Of a DNA stretch of 64,000 nucleotides, positions 1-64,000 are shown in pieces (the stretch's first letter is position 1; each line of letters begins with the position of its first letter). A program made the position numbers and the translations under genes. This DNA is from Meridianimarinicoccus sp. MJW13 (lineage in GTDB: Bacteria > Pseudomonadota > Alphaproteobacteria > Rhodobacterales > Rhodobacteraceae), in NCBI RefSeq assembly GCF_014901205.1, contig NZ_JACNMU010000005.1, positions 186,001 to 250,000 on the forward strand, given 5' to 3'. Below the pieces are notes generated by a model that was not told where the DNA came from, searched no databases, and was given only the letters and a program-made list of their open reading frames with translations.

Positions 1-1127
1 GTCCAGAATGCGGCCCAGGGCCGGCGTGCCGGGTGCCACGTCGAACCCGGCCTCGGCCAGCCGGCGGCGCAGGTTCGACTGCCCCGCCTGGTTCGACATC
101 GGGATCACGCGGGCATTGCCGACGGTGCCCGGCTCGACATGTTCATAGGTGGTGGGGTCTTTCAGGATGGCCGAGGCGTGCAGCCCCGCCTTATGGGCAA
201 AGGCCGACGCCCCCACGTATGGCGCGGATTTCTGCGGCACCCGGTTCAGGATGTCATCCAGCAACCGCGACACCCGTGTCAGGCTTTTCAGCCCGTCAAG
301 GCTCACCCCGGTGTCAAACCGCGAGCGATAGGGATCCTTCATCAGCAGGGTCGGGATCAGCGACACCAGGTTGGCATTGCCGCAGCGTTCGCCCAGCCCG
401 TTCAGCGTGCCCTGCACCTGTCGCGCACCGGCGTCGATGGCCGCCAGCGAGTTTGCCACCGCGTTGCCGGTGTCGTCATGGGTGTGAATGCCCAGCCGGT
501 CGCCGGGAATGCCCGCGTCGATCACCAGCCCGGTGATCCGCCCCACTTCGCCGGGCAGCGAGCCGCCGTTGGTGTCGCACAGCACGATCCAGCGTGCCCC
601 GGCCTCATAGGCCGCCCGCAGGCAGTTCAGCGCGTATTCCGGGTTGGACTTGTAGCCGTCGAAGAAATGCTCGGCATCGAACAGCGCCTCGCGCCCCTGC
701 GCCACGATATGCGCGATCGAGCGGCTGATGTTGTCGAGGTTCTCCTCCAACTCGATGCCAAGCGCGGTGGTGACGTGGAAGTCATGGGTCTTGCCCACCA
801 GACAGACCGCCGGAGTATTGGCGTTCAGAACCCCGGCCAGAACCTCGTCATTCTCGGCCGAGCGTCCCGCCCGCTTGGTCATGCCAAAGGCGGTCAGGGT
901 GGCGCGGGTCTGCGGCGGGGCGGCGAAGAACTCGCTGTCAGTAGGGTTCGCGCCGGGCCAGCCGCCTTCGATATAGTCGATGCCAAGATCGTCCAGCGCC
1001 TTGGCGATGCGGATCTTCTCGGGGGTCTGGAATTGCACCCCCTGGGTCTGCTGGCCGTCGCGCAGGGTGGTGTCGAACAGGTACAGCCGTTCGCGCGGCG
1101 CGGTCCATGTGCGGTGGGTCGACATGG

Positions 1128-1131
<4 letters not shown>
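1..1131 (-). CDS. cimA: (R)-citramalate synthase, 3' end beyond the window
   Basis: Cytoplasmic enzyme of the isopropylmalate/citramalate synthase family, expected to condense acetyl-CoA with pyruvate to citramalate on the threonine-independent route to isoleucine. The 377 codons present have no stop, so the C-terminus lies left of position 1. The N-terminus carries the [15 protein letters not shown] signature (catalytic Arg/Asp) and the metal-binding [11 protein letters not shown] motif near residue 200, both typical of the HMGL-like TIM barrel. The start at 1131 is chosen because GGAGG sits 7 nt upstream and the ATG overlaps the cysS stop (ATGA), which implies translational coupling. An ATG two codons later (1125) is an alternative. 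LeuA-type 2-isopropylmalate synthase is the main alternative function; the N-terminal style favours CimA. Confidence 0.8.
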
Positions 1132-2525
<1,394 letters not shown>

Positions 2526-2654
2526 GGTCGTCTTGCTTCCGGCGGCTGGTGGCGCGAGTTTCCGTGCGGGATTACCGGAGCCGAGCGTGAAAGAAAAGCC
2601 ACGAGGCATTCGCGCCACCTTGACCTTTTCACAGGCGCTGCCACAAACGGCCCC

Positions 2655-3698
2655 ATGGCTCAAGCAAACCTGACAATCAACCTCGACGCCGTGGCCGACA
2701 ACTGGCGGGCGCTGGACGCCCGGACCGGGCCGGACACCGAAACCGCCGCCGTGGTCAAGGCCGATGGCTATGGCCTTGGGGCCGAGCGCGTGGCCGCCCG
2801 GCTGGCCGCAACCGGCGCGCGCACCTATTTCGTGGCCACTGCCGCCGAAGGCGCGCGGGTCCGCCAGACCGTGGGCGAGGTGCCCGCCATCGCGGTGTTC
2901 TCGGGGCATATGGACGGCGACACCGACCTGATCCGCGCCAACGACCTGATCCCGATGCTGAACAGCGCCGCCCAGGTAGACCGCCATCTGGACGCCCTGC
3001 CCGACGCACGCTTCGGCGTGCAACTGGACAGCGGCATGAACCGGCTGGGGATGGAGCCCGCCGAATGGGACAGCCAGAAAGCCCGCCTGCTGGACCGCGG
3101 GCCGTGGCTGGTGATGTCGCATCTGGCCTGCGCCGACGAGCCCGATCATCCGATGAACGCCCAGCAACTGGCGGCCTTCCGGGCAATGACCGACGGTCTG
3201 GGCCTGCGCCGGTCGCTGGCGGCCACCGGCGGCATCCTGCTGGGGCCGGATTATCACTTTGACCTGACCCGCCCCGGCATCGGCCTCTATGGTGGCGCGC
3301 CGTTCTCGGCCGCGGTCCCGGCGGTGCAATTGAGCATCCCGGTGATCCAGTGCCGCGATGTCGCCCTGGGCGAAACCGTGGGCTACGGCAATTCCTGGAT
3401 CGCCTCGCGCCCCTCACGCATCGCGACGATTGCCGCGGGTTATGCCGACGGGCTGCTGCGGTCGCTGTCGGGCAAGGCCACGCTTTTTGCCCGGTCCACG
3501 CCCTGCCCGCTGGTGGGTCGGGTGTCGATGGATCTGCTGACCATCGATGTGACCGATCTGAAAGAAGACCCCGAAACGCTGGAAATCCTCGGTCCCTATC
3601 AGGGCGTCGATTCTCTGGCCGACGTGGCGGGCACCATCGGCTATGAAATCCTGACCTCGCTGGGAGCCCGCTATGACCGGCGTTACAACCGTTTCTGA
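2655..3698 (+). CDS. alr: alanine racemase
   Basis: PLP enzyme interconverting L- and D-alanine for peptidoglycan, 347 aa. The PLP lysine is K35 in the [10 protein letters not shown] motif. The C-terminal half carries GYGNSW near residue 241, which supplies the catalytic tyrosine, and [13 protein letters not shown]. Transcribed divergently from cysS with about 130 bp between start codons. No good Shine-Dalgarno sequence precedes the ATG. A TTGACC hexamer at 2620-2625 may be a -35 box, but a convincing -10 is lacking. mlaE follows after 66 nt. Confidence 0.93.
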
Positions 3699-3764
3699 GC
3701 CGCCGCGCCGGGGATATGGGGACACCCCCGTTGCCATGGCCCGCCCTGACCGAAAGCCTCCATC

Positions 3765-4547
3765 ATGAACGCACTGGCCCCCGTTGCCGGGATCGGACGC
3801 AGCACGCTGGCCACCGTGGCCAGCCTTGGGCGGGTGTCGATCTTCATCGCCCAGACCCTGCGCCATATTGTGACGCCACCTTTCTATCCGCGCGAATTCT
3901 GGACGGCTGTGATCGCCATCGGCTGGCTCAGCCTGCCGGTGGTGGGCCTGACCGCCGTGTTTACCGGCGCAGCCCTGGCGCTGCAGATCTTCGACGGCTC
4001 GGCCCGGTTCTCGGCCGAGGCGGTTGTGCCGCAGATCGTCGCCATCGGCATGGTGCGCGAACTTGGCCCGGTTCTGGGCAGCCTGATGGTGGCCGCGCGC
4101 GTGGCGTCGTCCATCGCCGCCGAGATCGGCACCATGAAGGTGACCGAGCAGATCGACGCGCTGGTGACCCTGTCCACCAACCCGATGAAATACCTGACCG
4201 CTCCGCGCGTGCTGGCCGCCACCCTGACGGTGCCGCTGCTGGTGGCGGTGGGCGATGCCATCGGCATTTTCGGTGGCTATCTGGTGGGCACCACGCGGCT
4301 GGGCTTCAACGAGATCAACTACCTCAAGAACACCGTGAACTTCCTGGAATTCTGGGACATCGGCTCGGGCCTTGTGAAGGGCGCAGTCTTCGGCTTCATC
4401 ATCGCGCTGATGGGCTGCTACTACGGCATGAACTCCAGCCGCGGCGCGCAGGGCGTGGGCAAGGCCACCAAGGCCGCCGTGGTGTCAGCGTCGGTGCTGA
4501 TCCTGGCCTCCAATTACCTTCTGACCGAGGCGTTCTTCTCGTCATGA
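3765..4547 (+). CDS. mlaE: MlaE-family phospholipid ABC permease
   Basis: Inner-membrane permease of the Mla-type retrograde phospholipid transport system, 260 aa. It has the MlaE hallmark segment EIGTMKVTEQIDAL in the cytoplasmic coupling region, several hydrophobic helices and a C-terminal hydrophobic segment. It overlaps mlaF by ATGA, so the two are translationally coupled. The MlaD substrate-binding partner is not in this window. The start at 3765 is the first ATG giving a family-like N-terminus. Confidence 0.9.
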   Translation: MNALAPVAGIGRSTLATVASLGRVSIFIAQTLRHIVTPPFYPREFWTAVIAIGWLSLPVVGLTAVFTGAALALQIFDGSARFSAEAVVPQIVAIGMVRELGPVLGSLMVAARVASSIAAEIGTMKVTEQIDALVTLSTNPMKYLTAPRVLAATLTVPLLVAVGDAIGIFGGYLVGTTRLGFNEINYLKNTVNFLEFWDIGSGLVKGAVFGFIIALMGCYYGMNSSRGAQGVGKATKAAVVSASVLILASNYLLTEAFFSS

Positions 4548-5290
4548 TCCAGCTTGAAAACGTCCATAAATCCTTTGGCAACAACGCCGTGCTGCGTGGG
4601 GTGAACCTTGAGGTGCCCAAGGGCGAGAGCATGGTCATCATCGGCGGCTCGGGCACCGGCAAATCGGTGGCGCTGAAATGCGTTCTGGGGCTGGTCCGGC
4701 CCGACAAGGGCGTGATCCGCGTCGATGGCGAGGACATCACCCGCGCAGACCGGGACGAGTTCCTGTCGCATTTCGGCATGCTGTTTCAGGGCGGCGCGCT
4801 GTTCGATTCCATGCATGTCTGGGAAAACGTGGCCTTCCGCCTGCTGCGCGGCCGCCTGAAGAAACCGCGCGAGGAAGCCCGCGAGATCGCCATCGAGAAG
4901 CTGCGCCGCGTCGGCCTGCGTGCCAGCGTCGCCGATCAGTTTCCGGCAGAACTGTCGGGCGGCATGCAAAAGCGTGTGGGCCTGGCCCGTGCCATCGCCG
5001 CCGAACCGCAGATCATCTTTTTCGACGAGCCGACAACCGGGCTCGACCCGATCATGTCGGGCGTCATCAACGACCTGATCCGTGAAATCGTGGTGGAAAT
5101 GGGGGCAACCGCCATGACCATCACCCACGACATGACCTCGGTCCGGGCCATCGCCGACAAGGTGGCGATGCTGCACGACGGGGTGATCCAGTGGACCGGC
5201 CCGGTCAGCGAGCTGGACAACACCGGCGATCCCTACATGCAACAGTTCATCAACGGCTCTGCCGAGGGACCGATCGAGGCGGTGCGCTAG
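4544..5290 (+). CDS. mlaF: MlaF-family ABC transporter ATP-binding protein
   Basis: Cytoplasmic ATPase partner of MlaE, 248 aa. Walker A GGSGTGKS at residues 34-41, ABC signature LSGGMQKRV near 137-145, and Walker B IIFFDEPTTGLD near 157-168. The signature with M-Q-K is typical of the Mla/MCE branch. The start overlaps the mlaE stop by 4 nt. It is followed after 4 nt by a low-GC gene unlike the rest of the operon. Confidence 0.93.
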   Translation: MIQLENVHKSFGNNAVLRGVNLEVPKGESMVIIGGSGTGKSVALKCVLGLVRPDKGVIRVDGEDITRADRDEFLSHFGMLFQGGALFDSMHVWENVAFRLLRGRLKKPREEAREIAIEKLRRVGLRASVADQFPAELSGGMQKRVGLARAIAAEPQIIFFDEPTTGLDPIMSGVINDLIREIVVEMGATAMTITHDMTSVRAIADKVAMLHDGVIQWTGPVSELDNTGDPYMQQFINGSAEGPIEAVR

Positions 5291-5294
5291 CTTG

Positions 5295-5834
5295 ATGGGA
5301 GGAAGAACAGGTTTCGATTATCTTTTTCTTGTTCGCAGTGGCAAAGCCTATCTGCGAGCGCTTGAAATCCTTGCAAAAGGCAACAGGCAGGCCGACAGTA
5401 CATTTGGAAGCAAATTTCGTGACCTAGCAGTGGCAAAAGGTCCTGAGACTCAACTCTGCGGGCAAGCCACAGAACTCATCTTGAAGGCGGCTATCGAGGT
5501 AACGGGAGAAAAGGCATCACGCACGCACAATCTCGACGCACTTTCGGCACAATTCTTTAAGATTCACGGAACGCAAATATCTCGGTCGCTGGACGACGAT
5601 GTACGCAGGGAGATAAAAAGAAGGTACAACATCTCGTCCAGTGAAGATGATGAAGTTCACTCATTCATCAATCAAATCAAGATCGTCAATGCGAGGTATG
5701 ATCGCCCTTTCGACACGCGCTATCCAACAAAAGGCGCCAAGAAGGTACTTGATACTCTAGTCCTCGTGCCAGCGTTGTGGCGGCTTGTAAAGTTGACTGA
5801 AAACCTCCCGCCCCCGCTCTCGCACCTCAAGTGA
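5295..5834 (+). CDS. hypothetical HEPN-like protein, low GC
   Basis: 179-aa protein of unknown function. The pattern ELILKAAIEVTGEK then RTHNLDALSAQF (about residues 60-90) and a later VNARYDRPF resemble HEPN-fold proteins, where a Lys-rich helix is followed by THDL-like and RYP-like motifs. I do not see a clean Rx4-6H ribonuclease motif, so activity is uncertain. GC is about 49 percent over 5341-5760 (my count) with AT-ending codons, unlike its neighbours, suggesting horizontal acquisition. It is packed tightly into the operon: ATG 4 nt after the mlaF stop, and its TGA overlaps the next gene's GTG. A TTG at 5292 is an alternative start. It could be an orphan toxin-like or defence-related HEPN protein. 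The family assignment is tentative. Confidence 0.6.
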   Translation: MGGRTGFDYLFLVRSGKAYLRALEILAKGNRQADSTFGSKFRDLAVAKGPETQLCGQATELILKAAIEVTGEKASRTHNLDALSAQFFKIHGTQISRSLDDDVRREIKRRYNISSSEDDEVHSFINQIKIVNARYDRPFDTRYPTKGAKKVLDTLVLVPALWRLVKLTENLPPPLSHLK

Positions 5835-6268
5835 TCCGCCTTCTGGCCGCCGTAAACCTGGCGCTTCTGGTCGCCTTTCCCGTAGCCTGGGCCGCGCCGC
5901 TGTTGCGGGCCGGGCTGCTGCCGTTCTTCGGCATGTCCGAGGTGTCGATCCTGTCCGGCATCCGCGCGCTTTGGGGAACCGATCCGGCGCTGGCGGCGCT
6001 GGTGGCGGCGCTGGCGATGGTGGCACCCTACCTGAAGATCCTGACGCTGGCGGGCATCCAATGGGGCTACCTGTCGCGCCGCGCCCTGCCACTGGTCAAA
6101 CAGCTCAGCCGGCTGGCGATGGCGGATGTGTTCCTGATCGCGCTGTATGTGGTGGTGGCCAAGGGCGTCGGCGTTGGCCGGATCGAGACCGCCTGGGGGT
6201 TGTGGCTGTTCACCGGCTGTGTCGGCCTGTCGTTGATGACAAGCTGGATGACCCCGAAAGCCCGCTAA
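5831..6268 (+). CDS. PqiA-like integral membrane protein
   Basis: 145-aa membrane protein with about four hydrophobic helices. The C-terminal half (LSRLAMADVFLIALYVVV and the following Gly-rich helix) resembles the paraquat-inducible protein A domain, which works with MCE-type lipid transporters. That fits its position behind mlaE and mlaF. The start is GTG at 5831, overlapping the preceding stop (GTGA). It is shorter than full PqiA (two domains), so it is a single-domain version. Its stop overlaps the convergent methyltransferase gene by 4 nt. Confidence 0.75.
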   Translation: MIRLLAAVNLALLVAFPVAWAAPLLRAGLLPFFGMSEVSILSGIRALWGTDPALAALVAALAMVAPYLKILTLAGIQWGYLSRRALPLVKQLSRLAMADVFLIALYVVVAKGVGVGRIETAWGLWLFTGCVGLSLMTSWMTPKAR

Positions 6269-7218
6269 CCCGCCGCGCGCACCGCCAGCACCTGCCCGGC
6301 GATCTGATCGAGATGCTTTTCCCAGGTGCCGCAGCAACCGCCCCAGACATCCATGTGCGGATACCGCCGCGCCAGATCGCCCATCCGCGCGCCCAGATCC
6401 ACCGGATCGCCTTCCTCAAGATGGTTCAGCTTGCACAGGGCAATCTTTTCCATCTTCGAGGCATTGGGCCGCACGCCACGCAGGCGCTGGATCCAGTCGC
6501 CGCCATCCAGCGCCGGTTCGAACTCCAAGGGGTGCGAACAGTTGATGGCGTAGAATTCGATCGAATTGTCGGTGGCCGCATCGATGGCCGGGATCGCCTC
6601 ACCCAGGCTGGGCCCGGATTTCAGGCGCGCGGTGCTGTCCAGCGTCAGCATTACGCACAGCGGTACATCGTGGGCAGCAGCGGCGCGGGCCACGCCAATC
6701 GCCTCGGGCACGCTGTTGAAGGTCATGGCACAGGCCATGTCGACGCCCGCCCGCTTCAGCGTGGCCATCTGCACCGAATGATAGTCCTCGGCGCTGGCTT
6801 CGGTGATTTCCGCGTTCAGGGAATAGGCATCGCCGCGCGGCCCCACGATACCGCCAATGCGGATGTCGGGCAGACTGTCGGCGTAAGGGGCCGAAACCTC
6901 GCGCAGGAACGCGATGCAGGCGAGATTGGCATCGGCCAAGGCGTCCGAAGAATAGCCCAGTTTGGTCCCCCAATCCGGGCTGGCGCGGTAGTCCAGACCG
7001 GTCAGGTACACCGCCGTTTGTCGCTCGGCGGCCACGTCCAGCAAGGCGCGGTACATGCCCGACAGCACGCCCATGGCCTTGGGGTTGTCGAGCAACGGCA
7101 GCATGGAGAACTCGGGCAATTCGAACCCGTGCCGGTACATGATCTCGGTTTCGGTGCCGCCTTCGGTCAGGTAGATGCCACCGTCGGCCCGGCGGGGCAG
7201 GCCCTTGGATCTCGTCAT
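6265..7218 (-). CDS. homocysteine S-methyltransferase family protein
   Basis: 317-aa TIM-barrel methyltransferase of the zinc-dependent homocysteine S-methyltransferase family. The family zinc cysteines are present: INCSHP near residue 228 and WGGCCGT near 296. The N-terminal LTEGGTETE motif is typical. The methyl donor (S-methylmethionine, betaine or other) cannot be told from sequence. The start at 7218 has GGAGG 8 nt upstream; a longer frame into radA's leader is unlikely. Divergent from radA and convergent, with 4-nt overlap, to the PqiA-like gene. Confidence 0.85.
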   Translation of the reverse strand: MTRSKGLPRRADGGIYLTEGGTETEIMYRHGFELPEFSMLPLLDNPKAMGVLSGMYRALLDVAAERQTAVYLTGLDYRASPDWGTKLGYSSDALADANLACIAFLREVSAPYADSLPDIRIGGIVGPRGDAYSLNAEITEASAEDYHSVQMATLKRAGVDMACAMTFNSVPEAIGVARAAAAHDVPLCVMLTLDSTARLKSGPSLGEAIPAIDAATDNSIEFYAINCSHPLEFEPALDGGDWIQRLRGVRPNASKMEKIALCKLNHLEEGDPVDLGARMGDLARRYPHMDVWGGCCGTWEKHLDQIAGQVLAVRAAG

Positions 7219-7336
7219 GCGATTGCCTCCGGGCGATGTGCGACCAGCATGGCACATCCGCGCGATCCCGTCACCCTGTGCACCTGGGCCAGCCTTCGCT
7301 CTGGACGCGGGCGTGGGACTGGGCCAAACCCTGTGC

Positions 7337-8698
7337 ATGGCGAAATCCCTTTCCTTTCACTGCTCCGACTGCGGGGCGAGCTTCAGCAAATGGTCCGGGC
7401 ACTGCGATGGCTGCGGGGCGTGGAATACCATCGTCGAGGAAAAACCGCTGTCCACCGGTCCCGGCAAGGGACTGGGCGGCAAGCGCGGGCGCAGCGTGCC
7501 GCTGGTCGATCTGGACACCGAGGAAGCGCCGCCGCCGCGCACCCAGTCGCAGGTCGCGGAACTGGACCGGGTGCTGGGCGGCGGGCTGGTTCCGGCCTCG
7601 GCCACGCTGGTGGGCGGTGATCCGGGCATCGGCAAATCGACGCTGCTGCTGCAGGCGGCGGCGGCCTTTGCCCGGCGCGGCCTGTCCTGTGTCTATGTCT
7701 CGGGCGAGGAAGCCACCGCCCAGGTGCGGATGCGCGCCCGCCGTCTGGGACTGGGCAAGGCGAACGTGCGTCTGGCCGCCGAAACCGGGCTGCGCGATAT
7801 CCTGACCACGCTGGAGGCGGAAAAGCCCGATCTGGTGATCGTCGATTCGATCCAGACCATGTGGCTGGACACGGTCGACAGCGCCCCCGGCTCGGTCAGC
7901 CAGGTGCGCGCTGCGGCACACGAATTGACCAGCTTTGCCAAACGCCACGGTGTCGCCGTCATTCTGGTCGGCCATGTCACCAAGGAAGGCCAGATCGCCG
8001 GGCCGCGCGTGGTCGAGCATATGGTCGACACGGTGCTGTATTTCGAAGGCGAGCGCGGCCACCAGTTCCGCATCCTGCGCGCCGTCAAGAACCGCTTCGG
8101 ACCCGCCGACGAGATCGGCGTCTTCGAGATGACCGGCAAGGGGCTGGCGCAGGTGCCCAACCCCTCGGCCTTGTTCCTGCAGGATCGCGGCGAACCGGCG
8201 GCAGGCTCGGCCGTGTTTGCCGGGATCGAAGGCACGCGACCGGTCCTGTGCGAGTTTCAGGCGCTGATCGCACCCGCCCCCCACGGCACCCCGCGCCGGT
8301 CGGTGGTGGGCTGGGATGGCGGGCGGCTGGCGATGATTCTGGCTGTGCTCGAATCCCGCTGTGGCATCCCCTTTGCCGGGCTGGACGTCTATCTGAACGT
8401 GGCCGGCGGGCTGCGGGTGGCGGAACCTGCTGCCGATCTGGCCGTCGCCGCCGCGCTTCTGTCGGCGCGCGAGGACGTGGCATTGCCGCCGGAAACCGTG
8501 GTTTTCGGGGAAATCAGTCTCTCTGGGGCCATACGTCCGGTGACACAGACCGAAAACAGGTTGAAAGAAGCCCTGAAACTTGGTTTTTCCAAGGCTATCG
8601 TGCCGGGCGGCGGCAAGCGGCTGGCAGACAGCGGCGTCGCACTGCGCCCGATGGCGGATCTGACCGGGTTCGTCGGCGATGTTTTCGGAGCCGGATAG
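7337..8698 (+). CDS. radA: DNA repair protein RadA
   Basis: RecA-like/Lon-like ATPase that helps branch migration in recombinational repair, 453 aa. An N-terminal C4 zinc finger uses C9, C12, C23 and C26. Walker A GGDPGIGKST lies near residues 92-101, the RadA-specific KNRFG motif near 254, and a C-terminal Lon-protease-like domain follows. The start at 7337 places the zinc finger directly at the N-terminus as in orthologs; the upstream in-frame extension is discarded. cvpA follows after 20 nt. Confidence 0.95.
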   Translation: MAKSLSFHCSDCGASFSKWSGHCDGCGAWNTIVEEKPLSTGPGKGLGGKRGRSVPLVDLDTEEAPPPRTQSQVAELDRVLGGGLVPASATLVGGDPGIGKSTLLLQAAAAFARRGLSCVYVSGEEATAQVRMRARRLGLGKANVRLAAETGLRDILTTLEAEKPDLVIVDSIQTMWLDTVDSAPGSVSQVRAAAHELTSFAKRHGVAVILVGHVTKEGQIAGPRVVEHMVDTVLYFEGERGHQFRILRAVKNRFGPADEIGVFEMTGKGLAQVPNPSALFLQDRGEPAAGSAVFAGIEGTRPVLCEFQALIAPAPHGTPRRSVVGWDGGRLAMILAVLESRCGIPFAGLDVYLNVAGGLRVAEPAADLAVAAALLSAREDVALPPETVVFGEISLSGAIRPVTQTENRLKEALKLGFSKAIVPGGGKRLADSGVALRPMADLTGFVGDVFGAG

Positions 8699-8718
8699 CG
8701 GCAAGAGGGAGTAACGGT

Positions 8719-9279
8719 ATGGACGGGTTCACCATTGTCGACGGGGTCGTGGCCGCCGTTATCGTCGTCTCTGCCATACTGGCCTATTCCCGCGGCTTCG
8801 TGCGCGAGGCCATGGCGATTGTCGGCTGGGTTGCCGCCGCGATCGTGGCCTTTCTGTTTGCCGGGCAGGCCGAACCACTGATCAAGGAAATCCCCTATAT
8901 GGGCGACTTCCTGCGCAGTTCGTGCGAATTGTCGATCATCGCCGCTTTCGCCGCGGTCTTCGCGCTGGCGCTGGTGGTGGTGTCGCTGTTCACGCCACTG
9001 TTTTCCACCGTCGTCCAACGTTCGGCCCTGGGCGGGCTGGACCAGGCAGCGGGCTTCGTCTTTGGCGCCCTGCGCGGCATCCTTCTGGTGGCGGTGGCAC
9101 TGGTGGTCTACGACCGCGTGGTGGTCGCGCAGGAAATCCCCATGGTCGACGACAGCCGCACCGCACGGGTCTTTTCCGGCATGCGCGAAGACGTGGACGG
9201 AATGATTCCCGAGGACGCGCCGGGCTGGATTCTGATGCGCTATGAACAGCTTGTCGGAAGCTGTGGCGTGGATGCGTGA
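8719..9279 (+). CDS. cvpA: CvpA family membrane protein
   Basis: 186-aa inner-membrane protein with about four transmembrane segments in the first 130 residues (first near 6-25, including SRGFVREAMAIVGW) and a soluble tail. CvpA proteins are linked to colicin V production in E. coli and often precede purF, as here. The start has a GAGGGAG ribosome site 8 nt upstream. Cellular role is not deducible beyond the family. Confidence 0.88.
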   Translation: MDGFTIVDGVVAAVIVVSAILAYSRGFVREAMAIVGWVAAAIVAFLFAGQAEPLIKEIPYMGDFLRSSCELSIIAAFAAVFALALVVVSLFTPLFSTVVQRSALGGLDQAAGFVFGALRGILLVAVALVVYDRVVVAQEIPMVDDSRTARVFSGMREDVDGMIPEDAPGWILMRYEQLVGSCGVDA

Positions 9280-9386
9280 TATTCGGGCATCTTGCGAACT
9301 GTCTTGTCTGTGATCCTTTCGTGACACCCGGCACCAATCGGTTTAAACGACGCCCATTGTTCAACGGAATCGGAGCCAGCGCCGAG

Positions 9387-10907
9387 ATGCGTGACGAACC
9401 TTCGACCGGGACCGAAGGGCAGACGCCCTTGTCCCGAGATATCGAATTTCCTGCCCACCCTTTTGACCCGGTTGATGGCGACAAGCTTCGGGAAGAATGC
9501 GGTGTGTTCGGCGTGGTCGGTCTGGCCGACGCAGCGAATTTCGTGGCTTTGGGGCTGCACGCCCTGCAGCACCGCGGTCAGGAAGCCGGCGGCATCGTCT
9601 GCCATCACCCGGTAGAGGGCTTCAACAGCGCCCGCCGCTTCGGCTATGTGCGCGACAACTTCACTAAGGCGTCATTGATGGAAACCCTGCCGGGGCCACT
9701 GGCCATCGGCCATGTGCGCTATTCGACGGCCGGCTCCAAGGGCGCGGTGATCCGCGATGTGCAGCCGTTCTTCGGCGAGTTTTCCATGGGCGGCGCGGCG
9801 ATTGCCCACAATGGCAACATCACCAACGCCGAAGCCCTGCGCAAGGAACTGATCGAGCGCGGCTCGATCTTCCAGTCCTCCTCGGACAGCGAATGCATCA
9901 TTCACCTGATGGCACGCTCGTTGCAGCGCAACATCCCCGAACGCATGGAAGATGCCCTGCGCCGGGTCGAAGGTGCCTTCTCGATCGTGGCGATGACCCG
10001 CACCAAGCTGATCGGCGTGCGTGATCCCATGGGCGTGCGGCCGCTGGTTCTGGGCAAGGTCGGCGAGGGCTGGGTGCTGTCGTCGGAAACCTGCGCGCTG
10101 GACATCATCGGCGCCGAACTGGTGCGCGAGATCGCCCCCGGCGAAATGGTGGTCATCACCGCAGAAAACGGCGTGGAAAGCCATTTCCCCTTCCGCCAGC
10201 GCCCATCGAAGTTCTGTGTCTTCGAGCATGTCTATTTCTCGCGTCCCGATTCGATCATCGGCGGCCAGTCGGTCTATGAGACCCGCCGCCAGATCGGCGT
10301 GGAACTGGCCCGCGAAAACCCGGTCGATGCCGATCTGGTCTGCGCGGTGCCCGACAGCGGCACGCCTGCGGCCATCGGCTATAGCCAGGAAAGCGGCATT
10401 CCCTTCGCCATGGGGATCGTGCGCAACCAGTACATGGGCCGCACCTTCATCGAACCGACCGAGCAGATCCGCAACATGGGGGTGCGTCTGAAGCTGAACG
10501 TCAACCGCGCCCTGATCGCGGGCAAGCGGGTGATCCTGGTCGATGATTCGGTGGTGCGCGGCACGACCTCGCGCAAGATCAAGGAAATGGTCCTGGATGC
10601 CGGCGCCGCCGAGGTGCATTTCCGCATCGCCTCGCCGCCCACCGCCTGGCCGTGTTTCTACGGCGTGGACACCCCGCAGCGCGAAAAGCTGCTGGCGGCG
10701 ACCATGAGCGAAGAGGAAATGACCCGGCATCTGCAGGTGGACAGTCTGAAGTTCATCTCGCTGGACGGACTCTATCGCGCCGTGGGCGAGACCTCGGGCC
10801 GCGACAACGCCTGCCCGCAGTATTGCGACGCCTGCTTCTCGGGCGACTACCCGGTGCGCCCGGCGGACATGATCGCCAAGGGCTTTGAACTGAAGGCCGC
10901 CGAGTAG
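9387..10907 (+). CDS. purF: amidophosphoribosyltransferase
   Basis: First committed step of de novo purine synthesis: PRPP plus glutamine to phosphoribosylamine. 506 aa. The Ntn nucleophile is C38 (REECGVFG), so a 37-residue propeptide would be removed. The PRPP-binding motif VILVDDSVVRGTTSRK is present. Cysteines in the CVFEHVYF and AWPCFYG motifs plus the C-terminal CPQYCDACF match the 4Fe-4S ligands of the Bacillus-type enzyme. The start at 9387 is preferred because GGAG lies upstream; an open frame extends to 9276, overlapping cvpA, but would give an atypical leader. The structured repeat copy A begins 24 nt after its stop. Confidence 0.95.
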   Translation: MRDEPSTGTEGQTPLSRDIEFPAHPFDPVDGDKLREECGVFGVVGLADAANFVALGLHALQHRGQEAGGIVCHHPVEGFNSARRFGYVRDNFTKASLMETLPGPLAIGHVRYSTAGSKGAVIRDVQPFFGEFSMGGAAIAHNGNITNAEALRKELIERGSIFQSSSDSECIIHLMARSLQRNIPERMEDALRRVEGAFSIVAMTRTKLIGVRDPMGVRPLVLGKVGEGWVLSSETCALDIIGAELVREIAPGEMVVITAENGVESHFPFRQRPSKFCVFEHVYFSRPDSIIGGQSVYETRRQIGVELARENPVDADLVCAVPDSGTPAAIGYSQESGIPFAMGIVRNQYMGRTFIEPTEQIRNMGVRLKLNVNRALIAGKRVILVDDSVVRGTTSRKIKEMVLDAGAAEVHFRIASPPTAWPCFYGVDTPQREKLLAATMSEEEMTRHLQVDSLKFISLDGLYRAVGETSGRDNACPQYCDACFSGDYPVRPADMIAKGFELKAAE

Positions 10908-10931
10908 CTTCGCAAGGGTTCGCAAACGGCA

Positions 10932-11195
10932 AAAGGGGGCGCTCCCGCCCTGTGTCGATGCAATGCATCTTCCCCGGTTGGGCCGCGCGCGGCGGCGCCG
11001 CGCGGTCGGTTCCGCACGGCACGCGATGCGCGGGGATGTCGATGGCGGATATTCCGCTCAGAGGCCCTAAGGGGCCCATGTGCCCCTGCGGCCCCTGCCC
11101 TGGGATCGTCACCGTGCCCCCGCCTCAAGGCCAAGCCGATCTGCGATCGGGCACCTGCGGCGCGCCCTGACCCAAGCTCAAAGAGGCTGCGACAT
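10932..11195 (+). repeat. dispersed structured intergenic element, copy A
   Basis: This fills most of the 333-bp gap after purF. It shares blocks with 18057-18325 (reverse strand). CTCCCGCCCT starts at 10942, CCGGTTGGGCC at 10974, GATGGCGG at 11041, GCCTCAAGGCCA at 11122, CCTGCGGCGCGCC at 11154 and GCGACAT at 11189. Hairpins with 3-nt loops include GATGC/GCATC (10957-10969), GCGCGGC/GCCGCGC (near 10988-11004), GCGGA/TCCGC (11045-11057) and CCGATC/GATCGG (near 11136-11150). No convincing ORF is present. It may be a structured RNA in the purF 3' region or a non-autonomous repeat. Confidence 0.8.
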
Positions 11196-11240
11196 GTGGT
11201 TGGTCTTGCGCTTGCCCGGCGGCGGGGGCAAATGGGGGGC

Positions 11241-11894
11241 ATGGAACACCACAGTGATCTCAAGCCGGTGCTGGTCACCGGCGCCTCGCGGGGGCTGGGC
11301 GCCGCCCTTGCCCTGGAACTGGCCAAGCGCGGTCATCATGTCATCGCCGTGGCCCGCACCGTGGGCGGGCTGGAAGAACTGGACGACAAGATCAAGGCCG
11401 CGGGCGGTGCGGCGACCCTGGCGCCGCTGGATGTGACCAATGACGGCGCCATGCAGCATCTGTGCCGGTCGATCCACGACCGCTGGGGCGGGTTGGACAT
11501 CTGGGTGCACACCGCCCTGCACGCCGCACCGCTGAGCCCGGCGCATTTCATCACCACCAAGGACTGGGACCGCAGTCTCGCCGTCAATGTCGACGCCACC
11601 CGCCGCCTGATCTGCTATGTCAGCCCGCTGCTGGGCGAGACCGGCAAGGCGCTGTTCTTCGACGATCCGCGGGCCGGACAAAAGTTCTTCGGAGCTTATG
11701 GCGCCACCAAGGCCGCACAAATGGCGCTGGCGCACTCCTGGGCGGCCGAAACCCCGAAGACCGGCCCGCAGGTGCGCATCGTGACGCCGCCGCCGCTGGC
11801 CACCGCGACCCGGGCCCGGTTCTTCCCCGGCGAGGATCGTGCAGGGCTCACGCCGCCCGCGCAGGCAGCCATGGATATCCTGGCTGAAATCTGA
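11241..11894 (+). CDS. short-chain dehydrogenase/reductase
   Basis: 217-aa Rossmann-fold oxidoreductase. The cofactor motif TGASRGLG is at the N-terminus and the catalytic YGATK (YxxxK) near residue 153. The DPRAG stretch precedes the Tyr where the Ser is usual, and I cannot place the Ser of the triad with certainty. It is slightly short for a classical SDR. Substrate unknown. The ATG at 11241 is preferred over one at 11196 because it fits the SDR N-terminus and has a GGGGGG tract just upstream. It follows purF across the repeat element. Confidence 0.85.
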   Translation: MEHHSDLKPVLVTGASRGLGAALALELAKRGHHVIAVARTVGGLEELDDKIKAAGGAATLAPLDVTNDGAMQHLCRSIHDRWGGLDIWVHTALHAAPLSPAHFITTKDWDRSLAVNVDATRRLICYVSPLLGETGKALFFDDPRAGQKFFGAYGATKAAQMALAHSWAAETPKTGPQVRIVTPPPLATATRARFFPGEDRAGLTPPAQAAMDILAEI

Positions 11895-12018
11895 GGCCGC
11901 GTGACCACGCCTGCGCCCGGTCGGACCGCCCCGAACGCGCGACGGCTTTACCCGGCAGCGGCCTTCCCCTAAGCACAGGGTGCGTTTCCCCGACGCGTCC
12001 GGTTTCTGGAGTCTTCGC

Positions 12019-12804
12019 ATGCGTATCCTTGTCACCAATGATGACGGCATCAACGCCCCTGGCCTGCAAGTGATGGAAGCCATCGCCGTCGAAATCGCCG
12101 GACCGCAGGGCGAGGTCTGGGTGGTGGCACCGGCGTTCGAGCAATCCGGGGTCGGACACAAGATTTCCTATACCCATCCCACGATGATCGCGCAGATGGG
12201 TCCGCGCCGCTTCGCCGCCGAAGGTTCGCCCGCCGATTGCGTGCTGGCGGGCATCTACGACGTGATGGCCGGGGCCGGGCCGGAACTGGTGCTGTCGGGC
12301 GTGAACCGGGGCAACAACGCGGGCGAGAACGTGCTGTATTCCGGCACCATCGGCGCCGCGATGGAGGCGGCTCTGCAAGGGCTGCCCGCCGTCGCCCTGT
12401 CGCAATTCTATGGCCCCGAGAACGCGGAACTGGACGATCCGTTCGACGCCGCCGCACAGCATGGCGCCGCCACCGTGCGCGCACTTCTGAACAACGGCCT
12501 GTGGGACGACGCGGCCTACCGGCTGTTCTACAACGTCAATTTCCCGCCCTTGCCCGCTGCCAGGGTCAAGGGGATGAAGGTCGCCGCACAGGGTTTCCGC
12601 CCCAACACAAGGTTCTCGGTCGAGCCGCACCAGGCCCCCTCGGGCCGCCGGTTCCTGTGGGCCAAAGGCGGACCGCAGGCGGTAGAAACCGGCGCGGGCA
12701 CCGATGTGTCGGCCAACATCGCGGGCCATATCTCGGTCACGCCGCTGCGCGCCGATCTGACCGCCCATGACACCCTGGGCGCGCTGAGGGATCGGCTGGA
12801 ATGA
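12019..12804 (+). CDS. surE: 5'/3'-nucleotidase SurE
   Basis: Stationary-phase survival nucleotidase, 261 aa. The metal-binding TNDDG motif is at residues 6-10 ([16 protein letters not shown]). [16 protein letters not shown] near residues 96-111 is the conserved active-site segment. The start at 12019 gives the canonical N-terminus. The stop overlaps pcm by ATGA, the standard surE-pcm arrangement. Confidence 0.95.
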
Positions 12805-13442
12805 CCGGCGCGGACGAGCGCATCCTGCAGTTCATCTACACCCTGCGCAGCAAGGGGGTAACCGATCCGCGCGTGCTGACCGCGATGGAGCGCACCGACC
12901 GTTCGGTCTTTTTGCGCGGCACCTTCGCCCATCGTGCCTATGAGGACATGCCGCTGCCGATCCCCTGCGGGCAGACGATCTCGCAGCCTTCGGTGGTGGC
13001 CGCCATGACCCAGGCGCTGAAGGTGGGCCCGCGCGATACGGTGCTGGAGATCGGCACCGGCTCGGGCTACCAGGCCGCCGTGCTGGCACGCATGGCGCGG
13101 CGGGTCTATACGGTCGAGCGGCATCGCCACCTGGCCGAGGCCGCCAAAGCCCGGTTTCGCGACCTTGATCTGTCCAATGTCACGGTGTTTGTCGGCGATG
13201 GATCGCACGGGCTTCCCGCGCAGGCGCCCTTTGACCGCATCCTGGTGACTGCGGCCGCCGAGGATCCTCCCGGCCCGCTCTTGGCGCAACTGCGCGAGGG
13301 CGGTATCATGGTGGTGCCCGTGGGGCAGTCCGACGCGGTGCAGACGCTGATCAAGGTGACCCGCACCCCCGAGGGTCTTGAGTACGACGAACTTGGCCCG
13401 GTGCGGTTCGTACCGCTGGTCGAAGGACTTGGTGAAGACTGA
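12801..13442 (+). CDS. pcm: protein-L-isoaspartate O-methyltransferase
   Basis: SAM-dependent repair of isoaspartyl residues in damaged proteins, 213 aa. SAM motif I is [15 protein letters not shown] near residues 76-90. The upstream [11 protein letters not shown] motif is characteristic of PCMT. Translationally coupled to surE (4-nt overlap) and followed by the NlpD-like gene after 42 nt. Confidence 0.94.
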
Positions 13443-13484
13443 ACGCGCCCGCACCAGAACGGGGCGGTTCCAGAGGATACGAGC

Positions 13485-14633
13485 ATGATCAAGGTCACCA
13501 CGGCCCGACACTTCACGCGATTGACCGCCACGCTGCTGCTGTGCGCGGGACTTGGCGCTTGCAGCACCCTGTCGGTGCCCGGCGCCGGCGACGTTCTGAA
13601 CAACGGTTCGGCCACGACGCCAACCGCGCCACGCCCGGCGCCCGATGCGCGCGGCGTCATCTCTTATCCCGGCTATCAGGTCGCCGTGGCCCGCAATGGC
13701 GACACGGTCGCCAGCATCGCCCAGCGTCTGGGGCTGGATGCCACGGCGCTGGCCCGCAAGAACGGCCTGCCCGAGACCGCCGAGCTTGATCCGGGCGAGA
13801 TCGTGATCCTGTCCAGCCGTGTGCCCGAAAGCGCATCTGGCAGCGTCGATGTGGCCACGCTGGCCGGTTCCGCGCTGGACCGGGCCGAGGGCAAACCGGC
13901 GGCGCAAAGTTCCTCGATCACCGCCGCCGGTCCGGAACCGCGCCGCCACACGGTGGTTGCGGGCGAAACCGCCTTCTCGATCGCCCGCAGCTACAATGTG
14001 TCGGCGCAGGCGCTGTCGGACTGGAACGGGCTGGATTCGAACCTGACGGTGCGCGTCGGGCAGATCCTGCTGATCCCGCCCGCCACCGGCCCGGCGCCGC
14101 AGCCTGAGGCCAATGCCGTGGCCACCCCCGGCAGCGGCAGCCCCACCCCGGTGCCGCCCAGTGCCGCGACCCCGCAGCCCGAAAAGGACCTGGCCCCGGT
14201 GGCCAGCGCCCCGATTGCCACCAGCAGTGTGGACAGCACCCCGGCCCCGGCAGCGCAGCAGCAGACCTCGGCCTCGGACACCGCCGCACTTCTGCAACCG
14301 GTGACCGGGCGGATCATCCGAGGCTATGCTCCGGGCAAGAACGAAGGGCTGGATTTCGGCACCGCCGCCGGCGCCTCGGTGCGGGCCGCCGATGCGGGCA
14401 CCGTGGCCGCCATCACCCGCGACACCGACGAGGTGCCGATCCTGGTGTTGCGCCACGACAGCAACCTGCTGACGGTCTATGCCAATGTCGATGACATCGT
14501 GGTGGAAAAGGGCACCCGCGTGACCCGCGGCCAGAAGATCGCCAAGGTCCGCGACGGCGACCAGCCCTTCCTGCATTTCGAGGTGCGCAAGGGCTTCGAA
14601 AGCGTCGATCCGGTGCCGTATCTGTCCAATTGA
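13485..14633 (+). CDS. nlpD: NlpD-like LysM/M23 lipoprotein
   Basis: 382-aa outer-membrane-type lipoprotein: an N-terminal signal with lipobox LGAC (Cys near residue 26), LysM domain 1 (about 65-107), LysM domain 2 (about 149-194), a Pro/Ala-rich linker (about 198-265) and a C-terminal M23 (LytM) domain. Two M23 zinc ligands are missing: the H-x-G-x-D site reads NEGLD and the HLHFE site reads FLHFE. It is therefore probably a non-catalytic activator of cell-wall amidases, as E. coli NlpD is. The position after surE-pcm matches the conserved cluster. GAGGA lies just upstream of the ATG. Confidence 0.85.
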   Translation: MIKVTTARHFTRLTATLLLCAGLGACSTLSVPGAGDVLNNGSATTPTAPRPAPDARGVISYPGYQVAVARNGDTVASIAQRLGLDATALARKNGLPETAELDPGEIVILSSRVPESASGSVDVATLAGSALDRAEGKPAAQSSSITAAGPEPRRHTVVAGETAFSIARSYNVSAQALSDWNGLDSNLTVRVGQILLIPPATGPAPQPEANAVATPGSGSPTPVPPSAATPQPEKDLAPVASAPIATSSVDSTPAPAAQQQTSASDTAALLQPVTGRIIRGYAPGKNEGLDFGTAAGASVRAADAGTVAAITRDTDEVPILVLRHDSNLLTVYANVDDIVVEKGTRVTRGQKIAKVRDGDQPFLHFEVRKGFESVDPVPYLSN

Positions 14634-14766
14634 GTCCTCGCGGCGCCGGGCAGGTGCCGCGCCAGAGGCACGCCGACGCAGCACCATGGGACAGTTGACG
14701 GCTGCTCCCGGTTTCAGCCAGTGCGCGAACCTGCGACTGCGTTTCATTCTAAGGTGATGTTTTTAT

Positions 14767-14795
14767 TTGACATTTCCAAAACGCCGCGAGATACA
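14767..14795 (+). promoter_or_regulatory. likely sigma-70 promoter of mntP
   Basis: Perfect -35 TTGACA (14767-14772), 17-nt spacer and -10-like GATACA (14790-14795). The predicted start site near 14802 coincides with the 5' edge of the riboswitch, which strengthens both calls. The stretch 14634-14766 upstream shows nothing I can identify. Confidence 0.5.
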
Positions 14796-14799
14796 GCGC

Positions 14800-14945
14800 G
14801 CATCGGGGAGTAGCGTCCGCCACCACGGCGGAGGCGCGTCAACATGCTCGCGGAGAGACCGCGTGGCGCGCCTGATCCATGGGATTTCGCGAGACTGTGG
14901 CGTAATGGCTCTGCGGGCGGAGTCCATCCAACGCCCGGATCAGCC
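14800..14945 (+). promoter_or_regulatory. manganese riboswitch (yybP-ykoY type)
   Basis: The leader of mntP contains the conserved GGGGAGTAGC (14805-14814) and GTCAACATGCTCG (14838-14850), separated by a CCGCC/GGCGG hairpin. These are hallmark sequences of the Mn2+-sensing yybP-ykoY aptamer that controls mntP in E. coli. The 3' boundary and the expression platform between 14930 and the ribosome site near 14950 are approximate. Expected effect is Mn2+-induced expression of the efflux pump. Confidence 0.8.
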
Positions 14946-14960
14946 CCGAGGAACCGTTAC

Positions 14961-15521
14961 ATGTCCCCGACTGCCATCGGCGTGCTTGCCGTCTCTATGT
15001 CCATGGATGCTTTCGTCGCTTCGCTGGGACAGGGCACATCCGAGCCGCGTCCCAGTTTCGCAATGACCCTGCGGACCGGGGTGATCTTCGGCCTGGTCGA
15101 GGCGCTCACCCCGCTGATCGGCTGGGCGGCAGGCATGGCGGCAGCCCGGCACATCGCTGTGATCGATCACTGGATCGCCTTCCTCCTGCTGGCCGGGGTC
15201 GGCGCGCATATGGCGCTGCAAGCCTGGCGCGACACCGAACACACCCCGCGAATCCGGTCCGTCTGGGCGACGGTGGTGACCGCGATGGGCACCTCGGTCG
15301 ACGCGATGGCGGTCGGGGTCTCGCTCTCGTTTCTGCAGGTGAACATCCTTTGGATCGCCCTCGCGATCGGCGCGACCACCATGGTGATGAGTTCGACGGG
15401 GGTGCTTCTAGGCCGGTTGATCTGCGCGCGGTTCGGACGCATCGCCGAAACCCTGGGCGGGGTCGCCCTTGTTGCTATCGGCACGACGATCCTGTGGCAG
15501 CATCTGTCCGGCGCGGCCTGA
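14961..15521 (+). CDS. mntP: manganese efflux pump MntP
   Basis: 186-aa membrane protein of the MntP family, six predicted helices in two homologous halves. The [14 protein letters not shown] and [15 protein letters not shown] segments carry the conserved Asp residues of each half. It exports Mn2+ to avoid toxicity. The start at 14961 has GAGGA about 9 nt upstream; the open frame continues upstream but runs through the riboswitch. The 3' end overlaps the convergent DUF815 gene by 47 bp. Confidence 0.92.
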
Positions 15522-16374
15522 GCCGTCGCCCGCAGGTCAGCGCCACGCCCTTGCGACCCGCCAGATCGGTGACGAATTGCCAGGCCACCCGGCCCGAGCG
15601 CGCGCCGCGCGTGGCTTGCCATTCGATGGCCTCGGCCCGCAGCGTGTCGTCGTCGATAGCAATGCCAAAAGCATCGCAATAGCCCCGGATCATGGACAGG
15701 TATTCGTCCTGGCTGCACGGGTGGAACCCCAGCCACAGGCCGAAGCGATCAGACAGCGAGACCTTTTCCTCGGTAGCCTCGCTGGGATTGATCGCCGACG
15801 AGCGTTCGTTCTCGATCATGTCGCGCGGCATCAGGTGGCGCCGGTTCGAGGTGGCATAGAACACCACGTTCGACGGCCGCCCCTCGATCCCGCCATCCAG
15901 CACCGCTTTCAGGCTCTTGTAATGCTCGTCATCATGGCTGAACGACAGGTCATCGCAGAACAGCACGAAGCGCGCGTCCGAGCCGCGCAGGATCGCCATA
16001 AGACGGGTGATGCTGGGCAGATCCTCGCGCTGGACCTCGACGATCTTCAGGTCATGGCCCTGGGTGCGCACCTCGGCATGGACCGCCTTGACCAGCGAGG
16101 ATTTCCCCATCCCCCGCGCGCCCCAGAGCAGCGCGTTGTTGGCGGGCAGGCCGCGGGCGAATTGCAGGGTGTTGGCCAGCAGGGTGTCGCGCGACCGGTC
16201 GATGCCCTGCAGCAGCGGCAGCGCCACGCGGGCGACCTTGGCGACCGGCACCAGCCGGTCTGGCGCCACGTGCCAGACGAAAGCCTCGGCGGACAGGTCG
16301 GGCACAGCCCCCGGCGGCGGGCTCATCCGCTCCAGCGCGGCGGCGATGCGGGTCAGCGCGGCCTTCTTGCTCAT
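15475..16374 (-). CDS. DUF815-family AAA ATPase
   Basis: 299-aa P-loop ATPase of the DUF815 family, function unknown. Walker A is GARGMGKSS near residues 84-92 and Walker [11 protein letters not shown] near 137-146, with [16 protein letters not shown] further on. The start overlaps the tatC stop by ATGA, so it is translated with the Tat genes. The last 16 codons overlap the 3' end of mntP on the other strand. Confidence 0.85.
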
Positions 16375-17261
16375 GACCGCGCGCCGTCTTCCGGGGCTGC
16401 GTCGGCGTCGTCCTCGTCGTCCCACAGGCCCTGCGCCCGCAAGTCCGCCTCGCGGCGTTTCTCGACGTGTTTGACCAGTTGGATCGAGATCTCGTACAGC
16501 CCGTAGACCACCGTGAACAGGATCACCTGGGTGATGACATCGGGCGGCGTGACCAAGGCTGCCAGCACCAGGATGCCCACAACCGCGTATTTGCGCATGT
16601 CCTTCAGGCCGCGCGCCGAAACCAGCCCGGCCTTGCCCATCAGTGTCAACAGCACCGGCAGTTGGAAGCACAGGCCGAAGGCGAAGATGAACTTCAGCGA
16701 CAGGTCGAGGCTTTCACGCACCGAGCCCAGGAAGACGGTCTTCAGTTCTTCGTTCGGGTCGGGCGCCGAGAAATCGCCCTGACCCGCCACCAGATTGGCC
16801 AGCGCCGGAATGGCGTCGGAAAACCCGATGAAGAAGTTCATCGCCAGCGGGGTGACCACGTAATGGGCAAAGGCCGCGCCCAGCAGGAACAGCACCGGCG
16901 AGGCGATCATGAACGGCAGGAAGGCGTCCTTTTCGGACCGGTACAGCCCCGGTGCCACGAATCGCCACAGCTGGTGGGCGATGACCGGGAACGACAGGGC
17001 AAAGCCGCCGATCAGCGAGATCCGGATCAAGACAAAGAACTTTTCCTGCGGCGCGGTAAAGATCAGCCGGGGATCCTCGCCTCGGGCGCGCAGCACATCG
17101 GCGATGGGTTCGGACAGGAATTCAAGCAGCGGCTCTGCCACGATGAAGCACAGGACCATGCCCACGAGAAACGCGATGACCGAGCGGATCAGCCGTGTGC
17201 GCAGCTCCGCAAGATGTTCGATCAGCGGGGCCGAGGTGTCTTCGATCTGGTCGTCTGTCAT
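16371..17261 (-). CDS. tatC: Sec-independent translocase subunit TatC
   Basis: 296-aa six-helix membrane protein that recognises twin-arginine signal peptides with TatB. The N-terminal [15 protein letters not shown] motif, the cytoplasmic [10 protein letters not shown] segment and VTPPDVITQ in the C-terminal half are family signatures. A moderately long acidic C-terminal tail follows. Overlaps tatB upstream and the DUF815 gene downstream by 4 nt each. Confidence 0.96.
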
Positions 17262-17689
17262 GCGGGTTTGGTGTCCGTCGTCTCATCGGCCGCAGCAACC
17301 GCAGGCGTTTCTTCGGGGGGGGTCGCAGTGTCCGCGGGCGGCGTCTTGGGCGTTCCGGTCGCGGCGGGCTTCTTCGCGCCAGACGACTTTGCGGCCGGCG
17401 TGTCCGCCAACGGGTCGTCGGGAAGCTCCAGATCCTTGGCCGCCTTGTTGATCGCGTCCAATCCGAATTGCTTGGGGTTGGTCGCGGCCTTCAGGCTGGT
17501 CTGGATATCCTTGACCCCGGCCTGATCGGCAGCGTCATCCATCGCGCGGGAAAACTCGCGCGCCATGGCCTTGGCCTTGCCGGTGAATTCGCCCATGCGG
17601 CGGAACAGGATCGGCAGATCCTTGGGCCCCACCACGATCAGCGCCACGATCCCGACAACCAATAGCTCGGTCCAGCCGATGTCAAACAT
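17258..17689 (-). CDS. tatB: Sec-independent translocase subunit TatB
   Basis: 143 aa. N-terminal membrane helix [20 protein letters not shown], the GPKDLP hinge, an amphipathic helix (about residues 25-90) and a long Ala/Thr/Pro-rich tail. It forms the receptor complex with TatC. The stop overlaps the tatC start by ATGA. Confidence 0.94.
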
Positions 17690-17720
17690 GCGTCACACGT
17701 CCCGCTCGGGCCACCGGCCC

Positions 17721-17936
17721 TCAGACCTTGTCTTTTTCCGTCTCGGGGGTGATGTCGCGGGCCACGGTGTCATCCGCGTTCTCGATCTCTTCCGAGCCAT
17801 CTTTCACGCCGCGCTTGAAGGCGGTGATGCCCTTGCCGACTTCGCCCATCAGGGACGAGATCTTGCCGCGTCCGAACAGGACCAGTACCACGACGGCAAT
17901 CAGCAGCAGGCCGGGCAGGCCGATATTGTTCAGCAT
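17721..17936 (-). CDS. tatA: Sec-independent translocase subunit TatA
   Basis: 71-aa pore-forming Tat subunit. One N-terminal membrane helix, the FGRGKIS hinge and a short amphipathic helix ([16 protein letters not shown]), then an acidic tail. A GGGAG ribosome site lies upstream of the ATG. It is the first gene of tatA-tatB-tatC-DUF815; its promoter probably lies in the AT-richer 17950-18020 stretch, where I could not fix the boxes. Confidence 0.94.
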
Positions 17937-18011
17937 TTGTCAGTCTCCCTTGGCACCCGGTCGTTTCGGGCGCCCTTCTTGTGATGGATCGTGTCTAAAT
18001 AAGATAAGCAC

Positions 18012-18050
18012 GGGATCAAAGCCCCAAAACCCCCCGCAAGGGCTTTTCCC
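18012..18050 (-). terminator. hairpin between ABC gene/repeat B and tatA
   Basis: GGGATCAAAGCCC (18012-18024) and GGGCTTTTCCC (18040-18050) can pair as an interrupted stem. On the leftward strand it would follow repeat copy B and precede the tatA promoter. The uridine run is poor, so termination is only plausible. Confidence 0.4.
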
Positions 18051-18056
18051 ATCACG

Positions 18057-18325
18057 ATGTCGCAGGGCGCGGACGGCAGAGCCGGGTCAAGGCGCGCCGC
18101 AGGCGCCCGCGCAACGCGCGGCCTGGCCTTGAGGCGGCTCTGGCGGCCCTCACCCTTGAACCGGCGCTTTCAGGGCAGACTTGGCCCTGAAACGCCTCTC
18201 AGCACTGTCATGACAGCCGCCATCCAAGGCCACCCCCTGCCCCGGATCACGCCCGCGCGGCGCAGCCGCGCCGGGCCCAACCGGCGCCCCGGCTGTGCCG
18301 GGGCAGAGGGCGGGAGCCCCCCTTT
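18057..18325 (-). repeat. dispersed structured intergenic element, copy B
   Basis: This fills most of the 393-bp gap between tatA and the ABC gene. Read on the minus strand, its blocks start at 18316 (CTCCCGCCCT), 18284 (CCGGTTGGGCC), 18224 (GATGGCGG), 18135 (GCCTCAAGGCCA), 18103 (CCTGCGGCGCGCC) and 18063 (GCGACAT). The order is that of copy A and the spacing is nearly the same. Hairpins: GCCCCGGC/GCCGGGGC (18286-18304), GCGCGGC/GCCGCGC, CCGCGC/GCGCGG, a 13-bp stem with one bulge (18163-18176 with 18184-18196) and an outer stem CAGAGCCG/CGGCTCTG (18077-18142). It begins 4 nt after the ABC gene stop. Confidence 0.8.
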
Positions 18326-18329
18326 CGGG

Positions 18330-19421
<1,092 letters not shown>

Positions 19422-19537
19422 GGATGCGAAATCCGATCAAAACCCTCAAGAGCCCTTCGGCTAGCACCCCGCCTTCCCCTTCGCAACCCCGCCGCATTGC
19501 CGCGCCGCGGGGCTGTTTCAGGGACGCGAGGCCGCCG

Positions 19538-20317
19538 TCAGATGGTGGCGTTGATTGCGCCGCCGTCCAGCACGATGTTCTGGCCGACGATGAACCCGGA
19601 ATGCTGCGAGCACAGGAAGGCGCACATGGCGCCGAATTCACCGGCGGTGCCATACCTGCGCGCCGGGATGGTCGCCTCGCGTTTCTTGCGGGCGGCCTCC
19701 ATGTCGATGCCTTCGGCCTTGCTGACCCCGCTGTCCAGCGATTGCGCGCGGTCGGTGGCGTGGATGCCCGGCAGCATGTTGTTGATCGTCACCCCGTGCT
19801 GGGCGACCTGCCGCGCGGTGCCCGCCACGAATCCGGTCAGCCCGGCGCGCGCGGTGTTGGACAGGCCCAGCTGCGGGATCGGCGCCTTGACCGAACCGGA
19901 GGTGATGTTGACCACCCGGCCCCAGCCCCGATCGATCATGCCCGGCAGGGCGGCTTGCATCAGTGCGATGGGCGCCAGCATGTTGGCATCCACGGCGGCA
20001 ATGAAATCATCGCGGGTCCAGTCCGACCACAGGCCCGGCGGCGGCCCCCCGGCATTGGTCACAAGGATGTCAATCTGCCCGGCCGCGTCCAGAACCTCGG
20101 CGCGGCCCGCTTCGTCGGTGATGTCGGCGGCCACCGCGATGACCTCGACGCCATGGGCCGCGCGGATCGCCGCTGCCGTGGCCTCCAGCGCTTCGGCGCC
20201 GCGCGCGTTCAGCACCAGGTTCACGCCGGCCGCGGCCAGCGCCTCGGCACAGCCGCGCCCCAGCCCTTTCGAGCTTGCCGTGACCAGTGCCCGTTTGCCC
20301 GCAATTCCCAGATCCAT
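19538..20317 (-). CDS. SDR family oxidoreductase lacking the catalytic Tyr/Lys
   Basis: 259-aa Rossmann protein. The cofactor motif TASSKGLGRG, NAG (VTNAGGPPPG) and the C-terminal GQNIVLDGG are present. At the place of the usual YxxxK the sequence reads SNTAR, so both Tyr and Lys are replaced. Similar Tyr-less proteins form a known SDR subgroup annotated as 3-oxoacyl-ACP reductase-like, but chemistry is uncertain. The start at 20317 is chosen because AAGGAG lies 9 nt upstream; an earlier in-frame ATG at 20335 has no such site. Confidence 0.85.
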   Translation of the reverse strand: MDLGIAGKRALVTASSKGLGRGCAEALAAAGVNLVLNARGAEALEATAAAIRAAHGVEVIAVAADITDEAGRAEVLDAAGQIDILVTNAGGPPPGLWSDWTRDDFIAAVDANMLAPIALMQAALPGMIDRGWGRVVNITSGSVKAPIPQLGLSNTARAGLTGFVAGTARQVAQHGVTINNMLPGIHATDRAQSLDSGVSKAEGIDMEAARKKREATIPARRYGTAGEFGAMCAFLCSQHSGFIVGQNIVLDGGAINATI

Positions 20318-20475
20318 GGTGTCGCACTCCTTCATGATGTCGCCCTACAGGTAGCAGCCCTGCGCAGCGGTGCAACACACAGCTGACCCCGATTGCCCCG
20401 GGCAGGGGTAGCCACCGCCCCCAAATCGGTGGCGGGCAGGACAACGACAAGGATGGCGTGGCCTTCCGGGACTGA

Positions 20476-20637
20476 AGTCTGCGGACCCGCGGCTTTCTTG
20501 GGCTGGATCAAACCTATTCCAATCCCCGCACCCGCAATCTGTTCGGCGGCGGATCGACGGCGGTGCCCCTGCCCGGTGCCGGTCTAGGTCTGTTGACGGC
20601 GCTTGGGCTGCTGGGTTGGCGCGGGCGGCGGCGGCGG
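20476..20637 (+). pseudogene. possible remnant of a VPLPA-CTERM surface protein
   Basis: Within the 332-bp gap 20318-20649, one forward frame encodes GGGSTAVPLPGAG, then a hydrophobic LGLLTALGLLGW and a basic RGRRRR cluster (from 20563). This is the layout of the VPLPA-CTERM exosortase sorting signal common in Rhodobacterales. No start codon or ribosome site is visible, an in-frame TGA sits at 20473-20475, and there is no stop right after the basic cluster, so it looks like a decayed 3' end. The rest of the gap shows nothing else. Confidence 0.4.
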
Positions 20638-20649
20638 CAACAACCGCCG

Positions 20650-22896
20650 TCAGAACCCGCCGTTGCGCCGCAATTTCCGATAGACCTCCCGCGCGCGGGG
20701 TTCCCGGCGCTCGGCCCAGCCCTTGATGCAGCGGTCGCCCAGCAGATCTTCGGAGAAATCCAGTGTCCCGGCGATCCCTGCAAGGGTCTGGCGCGCTTCG
20801 GGGGTCAGGGCGTCCAAATCCGGGGTTTCGATCAGGCGGATGTAAAGTTCCCAGAACATCGCGGCTTGCGAATAGGCCAGATGGCGCGGCCCTGCGCCCT
20901 CCAGGGCGGCGATCCCGCTCAGATAGCCCTGCACCGAGGCCAGACGTTCCTCGACCGAGCGCGAGAACGACAGATGCGCCCCGCCCTCGGCCTGGCGGAT
21001 CCAGCGATAGGTGATGTCCTTGGTCAGCGAGATGCCGCGCGCCACCGCGAACACCTGTTGCAGGAACAGCCGGTCCTCGCCCAGCCGCAGGGAACTGTCG
21101 AACCGCAGGTCGTGGCGCACAAGAAGGTGGCGGTCGATGAGTGTGTTGGCGGCAGAGTACAGAAAGACCAGACTGGGCATCTGGGCATAGCTGACGCTAT
21201 ACACCTCGGGCTGGTGGTACTGGTCCATCTGGTTGATCTGGCTGTGACCGTCGGGCGTGCAGAACAAATGTGCGCCGCGCGACACCTCGGCATCGGTTTC
21301 CAACAGCAGGTTCAGCAGCCGTTCCAGCGCGGTTTCTTCGACGTAGTCGTCGCCATCGGCGAAATAGACATAGCGCCCCTGCGCCGCATCCAGCCCCTGG
21401 TTTCGGCGTGCGGATGGCCCCAGATTGCGCCCATCCTGAGACACCTTCAGCCGGGGATCTTTCCGACAGTGGGATGTAATGATGCTGACGGTTTCGTCTT
21501 GCGATCCGTCATCCAGAAACAGCACTTCGAAATTGGGCTCGGTCTGGGCGCGAAGCGAGTCGATCAACCGCTCGACGAATGCGGCCTCGTTGTAGCAACT
21601 CACGATGACGGATATCAGCGGCTGACCTTGCCTCAGCGCAGGCATGTTCAGGTTTCGGGCCGTGGCATCGGTTGGTTGACCCGTCCCGCCGTCATTCGAA
21701 GCGGCCGGCGCCTGCGCCGCATGCGCCGTCGCAGCAAGACGCGAAACCTGCGCGGTCAGACCGTCCAGCTTGTTCCCCAGCGCACCCAGCATATCCCAGG
21801 TGAAGGGCTCCAACTCGCGGGGCTCGAAGGGAACCGGCGGCGGCAGGCCGCTGTCGTCACGATCCACCACATAGACCGACAGATTCTCATAGCGGGCGAT
21901 CAGCACCGGGGCTTTCCAGCCTTCCAGCGCGCCCAACATGTCTTTCAGCGGGGCATGGAAATAGACGATGGGGCTTTGCGGCACCGGGTGGTCGTAGCCC
22001 GAAATCACGATCCGCTTGCTGGCGGCGCGGGCCAGCGTGTCGATCAGTTTCTCGGCGGCTTGCGCCGTGGGCGCGTGGATCAGAACCTCGAAACACAGGG
22101 CAGCCTCGGCCACGGATCCGCCGGAGACATCCAGCGGCGCCTGCCGAAACTCCCAGTCCGGGCGCTTTTCCCGCCCCAGTTCAAGTGCACGCGGCGCCTC
22201 GTCCACCCCGATATAGCGGCTGAAGTTCAGCAGGCGGACGACCTCAAGATCGCCGCAGCCGATATCCACCACCGACAGGCCCGGTGCGACCACGTTGCGG
22301 TTCAGAAGCTCGCGCTTGATGCTTTGAAACACACCGCGCGAGCCGACGCCGCTGCCCAGATCGGGATTGGTCCGATACCGGTAGTCCCAGAAATACCCGT
22401 TGTGATGCAAGCGCCGGATCTCGGCGCTCAGATCGGCAATCTCCTGCGCGTCGAGATCGGGAAACTGCGCCGGTTGAATCTGACCCGAAGGGCCCAGCAG
22501 TTGCGGCAGGGACTGCACACCGTCCGGAATATCCCCCTGCCCCGTGCCCGCCACGTCGCAGACCAGACGGCGTCCGCCCCCTTCGATCACGAAACCCGCA
22601 TCCAGCGTCACCGGGCGGGTCAGCATCACGATGGGCGCCCCAGATATGGTGATCCCGCCGGCATCGGCGGCGGCGGTCGCGTCCGCGACCAACTTCACTT
22701 GCGCGTCCTTGGCCAGAGTCCAGTTTTTCTGCGCATCCTCCCGCAAGGCGGGATCGGGGATCACCACTTCGATCCGGGTCACGGATCCTGTCAGAAACCG
22801 GCGCAAGGCCGTGATGCTGACGGTGGCCAGATAGAGATCACCGGCCCCCTGCGTGATCTCGAACCGGAGGGTGACCGGAAGCGGGGTATCCGTCAT
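20650..22896 (-). CDS. methyltransferase-glycosyltransferase (GT2) fusion
   Basis: 748-aa multidomain protein, probably for glycan assembly. Residues 1-150 are a beta-rich region I do not recognise. A class I SAM methyltransferase domain follows with SVVDIGCGDLEVV near 208-220. From about 426 there is a family-2 glycosyltransferase: PLISVIVSCYNEAAF, LFLDDGSQD near 459 and the DxD-type ADGDD near 513-517. A helical C-terminal region ends the protein. The start overlaps the upstream gene's stop by 4 nt, so the two are one operon. Acceptor and sugar are unknown. Confidence 0.8.
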   Translation of the reverse strand: MTDTPLPVTLRFEITQGAGDLYLATVSITALRRFLTGSVTRIEVVIPDPALREDAQKNWTLAKDAQVKLVADATAAADAGGITISGAPIVMLTRPVTLDAGFVIEGGGRRLVCDVAGTGQGDIPDGVQSLPQLLGPSGQIQPAQFPDLDAQEIADLSAEIRRLHHNGYFWDYRYRTNPDLGSGVGSRGVFQSIKRELLNRNVVAPGLSVVDIGCGDLEVVRLLNFSRYIGVDEAPRALELGREKRPDWEFRQAPLDVSGGSVAEAALCFEVLIHAPTAQAAEKLIDTLARAASKRIVISGYDHPVPQSPIVYFHAPLKDMLGALEGWKAPVLIARYENLSVYVVDRDDSGLPPPVPFEPRELEPFTWDMLGALGNKLDGLTAQVSRLAATAHAAQAPAASNDGGTGQPTDATARNLNMPALRQGQPLISVIVSCYNEAAFVERLIDSLRAQTEPNFEVLFLDDGSQDETVSIITSHCRKDPRLKVSQDGRNLGPSARRNQGLDAAQGRYVYFADGDDYVEETALERLLNLLLETDAEVSRGAHLFCTPDGHSQINQMDQYHQPEVYSVSYAQMPSLVFLYSAANTLIDRHLLVRHDLRFDSSLRLGEDRLFLQQVFAVARGISLTKDITYRWIRQAEGGAHLSFSRSVEERLASVQGYLSGIAALEGAGPRHLAYSQAAMFWELYIRLIETPDLDALTPEARQTLAGIAGTLDFSEDLLGDRCIKGWAERREPRAREVYRKLRRNGGF

Positions 22897-25034
22897 GACT
22901 TGGGTTTCTTTCCCTTGATCCGATGGCGCAGGTTGCGTTCGAAATCGCGCAGGAACTTCGGCGTGCGGGATTTTCTGGCCTTGCTAACCGTGCCATCGCG
23001 GGGCTTCAGCACCTCGATCACCAGCCCGTCCAACTCGGTGCCGAAGGGCGTGGGCACCCGCGCCTCATGGGTCAGGACAAGGTTCTGCTTTTCCAGCAGG
23101 CGGATCACCTTGGCCCCCGTTTCGGCCCCCTCGCTGCCCGGCTGCAGGGCATCGGACCGTTTCGCAGTTGCAGCCAGAACAATCCCCCGTCCACCCGGCA
23201 CCAGATTGCGCGCAACCTGTTGCAAGCCCGTGCCCGTCTGTTCGTCATCGCCAAAACCGGAGAACACGAACAGGAAGTCTACCGGCTTGAGCTTGGCGAC
23301 GGCCCGCTTTGATGCGGCACTGTCCGCGGTCAGGACAAGGTTCGCGGCTGAAACAAGCGTTGCGCCGCGCAAGGCAACGGCCATGGTAAACGCACAATCC
23401 GAACCGCCGCCGACCACCGCGACACGCGCGGCATCAAGCCACGATGGCAACCGCGAAAGAGCGTCCAGTTCGGCCCCGAACCGCGCCGGAATGGTCGCCC
23501 TGTCCCCGTACAGATAGTGCAGCAGGCGCGTGGCCTCGGGCCGCGACAGGTCCAGCAGGTTGGATTCCGGCAGCCCGGCGCGTTTCAGCGCCAGGTACAC
23601 GGGGCGGCCGGTAAACTGGCCAAGATGCAGGACATCGCGAAACACCCCGTCCTGGCGCAATAGATCCGCCAGATCGCCTTGATCCGACGAACGCGGCTCG
23701 CCCAACAGCAACAGTTTGTCGCCGGTCAGCTCCGCCAGCATCCGCACCGCCTGATCCGGCGCGTCGAACCCTGCTGCGTATTCGGCGAAGTCAAGGCACA
23801 GCACCAGATCCCCTGGCGCATCCGCGGCGCCCGTGGTGAAACGGGCCTCTGGCAGGCGCTGTCCGGCGACCTCGACCATCCGGGCGCGCCGGTCGAACCC
23901 GCGATAGCTGCGCGGGGTCAGGCCCTCCAGATGCGCCGCCGATCCGCAACAGACATCCGTCACGGTCTCGGCGGTTTCGATCCCCGCTGCCTGCAACAGC
24001 GTTTTCAATTGTGGCGCGTTCCTTGTGGTCATCGAAACCCCTGTCTCCAGCGACCGCCACGAACGGAAGCGCTTGTCTTCCCCCGGGTCCCAGTCCGTTT
24101 CCAGCCCGAGCGCGGACAGCCGGTCGTTCACCCGCATCACATCCCTGTCGATGGCCCGGATTCCACTGAGGCCAAGCAGACCCTTGTCGTCGAGATTGTT
24201 GTGGAAATGGATCGCCAGCGCCGGTTCGACGCTGGCATTCCGGCTTTCCGGATGCAGAAAATGGGTGGGAAAATTGAACCGCTCGTCCAGGCAATGGGCA
24301 TGCAGCTTCAGATCGCGCAGGGCCAGGTAAAAGGAAATCTGGTCCACATGATGCGCGTGTTGCTCAAGGATTTTTGCCGTGCGCGGATCGCCCAAAAGAC
24401 GCAGCGCCCAGTCCTGCCAGGCCGCGCCGAACTCTGCACAGAGGGCCACCGGCAGGGCATACAGCCCGCCATTGAAGTACCCCAGCGGCAGCGCGTGATG
24501 AAACAGCGAGTCATGCGCCAGCGCCTCGGGCGGGGCGACCTTGAACGCCTCCATCAGGGCGCGGATCTTGTCCAGCGGCGGGTTGGGGAAATCGGCGGTC
24601 TTGCCCAGGGCAAAACGCCCGCTGACCTGCCGGGCCTGCACCGCTTCGGCCGCAAGAGCTGCGCCGAACCGCCCCGTGGCAGCAATATCGCAGTCGTTCA
24701 TCACGAGGATGTCGGCGCCGAAGTCCGCCGGGCTGAGCGGCTGCACCAGCTTGTTGCAGTACTTGCCATCACCGAAACGCGCCACCGGGACGATGTTGAC
24801 CCCGCGCGCCGCAAGCTGCGGCAGGACATCCAGATCGGTCTCGACCGTGTGGACGAAAATTCTCTCGGGCGCGATGTTTTCAAGGTCCAGCAAACAGGTG
24901 ACCCAGATCAGCGCCGACCGTTCGATCACCGGATTGCGATCCACGACACAGGAAAAGGCCAGGCTGGGCGCGGTGCCTTTGGCTTGCAAATCCTGCCTGG
25001 TGTCCAGCTCTTCCACGGCACATCCGATCGTCAT
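22893..25034 (-). CDS. large glycosyltransferase-like protein with methyltransferase-like regions
   Basis: 713 aa. The N-terminal third looks like a nucleotide-sugar-dependent transferase: VMNDCDIA at about 111-118 (D-x-D), then a conserved-looking GYFNGGLYALP. A second region near residue 360 has VTDVCCGSAAHLEGL, a SAM-binding-like motif. A third near 536 has VAVVGGGSDCAF, again Rossmann-like. A basic tail closes the protein (RHRIKGKKPKS). First gene of the leftward glycan operon, coupled to the next by a 4-nt overlap. I infer a role in surface polysaccharide or protein glycosylation; domain limits are approximate. Confidence 0.7.
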   Translation of the reverse strand: MTIGCAVEELDTRQDLQAKGTAPSLAFSCVVDRNPVIERSALIWVTCLLDLENIAPERIFVHTVETDLDVLPQLAARGVNIVPVARFGDGKYCNKLVQPLSPADFGADILVMNDCDIAATGRFGAALAAEAVQARQVSGRFALGKTADFPNPPLDKIRALMEAFKVAPPEALAHDSLFHHALPLGYFNGGLYALPVALCAEFGAAWQDWALRLLGDPRTAKILEQHAHHVDQISFYLALRDLKLHAHCLDERFNFPTHFLHPESRNASVEPALAIHFHNNLDDKGLLGLSGIRAIDRDVMRVNDRLSALGLETDWDPGEDKRFRSWRSLETGVSMTTRNAPQLKTLLQAAGIETAETVTDVCCGSAAHLEGLTPRSYRGFDRRARMVEVAGQRLPEARFTTGAADAPGDLVLCLDFAEYAAGFDAPDQAVRMLAELTGDKLLLLGEPRSSDQGDLADLLRQDGVFRDVLHLGQFTGRPVYLALKRAGLPESNLLDLSRPEATRLLHYLYGDRATIPARFGAELDALSRLPSWLDAARVAVVGGGSDCAFTMAVALRGATLVSAANLVLTADSAASKRAVAKLKPVDFLFVFSGFGDDEQTGTGLQQVARNLVPGGRGIVLAATAKRSDALQPGSEGAETGAKVIRLLEKQNLVLTHEARVPTPFGTELDGLVIEVLKPRDGTVSKARKSRTPKFLRDFERNLRHRIKGKKPKS

Positions 25035-25038
25035 GTTT

Positions 25039-25069
25039 TTGACACGTTTTCAGCATCTTGTCAGATACG
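25039..25069 (+). promoter_or_regulatory. possible promoter of the rightward glycan genes
   Basis: Perfect -35 TTGACA (25039-25044) in an AT-richer divergent spacer. The best -10 candidate is GATACG with a long 19-nt spacer, so this is tentative. It would give a leader of about 130 nt. Confidence 0.3.
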
Positions 25070-25209
25070 GCCCAGGACCGCACTGCGGCATTGGCTCGCA
25101 ATTCCCACCTCTGCTGAGTATCGTGTTTACGCAATTTGGGAAAGTGGGTAACTTGTCGGGATACCCGCCAGAACGGCCCCATGTTCCAACAAAGGCATCC
25201 CGATATTTC

Positions 25210-26217
25210 ATGACAGGTCTGATCGTCGCCGGATTTCACCGAAGCGGAACTTCCTCGGTTGCGCAGCAACTGGCCAATTGCGGCTTGTCGCTGGGCGACG
25301 ACCTGATCGGGGCAAATGAATTCAACCGCTTCGGTCATTTTGAAGACTGGCCCGTTGTGCGGTTTCACGATGCCATCCTGGCCCGCAACGATGCGGATTG
25401 GGCCCGTGTTCCCGACGGCCCGATCGACTTCACCCCGGAAGAGGCGCAATGGGCGCGCGACTATTGCGCGGCGCGCGACGCCAAGGAGCCGGTCTGGGCG
25501 GTCAAGGATCCCCGCATGTGCCGGTTCATGCGCCAGTGGCGGGCCGAAGTTCCCGGCCTGAAATTCCTTGTCGTCTACCGGCACCCGGTGGCAACCTCGC
25601 AGTCGCTGAACCGCCGGTCTGCCCTGTGGATGGCGCGCAGCCACAACACCGACAACATCGCGCGGCGGTTCTACCATGATCCCGACCTGGCCCTGAAGCT
25701 GTGGATCGAACACAACCTGCACCTGCTGGATCTTCTGGCCGAATATCCCGACGATTGCGTCGTGCTGGGCCATCATCACATTCTGGCGGGCATCAACCCG
25801 CTTCAGGTGGCCGAAGACCGGCTGGGCCTGTCGCTGGGAGCCGATACGGCGACCACGACCATCGACCACACGGCCCTGTCGAAGAAAGAACCTGTTCTGC
25901 CGGTGTGCGACAGCACCCTGATCGCCCCGGTTCTGGACATCTGGCAAAAGCTGGAGGACGCCGATTGGGCCACCGCGCAAGGGCATCCGCGCGAAGAGAT
26001 CGCCTCGGCACTGGTGCATGATCCCACCGGCCTGAAGACCCGCGCCGGCATGGCGGACGTGCAATTGGCTGAAATCTACAAATCGCCGATCGGCGACTTG
26101 AGCGTTCTGAAAGGCGCCAAGGCGGTGGCCGAGAAGATCTCCCGACCGCCATTCAGCCTCTACTTCATGCGCAAGAAAAAATACCGCGACTTCGTCGAGA
26201 AGGTGACAAACCGGTGA
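25210..26217 (+). CDS. sulfotransferase family protein
   Basis: 335 aa. The N-terminal GFHRSGTSSVAQQL (residues 8-21) is the P-loop-like 5'-phosphosulfate-binding motif of PAPS sulfotransferases, and VVYRHPVATSQSLNRRS near 120 matches the 3'-phosphate motif. It probably sulfates a glycan. The start at 25210 gives the usual N-terminus; the longer open frame upstream lies in the divergent promoter region and is rejected. The stop overlaps the next gene's GTG start (GTGA). Confidence 0.8.
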   Translation: MTGLIVAGFHRSGTSSVAQQLANCGLSLGDDLIGANEFNRFGHFEDWPVVRFHDAILARNDADWARVPDGPIDFTPEEAQWARDYCAARDAKEPVWAVKDPRMCRFMRQWRAEVPGLKFLVVYRHPVATSQSLNRRSALWMARSHNTDNIARRFYHDPDLALKLWIEHNLHLLDLLAEYPDDCVVLGHHHILAGINPLQVAEDRLGLSLGADTATTTIDHTALSKKEPVLPVCDSTLIAPVLDIWQKLEDADWATAQGHPREEIASALVHDPTGLKTRAGMADVQLAEIYKSPIGDLSVLKGAKAVAEKISRPPFSLYFMRKKKYRDFVEKVTNR

Positions 26218-27323
26218 TCTATGTCTTTACAACCTGCGCCCTGAACTATTTCCCGAACGCCCGTATCCTGGCGCAGTCTGTCCGCAGGCACATGCCCGAC
26301 GTGCGGCTTGTCTTCTGCCTGACAGACGCCGCACCCGAGGGGTTTGACGCGACCCAGGAAGGCTTCGACGAATACTGGACGCTGGAAGACCTGCGCCCGC
26401 AGATCCCGGATCTGGAACAATGGATCTTCCAGCACACGGTCATGGAGATGGCGACCGCGTCGAAGCCCTTCGTCCTGCACGCGCTGCTGGAGCGCGACGA
26501 TTGCGATGGCGTTCTGTTCTTCGATCCTGACTGCGAAGTGCATTCCCCCTGCACCGAGATCCGGCAAAGCCTGTCAGAGAACTCCATCACCCTGACCCCG
26601 CACGCCTGCCTGCCCCATGAAGAGGACCCCTGGGTGTTCTTCGAGTTGAGCCTTCTCAAGGTCGGGGCGTTCAACCTGGGCTTCTTCGGGGTGCGCAACG
26701 ACGAAGAGGGCCGCCAGTTCGCTCGCTGGTGGCGCCACCGTTTGCGTAACTTCTGCCTGATCGATGAATCGCGGCACCTGTTTACCGATCAGAAATGGAT
26801 CGACCTGGTGCCGGTCTACTTCGACAGCGTCCGGGTGCTGCGGCGGCCGACCTACAACGTGGCCCGGTGGAACACGTTCCAGCGCAAGCTGACCCGTGGC
26901 GAGGATGGCACCGTGCTGGTGGATGGCGAGCCGCTGGATTTCATCCATTTCTCGGGATTTCTGAAGAAGGGCAGTTACGTGCGCGGCCTTTATGACGCGC
27001 AATCAGCCCAGTGGTGCGCCGAGATCGAGGTGCTGGATGCCTTGTCAGAGGACTATGCCAACCGCCTGGCGGCAGATCAGGCGCGGCCCGAAATGTCAGC
27101 CCCCTGGGGGCTGGGGCTTTACGCGGACGGCGTGGAAATCCCGCCGCGGCATCGCACGGCCTATCGGGTGTCACCGGACCTGCGGGCCGCTTTCCCGAAC
27201 CCGTTCGAAGGCGGGGAAACCTTGCGCGCAAGGATGGCAACTGCGCCGACCGAACCGGCGCCCGCCAAGAAGAAAAAGAAGAAATCGGCCCTCAGCCGGC
27301 TGAAACGCAAGCTCGGCCTATAA
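26214..27323 (+). CDS. glycosyltransferase-like protein with lysine-rich tail
   Basis: 369 aa, GTG start overlapping the sulfotransferase stop. The N-terminus MIYVFTTCALNYFPNARILA and the FFDPDCEVHSP motif (about 102-112, D-x-D) resemble nucleotide-diphospho-sugar transferases of GT-A fold. The C-terminus has a Lys run (KKKKKK near 354-359) followed by a basic amphipathic end, possibly for membrane or DNA-backbone-like anionic surface contact. Sugar specificity unknown. It ends in front of a clear terminator hairpin. Confidence 0.75.
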   Translation: MIYVFTTCALNYFPNARILAQSVRRHMPDVRLVFCLTDAAPEGFDATQEGFDEYWTLEDLRPQIPDLEQWIFQHTVMEMATASKPFVLHALLERDDCDGVLFFDPDCEVHSPCTEIRQSLSENSITLTPHACLPHEEDPWVFFELSLLKVGAFNLGFFGVRNDEEGRQFARWWRHRLRNFCLIDESRHLFTDQKWIDLVPVYFDSVRVLRRPTYNVARWNTFQRKLTRGEDGTVLVDGEPLDFIHFSGFLKKGSYVRGLYDAQSAQWCAEIEVLDALSEDYANRLAADQARPEMSAPWGLGLYADGVEIPPRHRTAYRVSPDLRAAFPNPFEGGETLRARMATAPTEPAPAKKKKKKSALSRLKRKLGL

Positions 27324-27331
27324 AAGGATCC

Positions 27332-27366
27332 CCGTCGGGCTGCGTGCTGAAAGCCCCGCCCGACGG
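27332..27366. terminator. bidirectional terminator hairpin
   Basis: Perfect 9-bp stem CCGTCGGGC (27332-27340) with GCCCGACGG (27358-27366) between the convergent glycosyltransferase and SnoaL-like genes. No long T run, but position and symmetry fit a shared terminator. Confidence 0.65.
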
Positions 27367-27373
27367 ATGACGA

Positions 27374-27739
27374 TCAACTGCCGTAGTAAAACTCTTCGTG
27401 CGAGATCTTGCCGTCGGTCACCGTGTAGACAGCCACTTCCTTCATTTCGTTGCGCTCTCCGGTGGCTTTCATGGTGGCATCCATTTCGAAGATCACCGCG
27501 AACTTGTTGTCGCCGTGCGGCATGGGATCGCTGACCGAGCCGCCATGGACCTCGAAATTCTCGGTCCACCAGGCGTGCTTGCCACGGATCGCCTCGACTC
27601 CGACCGCTTCGCGCCCGTTGCCATTGTCCATGGCCTCGACCGAAACCGCGTCGGGAGCGTAAAGCTTGTCCAGGTTTTCAGCCGCGCGGCCTTCGCGGCA
27701 GCCGGCCACAAGTTCTCTGGCAACGTCATTCATATCCAT
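27374..27739 (-). CDS. SnoaL-like/NTF2-fold protein
   Basis: 121-aa small cone-shaped-fold protein. The pattern of an N-terminal helix, LDKLYAPDAVSVEAMD, AIRGKHAWWTENFEVHGG and the C-terminal VYTVTDGKISHEEFYYG is typical of SnoaL-like ketosteroid-isomerase-fold proteins. Substrate unknown. The start at 27739 is preferred because GGGAGGG lies about 7 nt upstream; ATGs at 27763 and 27733 are alternatives. Confidence 0.8.
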   Translation of the reverse strand: MDMNDVARELVAGCREGRAAENLDKLYAPDAVSVEAMDNGNGREAVGVEAIRGKHAWWTENFEVHGGSVSDPMPHGDNKFAVIFEMDATMKATGERNEMKEVAVYTVTDGKISHEEFYYGS

Positions 27740-27843
27740 CTGCAATCCCTCCCTGATGTTCATGATGTGTTCCCAAGCATGACGTTGCGTCGGGACAATT
27801 TCAAGATATTAGACTCACGTTTGTGTGAAGGCCCCGGCACGGG

Positions 27844-28467
27844 TCATTCCAGCGCCTCCAGGATGGGCTGCCATTGCATCTGCAGAGGCTTGTAGACCGC
27901 TTGCGGCATGTCGAAGATGCTCAACCCCGCTTCGGCCAGATCACCATAGGCGGCCCGTTCGCCGATGCGGGCCAGCGGGGTCACGCCAAGGGTCTGGAAG
28001 AAGGCCTCCAGTCGCACCGCCGCGCGGGTTCTGGGCCGCAACCGCATCGCCACGAGGCTGATTCGCACCTTTCCCTTCCGGATGCGCTTGACCTCTGCCA
28101 GCTTGTCGAGAAACCGCCGGGTGCTGTCGGCATCAAACAGCGACGGCTGCACCGGGATCAGCACCAAATGGGCTTCTGCCACCAGGGCCTGCGCCCCGTC
28201 CCTCTGCATCGCGCCGGGCGCATCGACGATCAGCCAGTCCGTCTTTTTCGGGGCCGTTCCAACCGATTTCGCGGCACTCCAGTTCAGCCGGGTGACCGGG
28301 GCGGCTTCGGGCGGTCGGCGTTTCAGCCATCGTGTCGCCGATTTCTGCGGATCGGCGTCCGCAAGCGCCACCCGCGCGCCGCCATTGGCCAGCGCCGCAG
28401 ACAGGGTAATGGCCACCGTCGTCTTGCCGCAGCCGCCCTTGCGATTGGCAATCAACACCGTCTTCAT
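27844..28467 (-). CDS. ParA-family ATPase (orphan)
   Basis: 207-aa deviant Walker ATPase. Walker A is KGGCGKTT at residues 10-17 with the signature Lys, followed by LADADPQKSATRWL (Walker A') and WLIVDAPGAM (Walker B). No parB or centromere-like repeats are adjacent, so it is not an evident plasmid or chromosome partition pair. Such orphans can position other cargo. The start has AGGGAG about 8-13 nt upstream. Divergent from prfC. Confidence 0.85.
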   Translation of the reverse strand: MKTVLIANRKGGCGKTTVAITLSAALANGGARVALADADPQKSATRWLKRRPPEAAPVTRLNWSAAKSVGTAPKKTDWLIVDAPGAMQRDGAQALVAEAHLVLIPVQPSLFDADSTRRFLDKLAEVKRIRKGKVRISLVAMRLRPRTRAAVRLEAFFQTLGVTPLARIGERAAYGDLAEAGLSIFDMPQAVYKPLQMQWQPILEALE

Positions 28468-28566
28468 CCGGTCGCTCTCCCTGCCCCGTGTGGGATCGTA
28501 GACGCGGGCCGTTGAGGTGTGCAACGGGTCGCGGGATCCGGACGACAACGCAGGCGGTTGGGGAAG

Positions 28567-28593
28567 GCACCACTGCGTGGTGCTTTTTTTTTT
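28567..28593 (+). terminator. strong intrinsic terminator upstream of prfC
   Basis: GGCACCAC-TGC-GTGGTGC hairpin followed by ten T residues, a textbook rho-independent terminator on the plus strand. No annotated plus-strand gene ends here: the region 28468-28768 separates divergent parA-like and prfC. It may end a short unannotated transcript or act as an attenuator in the prfC leader. Confidence 0.75.
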
Positions 28594-28613
28594 AGTATTT
28601 TTGCCAAGAAGAA
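28594..28613 (+). other. AGTATTTTTGCCAAGAAGAA motif, copy 1
   Basis: This 20-nt motif directly follows the terminator T run. A close variant (GTGTTTTGGCCAAGAAGAAG) is at 50057-50076 in the nuoD-nuoE spacer. Similar sequences are, from memory, frequent in Rhodobacteraceae intergenic regions. Function unknown. Confidence 0.45.
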
Positions 28614-28733
28614 ATCTGGTGGCCGTGGCACCCTTCCCCCCTTTGAATGAATGCACCGGGGTTTGGCGGATACCGGTTTCGGGCTGCTGCGCGCGGTGGC
28701 AGCGTTTTTCATGGCGCTGGCAACCGCTGCTGA

Positions 28734-28762
28734 TTGCCCCGCCCTGCGAGCCTCGCTATATC
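28734..28762 (+). promoter_or_regulatory. possible prfC promoter, leaderless mRNA
   Basis: TTGCCC (28734-28739), 17-nt spacer and TATATC (28757-28762). The predicted start site falls on or next to the prfC ATG at 28769, and no Shine-Dalgarno sequence is present, suggesting leaderless translation. Confidence 0.4.
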
Positions 28763-28768
28763 GCGCCC

Positions 28769-30376
28769 ATGTTGGACCGATCTCAAAATGCCCCAGACCT
28801 GCCGCCCGAAGTGGCGCGGCGCCGTACCTTCGCGATCATCTCGCATCCGGATGCGGGGAAAACCACGCTGACCGAGAAATTCCTGCTTTATGGCGGCGCC
28901 ATCCAGATGGCCGGTCAGGTGCGGGCCAAGGGGGAGGCACGGCGCACCCGGTCGGACTTCATGAAGATGGAGCAGGATCGGGGCATTTCGGTCTCGGCCT
29001 CGGCCATGTCCTTTGATTTCAAGACCTATCGGTTCAACCTGGTGGACACGCCGGGCCACTCGGATTTCTCCGAGGACACCTATCGCACCCTGACGGCTGT
29101 GGATGCGGCGATCATGGTGATCGATGGCGCCAAGGGGGTGGAAAGCCAGACCCGCAAGCTGTTCGAGGTCTGTCGGTTGCGCGACCTGCCGATCCTGACC
29201 TTCTGCAACAAGATGGACCGCGAAAGCCGCGACACTTTCGATATCGTCGACGAGATCCAGGAAAACCTGGCCATCGACGTGACGCCCGCCAGCTGGCCCA
29301 TCGGCATGGGCCGGGATTTCCTGGGCTGTTACGACCTGATCAACGACCGGCTGGAACTGATGGATCGCGCCGACCGCAACAAGGTCGCCGAGAGCATCGA
29401 GATCAACGGGCTGGACGATCCGCTGCTGGAGCAGCACATCCCGGCAGGTCAGCTGGAGCAGTTGCGCGAGGAGGTCGAGATGGCGCGCGAACTGCTGCCG
29501 CGCCTCGATCCGCAGGCGATCATGGATGGCACCATGTCGCCGATCTGGTTCGGCTCGGCGATCAACTCGTTCGGGGTCAAGGAACTGATGGACGGGATCG
29601 CCAGCTACGGCCCCGAGCCGCAGCCGCAGTCGGCGCAACCGCGCCAGATCTCGCCCGATGAGAAGAAAGTCACCGGCTTTGTCTTCAAGGTGCAGGCCAA
29701 CATGGACCCAAAGCACCGCGACCGGGTGGCCTTCCTGCGCATGGCCTCGGGCCACTTCAAGCGCGGCATGAAGCTGACCCATGTGCGCAGCAAGAAGCCC
29801 ATGGCGATCTCGAACCCGGTGATGTTTTTGGCGTCCGACCGGGAACTGGCCGAAGAGGCCTGGGCCGGCGACATCATCGGCATCCCGAACCACGGGCAAT
29901 TGCGCATCGGCGATACGCTGACCGAGGGTGAAGCGCTGCGTGTCACCGGCATCCCGTCCTTTGCGCCGGAATTGCTGCAATCGGTGCGGGCGCTGGACCC
30001 GCTGAAGGCCAAGCATCTGGACAAGGCACTGATGCAATTCGCCGAGGAAGGGGCCGCCAAGATATTCAAGCCGATGATCGGCTCGGGCTTCATCGTCGGC
30101 GTCGTCGGCGCGTTGCAATTCGAGGTTCTGGCCAGCCGGATCGAGCTGGAATACGGGCTTCCGGTGCGTTTCGAAGGCTCACAGTTCACCTCGGCCCGCT
30201 GGGTGTCGGGGCCGCAGGCGGCGCTCGACAAGTTCATCTCGACCAACAAGGGGCACATGGCTACCGACAACGACGGAGACCACGTGTATCTGACCCGGTT
30301 GCAATGGGACATCGACCGGATCGAGCGGGACTATCCCGAGCTGACCCTCAGCGCGACCAAGGAAATGATGGTCTGA
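28769..30376 (+). CDS. prfC: peptide chain release factor 3
   Basis: 535-aa translational GTPase that recycles RF1/RF2. G1 SHPDAGKTT near residues 25-33, G3 DTPGH near 93, and G4 NKMD near 147. RF3-specific features include DRGISVSASAMSFD and the C-terminal domain near VGALQFEVLASRIELEY. The start at 28769 gives the standard N-terminus; the upstream open frame is noise. Confidence 0.95.
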   Translation: MLDRSQNAPDLPPEVARRRTFAIISHPDAGKTTLTEKFLLYGGAIQMAGQVRAKGEARRTRSDFMKMEQDRGISVSASAMSFDFKTYRFNLVDTPGHSDFSEDTYRTLTAVDAAIMVIDGAKGVESQTRKLFEVCRLRDLPILTFCNKMDRESRDTFDIVDEIQENLAIDVTPASWPIGMGRDFLGCYDLINDRLELMDRADRNKVAESIEINGLDDPLLEQHIPAGQLEQLREEVEMARELLPRLDPQAIMDGTMSPIWFGSAINSFGVKELMDGIASYGPEPQPQSAQPRQISPDEKKVTGFVFKVQANMDPKHRDRVAFLRMASGHFKRGMKLTHVRSKKPMAISNPVMFLASDRELAEEAWAGDIIGIPNHGQLRIGDTLTEGEALRVTGIPSFAPELLQSVRALDPLKAKHLDKALMQFAEEGAAKIFKPMIGSGFIVGVVGALQFEVLASRIELEYGLPVRFEGSQFTSARWVSGPQAALDKFISTNKGHMATDNDGDHVYLTRLQWDIDRIERDYPELTLSATKEMMV

Positions 30377-30391
30377 CAGGCGGGGCGGCGG

Positions 30392-31507
30392 TCAGCCGCC
30401 CGGTTCTGCGCGCGCCGCGATGGCGCCAAGCTCATCCCGGACACAGGGGCGCAGGGCCAGCCCATCGGCGGCGGCCATATCCAGAAGCCGCCGCGCGTTC
30501 GCCCGATGCTTCAGGTTGGCCTTCTTGATGAAATTCACATCCCCCCGAAACAAGCCGTAGTAGGCGTGACTGTCCCAGGGGTTCAGCGCCGCCACCAGCG
30601 TCCGGGCAAAGGCCCGCAGGTCGCTGTCATCGGCCGTACCCGCCGCCAGCTGCTGCATCAGCCCGCCATGGGCCGGGCGCAGGCGGGCGTTCAGAACCGG
30701 CAGGCGGCGCAGGAAATCCTCTAGTTCGGGCCGCGGTAGGGCCGGGATTCGGGCTGCGATGGCGTTGTGATCCAGCAGGCAGTGCGGCGGGAACCCGGCG
30801 TCGGACATGGCCTTGCTGAAGCCAACCTCACCCCGTTCCAACACCTGCGCCTTTGCTGCGCTCAGCGGGTAACCGGCCCAGAAGCGGGCGAAGGCGGCGC
30901 TGTCCAGGACCTCTCGCGAGACGCGGAACAGGAAAGACGCCGCGTAAGTCTGCCCGCTCAACGCCGGATTGCGTCCGCGGCCGGGGCGATAGGGGAAGTT
31001 GCACAGGGCGGCATAGGGTGCGTCCAGCGCGTCAAAGGCCGCCAGCGTGTCCGGCCCATCCATGGCCGGCAGCCACAGCGTGTCATTCATCACCAGCAAT
31101 TGCGCGGGCAGCGGGCCGCTGCCGCGCAGGTGGGCGATCCCGTCCCGGTAGCCGCCGAAGTCATAGCCGATGTTGGGTCGAGTCATCACCGCAATGCCCC
31201 GCGCCTGCAACGCCGCGAGGTCGGGTTCGGGCAGCGCCCCGTTCACCACAAAGAACAGCGCATAACCGTGCCGTGTCAGCGCATCGAAGGTTTCGGACAG
31301 CGACGCCGGCAGGCCACCGGGCTGATAAATCAGAACCAGTGCGATCCGATCCGTGCGGGGCTGACGGCCGGGACGCACGCGCACCATTCGGCGCGCCAGA
31401 ACCGGCCAGAGCGGGCGCATCAGGGCCGTTTGCAGGACCCGGACACCACTGCGCACCTGACGTTGCAGCCGTTGACCCTCGCGCGTGAGCTTGCTTTTTT
31501 GACCCAT
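30392..31507 (-). CDS. rhamnan synthesis F-like protein
   Basis: 371-aa protein resembling the RgpF/rhamnan-synthesis family of polysaccharide biosynthesis proteins. Key segments are NIGYDFGGYRDG (about 112-123), LLVMNDTLWLP (about 138-148) and a C-terminal helical region. It probably transfers or modifies sugars in a surface glycan, perhaps cooperating with the cassette at 20.6-27.3 kb. Convergent to prfC with a 15-nt gap and divergent from the helicase gene. Confidence 0.75.
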   Translation of the reverse strand: MGQKSKLTREGQRLQRQVRSGVRVLQTALMRPLWPVLARRMVRVRPGRQPRTDRIALVLIYQPGGLPASLSETFDALTRHGYALFFVVNGALPEPDLAALQARGIAVMTRPNIGYDFGGYRDGIAHLRGSGPLPAQLLVMNDTLWLPAMDGPDTLAAFDALDAPYAALCNFPYRPGRGRNPALSGQTYAASFLFRVSREVLDSAAFARFWAGYPLSAAKAQVLERGEVGFSKAMSDAGFPPHCLLDHNAIAARIPALPRPELEDFLRRLPVLNARLRPAHGGLMQQLAAGTADDSDLRAFARTLVAALNPWDSHAYYGLFRGDVNFIKKANLKHRANARRLLDMAAADGLALRPCVRDELGAIAARAEPGG

Positions 31508-31784
31508 CTACACGATGCCCCGGAATGAAATATGGAAAAGATGTACGGGCCGGAGCGCGAAGGAACAAGCTTTCGCAGGGGCGCGCGGCGGGCCGGTGCG
31601 GCGGCCTGAGCCCCGAAAGCCTCACACTATCCCTGAAATCCGCATAAAGTTGACCGCTCGCCAGAATTGGGGTACCACGCGGCACGGCGTCCTCGGGGCG
31701 CCTTTAACCTTGCTTGCTGGGGCGCCCGGAACATTGCGTCCTATACAAAAAAACGGGTGGCCCGATGCCATCCCTGGGATGCAT

Positions 31785-33188
31785 ATGACGAAATTCACAG
31801 ACCTCAGCCTGGGGCCGAAGGTGCTCAAGGCAATCGCCGAGGCCGGATACGAGACCCCCACCCCCATTCAGGCCGGCGCCATTCCGCCCGCGTTGGAGCG
31901 GCGCGACGTGCTGGGCATCGCCCAGACCGGCACCGGCAAGACTGCGGCCTTCGTGCTGCCGATGATCTCGATGCTGGCGCGTGGCCGGGCCCGGGCACGC
32001 ATGCCGCGCAGCCTTGTGCTGGCCCCCACGCGGGAACTGGCCGCCCAGGTGGCCGAGAACTTCGACACCTATTCGACCCACTTGAAGCTGACCAAGGCGC
32101 TGCTGATCGGCGGCGTGTCGTTCAAGGAACAGGACACGCTGATCGACAAGGGCGTTGACGTTCTGATCGCCACGCCGGGCCGCCTTCTGGATCATTTCGA
32201 ACGTGGCAAGCTGCTGCTGACCGGGATCGAGATCATGGTGGTGGACGAAGCCGACCGGATGCTCGACATGGGGTTCATCCCCGACATCGAACGCATCTTC
32301 TCGCTGACGCCCTTCACCCGGCAGACCCTGTTCTTCTCGGCCACCATGGCGCCCGAGATCGAGCGGATCACCAACACCTTCCTGTCGAACCCGGAACGCA
32401 TCGAAGTGGCCCGTCAGGCCACCGCCTCCGAGACCATCGAACAGGGCGTGCTGATGTTCAAACCCAGCCGCCGCGACCGGGCACACAAGGAAAAGCGCGA
32501 TCTTCTGCGCGCGATGATCGACGGCGAAGGGGATAAATGCACCAACGCCATCGTTTTCTGCAACCGCAAGGTCGATGTCGATATCGTCGCCAAGTCGCTG
32601 AAGAAGCACGGCTATGACGCCGCCGCCATTCATGGTGATCTGGATCAGTCGCAGCGTACCGCGACGCTGCAGGGTTTCCGCGATGGCAACCTGCGGTTCC
32701 TTGTGGCCTCGGATGTGGCCGCCCGTGGTCTGGACGTGCCCGCCGTGAGCCATGTGTTTAACTACGACGTGCCCTCCCATGCCGAGGACTATGTCCACCG
32801 CATCGGCCGCACCGGTCGGGCCGGACGCGATGGCAAGGCGATGATGATCTGCGCCCCTGTAGACGAAAAGAATCTCGACGCCATCGAGAAGCTGATCGCC
32901 AAGGATATCCCGCGTATCGACGGCCCGGATCTGCCCGAGCCGCCAAAGCGCAAGCGCCGCGAACCGCGCGCCGAAGTGGTCGAAACGCCCGTTGTTGAAG
33001 CCACCGAAACCCGCGAAAAGCCCGCCAAGTCGGAAAAGCCTGCGCGCGAAGATCGCCCGCGCCGGACCCGTGGCGGCCGCAACCGCAAGGATCGCTACGA
33101 CGACCGCGAAGACAGCAAGGTCGTGGGTATGGGCGACCACATGCCCAGCTTCATCGCGCTGAGCTTCGAGGAACGCCGCGCCGGCTGA
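31785..33188 (+). CDS. DEAD-box RNA helicase (RhlE-like)
   Basis: 467-aa ATP-dependent RNA helicase. Q motif near residues 21-29 (GYETPTPIQ), motif I AQTGTGKT (46-53), II DEAD (about 152-155), III SAT, and VI HRIGRTGRAGR. A charged Arg/Lys/Glu-rich extension (about 385-450) probably binds RNA. The start at 31785 is preferred; ATGs 6 nt and further upstream exist. The 277-bp leader region contains TATACA (31742-31747) and a GC-rich inverted repeat, but no promoter I would defend. Confidence 0.9.
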   Translation: MTKFTDLSLGPKVLKAIAEAGYETPTPIQAGAIPPALERRDVLGIAQTGTGKTAAFVLPMISMLARGRARARMPRSLVLAPTRELAAQVAENFDTYSTHLKLTKALLIGGVSFKEQDTLIDKGVDVLIATPGRLLDHFERGKLLLTGIEIMVVDEADRMLDMGFIPDIERIFSLTPFTRQTLFFSATMAPEIERITNTFLSNPERIEVARQATASETIEQGVLMFKPSRRDRAHKEKRDLLRAMIDGEGDKCTNAIVFCNRKVDVDIVAKSLKKHGYDAAAIHGDLDQSQRTATLQGFRDGNLRFLVASDVAARGLDVPAVSHVFNYDVPSHAEDYVHRIGRTGRAGRDGKAMMICAPVDEKNLDAIEKLIAKDIPRIDGPDLPEPPKRKRREPRAEVVETPVVEATETREKPAKSEKPAREDRPRRTRGGRNRKDRYDDREDSKVVGMGDHMPSFIALSFEERRAG

Positions 33189-33219
33189 GTGGCGCGCAAA
33201 CATCTAACTGAGAATTCCA

Positions 33220-33253
33220 GGGGGCGGTCAATCTGAACAGGTTGGCCGCCCCC
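33220..33253. terminator. bidirectional terminator after helicase gene
   Basis: 12-bp stem: GGGGGCGGTCAA (33220-33231) with TTGGCCGCCCCC (33242-33253), one G-T wobble, between the convergent helicase and VOC genes. A smaller CCCCGA/TCGGGG hairpin follows at 33250-33267. Confidence 0.65.
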
Positions 33254-33299
33254 GATCCGTTTCGGGGCGTGCTGCCGCCGAGCGCCAAGGCCCGATGCC

Positions 33300-33713
33300 T
33301 TAGTACCCCTGCCACAGCCCCGGCGTTGCCAGTTCGATGCAATGGTCGTCCGGATCGCGGAAATAGAGACTGCGCCCGCCGCGCGGCCAGGCGACCTCGC
33401 TTTCGACCGGGATCCCCGCGTCCGCCAGCCGATCCCGCCAAAGACCAAGATCCTCGGCGCCGACGGCAAATGCCATATGCGCCGGCCCCTGCCCGTCGTG
33501 GGACGGGATGGTCCCGAAAGGGGTATTCACGTCTTGCGTGGTCGCGCCGCGCTGGAACAGCAGCAGCACGCCGCGTCCGTTCACATCCAGTGCCCGCATC
33601 CGCGGATCGGTGTGCAGCAGGTCCAGTCCGATGACCTCTCGATAGAAGGTCTCGGCCCGGTCCAACCGATCGACGTACAGGACGGTTTCCAGAATGGCGG
33701 TGGGGCGCAACAT
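33300..33713 (-). CDS. VOC-family (glyoxalase/bleomycin resistance-like) protein
   Basis: 137 aa with two beta-alpha-beta-beta-beta units. ETVLYV at the N-terminus, HMAFAV in the middle and HCIELATPGLW at the C-terminus supply the usual metal ligands (Glu/His). It could be a dioxygenase, isomerase or resistance protein; substrate unknown. The ATG abuts a perfect 10-bp inverted repeat (33714-33747) and lacks a ribosome site. Confidence 0.8.
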   Translation of the reverse strand: MLRPTAILETVLYVDRLDRAETFYREVIGLDLLHTDPRMRALDVNGRGVLLLFQRGATTQDVNTPFGTIPSHDGQGPAHMAFAVGAEDLGLWRDRLADAGIPVESEVAWPRGGRSLYFRDPDDHCIELATPGLWQGY

Positions 33714-33747
33714 GACCCAAGGCTAAGGCGCTGCCCTGCCTTGGGTC
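33714..33747. other. perfect inverted repeat at the VOC start codon
   Basis: GACCCAAGGC (33714-33723) and GCCTTGGGTC (33738-33747) form a perfect 10-bp stem with a 14-nt loop between rnj and the VOC gene, touching the VOC ATG. It may terminate the nuo-birA-coaX-rnj transcript, or be an operator or RNA structure controlling the VOC gene. Confidence 0.6.
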
Positions 33748-33759
33748 AATCGCTTGCGA

Positions 33760-35430
33760 TCAGTCGACCAGGCGGCTGATGACTACGGTCACTTCGGGCT
33801 TGCGGCCGATCTCGGCATTGGCCGAGTTGCGGGCGCCCCGGCGCAGGGCCTCGGTCAGCTTGTCGTCATCGGTCAGGATCGAATCATCGGCCCGGCCCAT
33901 CACCTGATCCAGATCGTGCTCGAGCACCTCGGTCAGCGGTGTCCCCGAGCGGCCCTGTTTCGGCAGGCCCATGATCTCGCACCACGGTTCGCCCAGCGGC
34001 TCGTCGTTTTCGTCGAGGATCAGGGTCACGGTCACATGGCCGTTCAGCGCCAGCCGGATCCGGTCGCGCACGACGCCATCCAGCGCGCCGATCTGCACGG
34101 TGCCGTCCAGATAGGTGCGGCCGGTTTCGACGTATTCGACCACCTTGGGCTCGTTGCCCGCCAGATCCACCATGGTGCCATTGGGCGCTAGGACGCCTTT
34201 CAGCCCGGTTTCAAGACCCAGCTTCACATGCTCGCGCAGATGCCGGTGTTCGCCATGCATCGGGATCAGGAACTGCGGCTTCATCAGCGCGTGCATTTCC
34301 TTCAGGTCGGGACGGTTGGCATGGCCCGACACATGGTACTGGCCGGTGCTGTCGTCGACCACATCGACGCCCTTCTCGCTGAAGGCATTGATGATGCGCA
34401 GCACGCCGCGTTCGTTGCCGGGGATGGTCTTCGACGAGAACAGGAACATGTCCCCTTCCTTCATCGACATCCCAAGGTATTTGCCCCGCGCCAGTTGCGC
34501 CGAGGCCGCCCGGCGTTCGCCCTGGCTGCCGGTGACGATCAGCATCAGGCCTTCGCGCGGGATGTTGCCCGCTTCCTCGACCAGAACGGTCTTGGGAAAA
34601 TCGTGCAGAACCCCGGTTTCCTGTGCCGCCGACACCATGCGCCGCATGGCCCGGCCCAGCAGAACCACCGACCGGCCCGCGGCCCTTCCGGCCTCGGCCA
34701 GGGTTTTCACCCGCGCCACGTTCGACGCAAAGGTCGTGGCGACCACCATGCCCGGTGCCGAGGCGATCAGCTTGGTGATTTCCTCGGGCAGCGTCGCTTC
34801 GGAACGGCCCGCATGCGGGCTCATCACGTTGGTGCTGTCGCAGACCAGCGCGCGCACGCCGGGCTTGGCCACTTCGGCCCAAAGCTCGGGATCGAAGGCT
34901 TCGCCCACCAGCGGGGTCTTGTCGAGCTTGAAGTCGCCGGTGTGCACGATCCGGCCCTTCGGGCTGTCGATCACCAACGCCGAGGTTTCGGGAATCGAAT
35001 GCGACATCGGCAGGAAGGACACGCTGAACGGTCCCGCCTTCACGGACTCGGGCCAAGGCTGCACGATGCGGACCAGGTTTTCGGGCTGGCCCTGCTCCTC
35101 CATCTTGCGCTTGGCGATATTGGCGGTGAAGGGGCGGCAATAGATCGGCGCCTTCAGCTTCGACCACAGATGACCCACCGCGCCGACGTGATCCTCGTGC
35201 GCGTGGGTGATGAAAATGGCGTCCAGCCGGTTGGCCCGTTCTGCCAGCCAGCTGATATCGGGAAAGATCAGATCGACTCCGGGCGAGCCATCCATGTCGG
35301 GAAAGGTCACCCCCAGATCGACAAGGATGAAGCGTTCCTTGCCCTTGGGGCCGTAACCATACACATAACAGTTCATTCCGATCTCGCCGGCCCCTCCGAG
35401 GGGCAGGTAGATCAAGCGGTCCGCGCTCAT
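33760..35430 (-). CDS. rnj: ribonuclease J
   Basis: 556-aa metallo-beta-lactamase/beta-CASP ribonuclease with 5'-3' exo and endo activity in RNA maturation and decay. Zinc motif HAHEDH at residues 76-81, GDFKLD near 169, and the beta-CASP domain with VVLLGRAMRR. C-terminal dimerisation region present. The start overlaps the coaX stop by 4 nt, making it the distal gene of the nuo transcription unit. Confidence 0.94.
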   Translation of the reverse strand: MSADRLIYLPLGGAGEIGMNCYVYGYGPKGKERFILVDLGVTFPDMDGSPGVDLIFPDISWLAERANRLDAIFITHAHEDHVGAVGHLWSKLKAPIYCRPFTANIAKRKMEEQGQPENLVRIVQPWPESVKAGPFSVSFLPMSHSIPETSALVIDSPKGRIVHTGDFKLDKTPLVGEAFDPELWAEVAKPGVRALVCDSTNVMSPHAGRSEATLPEEITKLIASAPGMVVATTFASNVARVKTLAEAGRAAGRSVVLLGRAMRRMVSAAQETGVLHDFPKTVLVEEAGNIPREGLMLIVTGSQGERRAASAQLARGKYLGMSMKEGDMFLFSSKTIPGNERGVLRIINAFSEKGVDVVDDSTGQYHVSGHANRPDLKEMHALMKPQFLIPMHGEHRHLREHVKLGLETGLKGVLAPNGTMVDLAGNEPKVVEYVETGRTYLDGTVQIGALDGVVRDRIRLALNGHVTVTLILDENDEPLGEPWCEIMGLPKQGRSGTPLTEVLEHDLDQVMGRADDSILTDDDKLTEALRRGARNSANAEIGRKPEVTVVISRLVD

Positions 35431-36206
35431 TGGCCAGCGAACTCCTTATTGTAATTGCTAATCACCGTGAGCCCATGCATCGTGAGACTCTCGTCGAACT
35501 CGTCAAATAGCACGTCGCCTTGCTGGAACAATGGGGCAAGCCCTCCGGTGCCGATCACTTTCATGGGCCGGCCGTGTTCCGCCCGGATGCGGGCGATGAT
35601 TTCCTTGACCAGACCTATGTACCCCCAGAACACACCTGACTGCATGCAGTCCACCGTATTCTTGCCGATCACCTGTCCCGGCATGGTCACGTCGATATGC
35701 GGCAGGGCCGCCGCGGCCTGGTGCAGGGCTTCCAGGCTGAGGTTCACCCCCGGCGAGATGACCCCGCCGATATAGGCCCCGTCCATGTCCACCACGTCGA
35801 AGGTGGTGGCGGTGCCGAAGTCGACCACCACCAGGTCGCCGCCATGCAGGTCGAACGCGCCCACGGTGTTGACCAGCCGGTCGGGGCCGACCTTGGTGCC
35901 CGCGTCCACACGCACATCGACCGGCAACAGGCAGTCAGGGCGACCGACGACCAGCGGGCGGCAATCGAAATAGCGCGAACTCAGCACCCGCAGGTTGAAC
36001 ACCACCCGTGGCACGGTGGACGAGATGATGACCTCGGACACGCTGGCGGTCAGCTTCTGCGAGGACATCAGCGAACTGAGCCAGACGAAATACTCGTCCG
36101 CCGTGCGGGTGTGGTTGGTGGCCATCCGCCAGGTCGAAACGAAGCTTTCACCGTTCCACAGGGTGAACACGGTGTTGGTATTGCCGCAGTCGATGGCCAG
36201 AAGCAT
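35427..36206 (-). CDS. coaX: type III pantothenate kinase
   Basis: First step of coenzyme A synthesis; 259 aa. ASKHA-fold motifs: DCGNTNT at residues 6-12, GPDRLVN near 109 and DFGTATTFD near 128. The start at 36206 has GGAGG 6 nt upstream. 19 nt after birA and overlapping rnj. Confidence 0.94.
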   Translation of the reverse strand: MLLAIDCGNTNTVFTLWNGESFVSTWRMATNHTRTADEYFVWLSSLMSSQKLTASVSEVIISSTVPRVVFNLRVLSSRYFDCRPLVVGRPDCLLPVDVRVDAGTKVGPDRLVNTVGAFDLHGGDLVVVDFGTATTFDVVDMDGAYIGGVISPGVNLSLEALHQAAAALPHIDVTMPGQVIGKNTVDCMQSGVFWGYIGLVKEIIARIRAEHGRPMKVIGTGGLAPLFQQGDVLFDEFDESLTMHGLTVISNYNKEFAGQ

Positions 36207-36225
36207 GGCGCCCTCCGCGCTGGGA

Positions 36226-36975
36226 TCAGAAAAAGATGTCGGCGGCGGGCAGGACCACCCGGCCCTTGGCACCGGTCAGAACCAGCGCGCCCGTCGCGTC
36301 GATATCGGTAAAGGTGCCGGTCAGGCTGTCCTTCGCGGTGCGGGCGGTGATGACCTCGCCCAGCTTGGCCGCATGATCCAGGAAGGCGCGCCGAAGCGGG
36401 TCGAACCCATAGGTGGTCAACCGCGTCTCCCAGGTGGCAAAGGTCGGTGCCAGCAGATCCAGGAACTCTTCCGGGCTGATGCGGATGCCCGTGGCCGACA
36501 GGACCGAAGTCGGCGCCAAGGCGTCGGGCTCCAGCGTTCCGGCGTCCGGTTCCTGCGCCAGGTTCACACCAATGCCCACGCACAGCGGGCCCGGCGCGCC
36601 GCCCTGCCCCGAGGATTCCAGCAAGATCCCGGCCACTTTGGCGCCGTTCAGCAGCACATCGTTGGGCCATTTCAGGCGGATGGCCTCGGGTCGGCGGGTG
36701 GCCTCGGCCAGCGCGTCCTGCAAGGCAAGGGCGGCCACGAAAGACCGCTGGGCGGCGGCGGCCGGACCGTCCGGCACGCGCATCACAAGCGTTGCGGCGA
36801 AATTGCCCTCGGCACTTTGCCAGGCACGCCCGCGACGGCCACGGCCTGCGGTTTGCCGCAGGCCGAGTATCCAGGTCGGACCGGAAAGTTCAGGGGCCAG
36901 ACGCGCGGCCTCGGCGTTGGTGCTGTCCACCTCTGCCAGAACCCGGCGGCCTACCCCATCGGGCCATGGGGCCAT
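36226..36975 (-). CDS. birA: biotin-[acetyl-CoA-carboxylase] ligase
   Basis: 249 aa, catalytic domain only: EVDSTNAEA, the biotinyl-AMP-binding GRGRRGRAW near residues 48-56, and KWPNDVLLNG near 90. No N-terminal DNA-binding domain, so it is a ligase without repressor function. The start is 1 nt after the nuoN stop. A birA homolog in the equivalent position is known from the Paracoccus nqo cluster. Confidence 0.92.
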   Translation of the reverse strand: MAPWPDGVGRRVLAEVDSTNAEAARLAPELSGPTWILGLRQTAGRGRRGRAWQSAEGNFAATLVMRVPDGPAAAAQRSFVAALALQDALAEATRRPEAIRLKWPNDVLLNGAKVAGILLESSGQGGAPGPLCVGIGVNLAQEPDAGTLEPDALAPTSVLSATGIRISPEEFLDLLAPTFATWETRLTTYGFDPLRRAFLDHAAKLGEVITARTAKDSLTGTFTDIDATGALVLTGAKGRVVLPAADIFF

Positions 36976-36976
36976 G

Positions 36977-38416
36977 CTATTGAACCAGTGCGGCGGCGGC
37001 CGAAGCGGCCAGCGTTTCAACACCGAACAGGTTGATGACACCCAGCACCATGGCGGCGGCAGAACCGACAAGGAACACGGTCAGCACCGGCGAGTTGCTC
37101 TTGTCCAGCGGCTCCTGCGCCTCGCCGAAGTACATGTAGTACACGATGCGCAGGTAGTAGAACGCCCCGATCACCGAGGCGATGACACCGGCCACGGCCA
37201 GCCATCCCAGCCCACCTTCCAGCGCGGCCATCAGCACATAGTACTTGCCGAAGAAGCCCACCAGCGGCGGCACCCCGGCCAGCGAGAACAGCAGCACCAG
37301 CATCGCCAGCGCCTTCAGCGGCTCACGGTTCGAGAAGTCGTTGAGCGAGGTGATGTCGGTCACCGGCAGGCCGTTGCGGCTCATGGACATGATGAAAGCG
37401 AAGGTGCCGATGTTCATGGTCACATAGATCGCCATGTAGATCAGCATCGCCTGCACGCCGAAGACCGTGCCCGACGCCAGCCCCATCAGCGCATAGCCCA
37501 TGTGTGCGATCGACGAATAGGCCATCAGGCGCTTGATGTTGGTCTGGCCGATGGCCGCGACCGAACCCAGGAACATCGACACCACCGACAGCAGCGCGAT
37601 CACCTGCTGCCAGTCGCCGGTGGCATTGCCGAAGGCATCATGCACGACGCGGGCAAACAGCCCCATGGCCGCCATCTTGGGTGCGGTGGCGAAGAAGGCT
37701 GTGACCGGGGTCGGCGAGCCTTCGTAGACATCCGGCGTCCACATGTGGAAGGGTGCCGCCGAGACCTTGAACGCCAGCCCCGACATCAGGAACACCAGCC
37801 CGAACAGCAGACCCAGCGACATCTCGCCCTGGTGGGCGGTCTGGATGATGCCCGAGAAATCGGTGGTGCCGGCATAGCCATAGGTCAGTGACGCACCGTA
37901 CAGCAGCAAGCCCGAGCTCAGCGCGCCCAGCACGAAATATTTCAGGCCGGCTTCGGTGGATTTCACGCTGTCGCGGCGCAGCGAGGCGACGACGTAAAGC
38001 GCCAGCGACTGCAACTCCAGCCCCATGTAAAGGGACATGAGGTCTCCGGCGGAGACCATCATCATCATGCCCACGGTCGCCAGGGCGATCAGCAGCGGGT
38101 ATTCAAAGCGCAGCAGGTCGCGCCGGGCCATGTATTTCTCGCTCATCACCAGAACGGCGGCGGCGGCCAGCAGGATCACGGTTTTCGAGAACCGCGCGAA
38201 GGCATCGTCGATGAACAGCCCGCCGAAGGCCTCCTGCGTGGTTGCGGAACCCAGGCCGATCCAGACGGCCAGCAGGACGAACAGCCCGCTGGTCAGCCAG
38301 ACCAGCATCGGCGCCAGCTTGTCCTTGCCGCCATAGGCCCCGGCCAGAAGCGCGGCCATGGCATAAACCGACAGGACGATTTCCGGAAGGATGATAGAGA
38401 GGTCGGAACCGATCAT
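36977..38416 (-). CDS. nuoN: NADH-quinone oxidoreductase subunit N
   Basis: 479-aa antiporter-like membrane subunit of complex I, about 14 helices. Conserved Lys/Glu in the proton channel lie in segments such as [12 protein letters not shown] and [20 protein letters not shown]. Last nuo subunit gene; 9 nt after nuoM. Confidence 0.95.
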
Positions 38417-38425
38417 GATGCGTCC

Positions 38426-39970
38426 TCAGTGATGCGTGGCGACCTGGGTGGCGTCGACGCGCTCCAGGACGGCTGTCTGATAGTTCGACACGAGGTTCTC
38501 GACCGATGGGCCGATGATGTCGGTCACGAGGCTGGGATAGACGCCCAGCAGCAGGGTCATGGCGACCAGCGGGGCGAAGATCACCCGCTCGCGGCGATCC
38601 ATGTCGGTGATGGACTTCAGGCTTTCCTTGATCAGCTCGCCAAAGACGACCCGGCGGTACAGCCACAGGGCATAGCCCGCCGACAGGATCACGCCCGAGG
38701 TCGCCACGACGGCCACCCAGGTGTTGGCCTGGAAGATGCCGACCAGCGTCAGGAATTCGCCCACGAACCCACTGGTGCCCGGCAGGCCGACGTTGGCCAT
38801 GGTGAACAGCATGAAGATCAGCGCATAGGCCGGCATCCGGTTCACCAGACCGCCATAGGCGCTGATCTCGCGGGTGTGCATCCGGTCATAGATCACCCCG
38901 ACACACAGGAACAACGCCCCCGAGATGAAGCCGTGGCTGATCATCTGGAAAATTGCGCCGTCGATGCCCTGCTGGTTGGCCGCGAAGATGCCCGCGGTCA
39001 CGTAACCCATGTGGGCGACCGAGGAATAGGCGATCAGTTTCTTCATGTCCTCCTGCACCAGCGCCACCAGAGAGGTGTAGACGATGGCAATGGCCGACAT
39101 CCACAGAACCAGCGGCGCCATGATGTCCGAGGCCACCGGGAACATCGGCAGCGAGAACCGCAGGAAGCCGTAGCCGCCCATCTTCAGCAGGATCGCCGCC
39201 AGCACCACCGAGCCAGCGGTGGGCGCCTGAACGTGGGCGTCCGGCAACCAGGTGTGCACCGGCCACATGGGCATCTTCACCGCGAAGGAGGCGAAGAACG
39301 CCAGCCACAGAAGCGTCTGCATGCCGCCCATCACATGGATGCCCAGCAGGTTGAAACTTTCCGAGCCGAACTGGTGGTTCAGCAGGCTGGGAATGTCGGT
39401 GGTGCCCGCGTCCAGCGCCATGGCGATCATGGCGACCAGCATCAGCACCGAGCCGAGGAAGGTGTAGAGGAAGAACTTGAAGCTGGCGTAGATCCGGTTG
39501 GCACCGCCCCAGATGCCGATGATCAGGAACATCGGGATCAGCCCTGCTTCGAAGAACAGGTAGAACAGCACCAGGTCCAACGCGCAGAACACGCCCAGCA
39601 TCAGGGTTTCAAGCACCAGGAAGGCGATCATGTATTCCTTGACGCGCTTTTCCACCGTCCAGCAGGCACCGATGGTCAGCGGCATCAGGAAGGTGGTCAG
39701 CAGCACGAACAGCACCGAAATGCCGTCCACGCCCATCTTGTACTTCATGCCGAGGATCCAGTCGTGCTCTTCGACGAACTGGAAGCCGGGGTCGGCGGGG
39801 TTGAAGCCGCTCAGCAGGAACAGCGAGAGCAGGAAGGTCAGCCCGGTTGCCGCCAGCGCCACCCATTTGGCGTTGCGCTGCGCATCCGGATCATCGCCGC
39901 GCAGGAACACCGCAAGGATGAGCGCCGCAACCGCCGGAAGGAAGGTGACAATCGAAAGCAGGTTATCCAT
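38426..39970 (-). CDS. nuoM: NADH-quinone oxidoreductase subunit M
   Basis: 514-aa antiporter-like proton-pumping subunit. Family motifs include [20 protein letters not shown] and [19 protein letters not shown]. The start overlaps the nuoL stop by 1 nt (TAATG), indicating coupled translation. Confidence 0.96.
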
Positions 39971-42099
39971 TACTCAGCCCCCCCGGTGAGGCTCATAAGC
40001 GTAATCAGCACCGCTACGCCCAGCACCATGGCAAAGGCATAAGTGAACAAATAGCCGGTCTGGGCACGTCCCGCGAGGCGGGTGAAGAAGGGGATGATCC
40101 CCATGGCCAACCCGTTGATGCCGCCGTCGATGGTGGCCCCGTCCCCGCGCTTCCACAGGAAACGGCCAAGGGCGAAGGTCGGGCGGATGAAGACGAAGTT
40201 GTAGATCTCGTCGAAGTACCACTTGTTCAGCAGGAAGTTGTACAGCGGCCAGTTGGTGGCAGCCAGCTTGGCCGGCAGATCGGTCCGGCGGATGTACATC
40301 AGCCAGCTCAGCGCGAAGCCCAGCAACATGGCGATGAAGGGCGATACCTTGACCCAGGTCGGGGCGTGGTGGGCGTCGTCGATCACGTGGTTGTCGGGGC
40401 CCATGTAGATGGCACCATATTGCAGGGGAGCGGCCGATGTGGCGACCACGGCATCTTGTGCAGCATCGGCCCCATGGCTGTCAGCGGCAGGCGCATGGCC
40501 GTCGGTCGTCCCGGCAGCTTCTACCGGCGCAGCGCCATGGTCGGCGGCAACCACCGTCTCGGCGTGGGGAATGCCGAACCAGGATTCCACCGCGTGATGA
40601 TCGCCGAAGAAGGGCTTGTACCAGACCATGCCGGCGAAGATCGCGCCGATGGCCAGGATGCCCAGCGGCACGGTCATGACCTTGGGGCTTTCATGGGCGT
40701 GCGCATGGGTGTGGCTGTCGCCGCGCGCTTCGCCAAAGAAGGTCATGAAGATCAGACGCCAGGAATAGAAGCTGGTCATCGCAGCGGCGGCCACCAACAT
40801 CCAGAAGGCGTATCCCGCCATCGGGTTGGTCCCGGCCCAGGCGCTTTCGATGATTGCATCCTTCGACAGGAAGCCGGCGAACCCGATGTAAGTCAGCGGA
40901 ATGCCGACGCCGGTGATGGCCAGCGTGCCGATCATCATTGCCCAGAAGGTATAGGGGATCTTCTTGCGCAGTGCGCCGTAGTTGCGCATGTCCTGCTCGT
41001 GATGCATCGCGTGGATGACCGAGCCCGCGCCAAGGAACAGCATCGCCTTGAAGAACGCATGGGTGAACAAGTGGAACATGGCTGCCGAATAGGCCCCGAC
41101 GCCTGCGGCGACGAACATGTAGCCCAGCTGCGAACAGGTCGAATAGGCGATCACGCGCTTGATGTCGTTCTGCACCAGGCCGATGGTCGCCGCGAAGAAG
41201 GCGGTCGAAGCCCCGATGAAGGTGATGAAGCTGAGCGTCGCCGGGGCGAATTCCATCAGCGGCGACATGCGGCAGACCAGGAACACCCCTGCCGTCACCA
41301 TGGTGGCCGCGTGGATCAGGGCCGACACCGGGGTCGGGCCTTCCATCGCGTCGGGCAGCCAGGTGTGCAGGAACAGTTGTGCCGATTTGCCCATTGCGCC
41401 GATGAACAGCAGGAAGGCGGTCAGTTCGGCGGCGTTCCAGTCGCGCCACAGGAAGCTGATCTGGGTCTGCGCCAGTTCCGGGGCCGCGGCGAAGATCACG
41501 TCAAGCTGTACGCTGTCAGTCAGGAAGAACAGCGCGAAGATGCCCAGGGCAAAGCCGAAGTCGCCCACGCGGTTGACCACGAAAGCCTTGATTGCGGCGG
41601 CATTGGCCGAGGGCTTGCGGTAATAGAAGCCGATCAGCAGGTACGAGGCGACGCCCACCCCTTCCCAGCCGAAGAACATCTGGACCAGGTTGTCGCTGGT
41701 CACCAGCATCAGCATGGCGAAGGTGAAGAACGACAGATAGGCGAAGAAGCGCGGCTTGTAGACCTCGCCCTCTTTCCACTGCGGATCGTGATCCATGTAG
41801 CCGAAGCTGTAGACATGGACGAGCGTCGAGACGCTGGTCACCACGATCAGCATGATGGTTGTCAGCCGGTCCACCCGCAGACCCCAGTAGGTGTCAAGTG
41901 TGCCGGAGGAGATCCAGCGCAGCACCTCGATATGCTTGGTCATGCCGGTGGGCGCCAGGAACGCAGCCCAGGACGAGAAGCAGGCATAGATCAGCAGGCC
42001 GGTGGCGATGCGCATGGCGTTCTTTTCGCCCACGATGCGCCAGCCGAAGCCGGAAATGAGTGCCCCGAGCAGGGGAAGGAAGACGATGACCTGTTCCAT
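39970..42099 (-). CDS. nuoL: NADH-quinone oxidoreductase subunit L
   Basis: 709-aa largest antiporter-like subunit with the long lateral helix at the C-terminus. Core motif [21 protein letters not shown] His-rich cytoplasmic stretch (HTHAHAHES, about residue 470) and an Ala/His/Asp-rich insertion (about 515-580) enlarge it relative to E. coli NuoL. 4 nt after nuoK. Confidence 0.96.
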
Positions 42100-42103
42100 C
42101 TGC

Positions 42104-42409
42104 TCAGCCTTTCATATTGTTGACGTCTTCCACGGCGATGGTGCCGCGGTTTCGGAAGAAGCAGACCAGGATGGCAAGGCCGATGGCGGCCTCGGCCGCG
42201 GCCACGGTCAGAACGAACAGCGTGAAGATCTGTCCGGTCAGGTCGCCCAGATAGCTGGAAAAGGCCACGAGGTTGATGTTCACGGCCAGCAGCATCAGTT
42301 CCACCGACATCAGGATGATGATGACGTTCTTCCGGTTCAGGAAGAGCCCGAAGATGCCGATGACAAACAGCGTTGCCGCCACCGTCAGGTAATGTTCAAG
42401 TCCGATCAT
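42104..42409 (-). CDS. nuoK: NADH-quinone oxidoreductase subunit K
   Basis: 101-aa three-helix membrane subunit. Conserved membrane glutamates lie in [11 protein letters not shown] and [10 protein letters not shown], essential for proton coupling in the family. A 105-bp spacer with a CCGCC/GGCGG hairpin separates it from nuoJ. Confidence 0.95.
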
Positions 42410-42514
42410 CCGTGTCCCTCCGGGTCGTTGCCCGACAGTTGGTCTTGTCCGGTCCCGGTCGCTCCGGGGCCGCAGTTCTTCGGTCCGCCGGGTTTCAGGC
42501 GGCGGGCATTGGCG

Positions 42515-43129
42515 TTACAGCCCCTGCCCCGGTTTCATGTCCTTCAGCTCCAGCGCCTTGGCCGGGTCGCGGTACATCTGGGCCAGAACGTCCTGACGCT
42601 TGATGTTCGGGCGATGGCGCAGGGTCAGCATGATGGCGCCGACCATGGCGACCAGCAGGATCAGGCCCGCCAGTTGGAACAGCAGGAAATACTTGTCATA
42701 GATCAGCAGGCCCAGGGCTTCGGTGTTGTGCATGTCCTCGATCGCCGGGGCGACGTTGGCGCGCAGAGCTTCGGCATTATCTGCCGTTTCCCAGACCCCG
42801 AAGGCCAGCGCCAGTTGCATCAGGATCACCACCCCGATCAGCAACGCCAGCGGCATGTATTTCGCCATCTCGGCCTTCAGCTCGGCAAAATCCACGTCCA
42901 GCATCATCACCACGAACAGGAACAGCACGGCCACCGCGCCGACGTAGACGATGATCAGCAGCATGGCGACGAATTCCGCGCCCAGCAGGACGAACAGCCC
43001 CGCCGCGCTGAGGAACGCCAGGATCAGCCACAGCACCGAATGCACCGGGTTTTTCGAAATGACGGTGAACAGCCCGCCGGTGATGACGGACAGGGCGAAG
43101 CCGTAGAATGCGATATCAGCGACGGTCAT
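42515..43129 (-). CDS. nuoJ: NADH-quinone oxidoreductase subunit J
   Basis: 204-aa membrane subunit with five helices; the third carries the conserved [16 protein letters not shown]. The C-terminal soluble tail ([21 protein letters not shown]) is longer than in E. coli. 20 nt after nuoI. Confidence 0.95.
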
Positions 43130-43149
43130 GGTCGGATCCTTCCTTCGGC

Positions 43150-43644
43150 TCAGCGATAGGGCGCGTCGAGTTCGAGATTGCGCGCAATCTCGGCCTCCCA
43201 GCGTTCGCCGTTGGCGAGCAGCTTGTCCTTGTCGTAGTACAGCTCTTCGCGGGTTTCAGTGGCGAACTCGAAGTTCGGGCCTTCAACGATGGCATCCACC
43301 GGACAGGCTTCCTGGCAGAAGCCGCAGTAGATGCATTTGGTCATGTCGATGTCATAACGCGTGGTCCGGCGCGAGCCGTCCTCGCGTGGTTCGGCATCGA
43401 TGGTGATGGCCTGCGCCGGGCAGATCGCCTCGCACAGCTTGCAGGCGATGCAACGCTCTTCCCCGTTGGGATAGCGGCGCAGCGCGTGCTCGCCGCGAAA
43501 CCGCGGGCTGAGCGGGCCTTTTTCATGCGGATAGTTCAGGGTGGCCTTGGGCGCGAAGAAGTACTTCAGCCCCAGCTTCATGCCCACAAGGAAATCCTTG
43601 AGCAGGAAATACTTGCCGGCGCGGGTCCAGTCGATTGACGACAT
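43150..43644 (-). CDS. nuoI: NADH-quinone oxidoreductase subunit I
   Basis: 164-aa peripheral-arm subunit holding clusters N6a and N6b: [12 protein letters not shown] and [12 protein letters not shown], two 4Fe-4S motifs. The start at 43644 is 1 nt after the nuoH stop; the longer upstream frame overlaps nuoH and is rejected. Confidence 0.95.
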
Positions 43645-43645
43645 C

Positions 43646-44683
43646 TCAGCCTCCCACAACCCAGCGGGCATAGGCGCCGCCGAAAAGTTCGAATTTCGCG
43701 AAGAACGCCACAAGGACGACCCAGCCCAGCGACAGCGGCAGGAACACTTTCCAGCCCAGGCGCATCAGCTGGTCATAGCGGTAGCGCGGCACGATGGCCT
43801 TCACCATAGCGAAGAGGAAGAAGAAGATCGCCATTTTGCCGACCATCCACAGCGCCCCGTCGGGCAGGCCCGGAATGGGCGACAGCCAGCCGCCGAAGAA
43901 CAGCAGCGAGTTCAGGGCGCACATCAGGAAGATGGCGATGTATTCGCCGGCCATGAACAGCAGGAACGGGGTCGAGGAGTATTCGACCTGATAGCCCGCC
44001 ACCAGTTCGGATTCCGCTTCGGGAAGGTCGAAGGGCGGGCGGTTGGTTTCCGCAAGGCACGAGATGAAGAAGATCACCGCCATCGGCAGATGCGGCAGCC
44101 AGTACCAGTTGAAGAAGCCGAAGCTGCCATCCTGCGCCGCCACGATATCGCCAAAATTCATCGAGCCGGTCGAGATGATCACCCCGATGATGATCAGGCC
44201 GATCGACACCTCGTAGGAGATCATCTGCGCGGCAGAGCGCAGCGAGCCCAGGAACGGGTACTTCGAGTTCGAGGCCCAGCCGCCCATGATCACGCCGTAA
44301 ACCTCAAGCGAGGACACCGCGAAGACGAACAGGATCGCCACATTCAGATCGGCCAGCACCCAATTGTCGGTGAAGGGAATGACGGCCCAGGCCAGCATGG
44401 CCAGCACGAAGCTGGTCATCGGCGCCAGCATGAACACCGTGCGGTCGGCCCCGGCGGGCACGACGATTTCCTTGACCACGTATTTCAGGGCATCGGCCAC
44501 GGTCTGCAGCAGGCCGAAGGCGCCAACCACATTGGGCCCGCGCCGCATCTGCACGGCGGCCCAGATCTTGCGGTCGCCATAGACCAGAAACAGCAGCGAA
44601 ATCATCACGAAACCAAGCACTGCAAGGCACTGGGCCACGATGATCACCGCAATCCCGGCGTTGGTCGAAAAGAAGTCATCCAT
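43646..44683 (-). CDS. nuoH: NADH-quinone oxidoreductase subunit H
   Basis: 345-aa membrane subunit at the quinone-binding junction. Signatures: ERK-like [27 protein letters not shown], and [20 protein letters not shown]. About eight helices. Confidence 0.96.
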
Positions 44684-44816
44684 CGGTGGTCACCTCCGGG
44701 GTCAGGGCAGCGGCGCGGCACGCGGATGCCTCGTGGTAAACAGCTTTTGCGACCTCAAAGCCAGCCGCCACAAGGGCGCTTGTGCGAGTATGTCGCGGGA
44801 GTTCGAAACGCGGCAT
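44676..44816 (-). CDS. possible small ORF between nuoG and nuoH
   Basis: 46 codons plus stop (MPRFELPRH... ending VTTDG). The ATG is 5 nt after the nuoG stop with GGAG in the nuoG end as a possible ribosome site, and the stop overlaps the nuoH start. Third-position GC is about 61 percent, lower than in neighbouring genes, so coding is uncertain. It occupies the whole 138-bp spacer. Confidence 0.35.
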
Positions 44817-44821
44817 CTGGG

Positions 44822-46840
44822 TCACTCCGCCGCCAGGGACGACGCGCCCCGCGCCTTGGCCGCCGCGCTGAGTTCGGCCATCAGGGCCGAGGCGCGGGCG
44901 ATCGGGTTTGTCAGGTAGTGATCCTTGATCGCATTGCGGAAATCGGCCGATGCGGGGGTGTCCAGTTCGGGCAGAACCCAGTCGTTTTCCGGCACGGTGT
45001 CGATCTTCTTCAGATGCGGTACGTCCTTGACCAGGTGCTGGCGCAGTTGTGCCAGGCTGTCATAGGGCAGCGTCGCGCCAAGCTGCGCCGACAGGGCGCG
45101 CAGGATCGCCCAGTTCTCTTTCGCCTGTCCCGGCGGGAAACTGGCGCGGGCGGCCAATTGCGGGCGGCCCTCGGTGTTCACGAACAGGCCCGATTCCTCG
45201 GTCCAGGCGGCCCCCGGCAGGATCACGTCGGCGCGATGCGCGCCCCGGTCGCCGTGGCTGCCCTGGTAGATCACGAAAGGTCCGGCATCGATGTCGACCT
45301 CATCGGCACCCAGGTTGTAGATCACCTCGGCCCCGTCGATGGCGGCCAGCAGACCACCCTCGGTCACGGCACCCACATCCAGCGCACCGACGCGGGCGGC
45401 GGCGGTGTGCAGCACCAGGAATTTCGACTCGGTGGTTTCGGCGAATTTCATCGCCTGCGCCAGTACGGCAGCCCCATCGGCTTCGCGCAGCGCGCCCTGC
45501 CCGATGATGACCACGGTGTCCTTGCCGATGGCGCCGGAATGGTCTTCGTCCATCAGGCCCATCAGACCGTCGCGGCCCGTGCCCAGATGCGCGTAGTCAT
45601 AGGTCAGATTGACGGCTTCCCCGATCACCCCCACCTTGGCACCGGCCAGCCAGGCCTTGCGGATGCGCGCGTTCAGCACCGGCGCTTCGTCGCGCGGGTT
45701 GGTGCCGATCAGCATGATCGCCTTGGCGGTGTCGATGTCCTCGATCCGGGCGGTGCCCACATAGGCCGACCGGTTGTCGGCGGGCAGACGCGCGCCATCG
45801 GTGCGGCATTCGACGGTGCCGCCCTGCCCTTCGATCAACTGCTTGAGCGCGAAGACCGCTTCGACCGGGGCCAGATCGCCCACAAGGCCCGCAACCTTCT
45901 TGCCCTTCATCGCGGCAGCCACGGCGGTCAGGGCTTCATCCCAACCGGCTTTGCGCAGCTTGCCGTTTTCACGAATGTACGGCGTGTCCAGACGCTGGCG
46001 GCGCAGCCCGTCCCAGACGAAGCGCGACTTGTCGCTCAGCCATTCCTCGTTCACGCCATCATGGTTGCGCGGCAGGAAGCGCATCACTTCCCGGCCCTTG
46101 GTATCGACGCGGATGTTGCTGCCTAGCGCGTCCATCACGTCGATGCTTTCGGTCTTGGTCAACTCCCACGGGCGGGCGGTGAAGGCATAGGGTTTCGACA
46201 CCAGCGCGCCCACCGGGCACAGGTCGATGATGTTGCCCTGAAGGTTCGAATCCAGCGTTTCGCCCAGGTACGAGGTGATCTCGGAATCCTCGCCGCGCCC
46301 GGTCTGGCCCATCTGGCTGATGCCGGCCACCTCGGTGGTGAAGCGCACGCAGCGGGTGCAGGAGATGCAGCGTGTCATATGCGTTTCGACCAGCGGGCCG
46401 AGATCCAGATCGGTGGAGGCGCGCTTGGGCTCGCGGAACCGCGAGAAATCCACGCCGTAAGCCATGGCCTGATCCTGAAGGTCGCATTCGCCGCCCTGGT
46501 CGCAGATCGGGCAGTCCAGCGGGTGGTTGATGAGCAGGAACTCCATCACCCCTTCGCGGGCCTTCTTGACCATCGGCGAGTTGGTTTTCACCACAGGCGG
46601 CGCGCCCTCGGGACCGGGACGCAGATCCTTGACCTGCATCGCGCAGGAGGCCGCCGGCTTGGGCGGACCGCCCACAACCTCGACAAGGCACATGCGGCAG
46701 TTGCCCGCGATCGACAGGCGCTCGTGATAGCAGAAGCGCGGCACTTCGATGCCGGCCTGCTCACAAGCCTGGATCAGGGTCATGGCCGGATCGACCTCGA
46801 CCTCCCGGTCGTCGATGATGATCTTGCGCAGGTCACTCAT
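44822..46840 (-). CDS. nuoG: NADH-quinone oxidoreductase subunit G
   Basis: 672-aa large peripheral Fe-S subunit. N-terminal 2Fe-2S ligands ([16 protein letters not shown]), a His-Cys 4Fe-4S site ([18 protein letters not shown]), a ferredoxin-like [10 protein letters not shown] site, then a molybdopterin-oxidoreductase-like domain without cofactor. The start at 46840 has GGAG upstream and follows the DUF3291 gene by 4 nt. Confidence 0.96.
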
Positions 46841-46844
46841 CCGC

Positions 46845-47339
46845 TTACTCCGCTGCGATGGGCGCACAGCCGCGGGATTTCCACAGCTTGGCGTCTTTCA
46901 GATGGGACCAGCCGAACGCGTGGTCGCTGTCCCCATGGGTTTCCTTGTGCTCCAGCCGGGCCAGAGCCTCTTCCAGTGTCGGGTGATGCCCCGCAGGCAC
47001 CCACCACATGACGAAATGCTGTTGTCCGAGGATCTCGAACCACTCGGCGCGGCGCTCATAGAACTGCCGGTGCACGGTGTTGAACACGAAATGCTCAAGG
47101 CTGGGTGCGTCCTGCCAGACGGTCAGGTTGGTCACGAACTGCGGGTCATCGCCGATGCTGGTCTCGGTGTTGCCGGTGCCCGGTTCGCCCGAGCCTTCCA
47201 TCATCCAGACAAATCCCGGCGAGCGTTTGCCCAAACCGTTGACCCGGTCCAGCGCAGTCATGAAATCGGCCACACGCGGATCATCGGTGGGCGCCAGAAG
47301 ACGCCCGATGTTCAGCTCGGCAAGATGCTGCTGCGTCAT
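46845..47339 (-). CDS. DUF3291 protein in the nuo operon
   Basis: 164-aa protein with the DUF3291 pattern ([43 protein letters not shown]), related in fold to antibiotic-biosynthesis monooxygenase-like proteins. Function unknown; the location between nuoF and nuoG matches the unidentified frames reported in the Paracoccus nqo cluster in general terms. The start at 47339 sits about 20 nt after a set of competing hairpins. Confidence 0.8.
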
Positions 47340-47431
47340 GACAGGCCCCCGCACCACACGGGTCGCGCGACCCGAACCGGGTCGCGGACAGGCGGCAGGG
47401 CCGCGCGCGATATGTGGGCGGCGCGGATCAC
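47336..47431 (-). CDS. possible 31-aa ORF linking nuoF and the DUF3291 gene
   Basis: The GTG start overlaps the nuoF stop (GTGA) and the TGA overlaps the DUF3291 ATG (ATGA), so it bridges the spacer exactly. It encodes a basic peptide ([17 protein letters not shown]...). It may serve only to pass ribosomes along. Weak evidence beyond the precise overlaps. Confidence 0.3.
47360..47386 (-). other. mutually exclusive hairpins upstream of DUF3291 gene
   Basis: CGCGACCCG (47366-47374) pairs perfectly with CGGGTCGCG (47378-47386), loop AAC. The overlapping 14-nt palindrome GGGTCGCGCGACCC (47360-47373) offers an alternative fold. The structures cannot form together, an attenuator-like layout about 20 nt before the start codon. 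Confidence 0.55.
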
Positions 47432-48723
47432 TCGGCCGCCACGGCACTCAGCCGGCCGGATTTCTGTGCCTTGATGCGATCTTCGATCTCGTCGCGGAAA
47501 TTGCGGATCAGGCCCTGGATCGGCCAGGCCGCCGCGTCGCCAAGGGCGCAGATCGTGTGACCCTCGACCTGCTTGGTGACCTCGAACAGCATGTCGATCT
47601 CTTCGACCTCGGCCTCGCCCCTCACCAGGCGCTCCATCACCCGCATCATCCAGCCCGTGCCTTCGCGACAAGGCGTGCACTGGCCGCAGCTTTCGTGCTT
47701 GTAGAACTTGGCCAGACGCCAGATCGCCTTGATGATGTCGGTTTCCTTGTCCATCACGATCACCGCCGCGGTGCCAAGGCTGGAGCCTTTTTCCTTCAAC
47801 GCGTCGAAATCCATGATCGCGTCGCGCATGTTCTCGCCGCGTACACAGGGCACCGAGGATCCGCCGGGAATCACCGCCAGCAGGTTGTCCCAGCCGCCGC
47901 GGATGCCGCCGCAATGTTTTTCGATCAGCTCCTCGAAGGGGATCGACATGGCCTCTTCGACGACGCAGGGATTGTTCACATGGCCCGAGATTGCATAAAG
48001 CTTGGTGCCCGCGTTGTTGGTGCGGCCAAAGCCCGCGAACCATTCCGGGCCACGGCGCAGGATGGTTGGCACGACGGCGATGGATTCGACGTTGTTCACC
48101 GTGGTCGGGCAGCCGTAAAGGCCCGCGCCTGCCGGGAACGGCGGTTTCATCCGGGGCATGCCCTTCTTGCCTTCAAGGCTTTCGATCAGCGCCGTTTCCT
48201 CGCCGCAGATATAGGCGCCAGCGCCGTGCGAGAGATAGAGGTCGAAATCCCAGCCCGAACCAGCCGCGTTCTTGCCCAGAAGGCCCGCGTCATAGGCCTC
48301 GTCGATGGCGTTCTGCAGGGCTTCGCGTTCGCGGATGTATTCGCCCCGGATGTAGATATAGGCCGCATGGGCGCCCATCGCGAACGAGGCGATCAGGCAG
48401 CCTTCGACCAGCGTGTGCGGATCGTGGCGCATGATCTCGCGATCCTTGCAGGTGCCGGGCTCGGATTCGTCGGCATTGACCACAAGGTAATGCGGGCGGC
48501 CATCGCTTTCCTTGGGCATGAAGGACCATTTCAGACCGGTGGGAAAGCCCGCGCCACCGCGTCCGCGCAGGCCGCTGGATTTCATCTGGTCGACGATCCA
48601 GTCGCGGCCCTTTTCAAGGATGCCCGCGGTGCCATCCCAATGGCCCCGCGCCTGCGCGCCCTTCAGGCTGCGGTCATGCATGCCGTAGAGATTGGTAAAG
48701 ATGCGATCTTCATCTTTCAGCAT
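47428..48723 (-). CDS. nuoF: NADH-quinone oxidoreductase subunit F
   Basis: 431-aa NADH- and FMN-binding subunit. Gly-rich [18 protein letters not shown] (NADH site), FMN-site [15 protein letters not shown], and the 4Fe-4S ligands [10 protein letters not shown] plus a later Cys. The start at 48723 has AAGGAG 7 nt upstream. Confidence 0.96.
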
Positions 48724-48733
48724 TGCCGTCTCC

Positions 48734-48976
48734 TTACTTCCCGCCGCTTCGGGCGGCCCGGCGCGCACGCCAGATCTGTGTCGTCACGACGAGCGCCCAG
48801 ATGAGCCCCGCCATCGCCGCGAAATCGAACAGGAACACATAACGATCCGGCAGTCCCAGGATCGGACCCAGCAGTTGGGCCCCCATCCAGAGCAGCATGG
48901 TGCCCGCAATCACCAGCGCCACGAGGCGCGATTGGCGGGCCAGATGCCGGTCGGTGTCGTGCTCCTTGTCAGCCAT
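48734..48976 (-). CDS. small two-helix membrane protein (DUF5337-like)
   Basis: 80 aa: charged N-terminus ([17 protein letters not shown]), two hydrophobic helices (about 17-37 and 44-65) and a basic C-terminus. It resembles a Rhodobacteraceae-restricted family I recall as DUF5337, encoded between nuoE and nuoF. The start overlaps the nuoE end by 8 nt. Possibly a complex I assembly or accessory factor; unproven. Confidence 0.75.
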
Positions 48977-49988
48977 CCGCGTCCTTGATCAGTTCTTTCG
49001 CCTGCGCGACCCAATCATCGCGCGAGACACGGCCCTTGAAGGCGATCAGGTTCTCGTCCACCCAGGCAACCTCGGACTCGGTCCAGCTGGCGATCTGGTC
49101 GAAATGGTAGACGCCGATCTCGTTCAGCGCGTTTTCCAGTTTCGGGCCGATGCCCTTGATTTTCTTCAGATCATCCGCGCCGGTGTCGCGCGCACCGGTC
49201 AGCAGCGCCGGCTTGTCGCCGACCTGCGGATCAGCGGCGGGCGCCGGGATCGGGGCGCTGGGGGTGGGCAGCTTGAATTCGCGGTCGCTCCAGGGGGCGC
49301 GCAGGGGCACCTCGGTGCCGTCGATGCGTCTCACCGTATCGCCGATGTCCGTGGCCAGCGCGACAGACGCATTGGCGGGCAGCTTGTCGGCCTCGTGTGC
49401 GGTCAGCGAGGTCAGGCCCTTGAGCGGCTCCGACGCATAGCGGCCATTCTGCGGACCCGGCACCGGCACCTTGCCCGCGCGCAGGTCGTCCAGCAGTGCG
49501 GCGAAGCTCTCGGCGGTCAGATCTTCGTAATAGTCCTTGCCGATCTGGGCCACGGGCGCGTTGGCGCAAGAGCCGAGGCATTCGACCTCTTCCCAGCTGA
49601 GCTTGCCATCTTCGGACAACTCATGGGCGTTGGGGGCGATCTTGTCCTTGCAGACGGCGATCAGATCCTCGGCCCCGCAGATCATGCACGACAGGGTGCC
49701 GCAGACCTGCACATGCGCCACCGAGCCGACCGGCTGCAACTGGAACATGAAGTAGAAGGTCGCGACTTCGAGCGCCCGGATGTAGGCCATGCCCAGAAAG
49801 TCCGCCACATGTTCGATCGCCGGGCGGGTCAGCCAGCCTTCCTGCTCCTGGGCACGCCACAGAAGCGGAATGATCGCCGAAGCCTGACGGCCTTCGGGGA
49901 ACTTGGTGATCTGCGCCTCGGCCCAGGCCTGGTTGGCAGGGGTGAAGGCGAAACTGTCGGGCTGGTCGGGATGAAGACGACGAAGCAT
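48969..49988 (-). CDS. nuoE: NADH-quinone oxidoreductase subunit E with C-terminal extension
   Basis: 339 aa, twice the length of E. coli NuoE. The first about 170 residues are the thioredoxin-like 2Fe-2S domain ([12 protein letters not shown] and [10 protein letters not shown] ligands). A Pro/Ala-rich linker leads to a C-terminal helix-hairpin-helix-like module ([20 protein letters not shown], about 278-297). The start at 49988 is chosen for the family N-terminus; GAAGGA lies upstream. Confidence 0.92.
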
Positions 49989-49989
49989 G

Positions 49990-50091
49990 TCAGACGCGGT
50001 CCTTCGGAATCGGGCGGGAGGCTGCGCGGCCGCGGGGGACGCCTCCGGCGGGAGTGTTTTGGCCAAGAAGAAGGGGCAGGACGGCGCGCAT
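49990..50091 (-). CDS. possible 33-aa ORF between nuoD and nuoE
   Basis: The ATG overlaps the nuoD stop (TGATG) and its TGA ends 1 nt before the nuoE ATG. It encodes [17 protein letters not shown]... and an Arg-rich end. The DNA includes a variant of the motif seen at 28594. It may be a coupling frame rather than a functional peptide. Confidence 0.3.
50057..50076 (+). other. CCAAGAAGAA motif, copy 2
   Basis: GTGTTTTGGCCAAGAAGAAG in the nuoD-nuoE spacer, preceded by a GCCTCCGGCGGGAG stretch. It matches the motif at 28594-28613 except for a few positions. Function unknown. Confidence 0.4.
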
Positions 50092-51302
50092 CAGCGATCG
50101 ATCTCCCCGAACACCACGTCGAGCGAGCCGATGATGGCGGCCACATCGGCCAGCTGGTGGCCGCTGGCCATGTAGTCCATCGCCTGCAGGTGCAGGAACC
50201 CCGGCGCGCGGATCTTGGAGCGGTAGGGCTTGTTGGTGCCATCGGCTACAAGGTAGACCCCGAATTCGCCCTTGGGCGCTTCGACGGCGGCATAGACCTC
50301 GCCCTCGGGCACGTGGAAGCCTTCGGTATAGAGTTTGAAGTGATGGATCAGCGCTTCCATCGAGGTCTTCATGTCGCCGCGTTTCGGCGGCGCCAGCTTG
50401 CCGCGGGCCATGACCTCGCCGGGCTCGTTGCGCAGCTTTTCGCAGGCCTGCTTGATGATCTTCAGGCTTTCGCGCATTTCGGCCATGCGGACGAGGTAGC
50501 GGTCGTAGCAATCGCCGTTCTTGCCGATGGCGATCTGGAAGTCGAACTCGTCATAGCATTCATAGGGCTGGCTGCGGCGCAGGTCCCAGGGCAGGCCCGA
50601 GCCGCGCACCATGACGCCCGAGAACCCCCAGTCGAGGATATCCTGTTCGGTTACGATGCAGATGTCGGCGTTGCGTTGCTTGAAAATGCGGTTCTCGGTC
50701 AGCAGACCGTCGATGTCGTCCAGCACGCGCGGGAATTCATCGGCCCAGGTGTCGATATCCTCGATCAGTTCGGGCGGCAGATCCTGGTGCACGCCGCCGG
50801 GGCGGAAATAGGCCGCGTGCAAGCGGGCGCCACAGGCCCGCTCGTAGAACACCATGAGCTTTTCGCGTTCCTCGAAACCCCAGAGCGGCGGCGTCAGCGC
50901 GCCCACGTCCATGGCTTGCGTGGTCACGTTCAGCAGGTGGTTCAGGATGCGGCCGATCTCAGAGTAGAGCACCCGGATCAGCGAGCCCCGGCGCGGCACC
51001 ACGGTGCCGGTCAGTTTCTCGATCGCCAGGCACCAGGCATGTTCCTGGTTCATCGGCGCCACGTAATCGAGGCGGTCGAAATACGGCAGGTTCTGCAGGT
51101 AGGTGCGGCTTTCCATCAGCTTTTCGGTGCCGCGATGCAGCAGGCCGATGTGGGGATCGCAGCGTTCGACGATCTCGCCGTCCAGTTCCAGCACCAGGCG
51201 CAGCACGCCGTGGGCCGCGGGGTGTTGCGGCCCGAAGTTGATGTTGAAATTGCGGATCTTCTGTTCGCCTGTCTGGGCGTCGTCGAAATTCGTTCCGTCC
51301 AT
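50091..51302 (-). CDS. nuoD: NADH-quinone oxidoreductase subunit D
   Basis: 403-aa 49-kDa-type subunit forming the quinone site with NuoB. Signature [16 protein letters not shown] near residues 20-35, [12 protein letters not shown], and the C-terminal DVVFGEIDR typical of the family. The start at 51302 has GAGG upstream; the longer frame is rejected. Confidence 0.96.
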
Positions 51303-51316
51303 GTCCTCGCCCTCTC

Positions 51317-51478
51317 CTAGTCTTCGGCCCGGGCGGCCATCACCCAAAGCAGCACGATCAGCCCGAAGGGGATCAGCGCCGTCAACGCCCAATACGGGTT
51401 CACCCGGTAGTGGGGCAGCAGTTTGAAAAGCGGCACGATGGTCAGCGCGCTGAGCACCAGGAACCAGAGCATCTGCAT
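51317..51478 (-). CDS. 53-aa two-helix membrane protein
   Basis: Short protein [19 protein letters not shown]..., two hydrophobic helices separated by a PHYRVNPYW loop and ending ARAED. The ATG overlaps the preceding stop (TGATG). High GC at third positions and tight coupling between the thioesterase-like gene and nuoD support it as real. Function unknown; possibly a complex I accessory. Confidence 0.7.
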
Positions 51479-51903
51479 CAGGCACCCTCCCCCGGACGCT
51501 TGGCGGCGACGCGTTTTTCGAAACGCTCTTTCCCGATCAGGCCGCGCAGGTGCCGGCCCTCGCCGATCAGGTCGTGACCATCGTGGCCGCGCACCTTGAA
51601 CCAGATGAAATTGCCGTCGATCGACTGCACCTCGGTGTCCACCGTGACCGTCAGCCCCGGCGGGGTCGGTGCGCAATGGGTCAGATCGAAGGCGGTGCCC
51701 AGCGAGCATTCGCCGTCTTCGTAGAACGGCGCCAGCTGTTCGACGCAGGCCCATTCGAACAGGCCGATCATATAGGCGCTGGACAGCACTTCGGGCATGT
51801 CATCCATGACCCGCGCATCGGGGAACAGCCGCGGCACCACCTCTTCCGGGCGGATCACCCGGCTGAAGCTGGCGCGGGCGCCTATCTGGAGACCGGGCTT
51901 CAT
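51478..51903 (-). CDS. thioesterase-family (FlK-like hotdog) protein
   Basis: 141 aa. The pattern [47 protein letters not shown] resembles fluoroacetyl-CoA-thioesterase-type hotdog proteins. Substrate unknown. Coupled by TGATG to nuoC upstream and by a 1-nt overlap to the 53-aa gene downstream. Its role in a complex I operon is unclear. Confidence 0.75.
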
Positions 51904-52505
51904 CAGGCGCCTTTCTTCTCGTCGCCGGGAAGGATGTATTCGGCCCCTTCCCAGGGCGACATGAAGTCGAACTGGCGGTATTCCTGCACCAGGTTCACCG
52001 GCTCGTAGACCACGCGCTTTTTCTCTTCGTCGTAGCGCACTTCGGTGTATCCGGTGGTCGGAAAGTCCTTGCGCAGCGGATGGCCGCGGAACCCGTAGTC
52101 GGTCAGCAGGCGGCGCATGTCGGGGTGGCCGGAAAAGATCAGCCCGAACATGTCGAAAACTTCACGCTCGAACCAGTTCGCCGCCGGATAGACCGACACC
52201 AGCGAGGGCACCATCTGATCCTCGCGCACGGCGAACCGTACGCGGATCCGCTGGTTCTGGTACATCGACAGGAAGTGGTAGACCACGTCGAACCGCTTGT
52301 CGCGCGCGGGATAATCCACGGCGGTAATGTCCACCAGCGACGAGAAGCGGCAGGTCTGGTCGGTCTTAAGATAGTCGCAGAAGGCCAGCAGCGAGGCCGG
52401 GGTCACGGTCACGGTCAGTTCGTCGAAGGCGATCTCGGTGCTGACCACGCAATCGGGGCGTGCCAGCTCGATATGCGCCGCCAGTTCCTGAAGCTGTTCG
52501 GTCAT
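51903..52505 (-). CDS. nuoC: NADH-quinone oxidoreductase subunit C
   Basis: 200-aa 30-kDa-type subunit. Conserved [20 protein letters not shown] and [20 protein letters not shown]-like segment (about residues 105-145). Separate from nuoD, unlike the fused E. coli protein. 27 nt after nuoB. Confidence 0.95.
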
Positions 52506-52532
52506 GTCCTTGGTCCTCTGGGCGATGCGCGG

Positions 52533-53066
52533 TTAGCGGATAAGGGTGCCGGTGCGGCGGATCTTCCGCTGCAACTGCAGGATGCCATACAGCAGCGCCT
52601 CGGCCGTGGGCGGGCAGCCCGGCACATAGACATCCACCGGCACCACGCGGTCGCAGCCACGCACGACGGAATAGCTGTAGTGATAATAGCCGCCGCCATT
52701 GGCGCAGGAGCCCATGGACACCACGTAGCGTGGCTCGGGCATCTGGTCATAGACCTTGCGCAGCGCCGGGGCCATCTTGTTGGTCAGCGTGCCCGCGACG
52801 ATCATCAGGTCGGACTGGCGCGGCGAGGCACGCGGCGCTGTGCCGAACCGCTCCATGTCATAGCGCGGCATGGCGGTGTGCATCATCTCGACGGCGCAGC
52901 AGGCCAGCCCGAAGGTCATCCAGTGCAGCGAGCCGGTGCGCGCCCAGTTGATGATGTCCTCGGTCGAGGTCAGCAGGAAACCCTTGTCTTGCAGTTCCTT
53001 GTTCAGGCCCTGCGTGGCGACTTCGCGGTCCGGGCCCGCGGCGTTGGCTGCGGTGCTCACTCCCAT
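52533..53066 (-). CDS. nuoB: NADH-quinone oxidoreductase subunit B
   Basis: 177-aa subunit carrying terminal cluster N2. Ligands in [26 protein letters not shown] and [13 protein letters not shown]. The start at 53066 overlaps nuoA by 10 nt; an ATG at 53087 is an unlikely alternative. Confidence 0.96.
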
Positions 53067-53422
53067 TCGAGCGCCCCCTTCTTCCATTCATAGGCAAAGC
53101 CGATGGTCAGAACCGCAAGGAACACAATCATCGACCAGAACCCCACCATCGAGATGTCCTTGAAGGCCACCGCCCAGGGGAACAGAAATGCCACTTCCAG
53201 GTCGAAGATGATGAACAGGATCGCGACCAGGTAGAAGCGGACATCGAATTTCATGCGCGCATCGTCGAATGCGTTGAAGCCGCATTCATAGGCGCTGACC
53301 TTTTCGGGGTCGGGATTCTGCACCGCCAGCAGGGCGGCGGCCAGGATCAGGACCAGACCTAGTGCCACGGCAATGCCCAGAAAAACAAGGATGGGCAGGT
53401 ACTCTCGAAGCAGTTCGTCCAT
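53057..53422 (-). CDS. nuoA: NADH-quinone oxidoreductase subunit A
   Basis: 121-aa three-helix membrane subunit. The conserved loop with [20 protein letters not shown] and [16 protein letters not shown] is diagnostic. First gene of the operon; GGGAGG lies just upstream. Confidence 0.96.
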
Positions 53423-53510
53423 ACCGGATTGCCTCCCGCGTAGCTTTTACGACCGTTGTGGCCTTGGACTTACTCCCCCCCATCGGGGCGGTCAACTCGC
53501 CACCCAAATG

Positions 53511-53539
53511 GATATCCAGCTAAAATCACTATTAATCAA
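53511..53539 (-). promoter_or_regulatory. possible nuo operon promoter
   Basis: On the minus strand TTGATT (53539-53534), a 17-nt spacer and GATATC (53516-53511), in the most AT-rich part of the 285-bp divergent spacer. It predicts a leader of roughly 80 nt. Tentative; a TTGACC nearer nuoA (about 53490) lacks a good -10. Confidence 0.35.
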
Positions 53540-53707
53540 TACCTTGTCGTTCGACCTTGGTGCTTAGCGCCGTAATGACGCAGGACCTTGAACCAATATC
53601 CCCGCGCGACTCGCCGTGCGCAGCCCAGGGCAAGCCCGCAACACCTGACGTTGACTCGGTTACGATGTGAAACCCACAGTGGTTAACAGGCTGCGCCCGG
53701 AGGTCCC

Positions 53708-55021
53708 ATGAGCCCGCTACTCGGAATTGCCGTCAATATGCTTCCCGGACTGGCCAAGCGCCTGACGCGAGGTTCCAGACCCGAAACCCAGGATCTTGTA
53801 GAGACCGTCGTACGCGAGGTGCTGAACACGGACGATCCGCAGGAAGCCGCCCTGCGGTCGGAAGATCCGCAGCTGTCGGGCGAGTTGCGCCTGCGGCTGG
53901 CCGAAATCGAAGCCGCCGCTGACAAGGCCGATCAGGAGGCGCAGGAGCTGTTGCGCCAGGCCCAGCTTGAAAAGCTGCGCCTGGATATCCAGGCGGCGTC
54001 GGAACAGCGCGCCGGGCAGCTGGACGAACTTGAAAAGCGTCTGGACGACAAGCAGGACGCGCGATCCACCATGGTGGATCTGAACAAGTCGGGCAGCTAT
54101 CTGGCCTGGGGTCCGGTGCTGGTGTCGACGGTGGTGGTGGTGGGGTTCTTCGTGACCCTGATCTCGCTGGTGTTCCTGGTGAAGAACGGCACCGCCAACG
54201 CCACCGAGGGCGCGGGACAGTTGATCCTGCAGATCCTCAACATCGCCGTGGGCGCGCTGACAGCGGGCTTTGCCACGGTTATCAGCTTCTGGCTGGGATC
54301 CTCGAACGGATCCCAGAAAAAGGACATCAACGCGGCGCAGGCGCAAAACACCGTTGCACAGATCCAGAAGGACAATGTGCGGGCCACGCAGGCGATGGTG
54401 GATGCGCAGAACAGGCAGACGGCCGACCTGATCCAGCGCATGTCTGCCGCGGCGAACCCGGCTCCGGTCATGGCTGCGGCCGCAGGCGGCCCCAAGGCCA
54501 AGGACGCGCGCCAGTTCGTCAAATGCCTGGACATCATCTTCATGCACGAAGGTGGCTATGCAGATCATCCCGAGGATCCGGGCGGCGCCACCAACATGGG
54601 CATCACCCACAAGACGCTGGCAGCATGGCGTGGTCAGCCGGTCACCAAGGACGACGTGCGCGACCTGACCCGCGAGGAAGCCGGAGAGATCTACCGGGCC
54701 AACTACTGGAACGCGCTGAGCTGTGACGGCCTGCCCGCCGGGGTGGATCTGGTGGCCTTCGATTTCGGCGTGAACGCTGGGGTTCGGCGGTCAGCCAAGC
54801 TGTTGCAGAAGCTGGTGCATGTGGAACAGGACGGTCAGGTCGGCCCGATCACCGTGGGCGCCGCAAAGACGCTGGAGGCCGAACACATCATCAACGCGTT
54901 CAGCGACGGCCGGATGGAGCATTACCGCAGCCTGAAAACCTGGGACACCTTCAAGAAGGGCTGGACCCGGCGCACCACCGAGACCCGCGCCACGGCTTTG
55001 GAAATGTCCAAGAACGGCTGA
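53708..55021 (+). CDS. holin-like membrane domain fused to GH108 muramidase
   Basis: 437 aa. An N-terminal coiled-coil region (about 55-115) and two membrane helices (about 132-158 and 171-196) resemble three-helix GTA-type holin proteins. A linker (200-262) leads to a GH108 N-acetylmuramidase domain with the catalytic Glu281 in MHEGGYADHPEDPGGATNMG, and a PG-binding-3-like C-terminus (about 360-437). The catalytic domain would need to reach peptidoglycan, so topology matters. GGAGG lies 5 nt before the start. In Rhodobacter the GTA holin and endolysin are separate adjacent genes; here they are one frame. Divergent from nuoA. Confidence 0.82.
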   Translation: MSPLLGIAVNMLPGLAKRLTRGSRPETQDLVETVVREVLNTDDPQEAALRSEDPQLSGELRLRLAEIEAAADKADQEAQELLRQAQLEKLRLDIQAASEQRAGQLDELEKRLDDKQDARSTMVDLNKSGSYLAWGPVLVSTVVVVGFFVTLISLVFLVKNGTANATEGAGQLILQILNIAVGALTAGFATVISFWLGSSNGSQKKDINAAQAQNTVAQIQKDNVRATQAMVDAQNRQTADLIQRMSAAANPAPVMAAAAGGPKAKDARQFVKCLDIIFMHEGGYADHPEDPGGATNMGITHKTLAAWRGQPVTKDDVRDLTREEAGEIYRANYWNALSCDGLPAGVDLVAFDFGVNAGVRRSAKLLQKLVHVEQDGQVGPITVGAAKTLEAEHIINAFSDGRMEHYRSLKTWDTFKKGWTRRTTETRATALEMSKNG

Positions 55022-55027
55022 ACCGCG

Positions 55028-55513
55028 TCACGGCGCGTCAGCCAACCATTCCCGGAAGTCCAGCACCCGGTCCGCGGTCATGCCCAGCTTGCAGTCGGCA
55101 CCGATGAGGCTTCGGATCGTGCCCGAGCTGAAGCGCTGATACTGCCAGGCACACTCGGCATCACGATAATCCACCCAGGCCCGCTGCGCTTCCAGCAAGC
55201 GCGCGCTGTAGCCGCCCTCGGCCCCGGCATCCTGCGCATCCTGCGCCTCGGCCAGCGCCTGCACCTCGGGCCAATAGGCGTTCAAAAGCGCCTCCCAGGC
55301 CTCGATTTCCTTTCCCAGACATTCGACGTCTCCGGCGGTGGAGCTATCGCCGCTGGCCTCGGAACAGGCTGCGTAGACCGTTTCGACACAGTCTTGCTGA
55401 TCGTCTCGCAGATCGCTGGCCTCGACGCAGGCGCGCAGGTCGCCCACGGCATCGGCATGGGCTGGGACGGCAAGACCGGCCAGAAGGGCGGCAAGGGCTA
55501 GGGGGGAGCGCAT
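55028..55513 (-). CDS. LprI/DUF1311-family secreted protein (lysozyme inhibitor-like)
   Basis: 161 aa with a signal peptide (cleavage after about residue 21, VPAHA) and a Cys-rich mature part. LLEAQRAWVDYRDAECAW near residues 105-122 is the DUF1311/LprI signature; LprI of Mycobacterium inhibits lysozyme. It lies 6 nt from the convergent muramidase gene. The start at 55513 has GAGG upstream; a GTG at 55525 overlapping the upstream stop (GTGA) is an alternative. Confidence 0.78.
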   Translation of the reverse strand: MRSPLALAALLAGLAVPAHADAVGDLRACVEASDLRDDQQDCVETVYAACSEASGDSSTAGDVECLGKEIEAWEALLNAYWPEVQALAEAQDAQDAGAEGGYSARLLEAQRAWVDYRDAECAWQYQRFSSGTIRSLIGADCKLGMTADRVLDFREWLADAP

Positions 55514-55521
55514 GGGCGACC

Positions 55522-56742
55522 TCACGGGGCTGTGGGTTCAAGGGGATGGCGGGCGGTGGATTGCACCGCGATCACCTCATCGCGGATGATGCGGGCAATC
55601 AGGGTGCAATCGTCAAGGCTGAAGGTCAGGGGCAGGCGCATGTCCAGAAGCCCCGCCAGTATCCGATCCGTTGCCGGTTGCCGGACGGGATCGGAATAGC
55701 TCCAGTGCTCATATCGCGACGTGAAGCCCGTGGGTTGCGGTGCGCCGAACCATTTCAACTCCACCCCCCGCGCCTTGCAGCGGGACAAGACCGCCGCGAT
55801 GGCCTCGGGCGGCCAGTCCGGCAGGCGGAACTGGATCGATGAGCCGACATAGGCCTCGGCCTCGGGACGGGCGATCAGGGTCAGGCCGGGGGTGTTTCGC
55901 AAGCCGTCTTCCACCCTGCCATAGCGCGCGTTCCAATCAGCACAACTGGCATCCAGCGTAGCCAGCTGCGGGCGCAGAAGTGCGGCGCGCAGGTTGTCCA
56001 TGCGGCACGACATGTTGGGGATTTCGGCCGGGTTGTCGGGATAGGCATCGCGCGATGGTCCCGCCGGGTGCCGGTCGAAGAACATATAAGCCCCCGACAG
56101 GATCGTGGCGCGGGCCATCAGGGTCGCATCGTCGCTGGTCAGAAAGCCACCCTCGCCCGAGTTCATGTGCTTGTAGGTCTGGGTCGAGAAACAGGCCACG
56201 CGGCCATGCTGGCCCGAGCGCACGCTGTTCCAGCGCGCCCCCATGGTGTGGGCGCAATCCTCGATCACCGTGACCCCGGCGGCGTCGCAGATCTGCATCA
56301 GCCGGTCCATGTCGCCCAGATGGCCGCGCATATGCGACAGCAGCAGCACCCGCGCCTGCCCGATCTTGGCGGACAGATCGTCCAGATCGATCACCAGGTC
56401 CCCGGTCACTTCGACGTACACCGGGCGGGCACCGACGGCAGCCACGGCACCCGGCACCGGCGCCAGGGTGAAGGCGTTGGTCAGCACCGCCTCGCCCGGC
56501 TGCACGCCTGCAGCCCGCAGCGCCAGCGCCATTGCCGCCCCGCCCGAGGCCACCGCCAGACAATAGCGCGCGCCCTGCCAGGCGGCGTATTCCTGTTCCA
56601 GCAGCCCCACCTCGCCCGGTTCCGCGCCCACAAGGTTGTAGCGGTGCAGCCGCCCCGATTGCATGACCCGCAGCGCCGCCTGCTGCGCGGCCTCGGGGAT
56701 CGGGGTTTGCTGGGTGAAATTGCCGGTGAAGATTTCGGTCAT
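55522..56742 (-). CDS. DegT/DnrJ/EryC1/StrS aminotransferase
   Basis: 406-aa PLP enzyme of the sugar aminotransferase family. The PLP lysine is in FSTQTYKHMNSGEGG near residue 190, and VIEDCAHTMGARW carries the conserved Asp and Ala-His. It probably aminates a keto-sugar or related substrate for glycan or cofactor synthesis. The start at 56742 gives the normal N-terminus. Confidence 0.88.
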   Translation of the reverse strand: MTEIFTGNFTQQTPIPEAAQQAALRVMQSGRLHRYNLVGAEPGEVGLLEQEYAAWQGARYCLAVASGGAAMALALRAAGVQPGEAVLTNAFTLAPVPGAVAAVGARPVYVEVTGDLVIDLDDLSAKIGQARVLLLSHMRGHLGDMDRLMQICDAAGVTVIEDCAHTMGARWNSVRSGQHGRVACFSTQTYKHMNSGEGGFLTSDDATLMARATILSGAYMFFDRHPAGPSRDAYPDNPAEIPNMSCRMDNLRAALLRPQLATLDASCADWNARYGRVEDGLRNTPGLTLIARPEAEAYVGSSIQFRLPDWPPEAIAAVLSRCKARGVELKWFGAPQPTGFTSRYEHWSYSDPVRQPATDRILAGLLDMRLPLTFSLDDCTLIARIIRDEVIAVQSTARHPLEPTAP

Positions 56743-56760
56743 GGCAGAACGCTCGCCCAT

Positions 56761-56788
56761 GCGGCCGGGTCGGTCAAGGGTTGGCCGC
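56761..56788. other. hairpin between gph and the aminotransferase gene
   Basis: GCGGCC (56761-56766) pairs with GGCCGC (56783-56788) in the 48-bp spacer. Weak on its own; could attenuate read-through. Confidence 0.25.
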
Positions 56789-56790
56789 GC

Positions 56791-57465
56791 TTACGCTGGG
56801 GCGGGAAGAAGCGGCGCCAGCACCGTTTCCAGATCGCCATAGCCGTTCAACAACGCCTCGGGCGCAAGATCGGACACCGCCATGCCGTCCGGGCCAAAGG
56901 TCACCAGAATGCAGGGAATGCCGGCCGCCCGCGCGGTGTCGCGGTCGGTCTCGGTATCGCCGATCAGCACCGCGCGCGCCGGATCGCCGCCGGCCAGACG
57001 CACCGATTCCCGGAACGGCAGCGGGTCGGGCTTGCGCACCGGATAGGTGTCGGCCCCCACCAGCGCGTCGAACAAATCGGCCACCCCCAGACGATCGAGC
57101 AATTGCCGCGCCAGCCCCTCGGGCTTGTTGGTGCAGATGGCGGTGCGATAGCCCGTGCTGCGCAACCGGGTCACGGCCTCTACCGCGCCGGGATACAGGC
57201 AACTGTGCGTGTCGATGGCCGCGCCGTAAGCCTCGAGCAGGATCGGGTATCCGGCCTCGATGTCAGCCGCGCCATAGCCCAGCCCGGCCCGGTCGAAGCC
57301 AAGCGACAGCATCGCCCGGCCACCGCGAAAGGCGGTGGCTTGATCGGCCTCGGGGCTGAGCAGATCACCAAGGCCCCGGGAACGGAACACGGTGTTGGCG
57401 GCAGCGATCAGATCGCCCGAGGTATCGGCAAGCGTGCCATCCAGATCGAAAACCACGGTCGGCAT
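56791..57465 (-). CDS. gph: phosphoglycolate phosphatase-like HAD hydrolase
   Basis: 224-aa HAD-IA phosphatase. Motif [11 protein letters not shown] at residues 5-14, motif II TNKPEG near 114, and motif [16 protein letters not shown] near 168. Gph dephosphorylates 2-phosphoglycolate; other small phosphates are possible. The start at 57465 has AAGGAG 6 nt upstream. Divergent from moaA. Confidence 0.85.
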
Positions 57466-57593
57466 CGGCAACTCCTTCGTTGGTCCTGCGTGCGATACCG
57501 CGTGGCGGCCGTGATGGAAACAGCCCTGGGTTAATCTTCACGTTATACAACACAGGACTTGCCCAAGACGGCCATCAACAATACGTCTTTGGC

Positions 57594-58601
57594 ATGACAG
57601 CCCCGTTGATAGATCCCTTCGCCCGCCCGATTTCATACCTCCGGGTCTCGGTCACCGACCGCTGCGACTTCCGCTGCGTCTATTGCATGGCCGAAAACAT
57701 GACCTTCCTGCCGAAGAAAGAGCTTCTGACGCTGGAGGAGCTGGATCGCATGTGCACCGCCTTCATCGGGCTTGGCGTGCGCAAGCTGCGCATCACCGGG
57801 GGCGAGCCGCTGGTTCGGCGCGATATCCTGACTTTCTTCCGCGAGATCTCGCGCCATCTGGACAGCGGCGCACTGGACGAGCTGACGCTGACCACCAACG
57901 GCTCGCAACTGGAACGTTATGCATCCGATCTGGTGGCCTGCGGCATCAAGCGGATCAATGTATCGCTCGACACGCTGGACGAGGCGAAATTCGCCCGTGT
58001 CACCCGTTGGGGCCGCCTGCCCCAGGTGCTGCGCGGCATCGATGCGGCCCAGAAGGCGGGGCTGCGGATCAAGATCAACACCGTGGCGCTGAAGGGCTTC
58101 AACGAGGACGAATTGTTCACCCTCGTGGACTGGTGCGCCGCGCGCGACATGGATCTGACCTTTATCGAAGTCATGCCGATGGGCGATCTGGGCGACGAGG
58201 ATCGCATCGGTCAATACTGGTCGCTGGAAGATGTGCGGGCGCAACTGGCCACCCGCAGCCCGCTGACCGACCTGGCCGAGCGCACCGGCGGCCCCGCCCG
58301 CTATGTGCGCCTGGAAGAGAGCGGCCAGAAGATCGGGTTCATCACGCCGCTGACCCACAATTTCTGCGAAAGCTGCAACCGCGTGCGGCTGACCTGCACC
58401 GGCGAGTTGTACATGTGCCTGGGGCAGGAAGACTGGGCTGATCTGCGCAAGCCGCTGCGCAACCATCCCAAGGACGACGCGCCGCTGCGGGCGGCCATCC
58501 GCGCCGCCATCGCGCGCAAGCCCAAGGGCCATGATTTCGACTATTCCCGGCAGGAAGTCGCGGGCCAGATGACCCGGCACATGAGCCACACCGGCGGCTG
58601 A
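57594..58601 (+). CDS. moaA: GTP 3',8-cyclase MoaA
   Basis: Radical-SAM enzyme for the first step of molybdenum cofactor synthesis, 335 aa. Cluster I ligands C24, C28 and C31 (CDFRCVYC); C-terminal cluster ligands in [18 protein letters not shown]; and the C-terminal Gly-Gly tail. The start at 57594 gives the family N-terminus. No Moco riboswitch recognised upstream. Convergent with a sulfotransferase gene. Confidence 0.96.
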
Positions 58602-58608
58602 GCCCGGC

Positions 58609-59535
58609 TCAGACCGCCGCCGCGCGCCCTTCCAGCCAGTCCCGGCAATCGGGCGGCAATTCGCGCGCCGCAACCTGATCGTAAAGTGTCAGGTCGTCCC
58701 CGGTCAGCACGTCCTTCCAGCGCCCGTTGGTGCCCTTGTTGATGAAGGTGCGTGCGCCATCCTTGAACACGGCCTCGTTCCCGGTCGAGATCTGCGTGGC
58801 GGCGCGGCGCATGGATTTGAAGCTGACCGCTTTGGCAATGTCGCGACACATCTCGCTGGAACAGGCGATGTTCAGATAGGCGGCGATCCCGGCAATCTCG
58901 GCGCATGTGTCGGCCAACAGGTCGTTGAAATGCACGAAGCGGATGTTGGGCAGGTCGCGGAAGGCCCACCATGACCGGATATGGGCCATGTTGCCCCAGA
59001 ACGGATAGCCTTCGTTTTCCCACGCGAACCAGCCCCGGCTGATCCAGTCCCGAAAGCCCTGGCGGATATCCCCGTCACAGGGCGGCAGGGGCGCGCCGAC
59101 AAGGTTCTCGCCCCCGGCAAGCTGTGCCAGCGCCATTTCGGTGTAGTTTGAGTAGTGGTTCCAGAACGACATGAACACATCGCGCGGGTCGCGCCCGATC
59201 ACCAGATATTGCGCTTTGGTGTCGAAGGCGGTGCCATCCGCCGGCAGATGCGATTTCAGGCAGCGCCGGTGGGTCTGGGCCGCCAGTTTCGCAACAAGAT
59301 CGTCAATCGGTGGCGGCCTGAAATCGACCCAAGGGGAGAACTCTCCCAGTTCCCGCGGTTGCAGATCCTGAAAGATCAGGTGCAGCACGATAGTCTGCGT
59401 CCAGGTGGTGCCGCATTTGTAGGGCGTGGTGATGATGATGTCGCCCGCGCGCCGATCGATCCTGTCCCAGCGCGTGCTGTCCAGATGGTGATTCTGATAG
59501 ACGCGCGTGCGCCTTGGCAGGTTGGGCCGGGACAT
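58609..59535 (-). CDS. cytosolic-type sulfotransferase
   Basis: 308-aa PAPS-dependent sulfotransferase. 5'-phosphosulfate motif TPYKCGTTWTQTI near residues 37-49, 3'-phosphate motif IGRDPRDVFMSFWNHY near 118-133, and the C-terminal FKDGARTFINKGTNGRW (GxxGxWK-like). Acceptor unknown. Second sulfotransferase in the window but of a different type from that at 25.2 kb. The upstream extension is rejected because it overlaps the M20 gene. Confidence 0.88.
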   Translation of the reverse strand: MSRPNLPRRTRVYQNHHLDSTRWDRIDRRAGDIIITTPYKCGTTWTQTIVLHLIFQDLQPRELGEFSPWVDFRPPPIDDLVAKLAAQTHRRCLKSHLPADGTAFDTKAQYLVIGRDPRDVFMSFWNHYSNYTEMALAQLAGGENLVGAPLPPCDGDIRQGFRDWISRGWFAWENEGYPFWGNMAHIRSWWAFRDLPNIRFVHFNDLLADTCAEIAGIAAYLNIACSSEMCRDIAKAVSFKSMRRAATQISTGNEAVFKDGARTFINKGTNGRWKDVLTGDDLTLYDQVAARELPPDCRDWLEGRAAAV

Positions 59536-59548
59536 CGCGCTGTCTGGC

Positions 59549-60712
59549 CTAGGCCAGCGGCAAGCGCGCTTCGGCCAGTTCCGCCCACCACGAGCAGCCC
59601 GCCGGGATCGCCTCGTCGTTGAAGTTGTAGTCCGGATGGTGCACCGCCGCGGTATCGCCATTGCCCACCAGAACATAGGCGCCGGGTCGGGCCTGCAGCA
59701 TATAGGCGAAATCCTCGCCGCCCATGACCAGCGGCGCCTCGCCGCAATCGCCCGACACCTTGCGCGCCGCTTCTGCCGCGAATTTGGTTTCGCGCGCGGC
59801 ATTGACCATCACCGGGTAGCCTTCGATATAGGCAACCACGGCCCGCGCACCGGCAGCGGCTGCGATGCCTTCGGCCACCGCGATCAGCCGGTCGCGCACC
59901 TGCACCCGCACGCCTGCGTCCAGCGTGCGCACCGTGCCGCGCAGATCGACGTGCTGCGGGATCACGTTGTGCGCCTTCGAGGACGACTCGATGCTGGTCA
60001 CCGACACAACCGCCTGATGCACCGGGTCGGTGTTGCGGCTGACGATGGTCTGCAGCGCCATCACGATCTGGCTGGCGGTAACGATGGGATCCACGGTGTC
60101 ATGCGGCTTGGCGGCATGGCCGCCCTTGCCCTCCAACCGGATGTTGAATTCATCGGTCGAGGCGAAGAACGGCCCCGGCCGGATCGCGAAACTGCCCACG
60201 GGCTGACCGGGCCAGTTGTGCATGCCGTAAACCTCGTCGATGCCGTAACGGTCCATCACCCCTTCCTCGACCATCACCCGGCCGCCACCGCCACCCTCTT
60301 CGGCGGGCTGGAAGATCACCACCACGGTGCCGTCGAAATTGCGGGTCTCGGCCAGGTATTTCGCCGCCCCCAGCAGCATGGCGGTATGGCCGTCATGGCC
60401 GCAGGCGTGCATCGCCCCCGGCACGGTCGAGGCATAGTCCACCCCGGTCGTTTCCTGGATCGGCAGCGCATCCATGTCGGCGCGCAGCCCGATGACCCGC
60501 CCGCGCGTGTCGCTGCGCCCCTTGATGACGCCCACCACCCCGGTCCGGGCGATCCCTTCTTCCACCGTGTCGCAGCCAAAGGCACGCAACTGTTCGGCCA
60601 CCAGCGCGCCGGTGCGATGGGTGTCGAACATCAGTTCGGGATGGGCGTGAATATCGCGGCGGATGGCGGCGATCTCGCCCAGCATTTCAGAGAAACGGTT
60701 CTTGATTGGCAT
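59549..60712 (-). CDS. M20D-family amidohydrolase
   Basis: 387-aa metallo-amidohydrolase of the hippurate/N-acyl-amino acid type. Metal ligands: C104 and H106 in MHACGHDGH, Glu in EEGGGGG near 138, a His near 165 (GMHNWPG) and a C-terminal HHPDYNFND. The lid domain lies around residues 185-295. Substrate unknown. Followed by the sulfotransferase after 13 nt, possibly co-transcribed. Confidence 0.9.
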   Translation of the reverse strand: MPIKNRFSEMLGEIAAIRRDIHAHPELMFDTHRTGALVAEQLRAFGCDTVEEGIARTGVVGVIKGRSDTRGRVIGLRADMDALPIQETTGVDYASTVPGAMHACGHDGHTAMLLGAAKYLAETRNFDGTVVVIFQPAEEGGGGGRVMVEEGVMDRYGIDEVYGMHNWPGQPVGSFAIRPGPFFASTDEFNIRLEGKGGHAAKPHDTVDPIVTASQIVMALQTIVSRNTDPVHQAVVSVTSIESSSKAHNVIPQHVDLRGTVRTLDAGVRVQVRDRLIAVAEGIAAAAGARAVVAYIEGYPVMVNAARETKFAAEAARKVSGDCGEAPLVMGGEDFAYMLQARPGAYVLVGNGDTAAVHHPDYNFNDEAIPAGCSWWAELAEARLPLA

Positions 60713-60786
60713 GACGGCAGGCCCCCTTGTTCAGGATCAATCTAGGCCCGCTGCGGCCCGGTTGCCAGTGGGCGCGTGGGATGTCC

Positions 60787-62058
60787 CTAGTGAAAGCGCT
60801 TCTTGATCCGTTCCACCATGTACCAGACCAACGCGATGACCGGCGGAGTCACCAGCGCGGCCAGCCAGGTCTTGGACAGCCCCAGCCCATAGCCCAGCGG
60901 CCCGACGATATAGAGCGCAAGGTTGATCGCGTAATAGCTGATTGCCACCACCGACAGCCCCTCGACCGTCTGTTGCAGCCGCAATTGCACATCGGCGCGC
61001 TGGTCCATGCTTTCCAGCAGCTTCTGGTTCTGGGCCGAGCGTTCCACATCGACCCGGGTGCGCAGCAACTCCCCCGCACGGGTGGCGCGCTCGGTCATCC
61101 GGGTCAGCCGCGCTTCGCAGGACGTAACGGTGCGCATCGCCGGATCGAAGCGGCGCATCATGAATTCGCCCAGCGTCTGTTGGCCTGACCGGCGCTCTTC
61201 ACGCAGCGCCCGGATCCGCTGGGTCACAAGCGCATCATAGGCGCGCGTCGCGCCGAAGCGGAAGCTGGCCCGCGCCGAGAGGTTCTCCAGGTCGGCCGAG
61301 CTTTTCAGCAGCGAATTCAGCGTGCTTTCCGAAGGCCGATCCTCGTTGCTCATATCGGCGATCAGGGTCGACAGGTCGTTCTCGACCGCGTTCATGTGCT
61401 GGTTCAACTCGCGGGCCATCGCCAGCCCCAGCATCGACATCGACTTGTAGGTCTCGATCTCGCACAGGCGCTGCACGATGCGGCCGATCCGGTTCGGGCC
61501 GGTTTCGGGCCGGGCAAACACCGCCATGCGAATATGGCCCTGCGTGTCGATGCGAAAGTCGCTGGCCACGATCGCCGCGTCGTCGACCACATGGCTGCAG
61601 GCGACGCTGTCATTGACGAACCACTCTGCCAGCTTGCCGTCCAGGTCGGTCTCGGGGGTCAGGGTTTCGACCCGCACCAAGGCCGAGGTCACACGCACGC
61701 CGGGAATTTTCTCCAGCCAGTCGGCGGGAAACAGGTGGAAATCCTGCCCGGTGAAGGGCACCGCCGCCAGCCCGTCCGAGAACAGGGTGTAGGACACGAA
61801 CTCGGTATGGCTTTCCCATTTCAGCATGTGCAGGCCGATGGCGCCGAAATAATGTGTGGCGTTGGGCTGCGGATGCTGGGCACCGAAGCGGTCCAGAAGA
61901 TCCAGCAGATGCGCGCGATCCTCGTCCCGATCCCGCGCGGCGGCGTTGTCGGGACGCTTGAACGCCAGAAACAGCGCACGGCTGGGCGCTTTCAGCGACG
62001 GAAACGGGCGCGCGTGCAACTCGTTGGAGAGCGCATAGCGCAGCTCATGATCTTTCAT
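60787..62058 (-). CDS. DUF3422 membrane-associated protein
   Basis: 423 aa, DUF3422 family. The N-terminal LSNELHARPFPSLKAPSRA motif is characteristic. A long helical coiled region (about 220-370) precedes two C-terminal membrane helices (about 368-390 and 396-415) and a basic end. Function unknown. The start at 62058 gives the family N-terminus. Confidence 0.88.
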   Translation of the reverse strand: MKDHELRYALSNELHARPFPSLKAPSRALFLAFKRPDNAAARDRDEDRAHLLDLLDRFGAQHPQPNATHYFGAIGLHMLKWESHTEFVSYTLFSDGLAAVPFTGQDFHLFPADWLEKIPGVRVTSALVRVETLTPETDLDGKLAEWFVNDSVACSHVVDDAAIVASDFRIDTQGHIRMAVFARPETGPNRIGRIVQRLCEIETYKSMSMLGLAMARELNQHMNAVENDLSTLIADMSNEDRPSESTLNSLLKSSADLENLSARASFRFGATRAYDALVTQRIRALREERRSGQQTLGEFMMRRFDPAMRTVTSCEARLTRMTERATRAGELLRTRVDVERSAQNQKLLESMDQRADVQLRLQQTVEGLSVVAISYYAINLALYIVGPLGYGLGLSKTWLAALVTPPVIALVWYMVERIKKRFH

Positions 62059-62122
62059 GTCGGGGTTCTCTGGCCTCGGCGGCAATGGCAGGGGCGGCCC
62101 CCGAAGGCGCCGCCCGTCCGGA

Positions 62123-62581
62123 TCACTTGGGTTTCTTCAGCTCGGTCATCGCCTCGTCGACCTGACCCTTCAGCTGGGTATAGGCCTCTTCGTTGGCGTC
62201 GCGCGCGCTGTCGGCCAGCTTGCGCATCAGCACCAGGGCCTTTTCCACGGCCTCGCCATAGGCTTCGGTGCGTTTGGAAATCGCGTCCGGTCCGGTGGTC
62301 TCATCCATCCAGGCCGTATGTTCGCGTGCCGCGCTGGTCATCTGGCCGAAAACCTCCATCTGCTTTTCCAGCAGATCCTTGTAGGCAGCGGCTGCGGCCT
62401 TGTTGGCGTCAACCATGGCTTCGAAGTTCTTGCGGTTCATGTCGAACACACCCGACATGTCGAAGGCCGGGCTTTTCGCCGGTTCGAACGCCGAGAACAT
62501 GCGGTTCGGATCGAAATACTTCTGCACGTCGTTCGGGTCGAACATCTTGAACATCTGGCTGAAATCGTATGGATTCTTCAT
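62123..62581 (-). CDS. phasin family protein
   Basis: 152 aa, mostly amphipathic helix (about residues 45-140) with an N-terminal FDPNDVQKYFDPNRMF stretch. NFEAMVDANKAAAAAYK is the phasin signature. It probably coats polyhydroxyalkanoate granules. No pha synthesis genes in the window. Confidence 0.85.
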   Translation of the reverse strand: MKNPYDFSQMFKMFDPNDVQKYFDPNRMFSAFEPAKSPAFDMSGVFDMNRKNFEAMVDANKAAAAAYKDLLEKQMEVFGQMTSAAREHTAWMDETTGPDAISKRTEAYGEAVEKALVLMRKLADSARDANEEAYTQLKGQVDEAMTELKKPK

Positions 62582-62792
62582 CACGTCGGTTTTCCCCCAT
62601 TCTTCCACGGGCATTCCGGAACCAGGTTCCGTCCCGCAGTGAACCATAAACAGCTTCGTCCCGCCAAGGCAGAGGAAGGCCCGTAGTGCGACAGAATCAC
62701 ACTGGCGCAAGCCGCCTGTTGCCCGTTTGCGAATTGCCGTATCCGCTGGGGCGGACCGGCCACATCCCGCGACCGGCGCTGGAGATTGCCCG

Positions 62793-64000
62793 ATGATGAC
62801 ACCGCCCCTGCCCCTGACCCGCGACCTTGTTCTGGTCGGTGGCGGCCATACCCATGCGCTGGTTCTGCGCAAATGGGGCATGGCGCCGGTGGCGGGCGTG
62901 CGGCTGACGCTGATCAATCCCGGCCCGACCGCGCCCTATTCGGGCATGCTGCCGGGGCATGTGGCAGGGCATTACAACCGCGCCGATCTGGACATTGACC
63001 TTGTACGGCTGGCGCGTTTTGCCGGGGCGCGGCTGATCCTGGACGCGGCCACCGGCATCGATCGCGATGCGCAAGAGGTCCATGTCGCCGGGCGGGCGCC
63101 GGTGGCCTATGATCTGGTTTCGGTCGGCGTGGGCATCACCTCGGACATGCCGGTGCTGCCGGGGTTTGCCGAGCATTGCGTGCCGGCCAAGCCGCTGGGC
63201 CCCTTCGCGCGCCGCTGGGCCGCGTTCGTCGAGCAGACCGAGACGACAGGCACCCCGGCCCGCGTGGCGATCATCGGCGCCGGTGTGGCCGGGGTCGAAC
63301 TGGCCCTGGCGATGGCCCACCGCCTGCACGCCGCCGGGGTTGCCGCGCCCGAGGTCACGCTGGTCGAGGCCGCCGCGCCGCTGGCCCTTCTGCGACCCAG
63401 GGCCCAGGCGCTGTTGCTGGATCGGCTGACCGATGCCGGGATCGCCCTGCGCGACAACTGCCGCATCACCCATGTCACCGAGGGCGCGCTGCATCTGGAC
63501 GACGGCGGCCCGATCCCCTTCGATTTCTGCGTCGGCACCGCCGGCACCCGGCCGCATCCCTGGATCGCCGGGACCGGGCTGGAACTGACCGACGGCTTCA
63601 TCAACGTCGGCCCCGACCTGCGCAGCCTGTCCGACCCGCTGATCTATGCGGTGGGCGATTGTGCCCATCTGACCCATGCACCCCGCCCCAAGGCCGGGGT
63701 GTTTGCGGTGCGCGAGGCGCCGATCCTCTATGACAACCTCAAGGCCGATCTGACCGGGCAGTCGCGCCGCCGCACTTATGCGCCACAACGCGACTACCTC
63801 AAGCTGATCTCGCTGGGCGGCAAGGACGCGCTGGTCGAGAAAGGCCCGGTGACCCTGGCCGCACCCTGGTTGTGGCGGCTGAAGAACAAGATCGATCAGG
63901 ACTTCATGGAGAAGTTCCGGACCCTGCCTGCGATGGAAATCCCGCCCCTGCCCCGCGTCACCGCCGCCGGGGTGCGCGAGGCGGTGCAGTCGCGCCCGCC
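62793..64000 (+). CDS. FAD-dependent oxidoreductase, likely N-terminal part of a SelD fusion; truncated
   Basis: The 402 codons present have no stop. FAD site LVGGGHTHALVLRKWG (about residues 13-28) and NAD(P) site VAIIGAGVAGVELALAMA (about 160-177) define an NDH-2-like disulfide-reductase-fold protein. This N-terminus style occurs in proteins where a selenide, water dikinase (SelD) domain follows; that domain would lie right of 64000, so it is inferred only. GGAG lies 8 nt before the ATG. A second ATG follows immediately. Confidence 0.75.
   Translation, partial: MMTPPLPLTRDLVLVGGGHTHALVLRKWGMAPVAGVRLTLINPGPTAPYSGMLPGHVAGHYNRADLDIDLVRLARFAGARLILDAATGIDRDAQEVHVAGRAPVAYDLVSVGVGITSDMPVLPGFAEHCVPAKPLGPFARRWAAFVEQTETTGTPARVAIIGAGVAGVELALAMAHRLHAAGVAAPEVTLVEAAAPLALLRPRAQALLLDRLTDAGIALRDNCRITHVTEGALHLDDGGPIPFDFCVGTAGTRPHPWIAGTGLELTDGFINVGPDLRSLSDPLIYAVGDCAHLTHAPRPKAGVFAVREAPILYDNLKADLTGQSRRRTYAPQRDYLKLISLGGKDALVEKGPVTLAAPWLWRLKNKIDQDFMEKFRTLPAMEIPPLPRVTAAGVREAVQSRP

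Follow-up and report, generated by a model that had tools for sequence, protein, structure and literature searches.

Two intergenic sequences of Meridianimarinicoccus sp. MJW13 resemble one another, lie just behind stop codons and hold no convincing gene, which raises the question of what kind of element they represent. Both fall within a 64-kb window of contig NZ_JACNMU010000005.1, the whole stretch of DNA that was analysed.

Copies A and B are related mosaics of hairpin modules

Copy A (10932–11195, plus strand) lies behind a purF-like gene; copy B (18057–18325, minus strand) follows an ABC transporter ATPase gene and precedes tatA. Both were delimited by pairwise alignment and by matches to our R1 model (11108–11187 in A). 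Pfam domains mark the purF-like product as a glutamine amidotransferase and the other neighbours as a short-chain dehydrogenase, ABC_tran and TatA. A sequence-only reading had taken A and B for two copies of one 265-bp element, and their kinship is borne out. Pairwise blastn gave two blocks (each E about 2e-12), one of 77 columns with 77% identity and one of 56 columns with 84%, block order and spacing agree with the figures given earlier, and further copies occur in the same genome and in relatives, other genera included, with more of them behind genes. When used as queries against the window at E < 0.01, A and B matched only themselves and each other, and A had no match in the plasmid records searched. 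The proposed start near a stop codon also held, at 25 nt past the purF-like stop (10907) for A and 5 nt past the ABC-ATPase stop (18330) for B, as did the lack of a convincing ORF: a codon-usage gene finder calls none in either copy, although mechanical ORFs overlap both.

The notion of a single 265-bp unit had to be replaced by a composite of separable modules. The element combines a 5' module (CTCCCGCC-hairpin-GTTGGGCC-hairpin) with a 3' module of two hairpins, giving units of roughly 75 or 270 nt. In A, the segment CTCCCGCC–hairpin H1–GTTGGGCC was located by pattern match at 10942–10984 (plus strand), followed by the GC-rich hairpin H2 (10985–11010), the place of a degenerate hairpin P3 with no clear stem (11056–11100; limits of both by eye) and hairpin P4 (CCTCAAGG...CCCTGACC; 11108–11187), the outer stem of which is partly broken. 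The same order is found on the minus strand in B, with the pattern match at 18274–18316, H2 at 18248–18273 (limits by eye), P3 (GTGCTGAGAGGC ... GCGCC) at 18162–18204 and P4 (AGAGCCG-CC-TCAAGGC ... GCCTTGA-CC-CGGCTCT) at 18070–18149. R1 scores P4 at 69.4 bits in A and 79 bits in B, both values being self-inclusive, as the model was built from seven sequences with A and B among them. B folds far better than its shuffles (z-score −3.45; 0 of 200 fold as well). A does not (z-score +0.36; 129 of 200), and therefore looks partly decayed.

The repeat is dispersed through the genus and part of the family

The pattern CTCCCGCCN{17,45}GTTGGGCC had 77 matches in seven genomes of the genus, against three for the reversed control; in the MJW13 genome it had 19 exact copies against none. 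The 5' module is present in all seven genus genomes. The 3' module has at least eight copies in the MJW13 genome and was found in 22 of 149 family genomes, MJW13 included, three of the 22 being doubtful. At least 26 matches to it occur in genome G021, and at least 19 and five copies of the element in G072 and G024; such numbers are lower bounds, as both R1 genome searches scored a subset of the initial candidates (150 and 31 per genome). The same-genus genome G003 gave a weak R1 match (E 0.03), with the other parts of the element absent by eye. Four of the 76 P4 sites (L267, L273, L275, L283) have no P3 and are possibly spurious. A scan of genome contigs returned at least 119 stretches, of which 39 entered one analysis only; among those listed, 23 loci (actinobacteria, archaea, unclassified MAGs and others) were left out.

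Copies form genome-specific subfamilies. The P3 stem is common to the copies within each of G072, G021 and G024 and differs between these genomes. Within G021, where 22 of the 26 matches were read, the copies carry reshuffled combinations of module variants.

P4 is kept by compensatory changes

The long P4 hairpin of the 3' module has been maintained by compensatory changes over 20 genomes. Among the seven founding copies, both sides had changed in 14 of 21 pairs. Across 83 matches, which give 70 distinct rows, pairing covered 91% of cells, compared with 29–48% after sliding by one to three columns, and double-change cells numbered 245, compared with 69.6 in shuffles. When pair types were counted once per genome (72 sites, 20 genomes; seven second-strand rows and the four doubtful sites left out), 12 of 14 outer pairs had three or four Watson-Crick types; at sites outside model building, 89% of 1349 cells were paired. 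The doubtful sites were kept in the 83-row pairing, strand and orientation counts. Also conserved are the CC/CC internal loop, TCAAGG/CCTTGA and the GCAGGTCTGC loop. Hairpin template switching, instead of selection, could have produced the compensatory changes.

For the 5' module, RNAalifold on a MAFFT alignment of 49 sequences found only three invariant pairs because stem lengths vary, and H1 was judged by register-based counting instead. Counted from either anchor, H1 pairs in register. In its most numerous class, which takes in 58 of the 112 inserts, pair (4,4) was the best offset of the scan and is present in 55 of the 58 with four pair types, where column make-up predicts 43%, and pairs (8,8) to (14,14) are present in 62–95%. 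The invariant CTCCCGCC paired weakly with GTTGGGCC.

The strong P4 covariation and the conserved segments favour a different reading, in which the element is a structured RNA class of 3' UTRs and intercistronic gaps, serving as a cis element or sRNA source and oriented with the upstream gene. We consider this unlikely. The patchy spread and the genome-specific subfamilies argue against it. Mismatches and folding would point to the other strand: A-C outnumber G-T by 58:10 over P4 rows (34:9 once per genome) and by 28:13 in H1, and in 74 of 83 P4 rows the fold is more stable on the opposite strand. Base skew would explain this as well, however, since C-C outnumbers G-G by 18:1.

We also compared the element with Rfam. 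A scan of the window at gathering score found a Mn riboswitch elsewhere and nothing on A or B, and E-value scans of the two copies gave only chance matches far below gathering scores. The Cuckoo/CcsR sRNAs of Rhodobacter carry a C-rich motif in an alphaproteobacterial hairpin, as the element does; their architecture differs, and in sequence they were compared through the Rfam scan of the window. Among the titles and abstracts listed, mostly from outside subscription journals, we found no such Rhodobacteraceae repeat described.

Copies favour the 3' sides of genes

With four duplicates removed, the 5' module (n = 110) lies in 56 convergent, 48 tandem and six divergent gaps, compared with 59, 116 and 66 among 241 background gaps of at least 60 bases. 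Copies are thus concentrated on the 3' sides of genes and rare in divergent gaps. The sequence-only reading also had A and B oriented alike relative to the upstream gene; for the copies at large this is weakly borne out as a tendency and unsupported as a fixed rule. In tandem gaps the 5' module is co-oriented in 25 cases and anti-oriented in 23. For the 3' module the counts are 27 and 14, or 15 with L221, a site called inside a spurious ORF (27:15, p 0.09). Such near-random orientation speaks against an oriented RNA, which is favoured by the 22 sites outside multi-copy genomes, where the 3' module is co-oriented in tandem gaps by 10:2 (p 0.04; one of the ten is the doubtful L267). Also in favour of the RNA reading, the called start of the next gene lies 8–13 nt past P4 at L258, L263 and L279. 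At five other sites (L257, L260, L265, L269, L220) the P4 end (GACTCA) provides the stop codon of the facing gene.

For the three sets examined, the CTCCCGCC end in convergent gaps lies at a median of 18–25 nt past the co-oriented stop. This distance, and the rarity of divergent gaps, would suit transcription terminators of high-GC genomes that are alike through common function, an explanation to which we give little credence. A GC hairpin followed by a U run was not found: the element has no U tract, and terminator-like sites number zero in the A region and one in the B region, outside the element. Further, the same non-palindromic sequence is common to several genera, and copies lie between the neighbouring betB and betA genes, assuming these are co-transcribed.

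The same gap can hold or lack the element

The distance from the ABC stop to the TTTTGGGGCTTTG of the tatA leader is 300 nt in MJW13 and 21, 21 and 24 nt in the same-genus genomes G002, G006 and G001. As the MJW13 gap is thus 276–279 bases longer, B appears to have been inserted behind the stop codon, although the other genomes may instead have lost it. The gap in G003 differs less clearly, no element could be recognised in that of G005 (364 nt), and the region was unreadable in G004. The presence and absence of B count against the structured RNA reading.

Conservation behind purF was considered and rejected, as G001, G002, G003, G005 and G006 lack the full element there. A possible remnant, a TTTGGGCC-hairpin, stands behind purF in G002 and G006, and G013, of another genus, has a 5' module there. 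This survey covered 21 loci with a readable purF of 23 examined (30 fetched, 35 matches), and G004 gave no purF.

The element stands between betB and betA in G062, G097 and G120, and behind betB in G072. Of 60 matching genomes, 30 betB loci were examined and 29 were readable. We take the gap behind betB as a site of gain because P4 was found by pattern in just two of these 29, the gap is at most 37 nt in 12 of them, and others carry different repeat-like motifs. Such motifs were seen by eye behind betB at L337, L340, L344, L346 and L351.

Comparison with known palindromic repeats

The element behaves like known bacterial palindromic repeats. We regard A and B as probable copies of a dispersed Rhodobacteraceae repeat, a mosaic of hairpin modules behind stop codons that is akin to REPs and BIMEs or to intergenic mosaic elements. 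BIMEs and the Rhizobium intergenic mosaic elements (RIME) are reassorting palindromic modules behind genes; the element is likened to them by description and differs in host group. No terminal inverted repeats, a MITE trait, were seen by eye. An attC site was considered, as GTTGGGC resembles the GTTRRRY core, and rejected, with no RYYYAAC partner by eye.

The CGTC REPs of alpha-Proteobacteria are described as 20–40 bp long, with 8–9 bp stems starting AT and a CCA-like tail, as lying in convergent and unidirectional gaps near stop codons, and as forming inverted pairs; in the related GTAG REPs, a stop codon can come from the repeat end (PMC3733652). The element resembles these REPs in being palindromic, in its convergent and tandem gaps by stop codons, in the P4 end that provides a stop codon, in its inverted pairs and in that roughly half of its 5' modules have CGTC before the hairpin. 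It departs from the CGTC-REP format in its hairpin number (two to four), its length (up to about 270 bp) and its other conserved sequence. Rhodobacter, Roseobacter, Ruegeria and Rhodobacterales are absent from the main text of that source (PMC3733652).

An ordinary GTAG or CGTC REP, moved by a REP-associated tyrosine transposase (RAYT), would explain the REP-like placement and the CGTC right behind CTCCCGCC in 55 of 112 inserts. Only four of the 112 start with CGTCAT and nine have CCA near the end, and the CGTC tag is absent from A, B and L090, the long forms in MJW13. A G021 Y1 gene (L328) flanked on either side by inverted 5' modules, as a RAYT would predict, and another (L329) with a copy on one side also favour this reading. 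We read both genes, which we take to be IS200-type, as insertions into the tails of copies, because other copies continue uninterrupted at the same place; no module was found by pattern around the Y1 genes L216 and L324–L327. The Y1_Tnp domain (PF01797) was detected in one of seven genus genomes, as a single partial match (27.6 bits), and in four of the 12 copy-bearing genomes searched, with none in the copy-rich G072 and G024. IS200/IS605-derived palindrome-associated elements lack terminal inverted repeats and have a hairpin near each end, as seen by eye here, in contrast to the missing Y1 match in eight of those 12 genomes. We consider a RAYT-moved REP very improbable.

Implications

The copies would be non-autonomous, spread by a putative enzyme acting in trans and tolerated behind genes. 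Once transcribed, the hairpins probably protect mRNA 3' ends or help to form them, as putative structures that may hinder exonucleases or affect termination while letting read-through proceed. More speculatively, and with low probability, the element may be a mobile plug-in RNA. Such a structured RNA, made of several hairpins, would spread as a DNA repeat into 3' and intercistronic gaps, would give the host gene new post-transcriptional control, and would be kept by compensatory evolution in each amplifying lineage.

The missing mobiliser is a question that the element shares with the CGTC REPs, for which no dedicated transposase is known (PMC3733652). The repeat family, absent from Rfam, is marked by a strong structural signature in about 20 genomes, and its presence or absence in the same gap among related genomes offers natural experiments on how hairpin arrays affect mRNA ends.

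Two copies of a hairpin-mosaic repeat

Copy A (10932-11195, +) lies between a purF-like gene upstream, which carries a glutamine amidotransferase domain (Pfam), and a short-chain dehydrogenase gene; copy B (18325-18057, -) has the gene of an ABC transporter ATPase on one side and tatA on the other. The likeness noticed in the sequence-only reading is real: pairwise alignment gave two common blocks, one of 77 columns at 77% and one of 56 columns at 84% (E ~2e-12 for either), and beyond A and B it found no comparable sequence in the 64-kb window. The family had not been recognised in that reading, and in an Rfam comparison the A and B regions were likewise without a match at the gathering score. 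B is more stably folded than its own shuffles (z -3.45), whereas folding of A is not better than its shuffles (z +0.36), and A therefore looks worn. Near the copies, the Rfam scan placed a manganese (yybP-ykoY) riboswitch at 14793-14955 (+; 49.1 bits), 5' of a small membrane-protein-like ORF (14844-15521).

The further copies expected of a true element were found in the organism's own genome (G000; 4.02 Mb, 20 contigs) and in relatives, using a 5'-module pattern and R1, a model of hairpin P4 built from seven founding copies including A and B. The 5' module reads CTCCCGCC, variable hairpin, GTTGGGCC, second GC hairpin. Its exact pattern matched 19 times in G000 (reversed control, 0) and 77 times across the seven genus genomes, all of which contain it (reversed control, 3). 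In the long form, the module is followed by a spacer, hairpin P3 (CTGAGAGGC ... GCAGGTCTGC ... GCC) and P4, in which a CC/CC internal loop separates the outer stem from TCAAGG pairing with CCTTGA; a pattern flag marked a P3-like start immediately 5' of P4 at 59 of 76 sites. A different motif, GAGTATTT..CAAGAAGAA, occurs within 75 nt after the module in 8 of the 19 own copies.

Other modules were also seen. A GAGTATTTNNNNCAAGAAGAA-like motif lies immediately 3' of the second hairpin in G000 copies L024, L028, L077, L078, L081, L083, L086 and L088, and many copies in the relative G021 are followed by TTTCTTCAAATATACCCCGCCGGAGGC, a related motif in reverse. An extra module with a CAAACGCTGCGGGGCAGCGTTTG hairpin occupies the interval between 5' module and P3 in G021 copies L268, L305, L308, L310, L314, L317, L321 and L329. 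A different hairpin with a CCCACCCGCCCACCC-like loop replaces the 5' module 3' of stop codons at L262, L264, L279, L332, L337 and L346.

Covariation and distribution

Inserts between the two 5'-module anchors pair in register from both ends. The largest class comprises 58 of the 112 inserts. Its pair (4,4), the best among the offsets scanned, is formed in 55 of these 58, against 43% expected, and takes four pair types; pairs (8,8) to (14,14) are formed in 62-95%. For P4, both sides changed in 14 of 21 pairs among the seven founders. In an 83-row alignment of matches, fitted to R1 and including 7 rows that repeat a counted site on its other strand, 91% of cells are paired vs 29-48% after sliding, and double-change cells number 245 vs 69.6 in shuffles. 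With those 7 rows and 4 doubtful sites left out, 72 sites in 20 genomes remain; when a pair type is scored no more than once in any genome, three or four Watson-Crick types are seen at 12 of the 14 outer pairs.

Of 149 family genomes, G000 among them, 22 matched R1 (three of the 22 doubtful): at least 26 matches in G021, 19 in G072, 8 in G000 (6 of them founders) and 5 in G024, with one or two in each remaining genome. Elsewhere in the genus it matched one site in G004, itself a founder, and a doubtful site in G003. Three 5'-module matches (L098, L155, L159) fall on contigs titled Nocardioides marinus DP1N28-1, possibly wrongly assigned.

Placement and turnover

Genes were called with a small purpose-written codon-usage finder trained on the window. 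The 5'-module sample (19 own copies, 34 copies from other genus loci and 64 copies from 57 Rhodobacteraceae-titled loci) was trimmed to 110 by removing 4 own copies fetched twice (among the 34) and 3 edge copies (among the 64). Convergent gaps held 56, tandem 48 and divergent 6, against 59, 116 and 66 background gaps, a set itself enriched for the element because most of its loci were fetched for it. Within convergent gaps, the median distance from the co-oriented stop to the CTCCCGCC end 3' of it is 18-25 nt; in tandem gaps co-oriented and anti-oriented modules stand at 25:23. The 76 P4 sites, with 4 more G021 matches left out, divide into 27 ++, 28 +-, 14 -- and 3 -+, 2 with a single neighbour and 2 called within an ORF. 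At five sites the facing gene takes its stop codon from the end of P4.

The tatA leader is identifiable in G000, G001, G002 and G006, where the distance from the ABC stop to TTTTGGGGCTTTG is 300, 24, 21 and 21 nt, respectively. The G000 surplus of 276-279 bases agrees with the 269-bp length of B. A gain of B in G000 would be the simpler reading of this comparison of four same-genus genomes, though not the sole one. The full element is absent 3' of purF in five same-genus genomes. Among further Rhodobacteraceae, the betB/betA gap carries it in G062, G097 and G120, it also lies 3' of betB in G072, and the gap 3' of betB is at most 37 nt in 12 of 29 readable loci. The P3 stem is common to copies within each of G072, G021 and G024 and differs from genome to genome, and module variants are reassorted among G021 copies. 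Together, presence and absence at gaps, genome-specific P3 stems and reassortment argue that the element behaves as a dispersed repeat, not a vertically kept RNA gene.

In G021 two Y1 transposase genes (L328, L329) adjoin copies, and L328 has inverted 5' modules on either side, as expected of a RAYT. Y1 matches are almost missing from the genus (7 genomes), and G072 and G024 gave none. In G021, the copy tails end at the Y1 unit where other copies of that genome continue uninterrupted. Because the tails stop there, we read both genes, presumably of IS200 type, as probable insertions into the element's tail.

The element differs in size and in its stems from the CGTC REP families that have been described (PMC3733652). 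For this reason, and since its link to a transposase is putative, we do not class it as a CGTC REP. Its position between adjacent bet genes speaks against its being a strong terminator. The element probably works as REPs and intergenic mosaic elements do, and may serve as a structure at the 3' end of transcripts.
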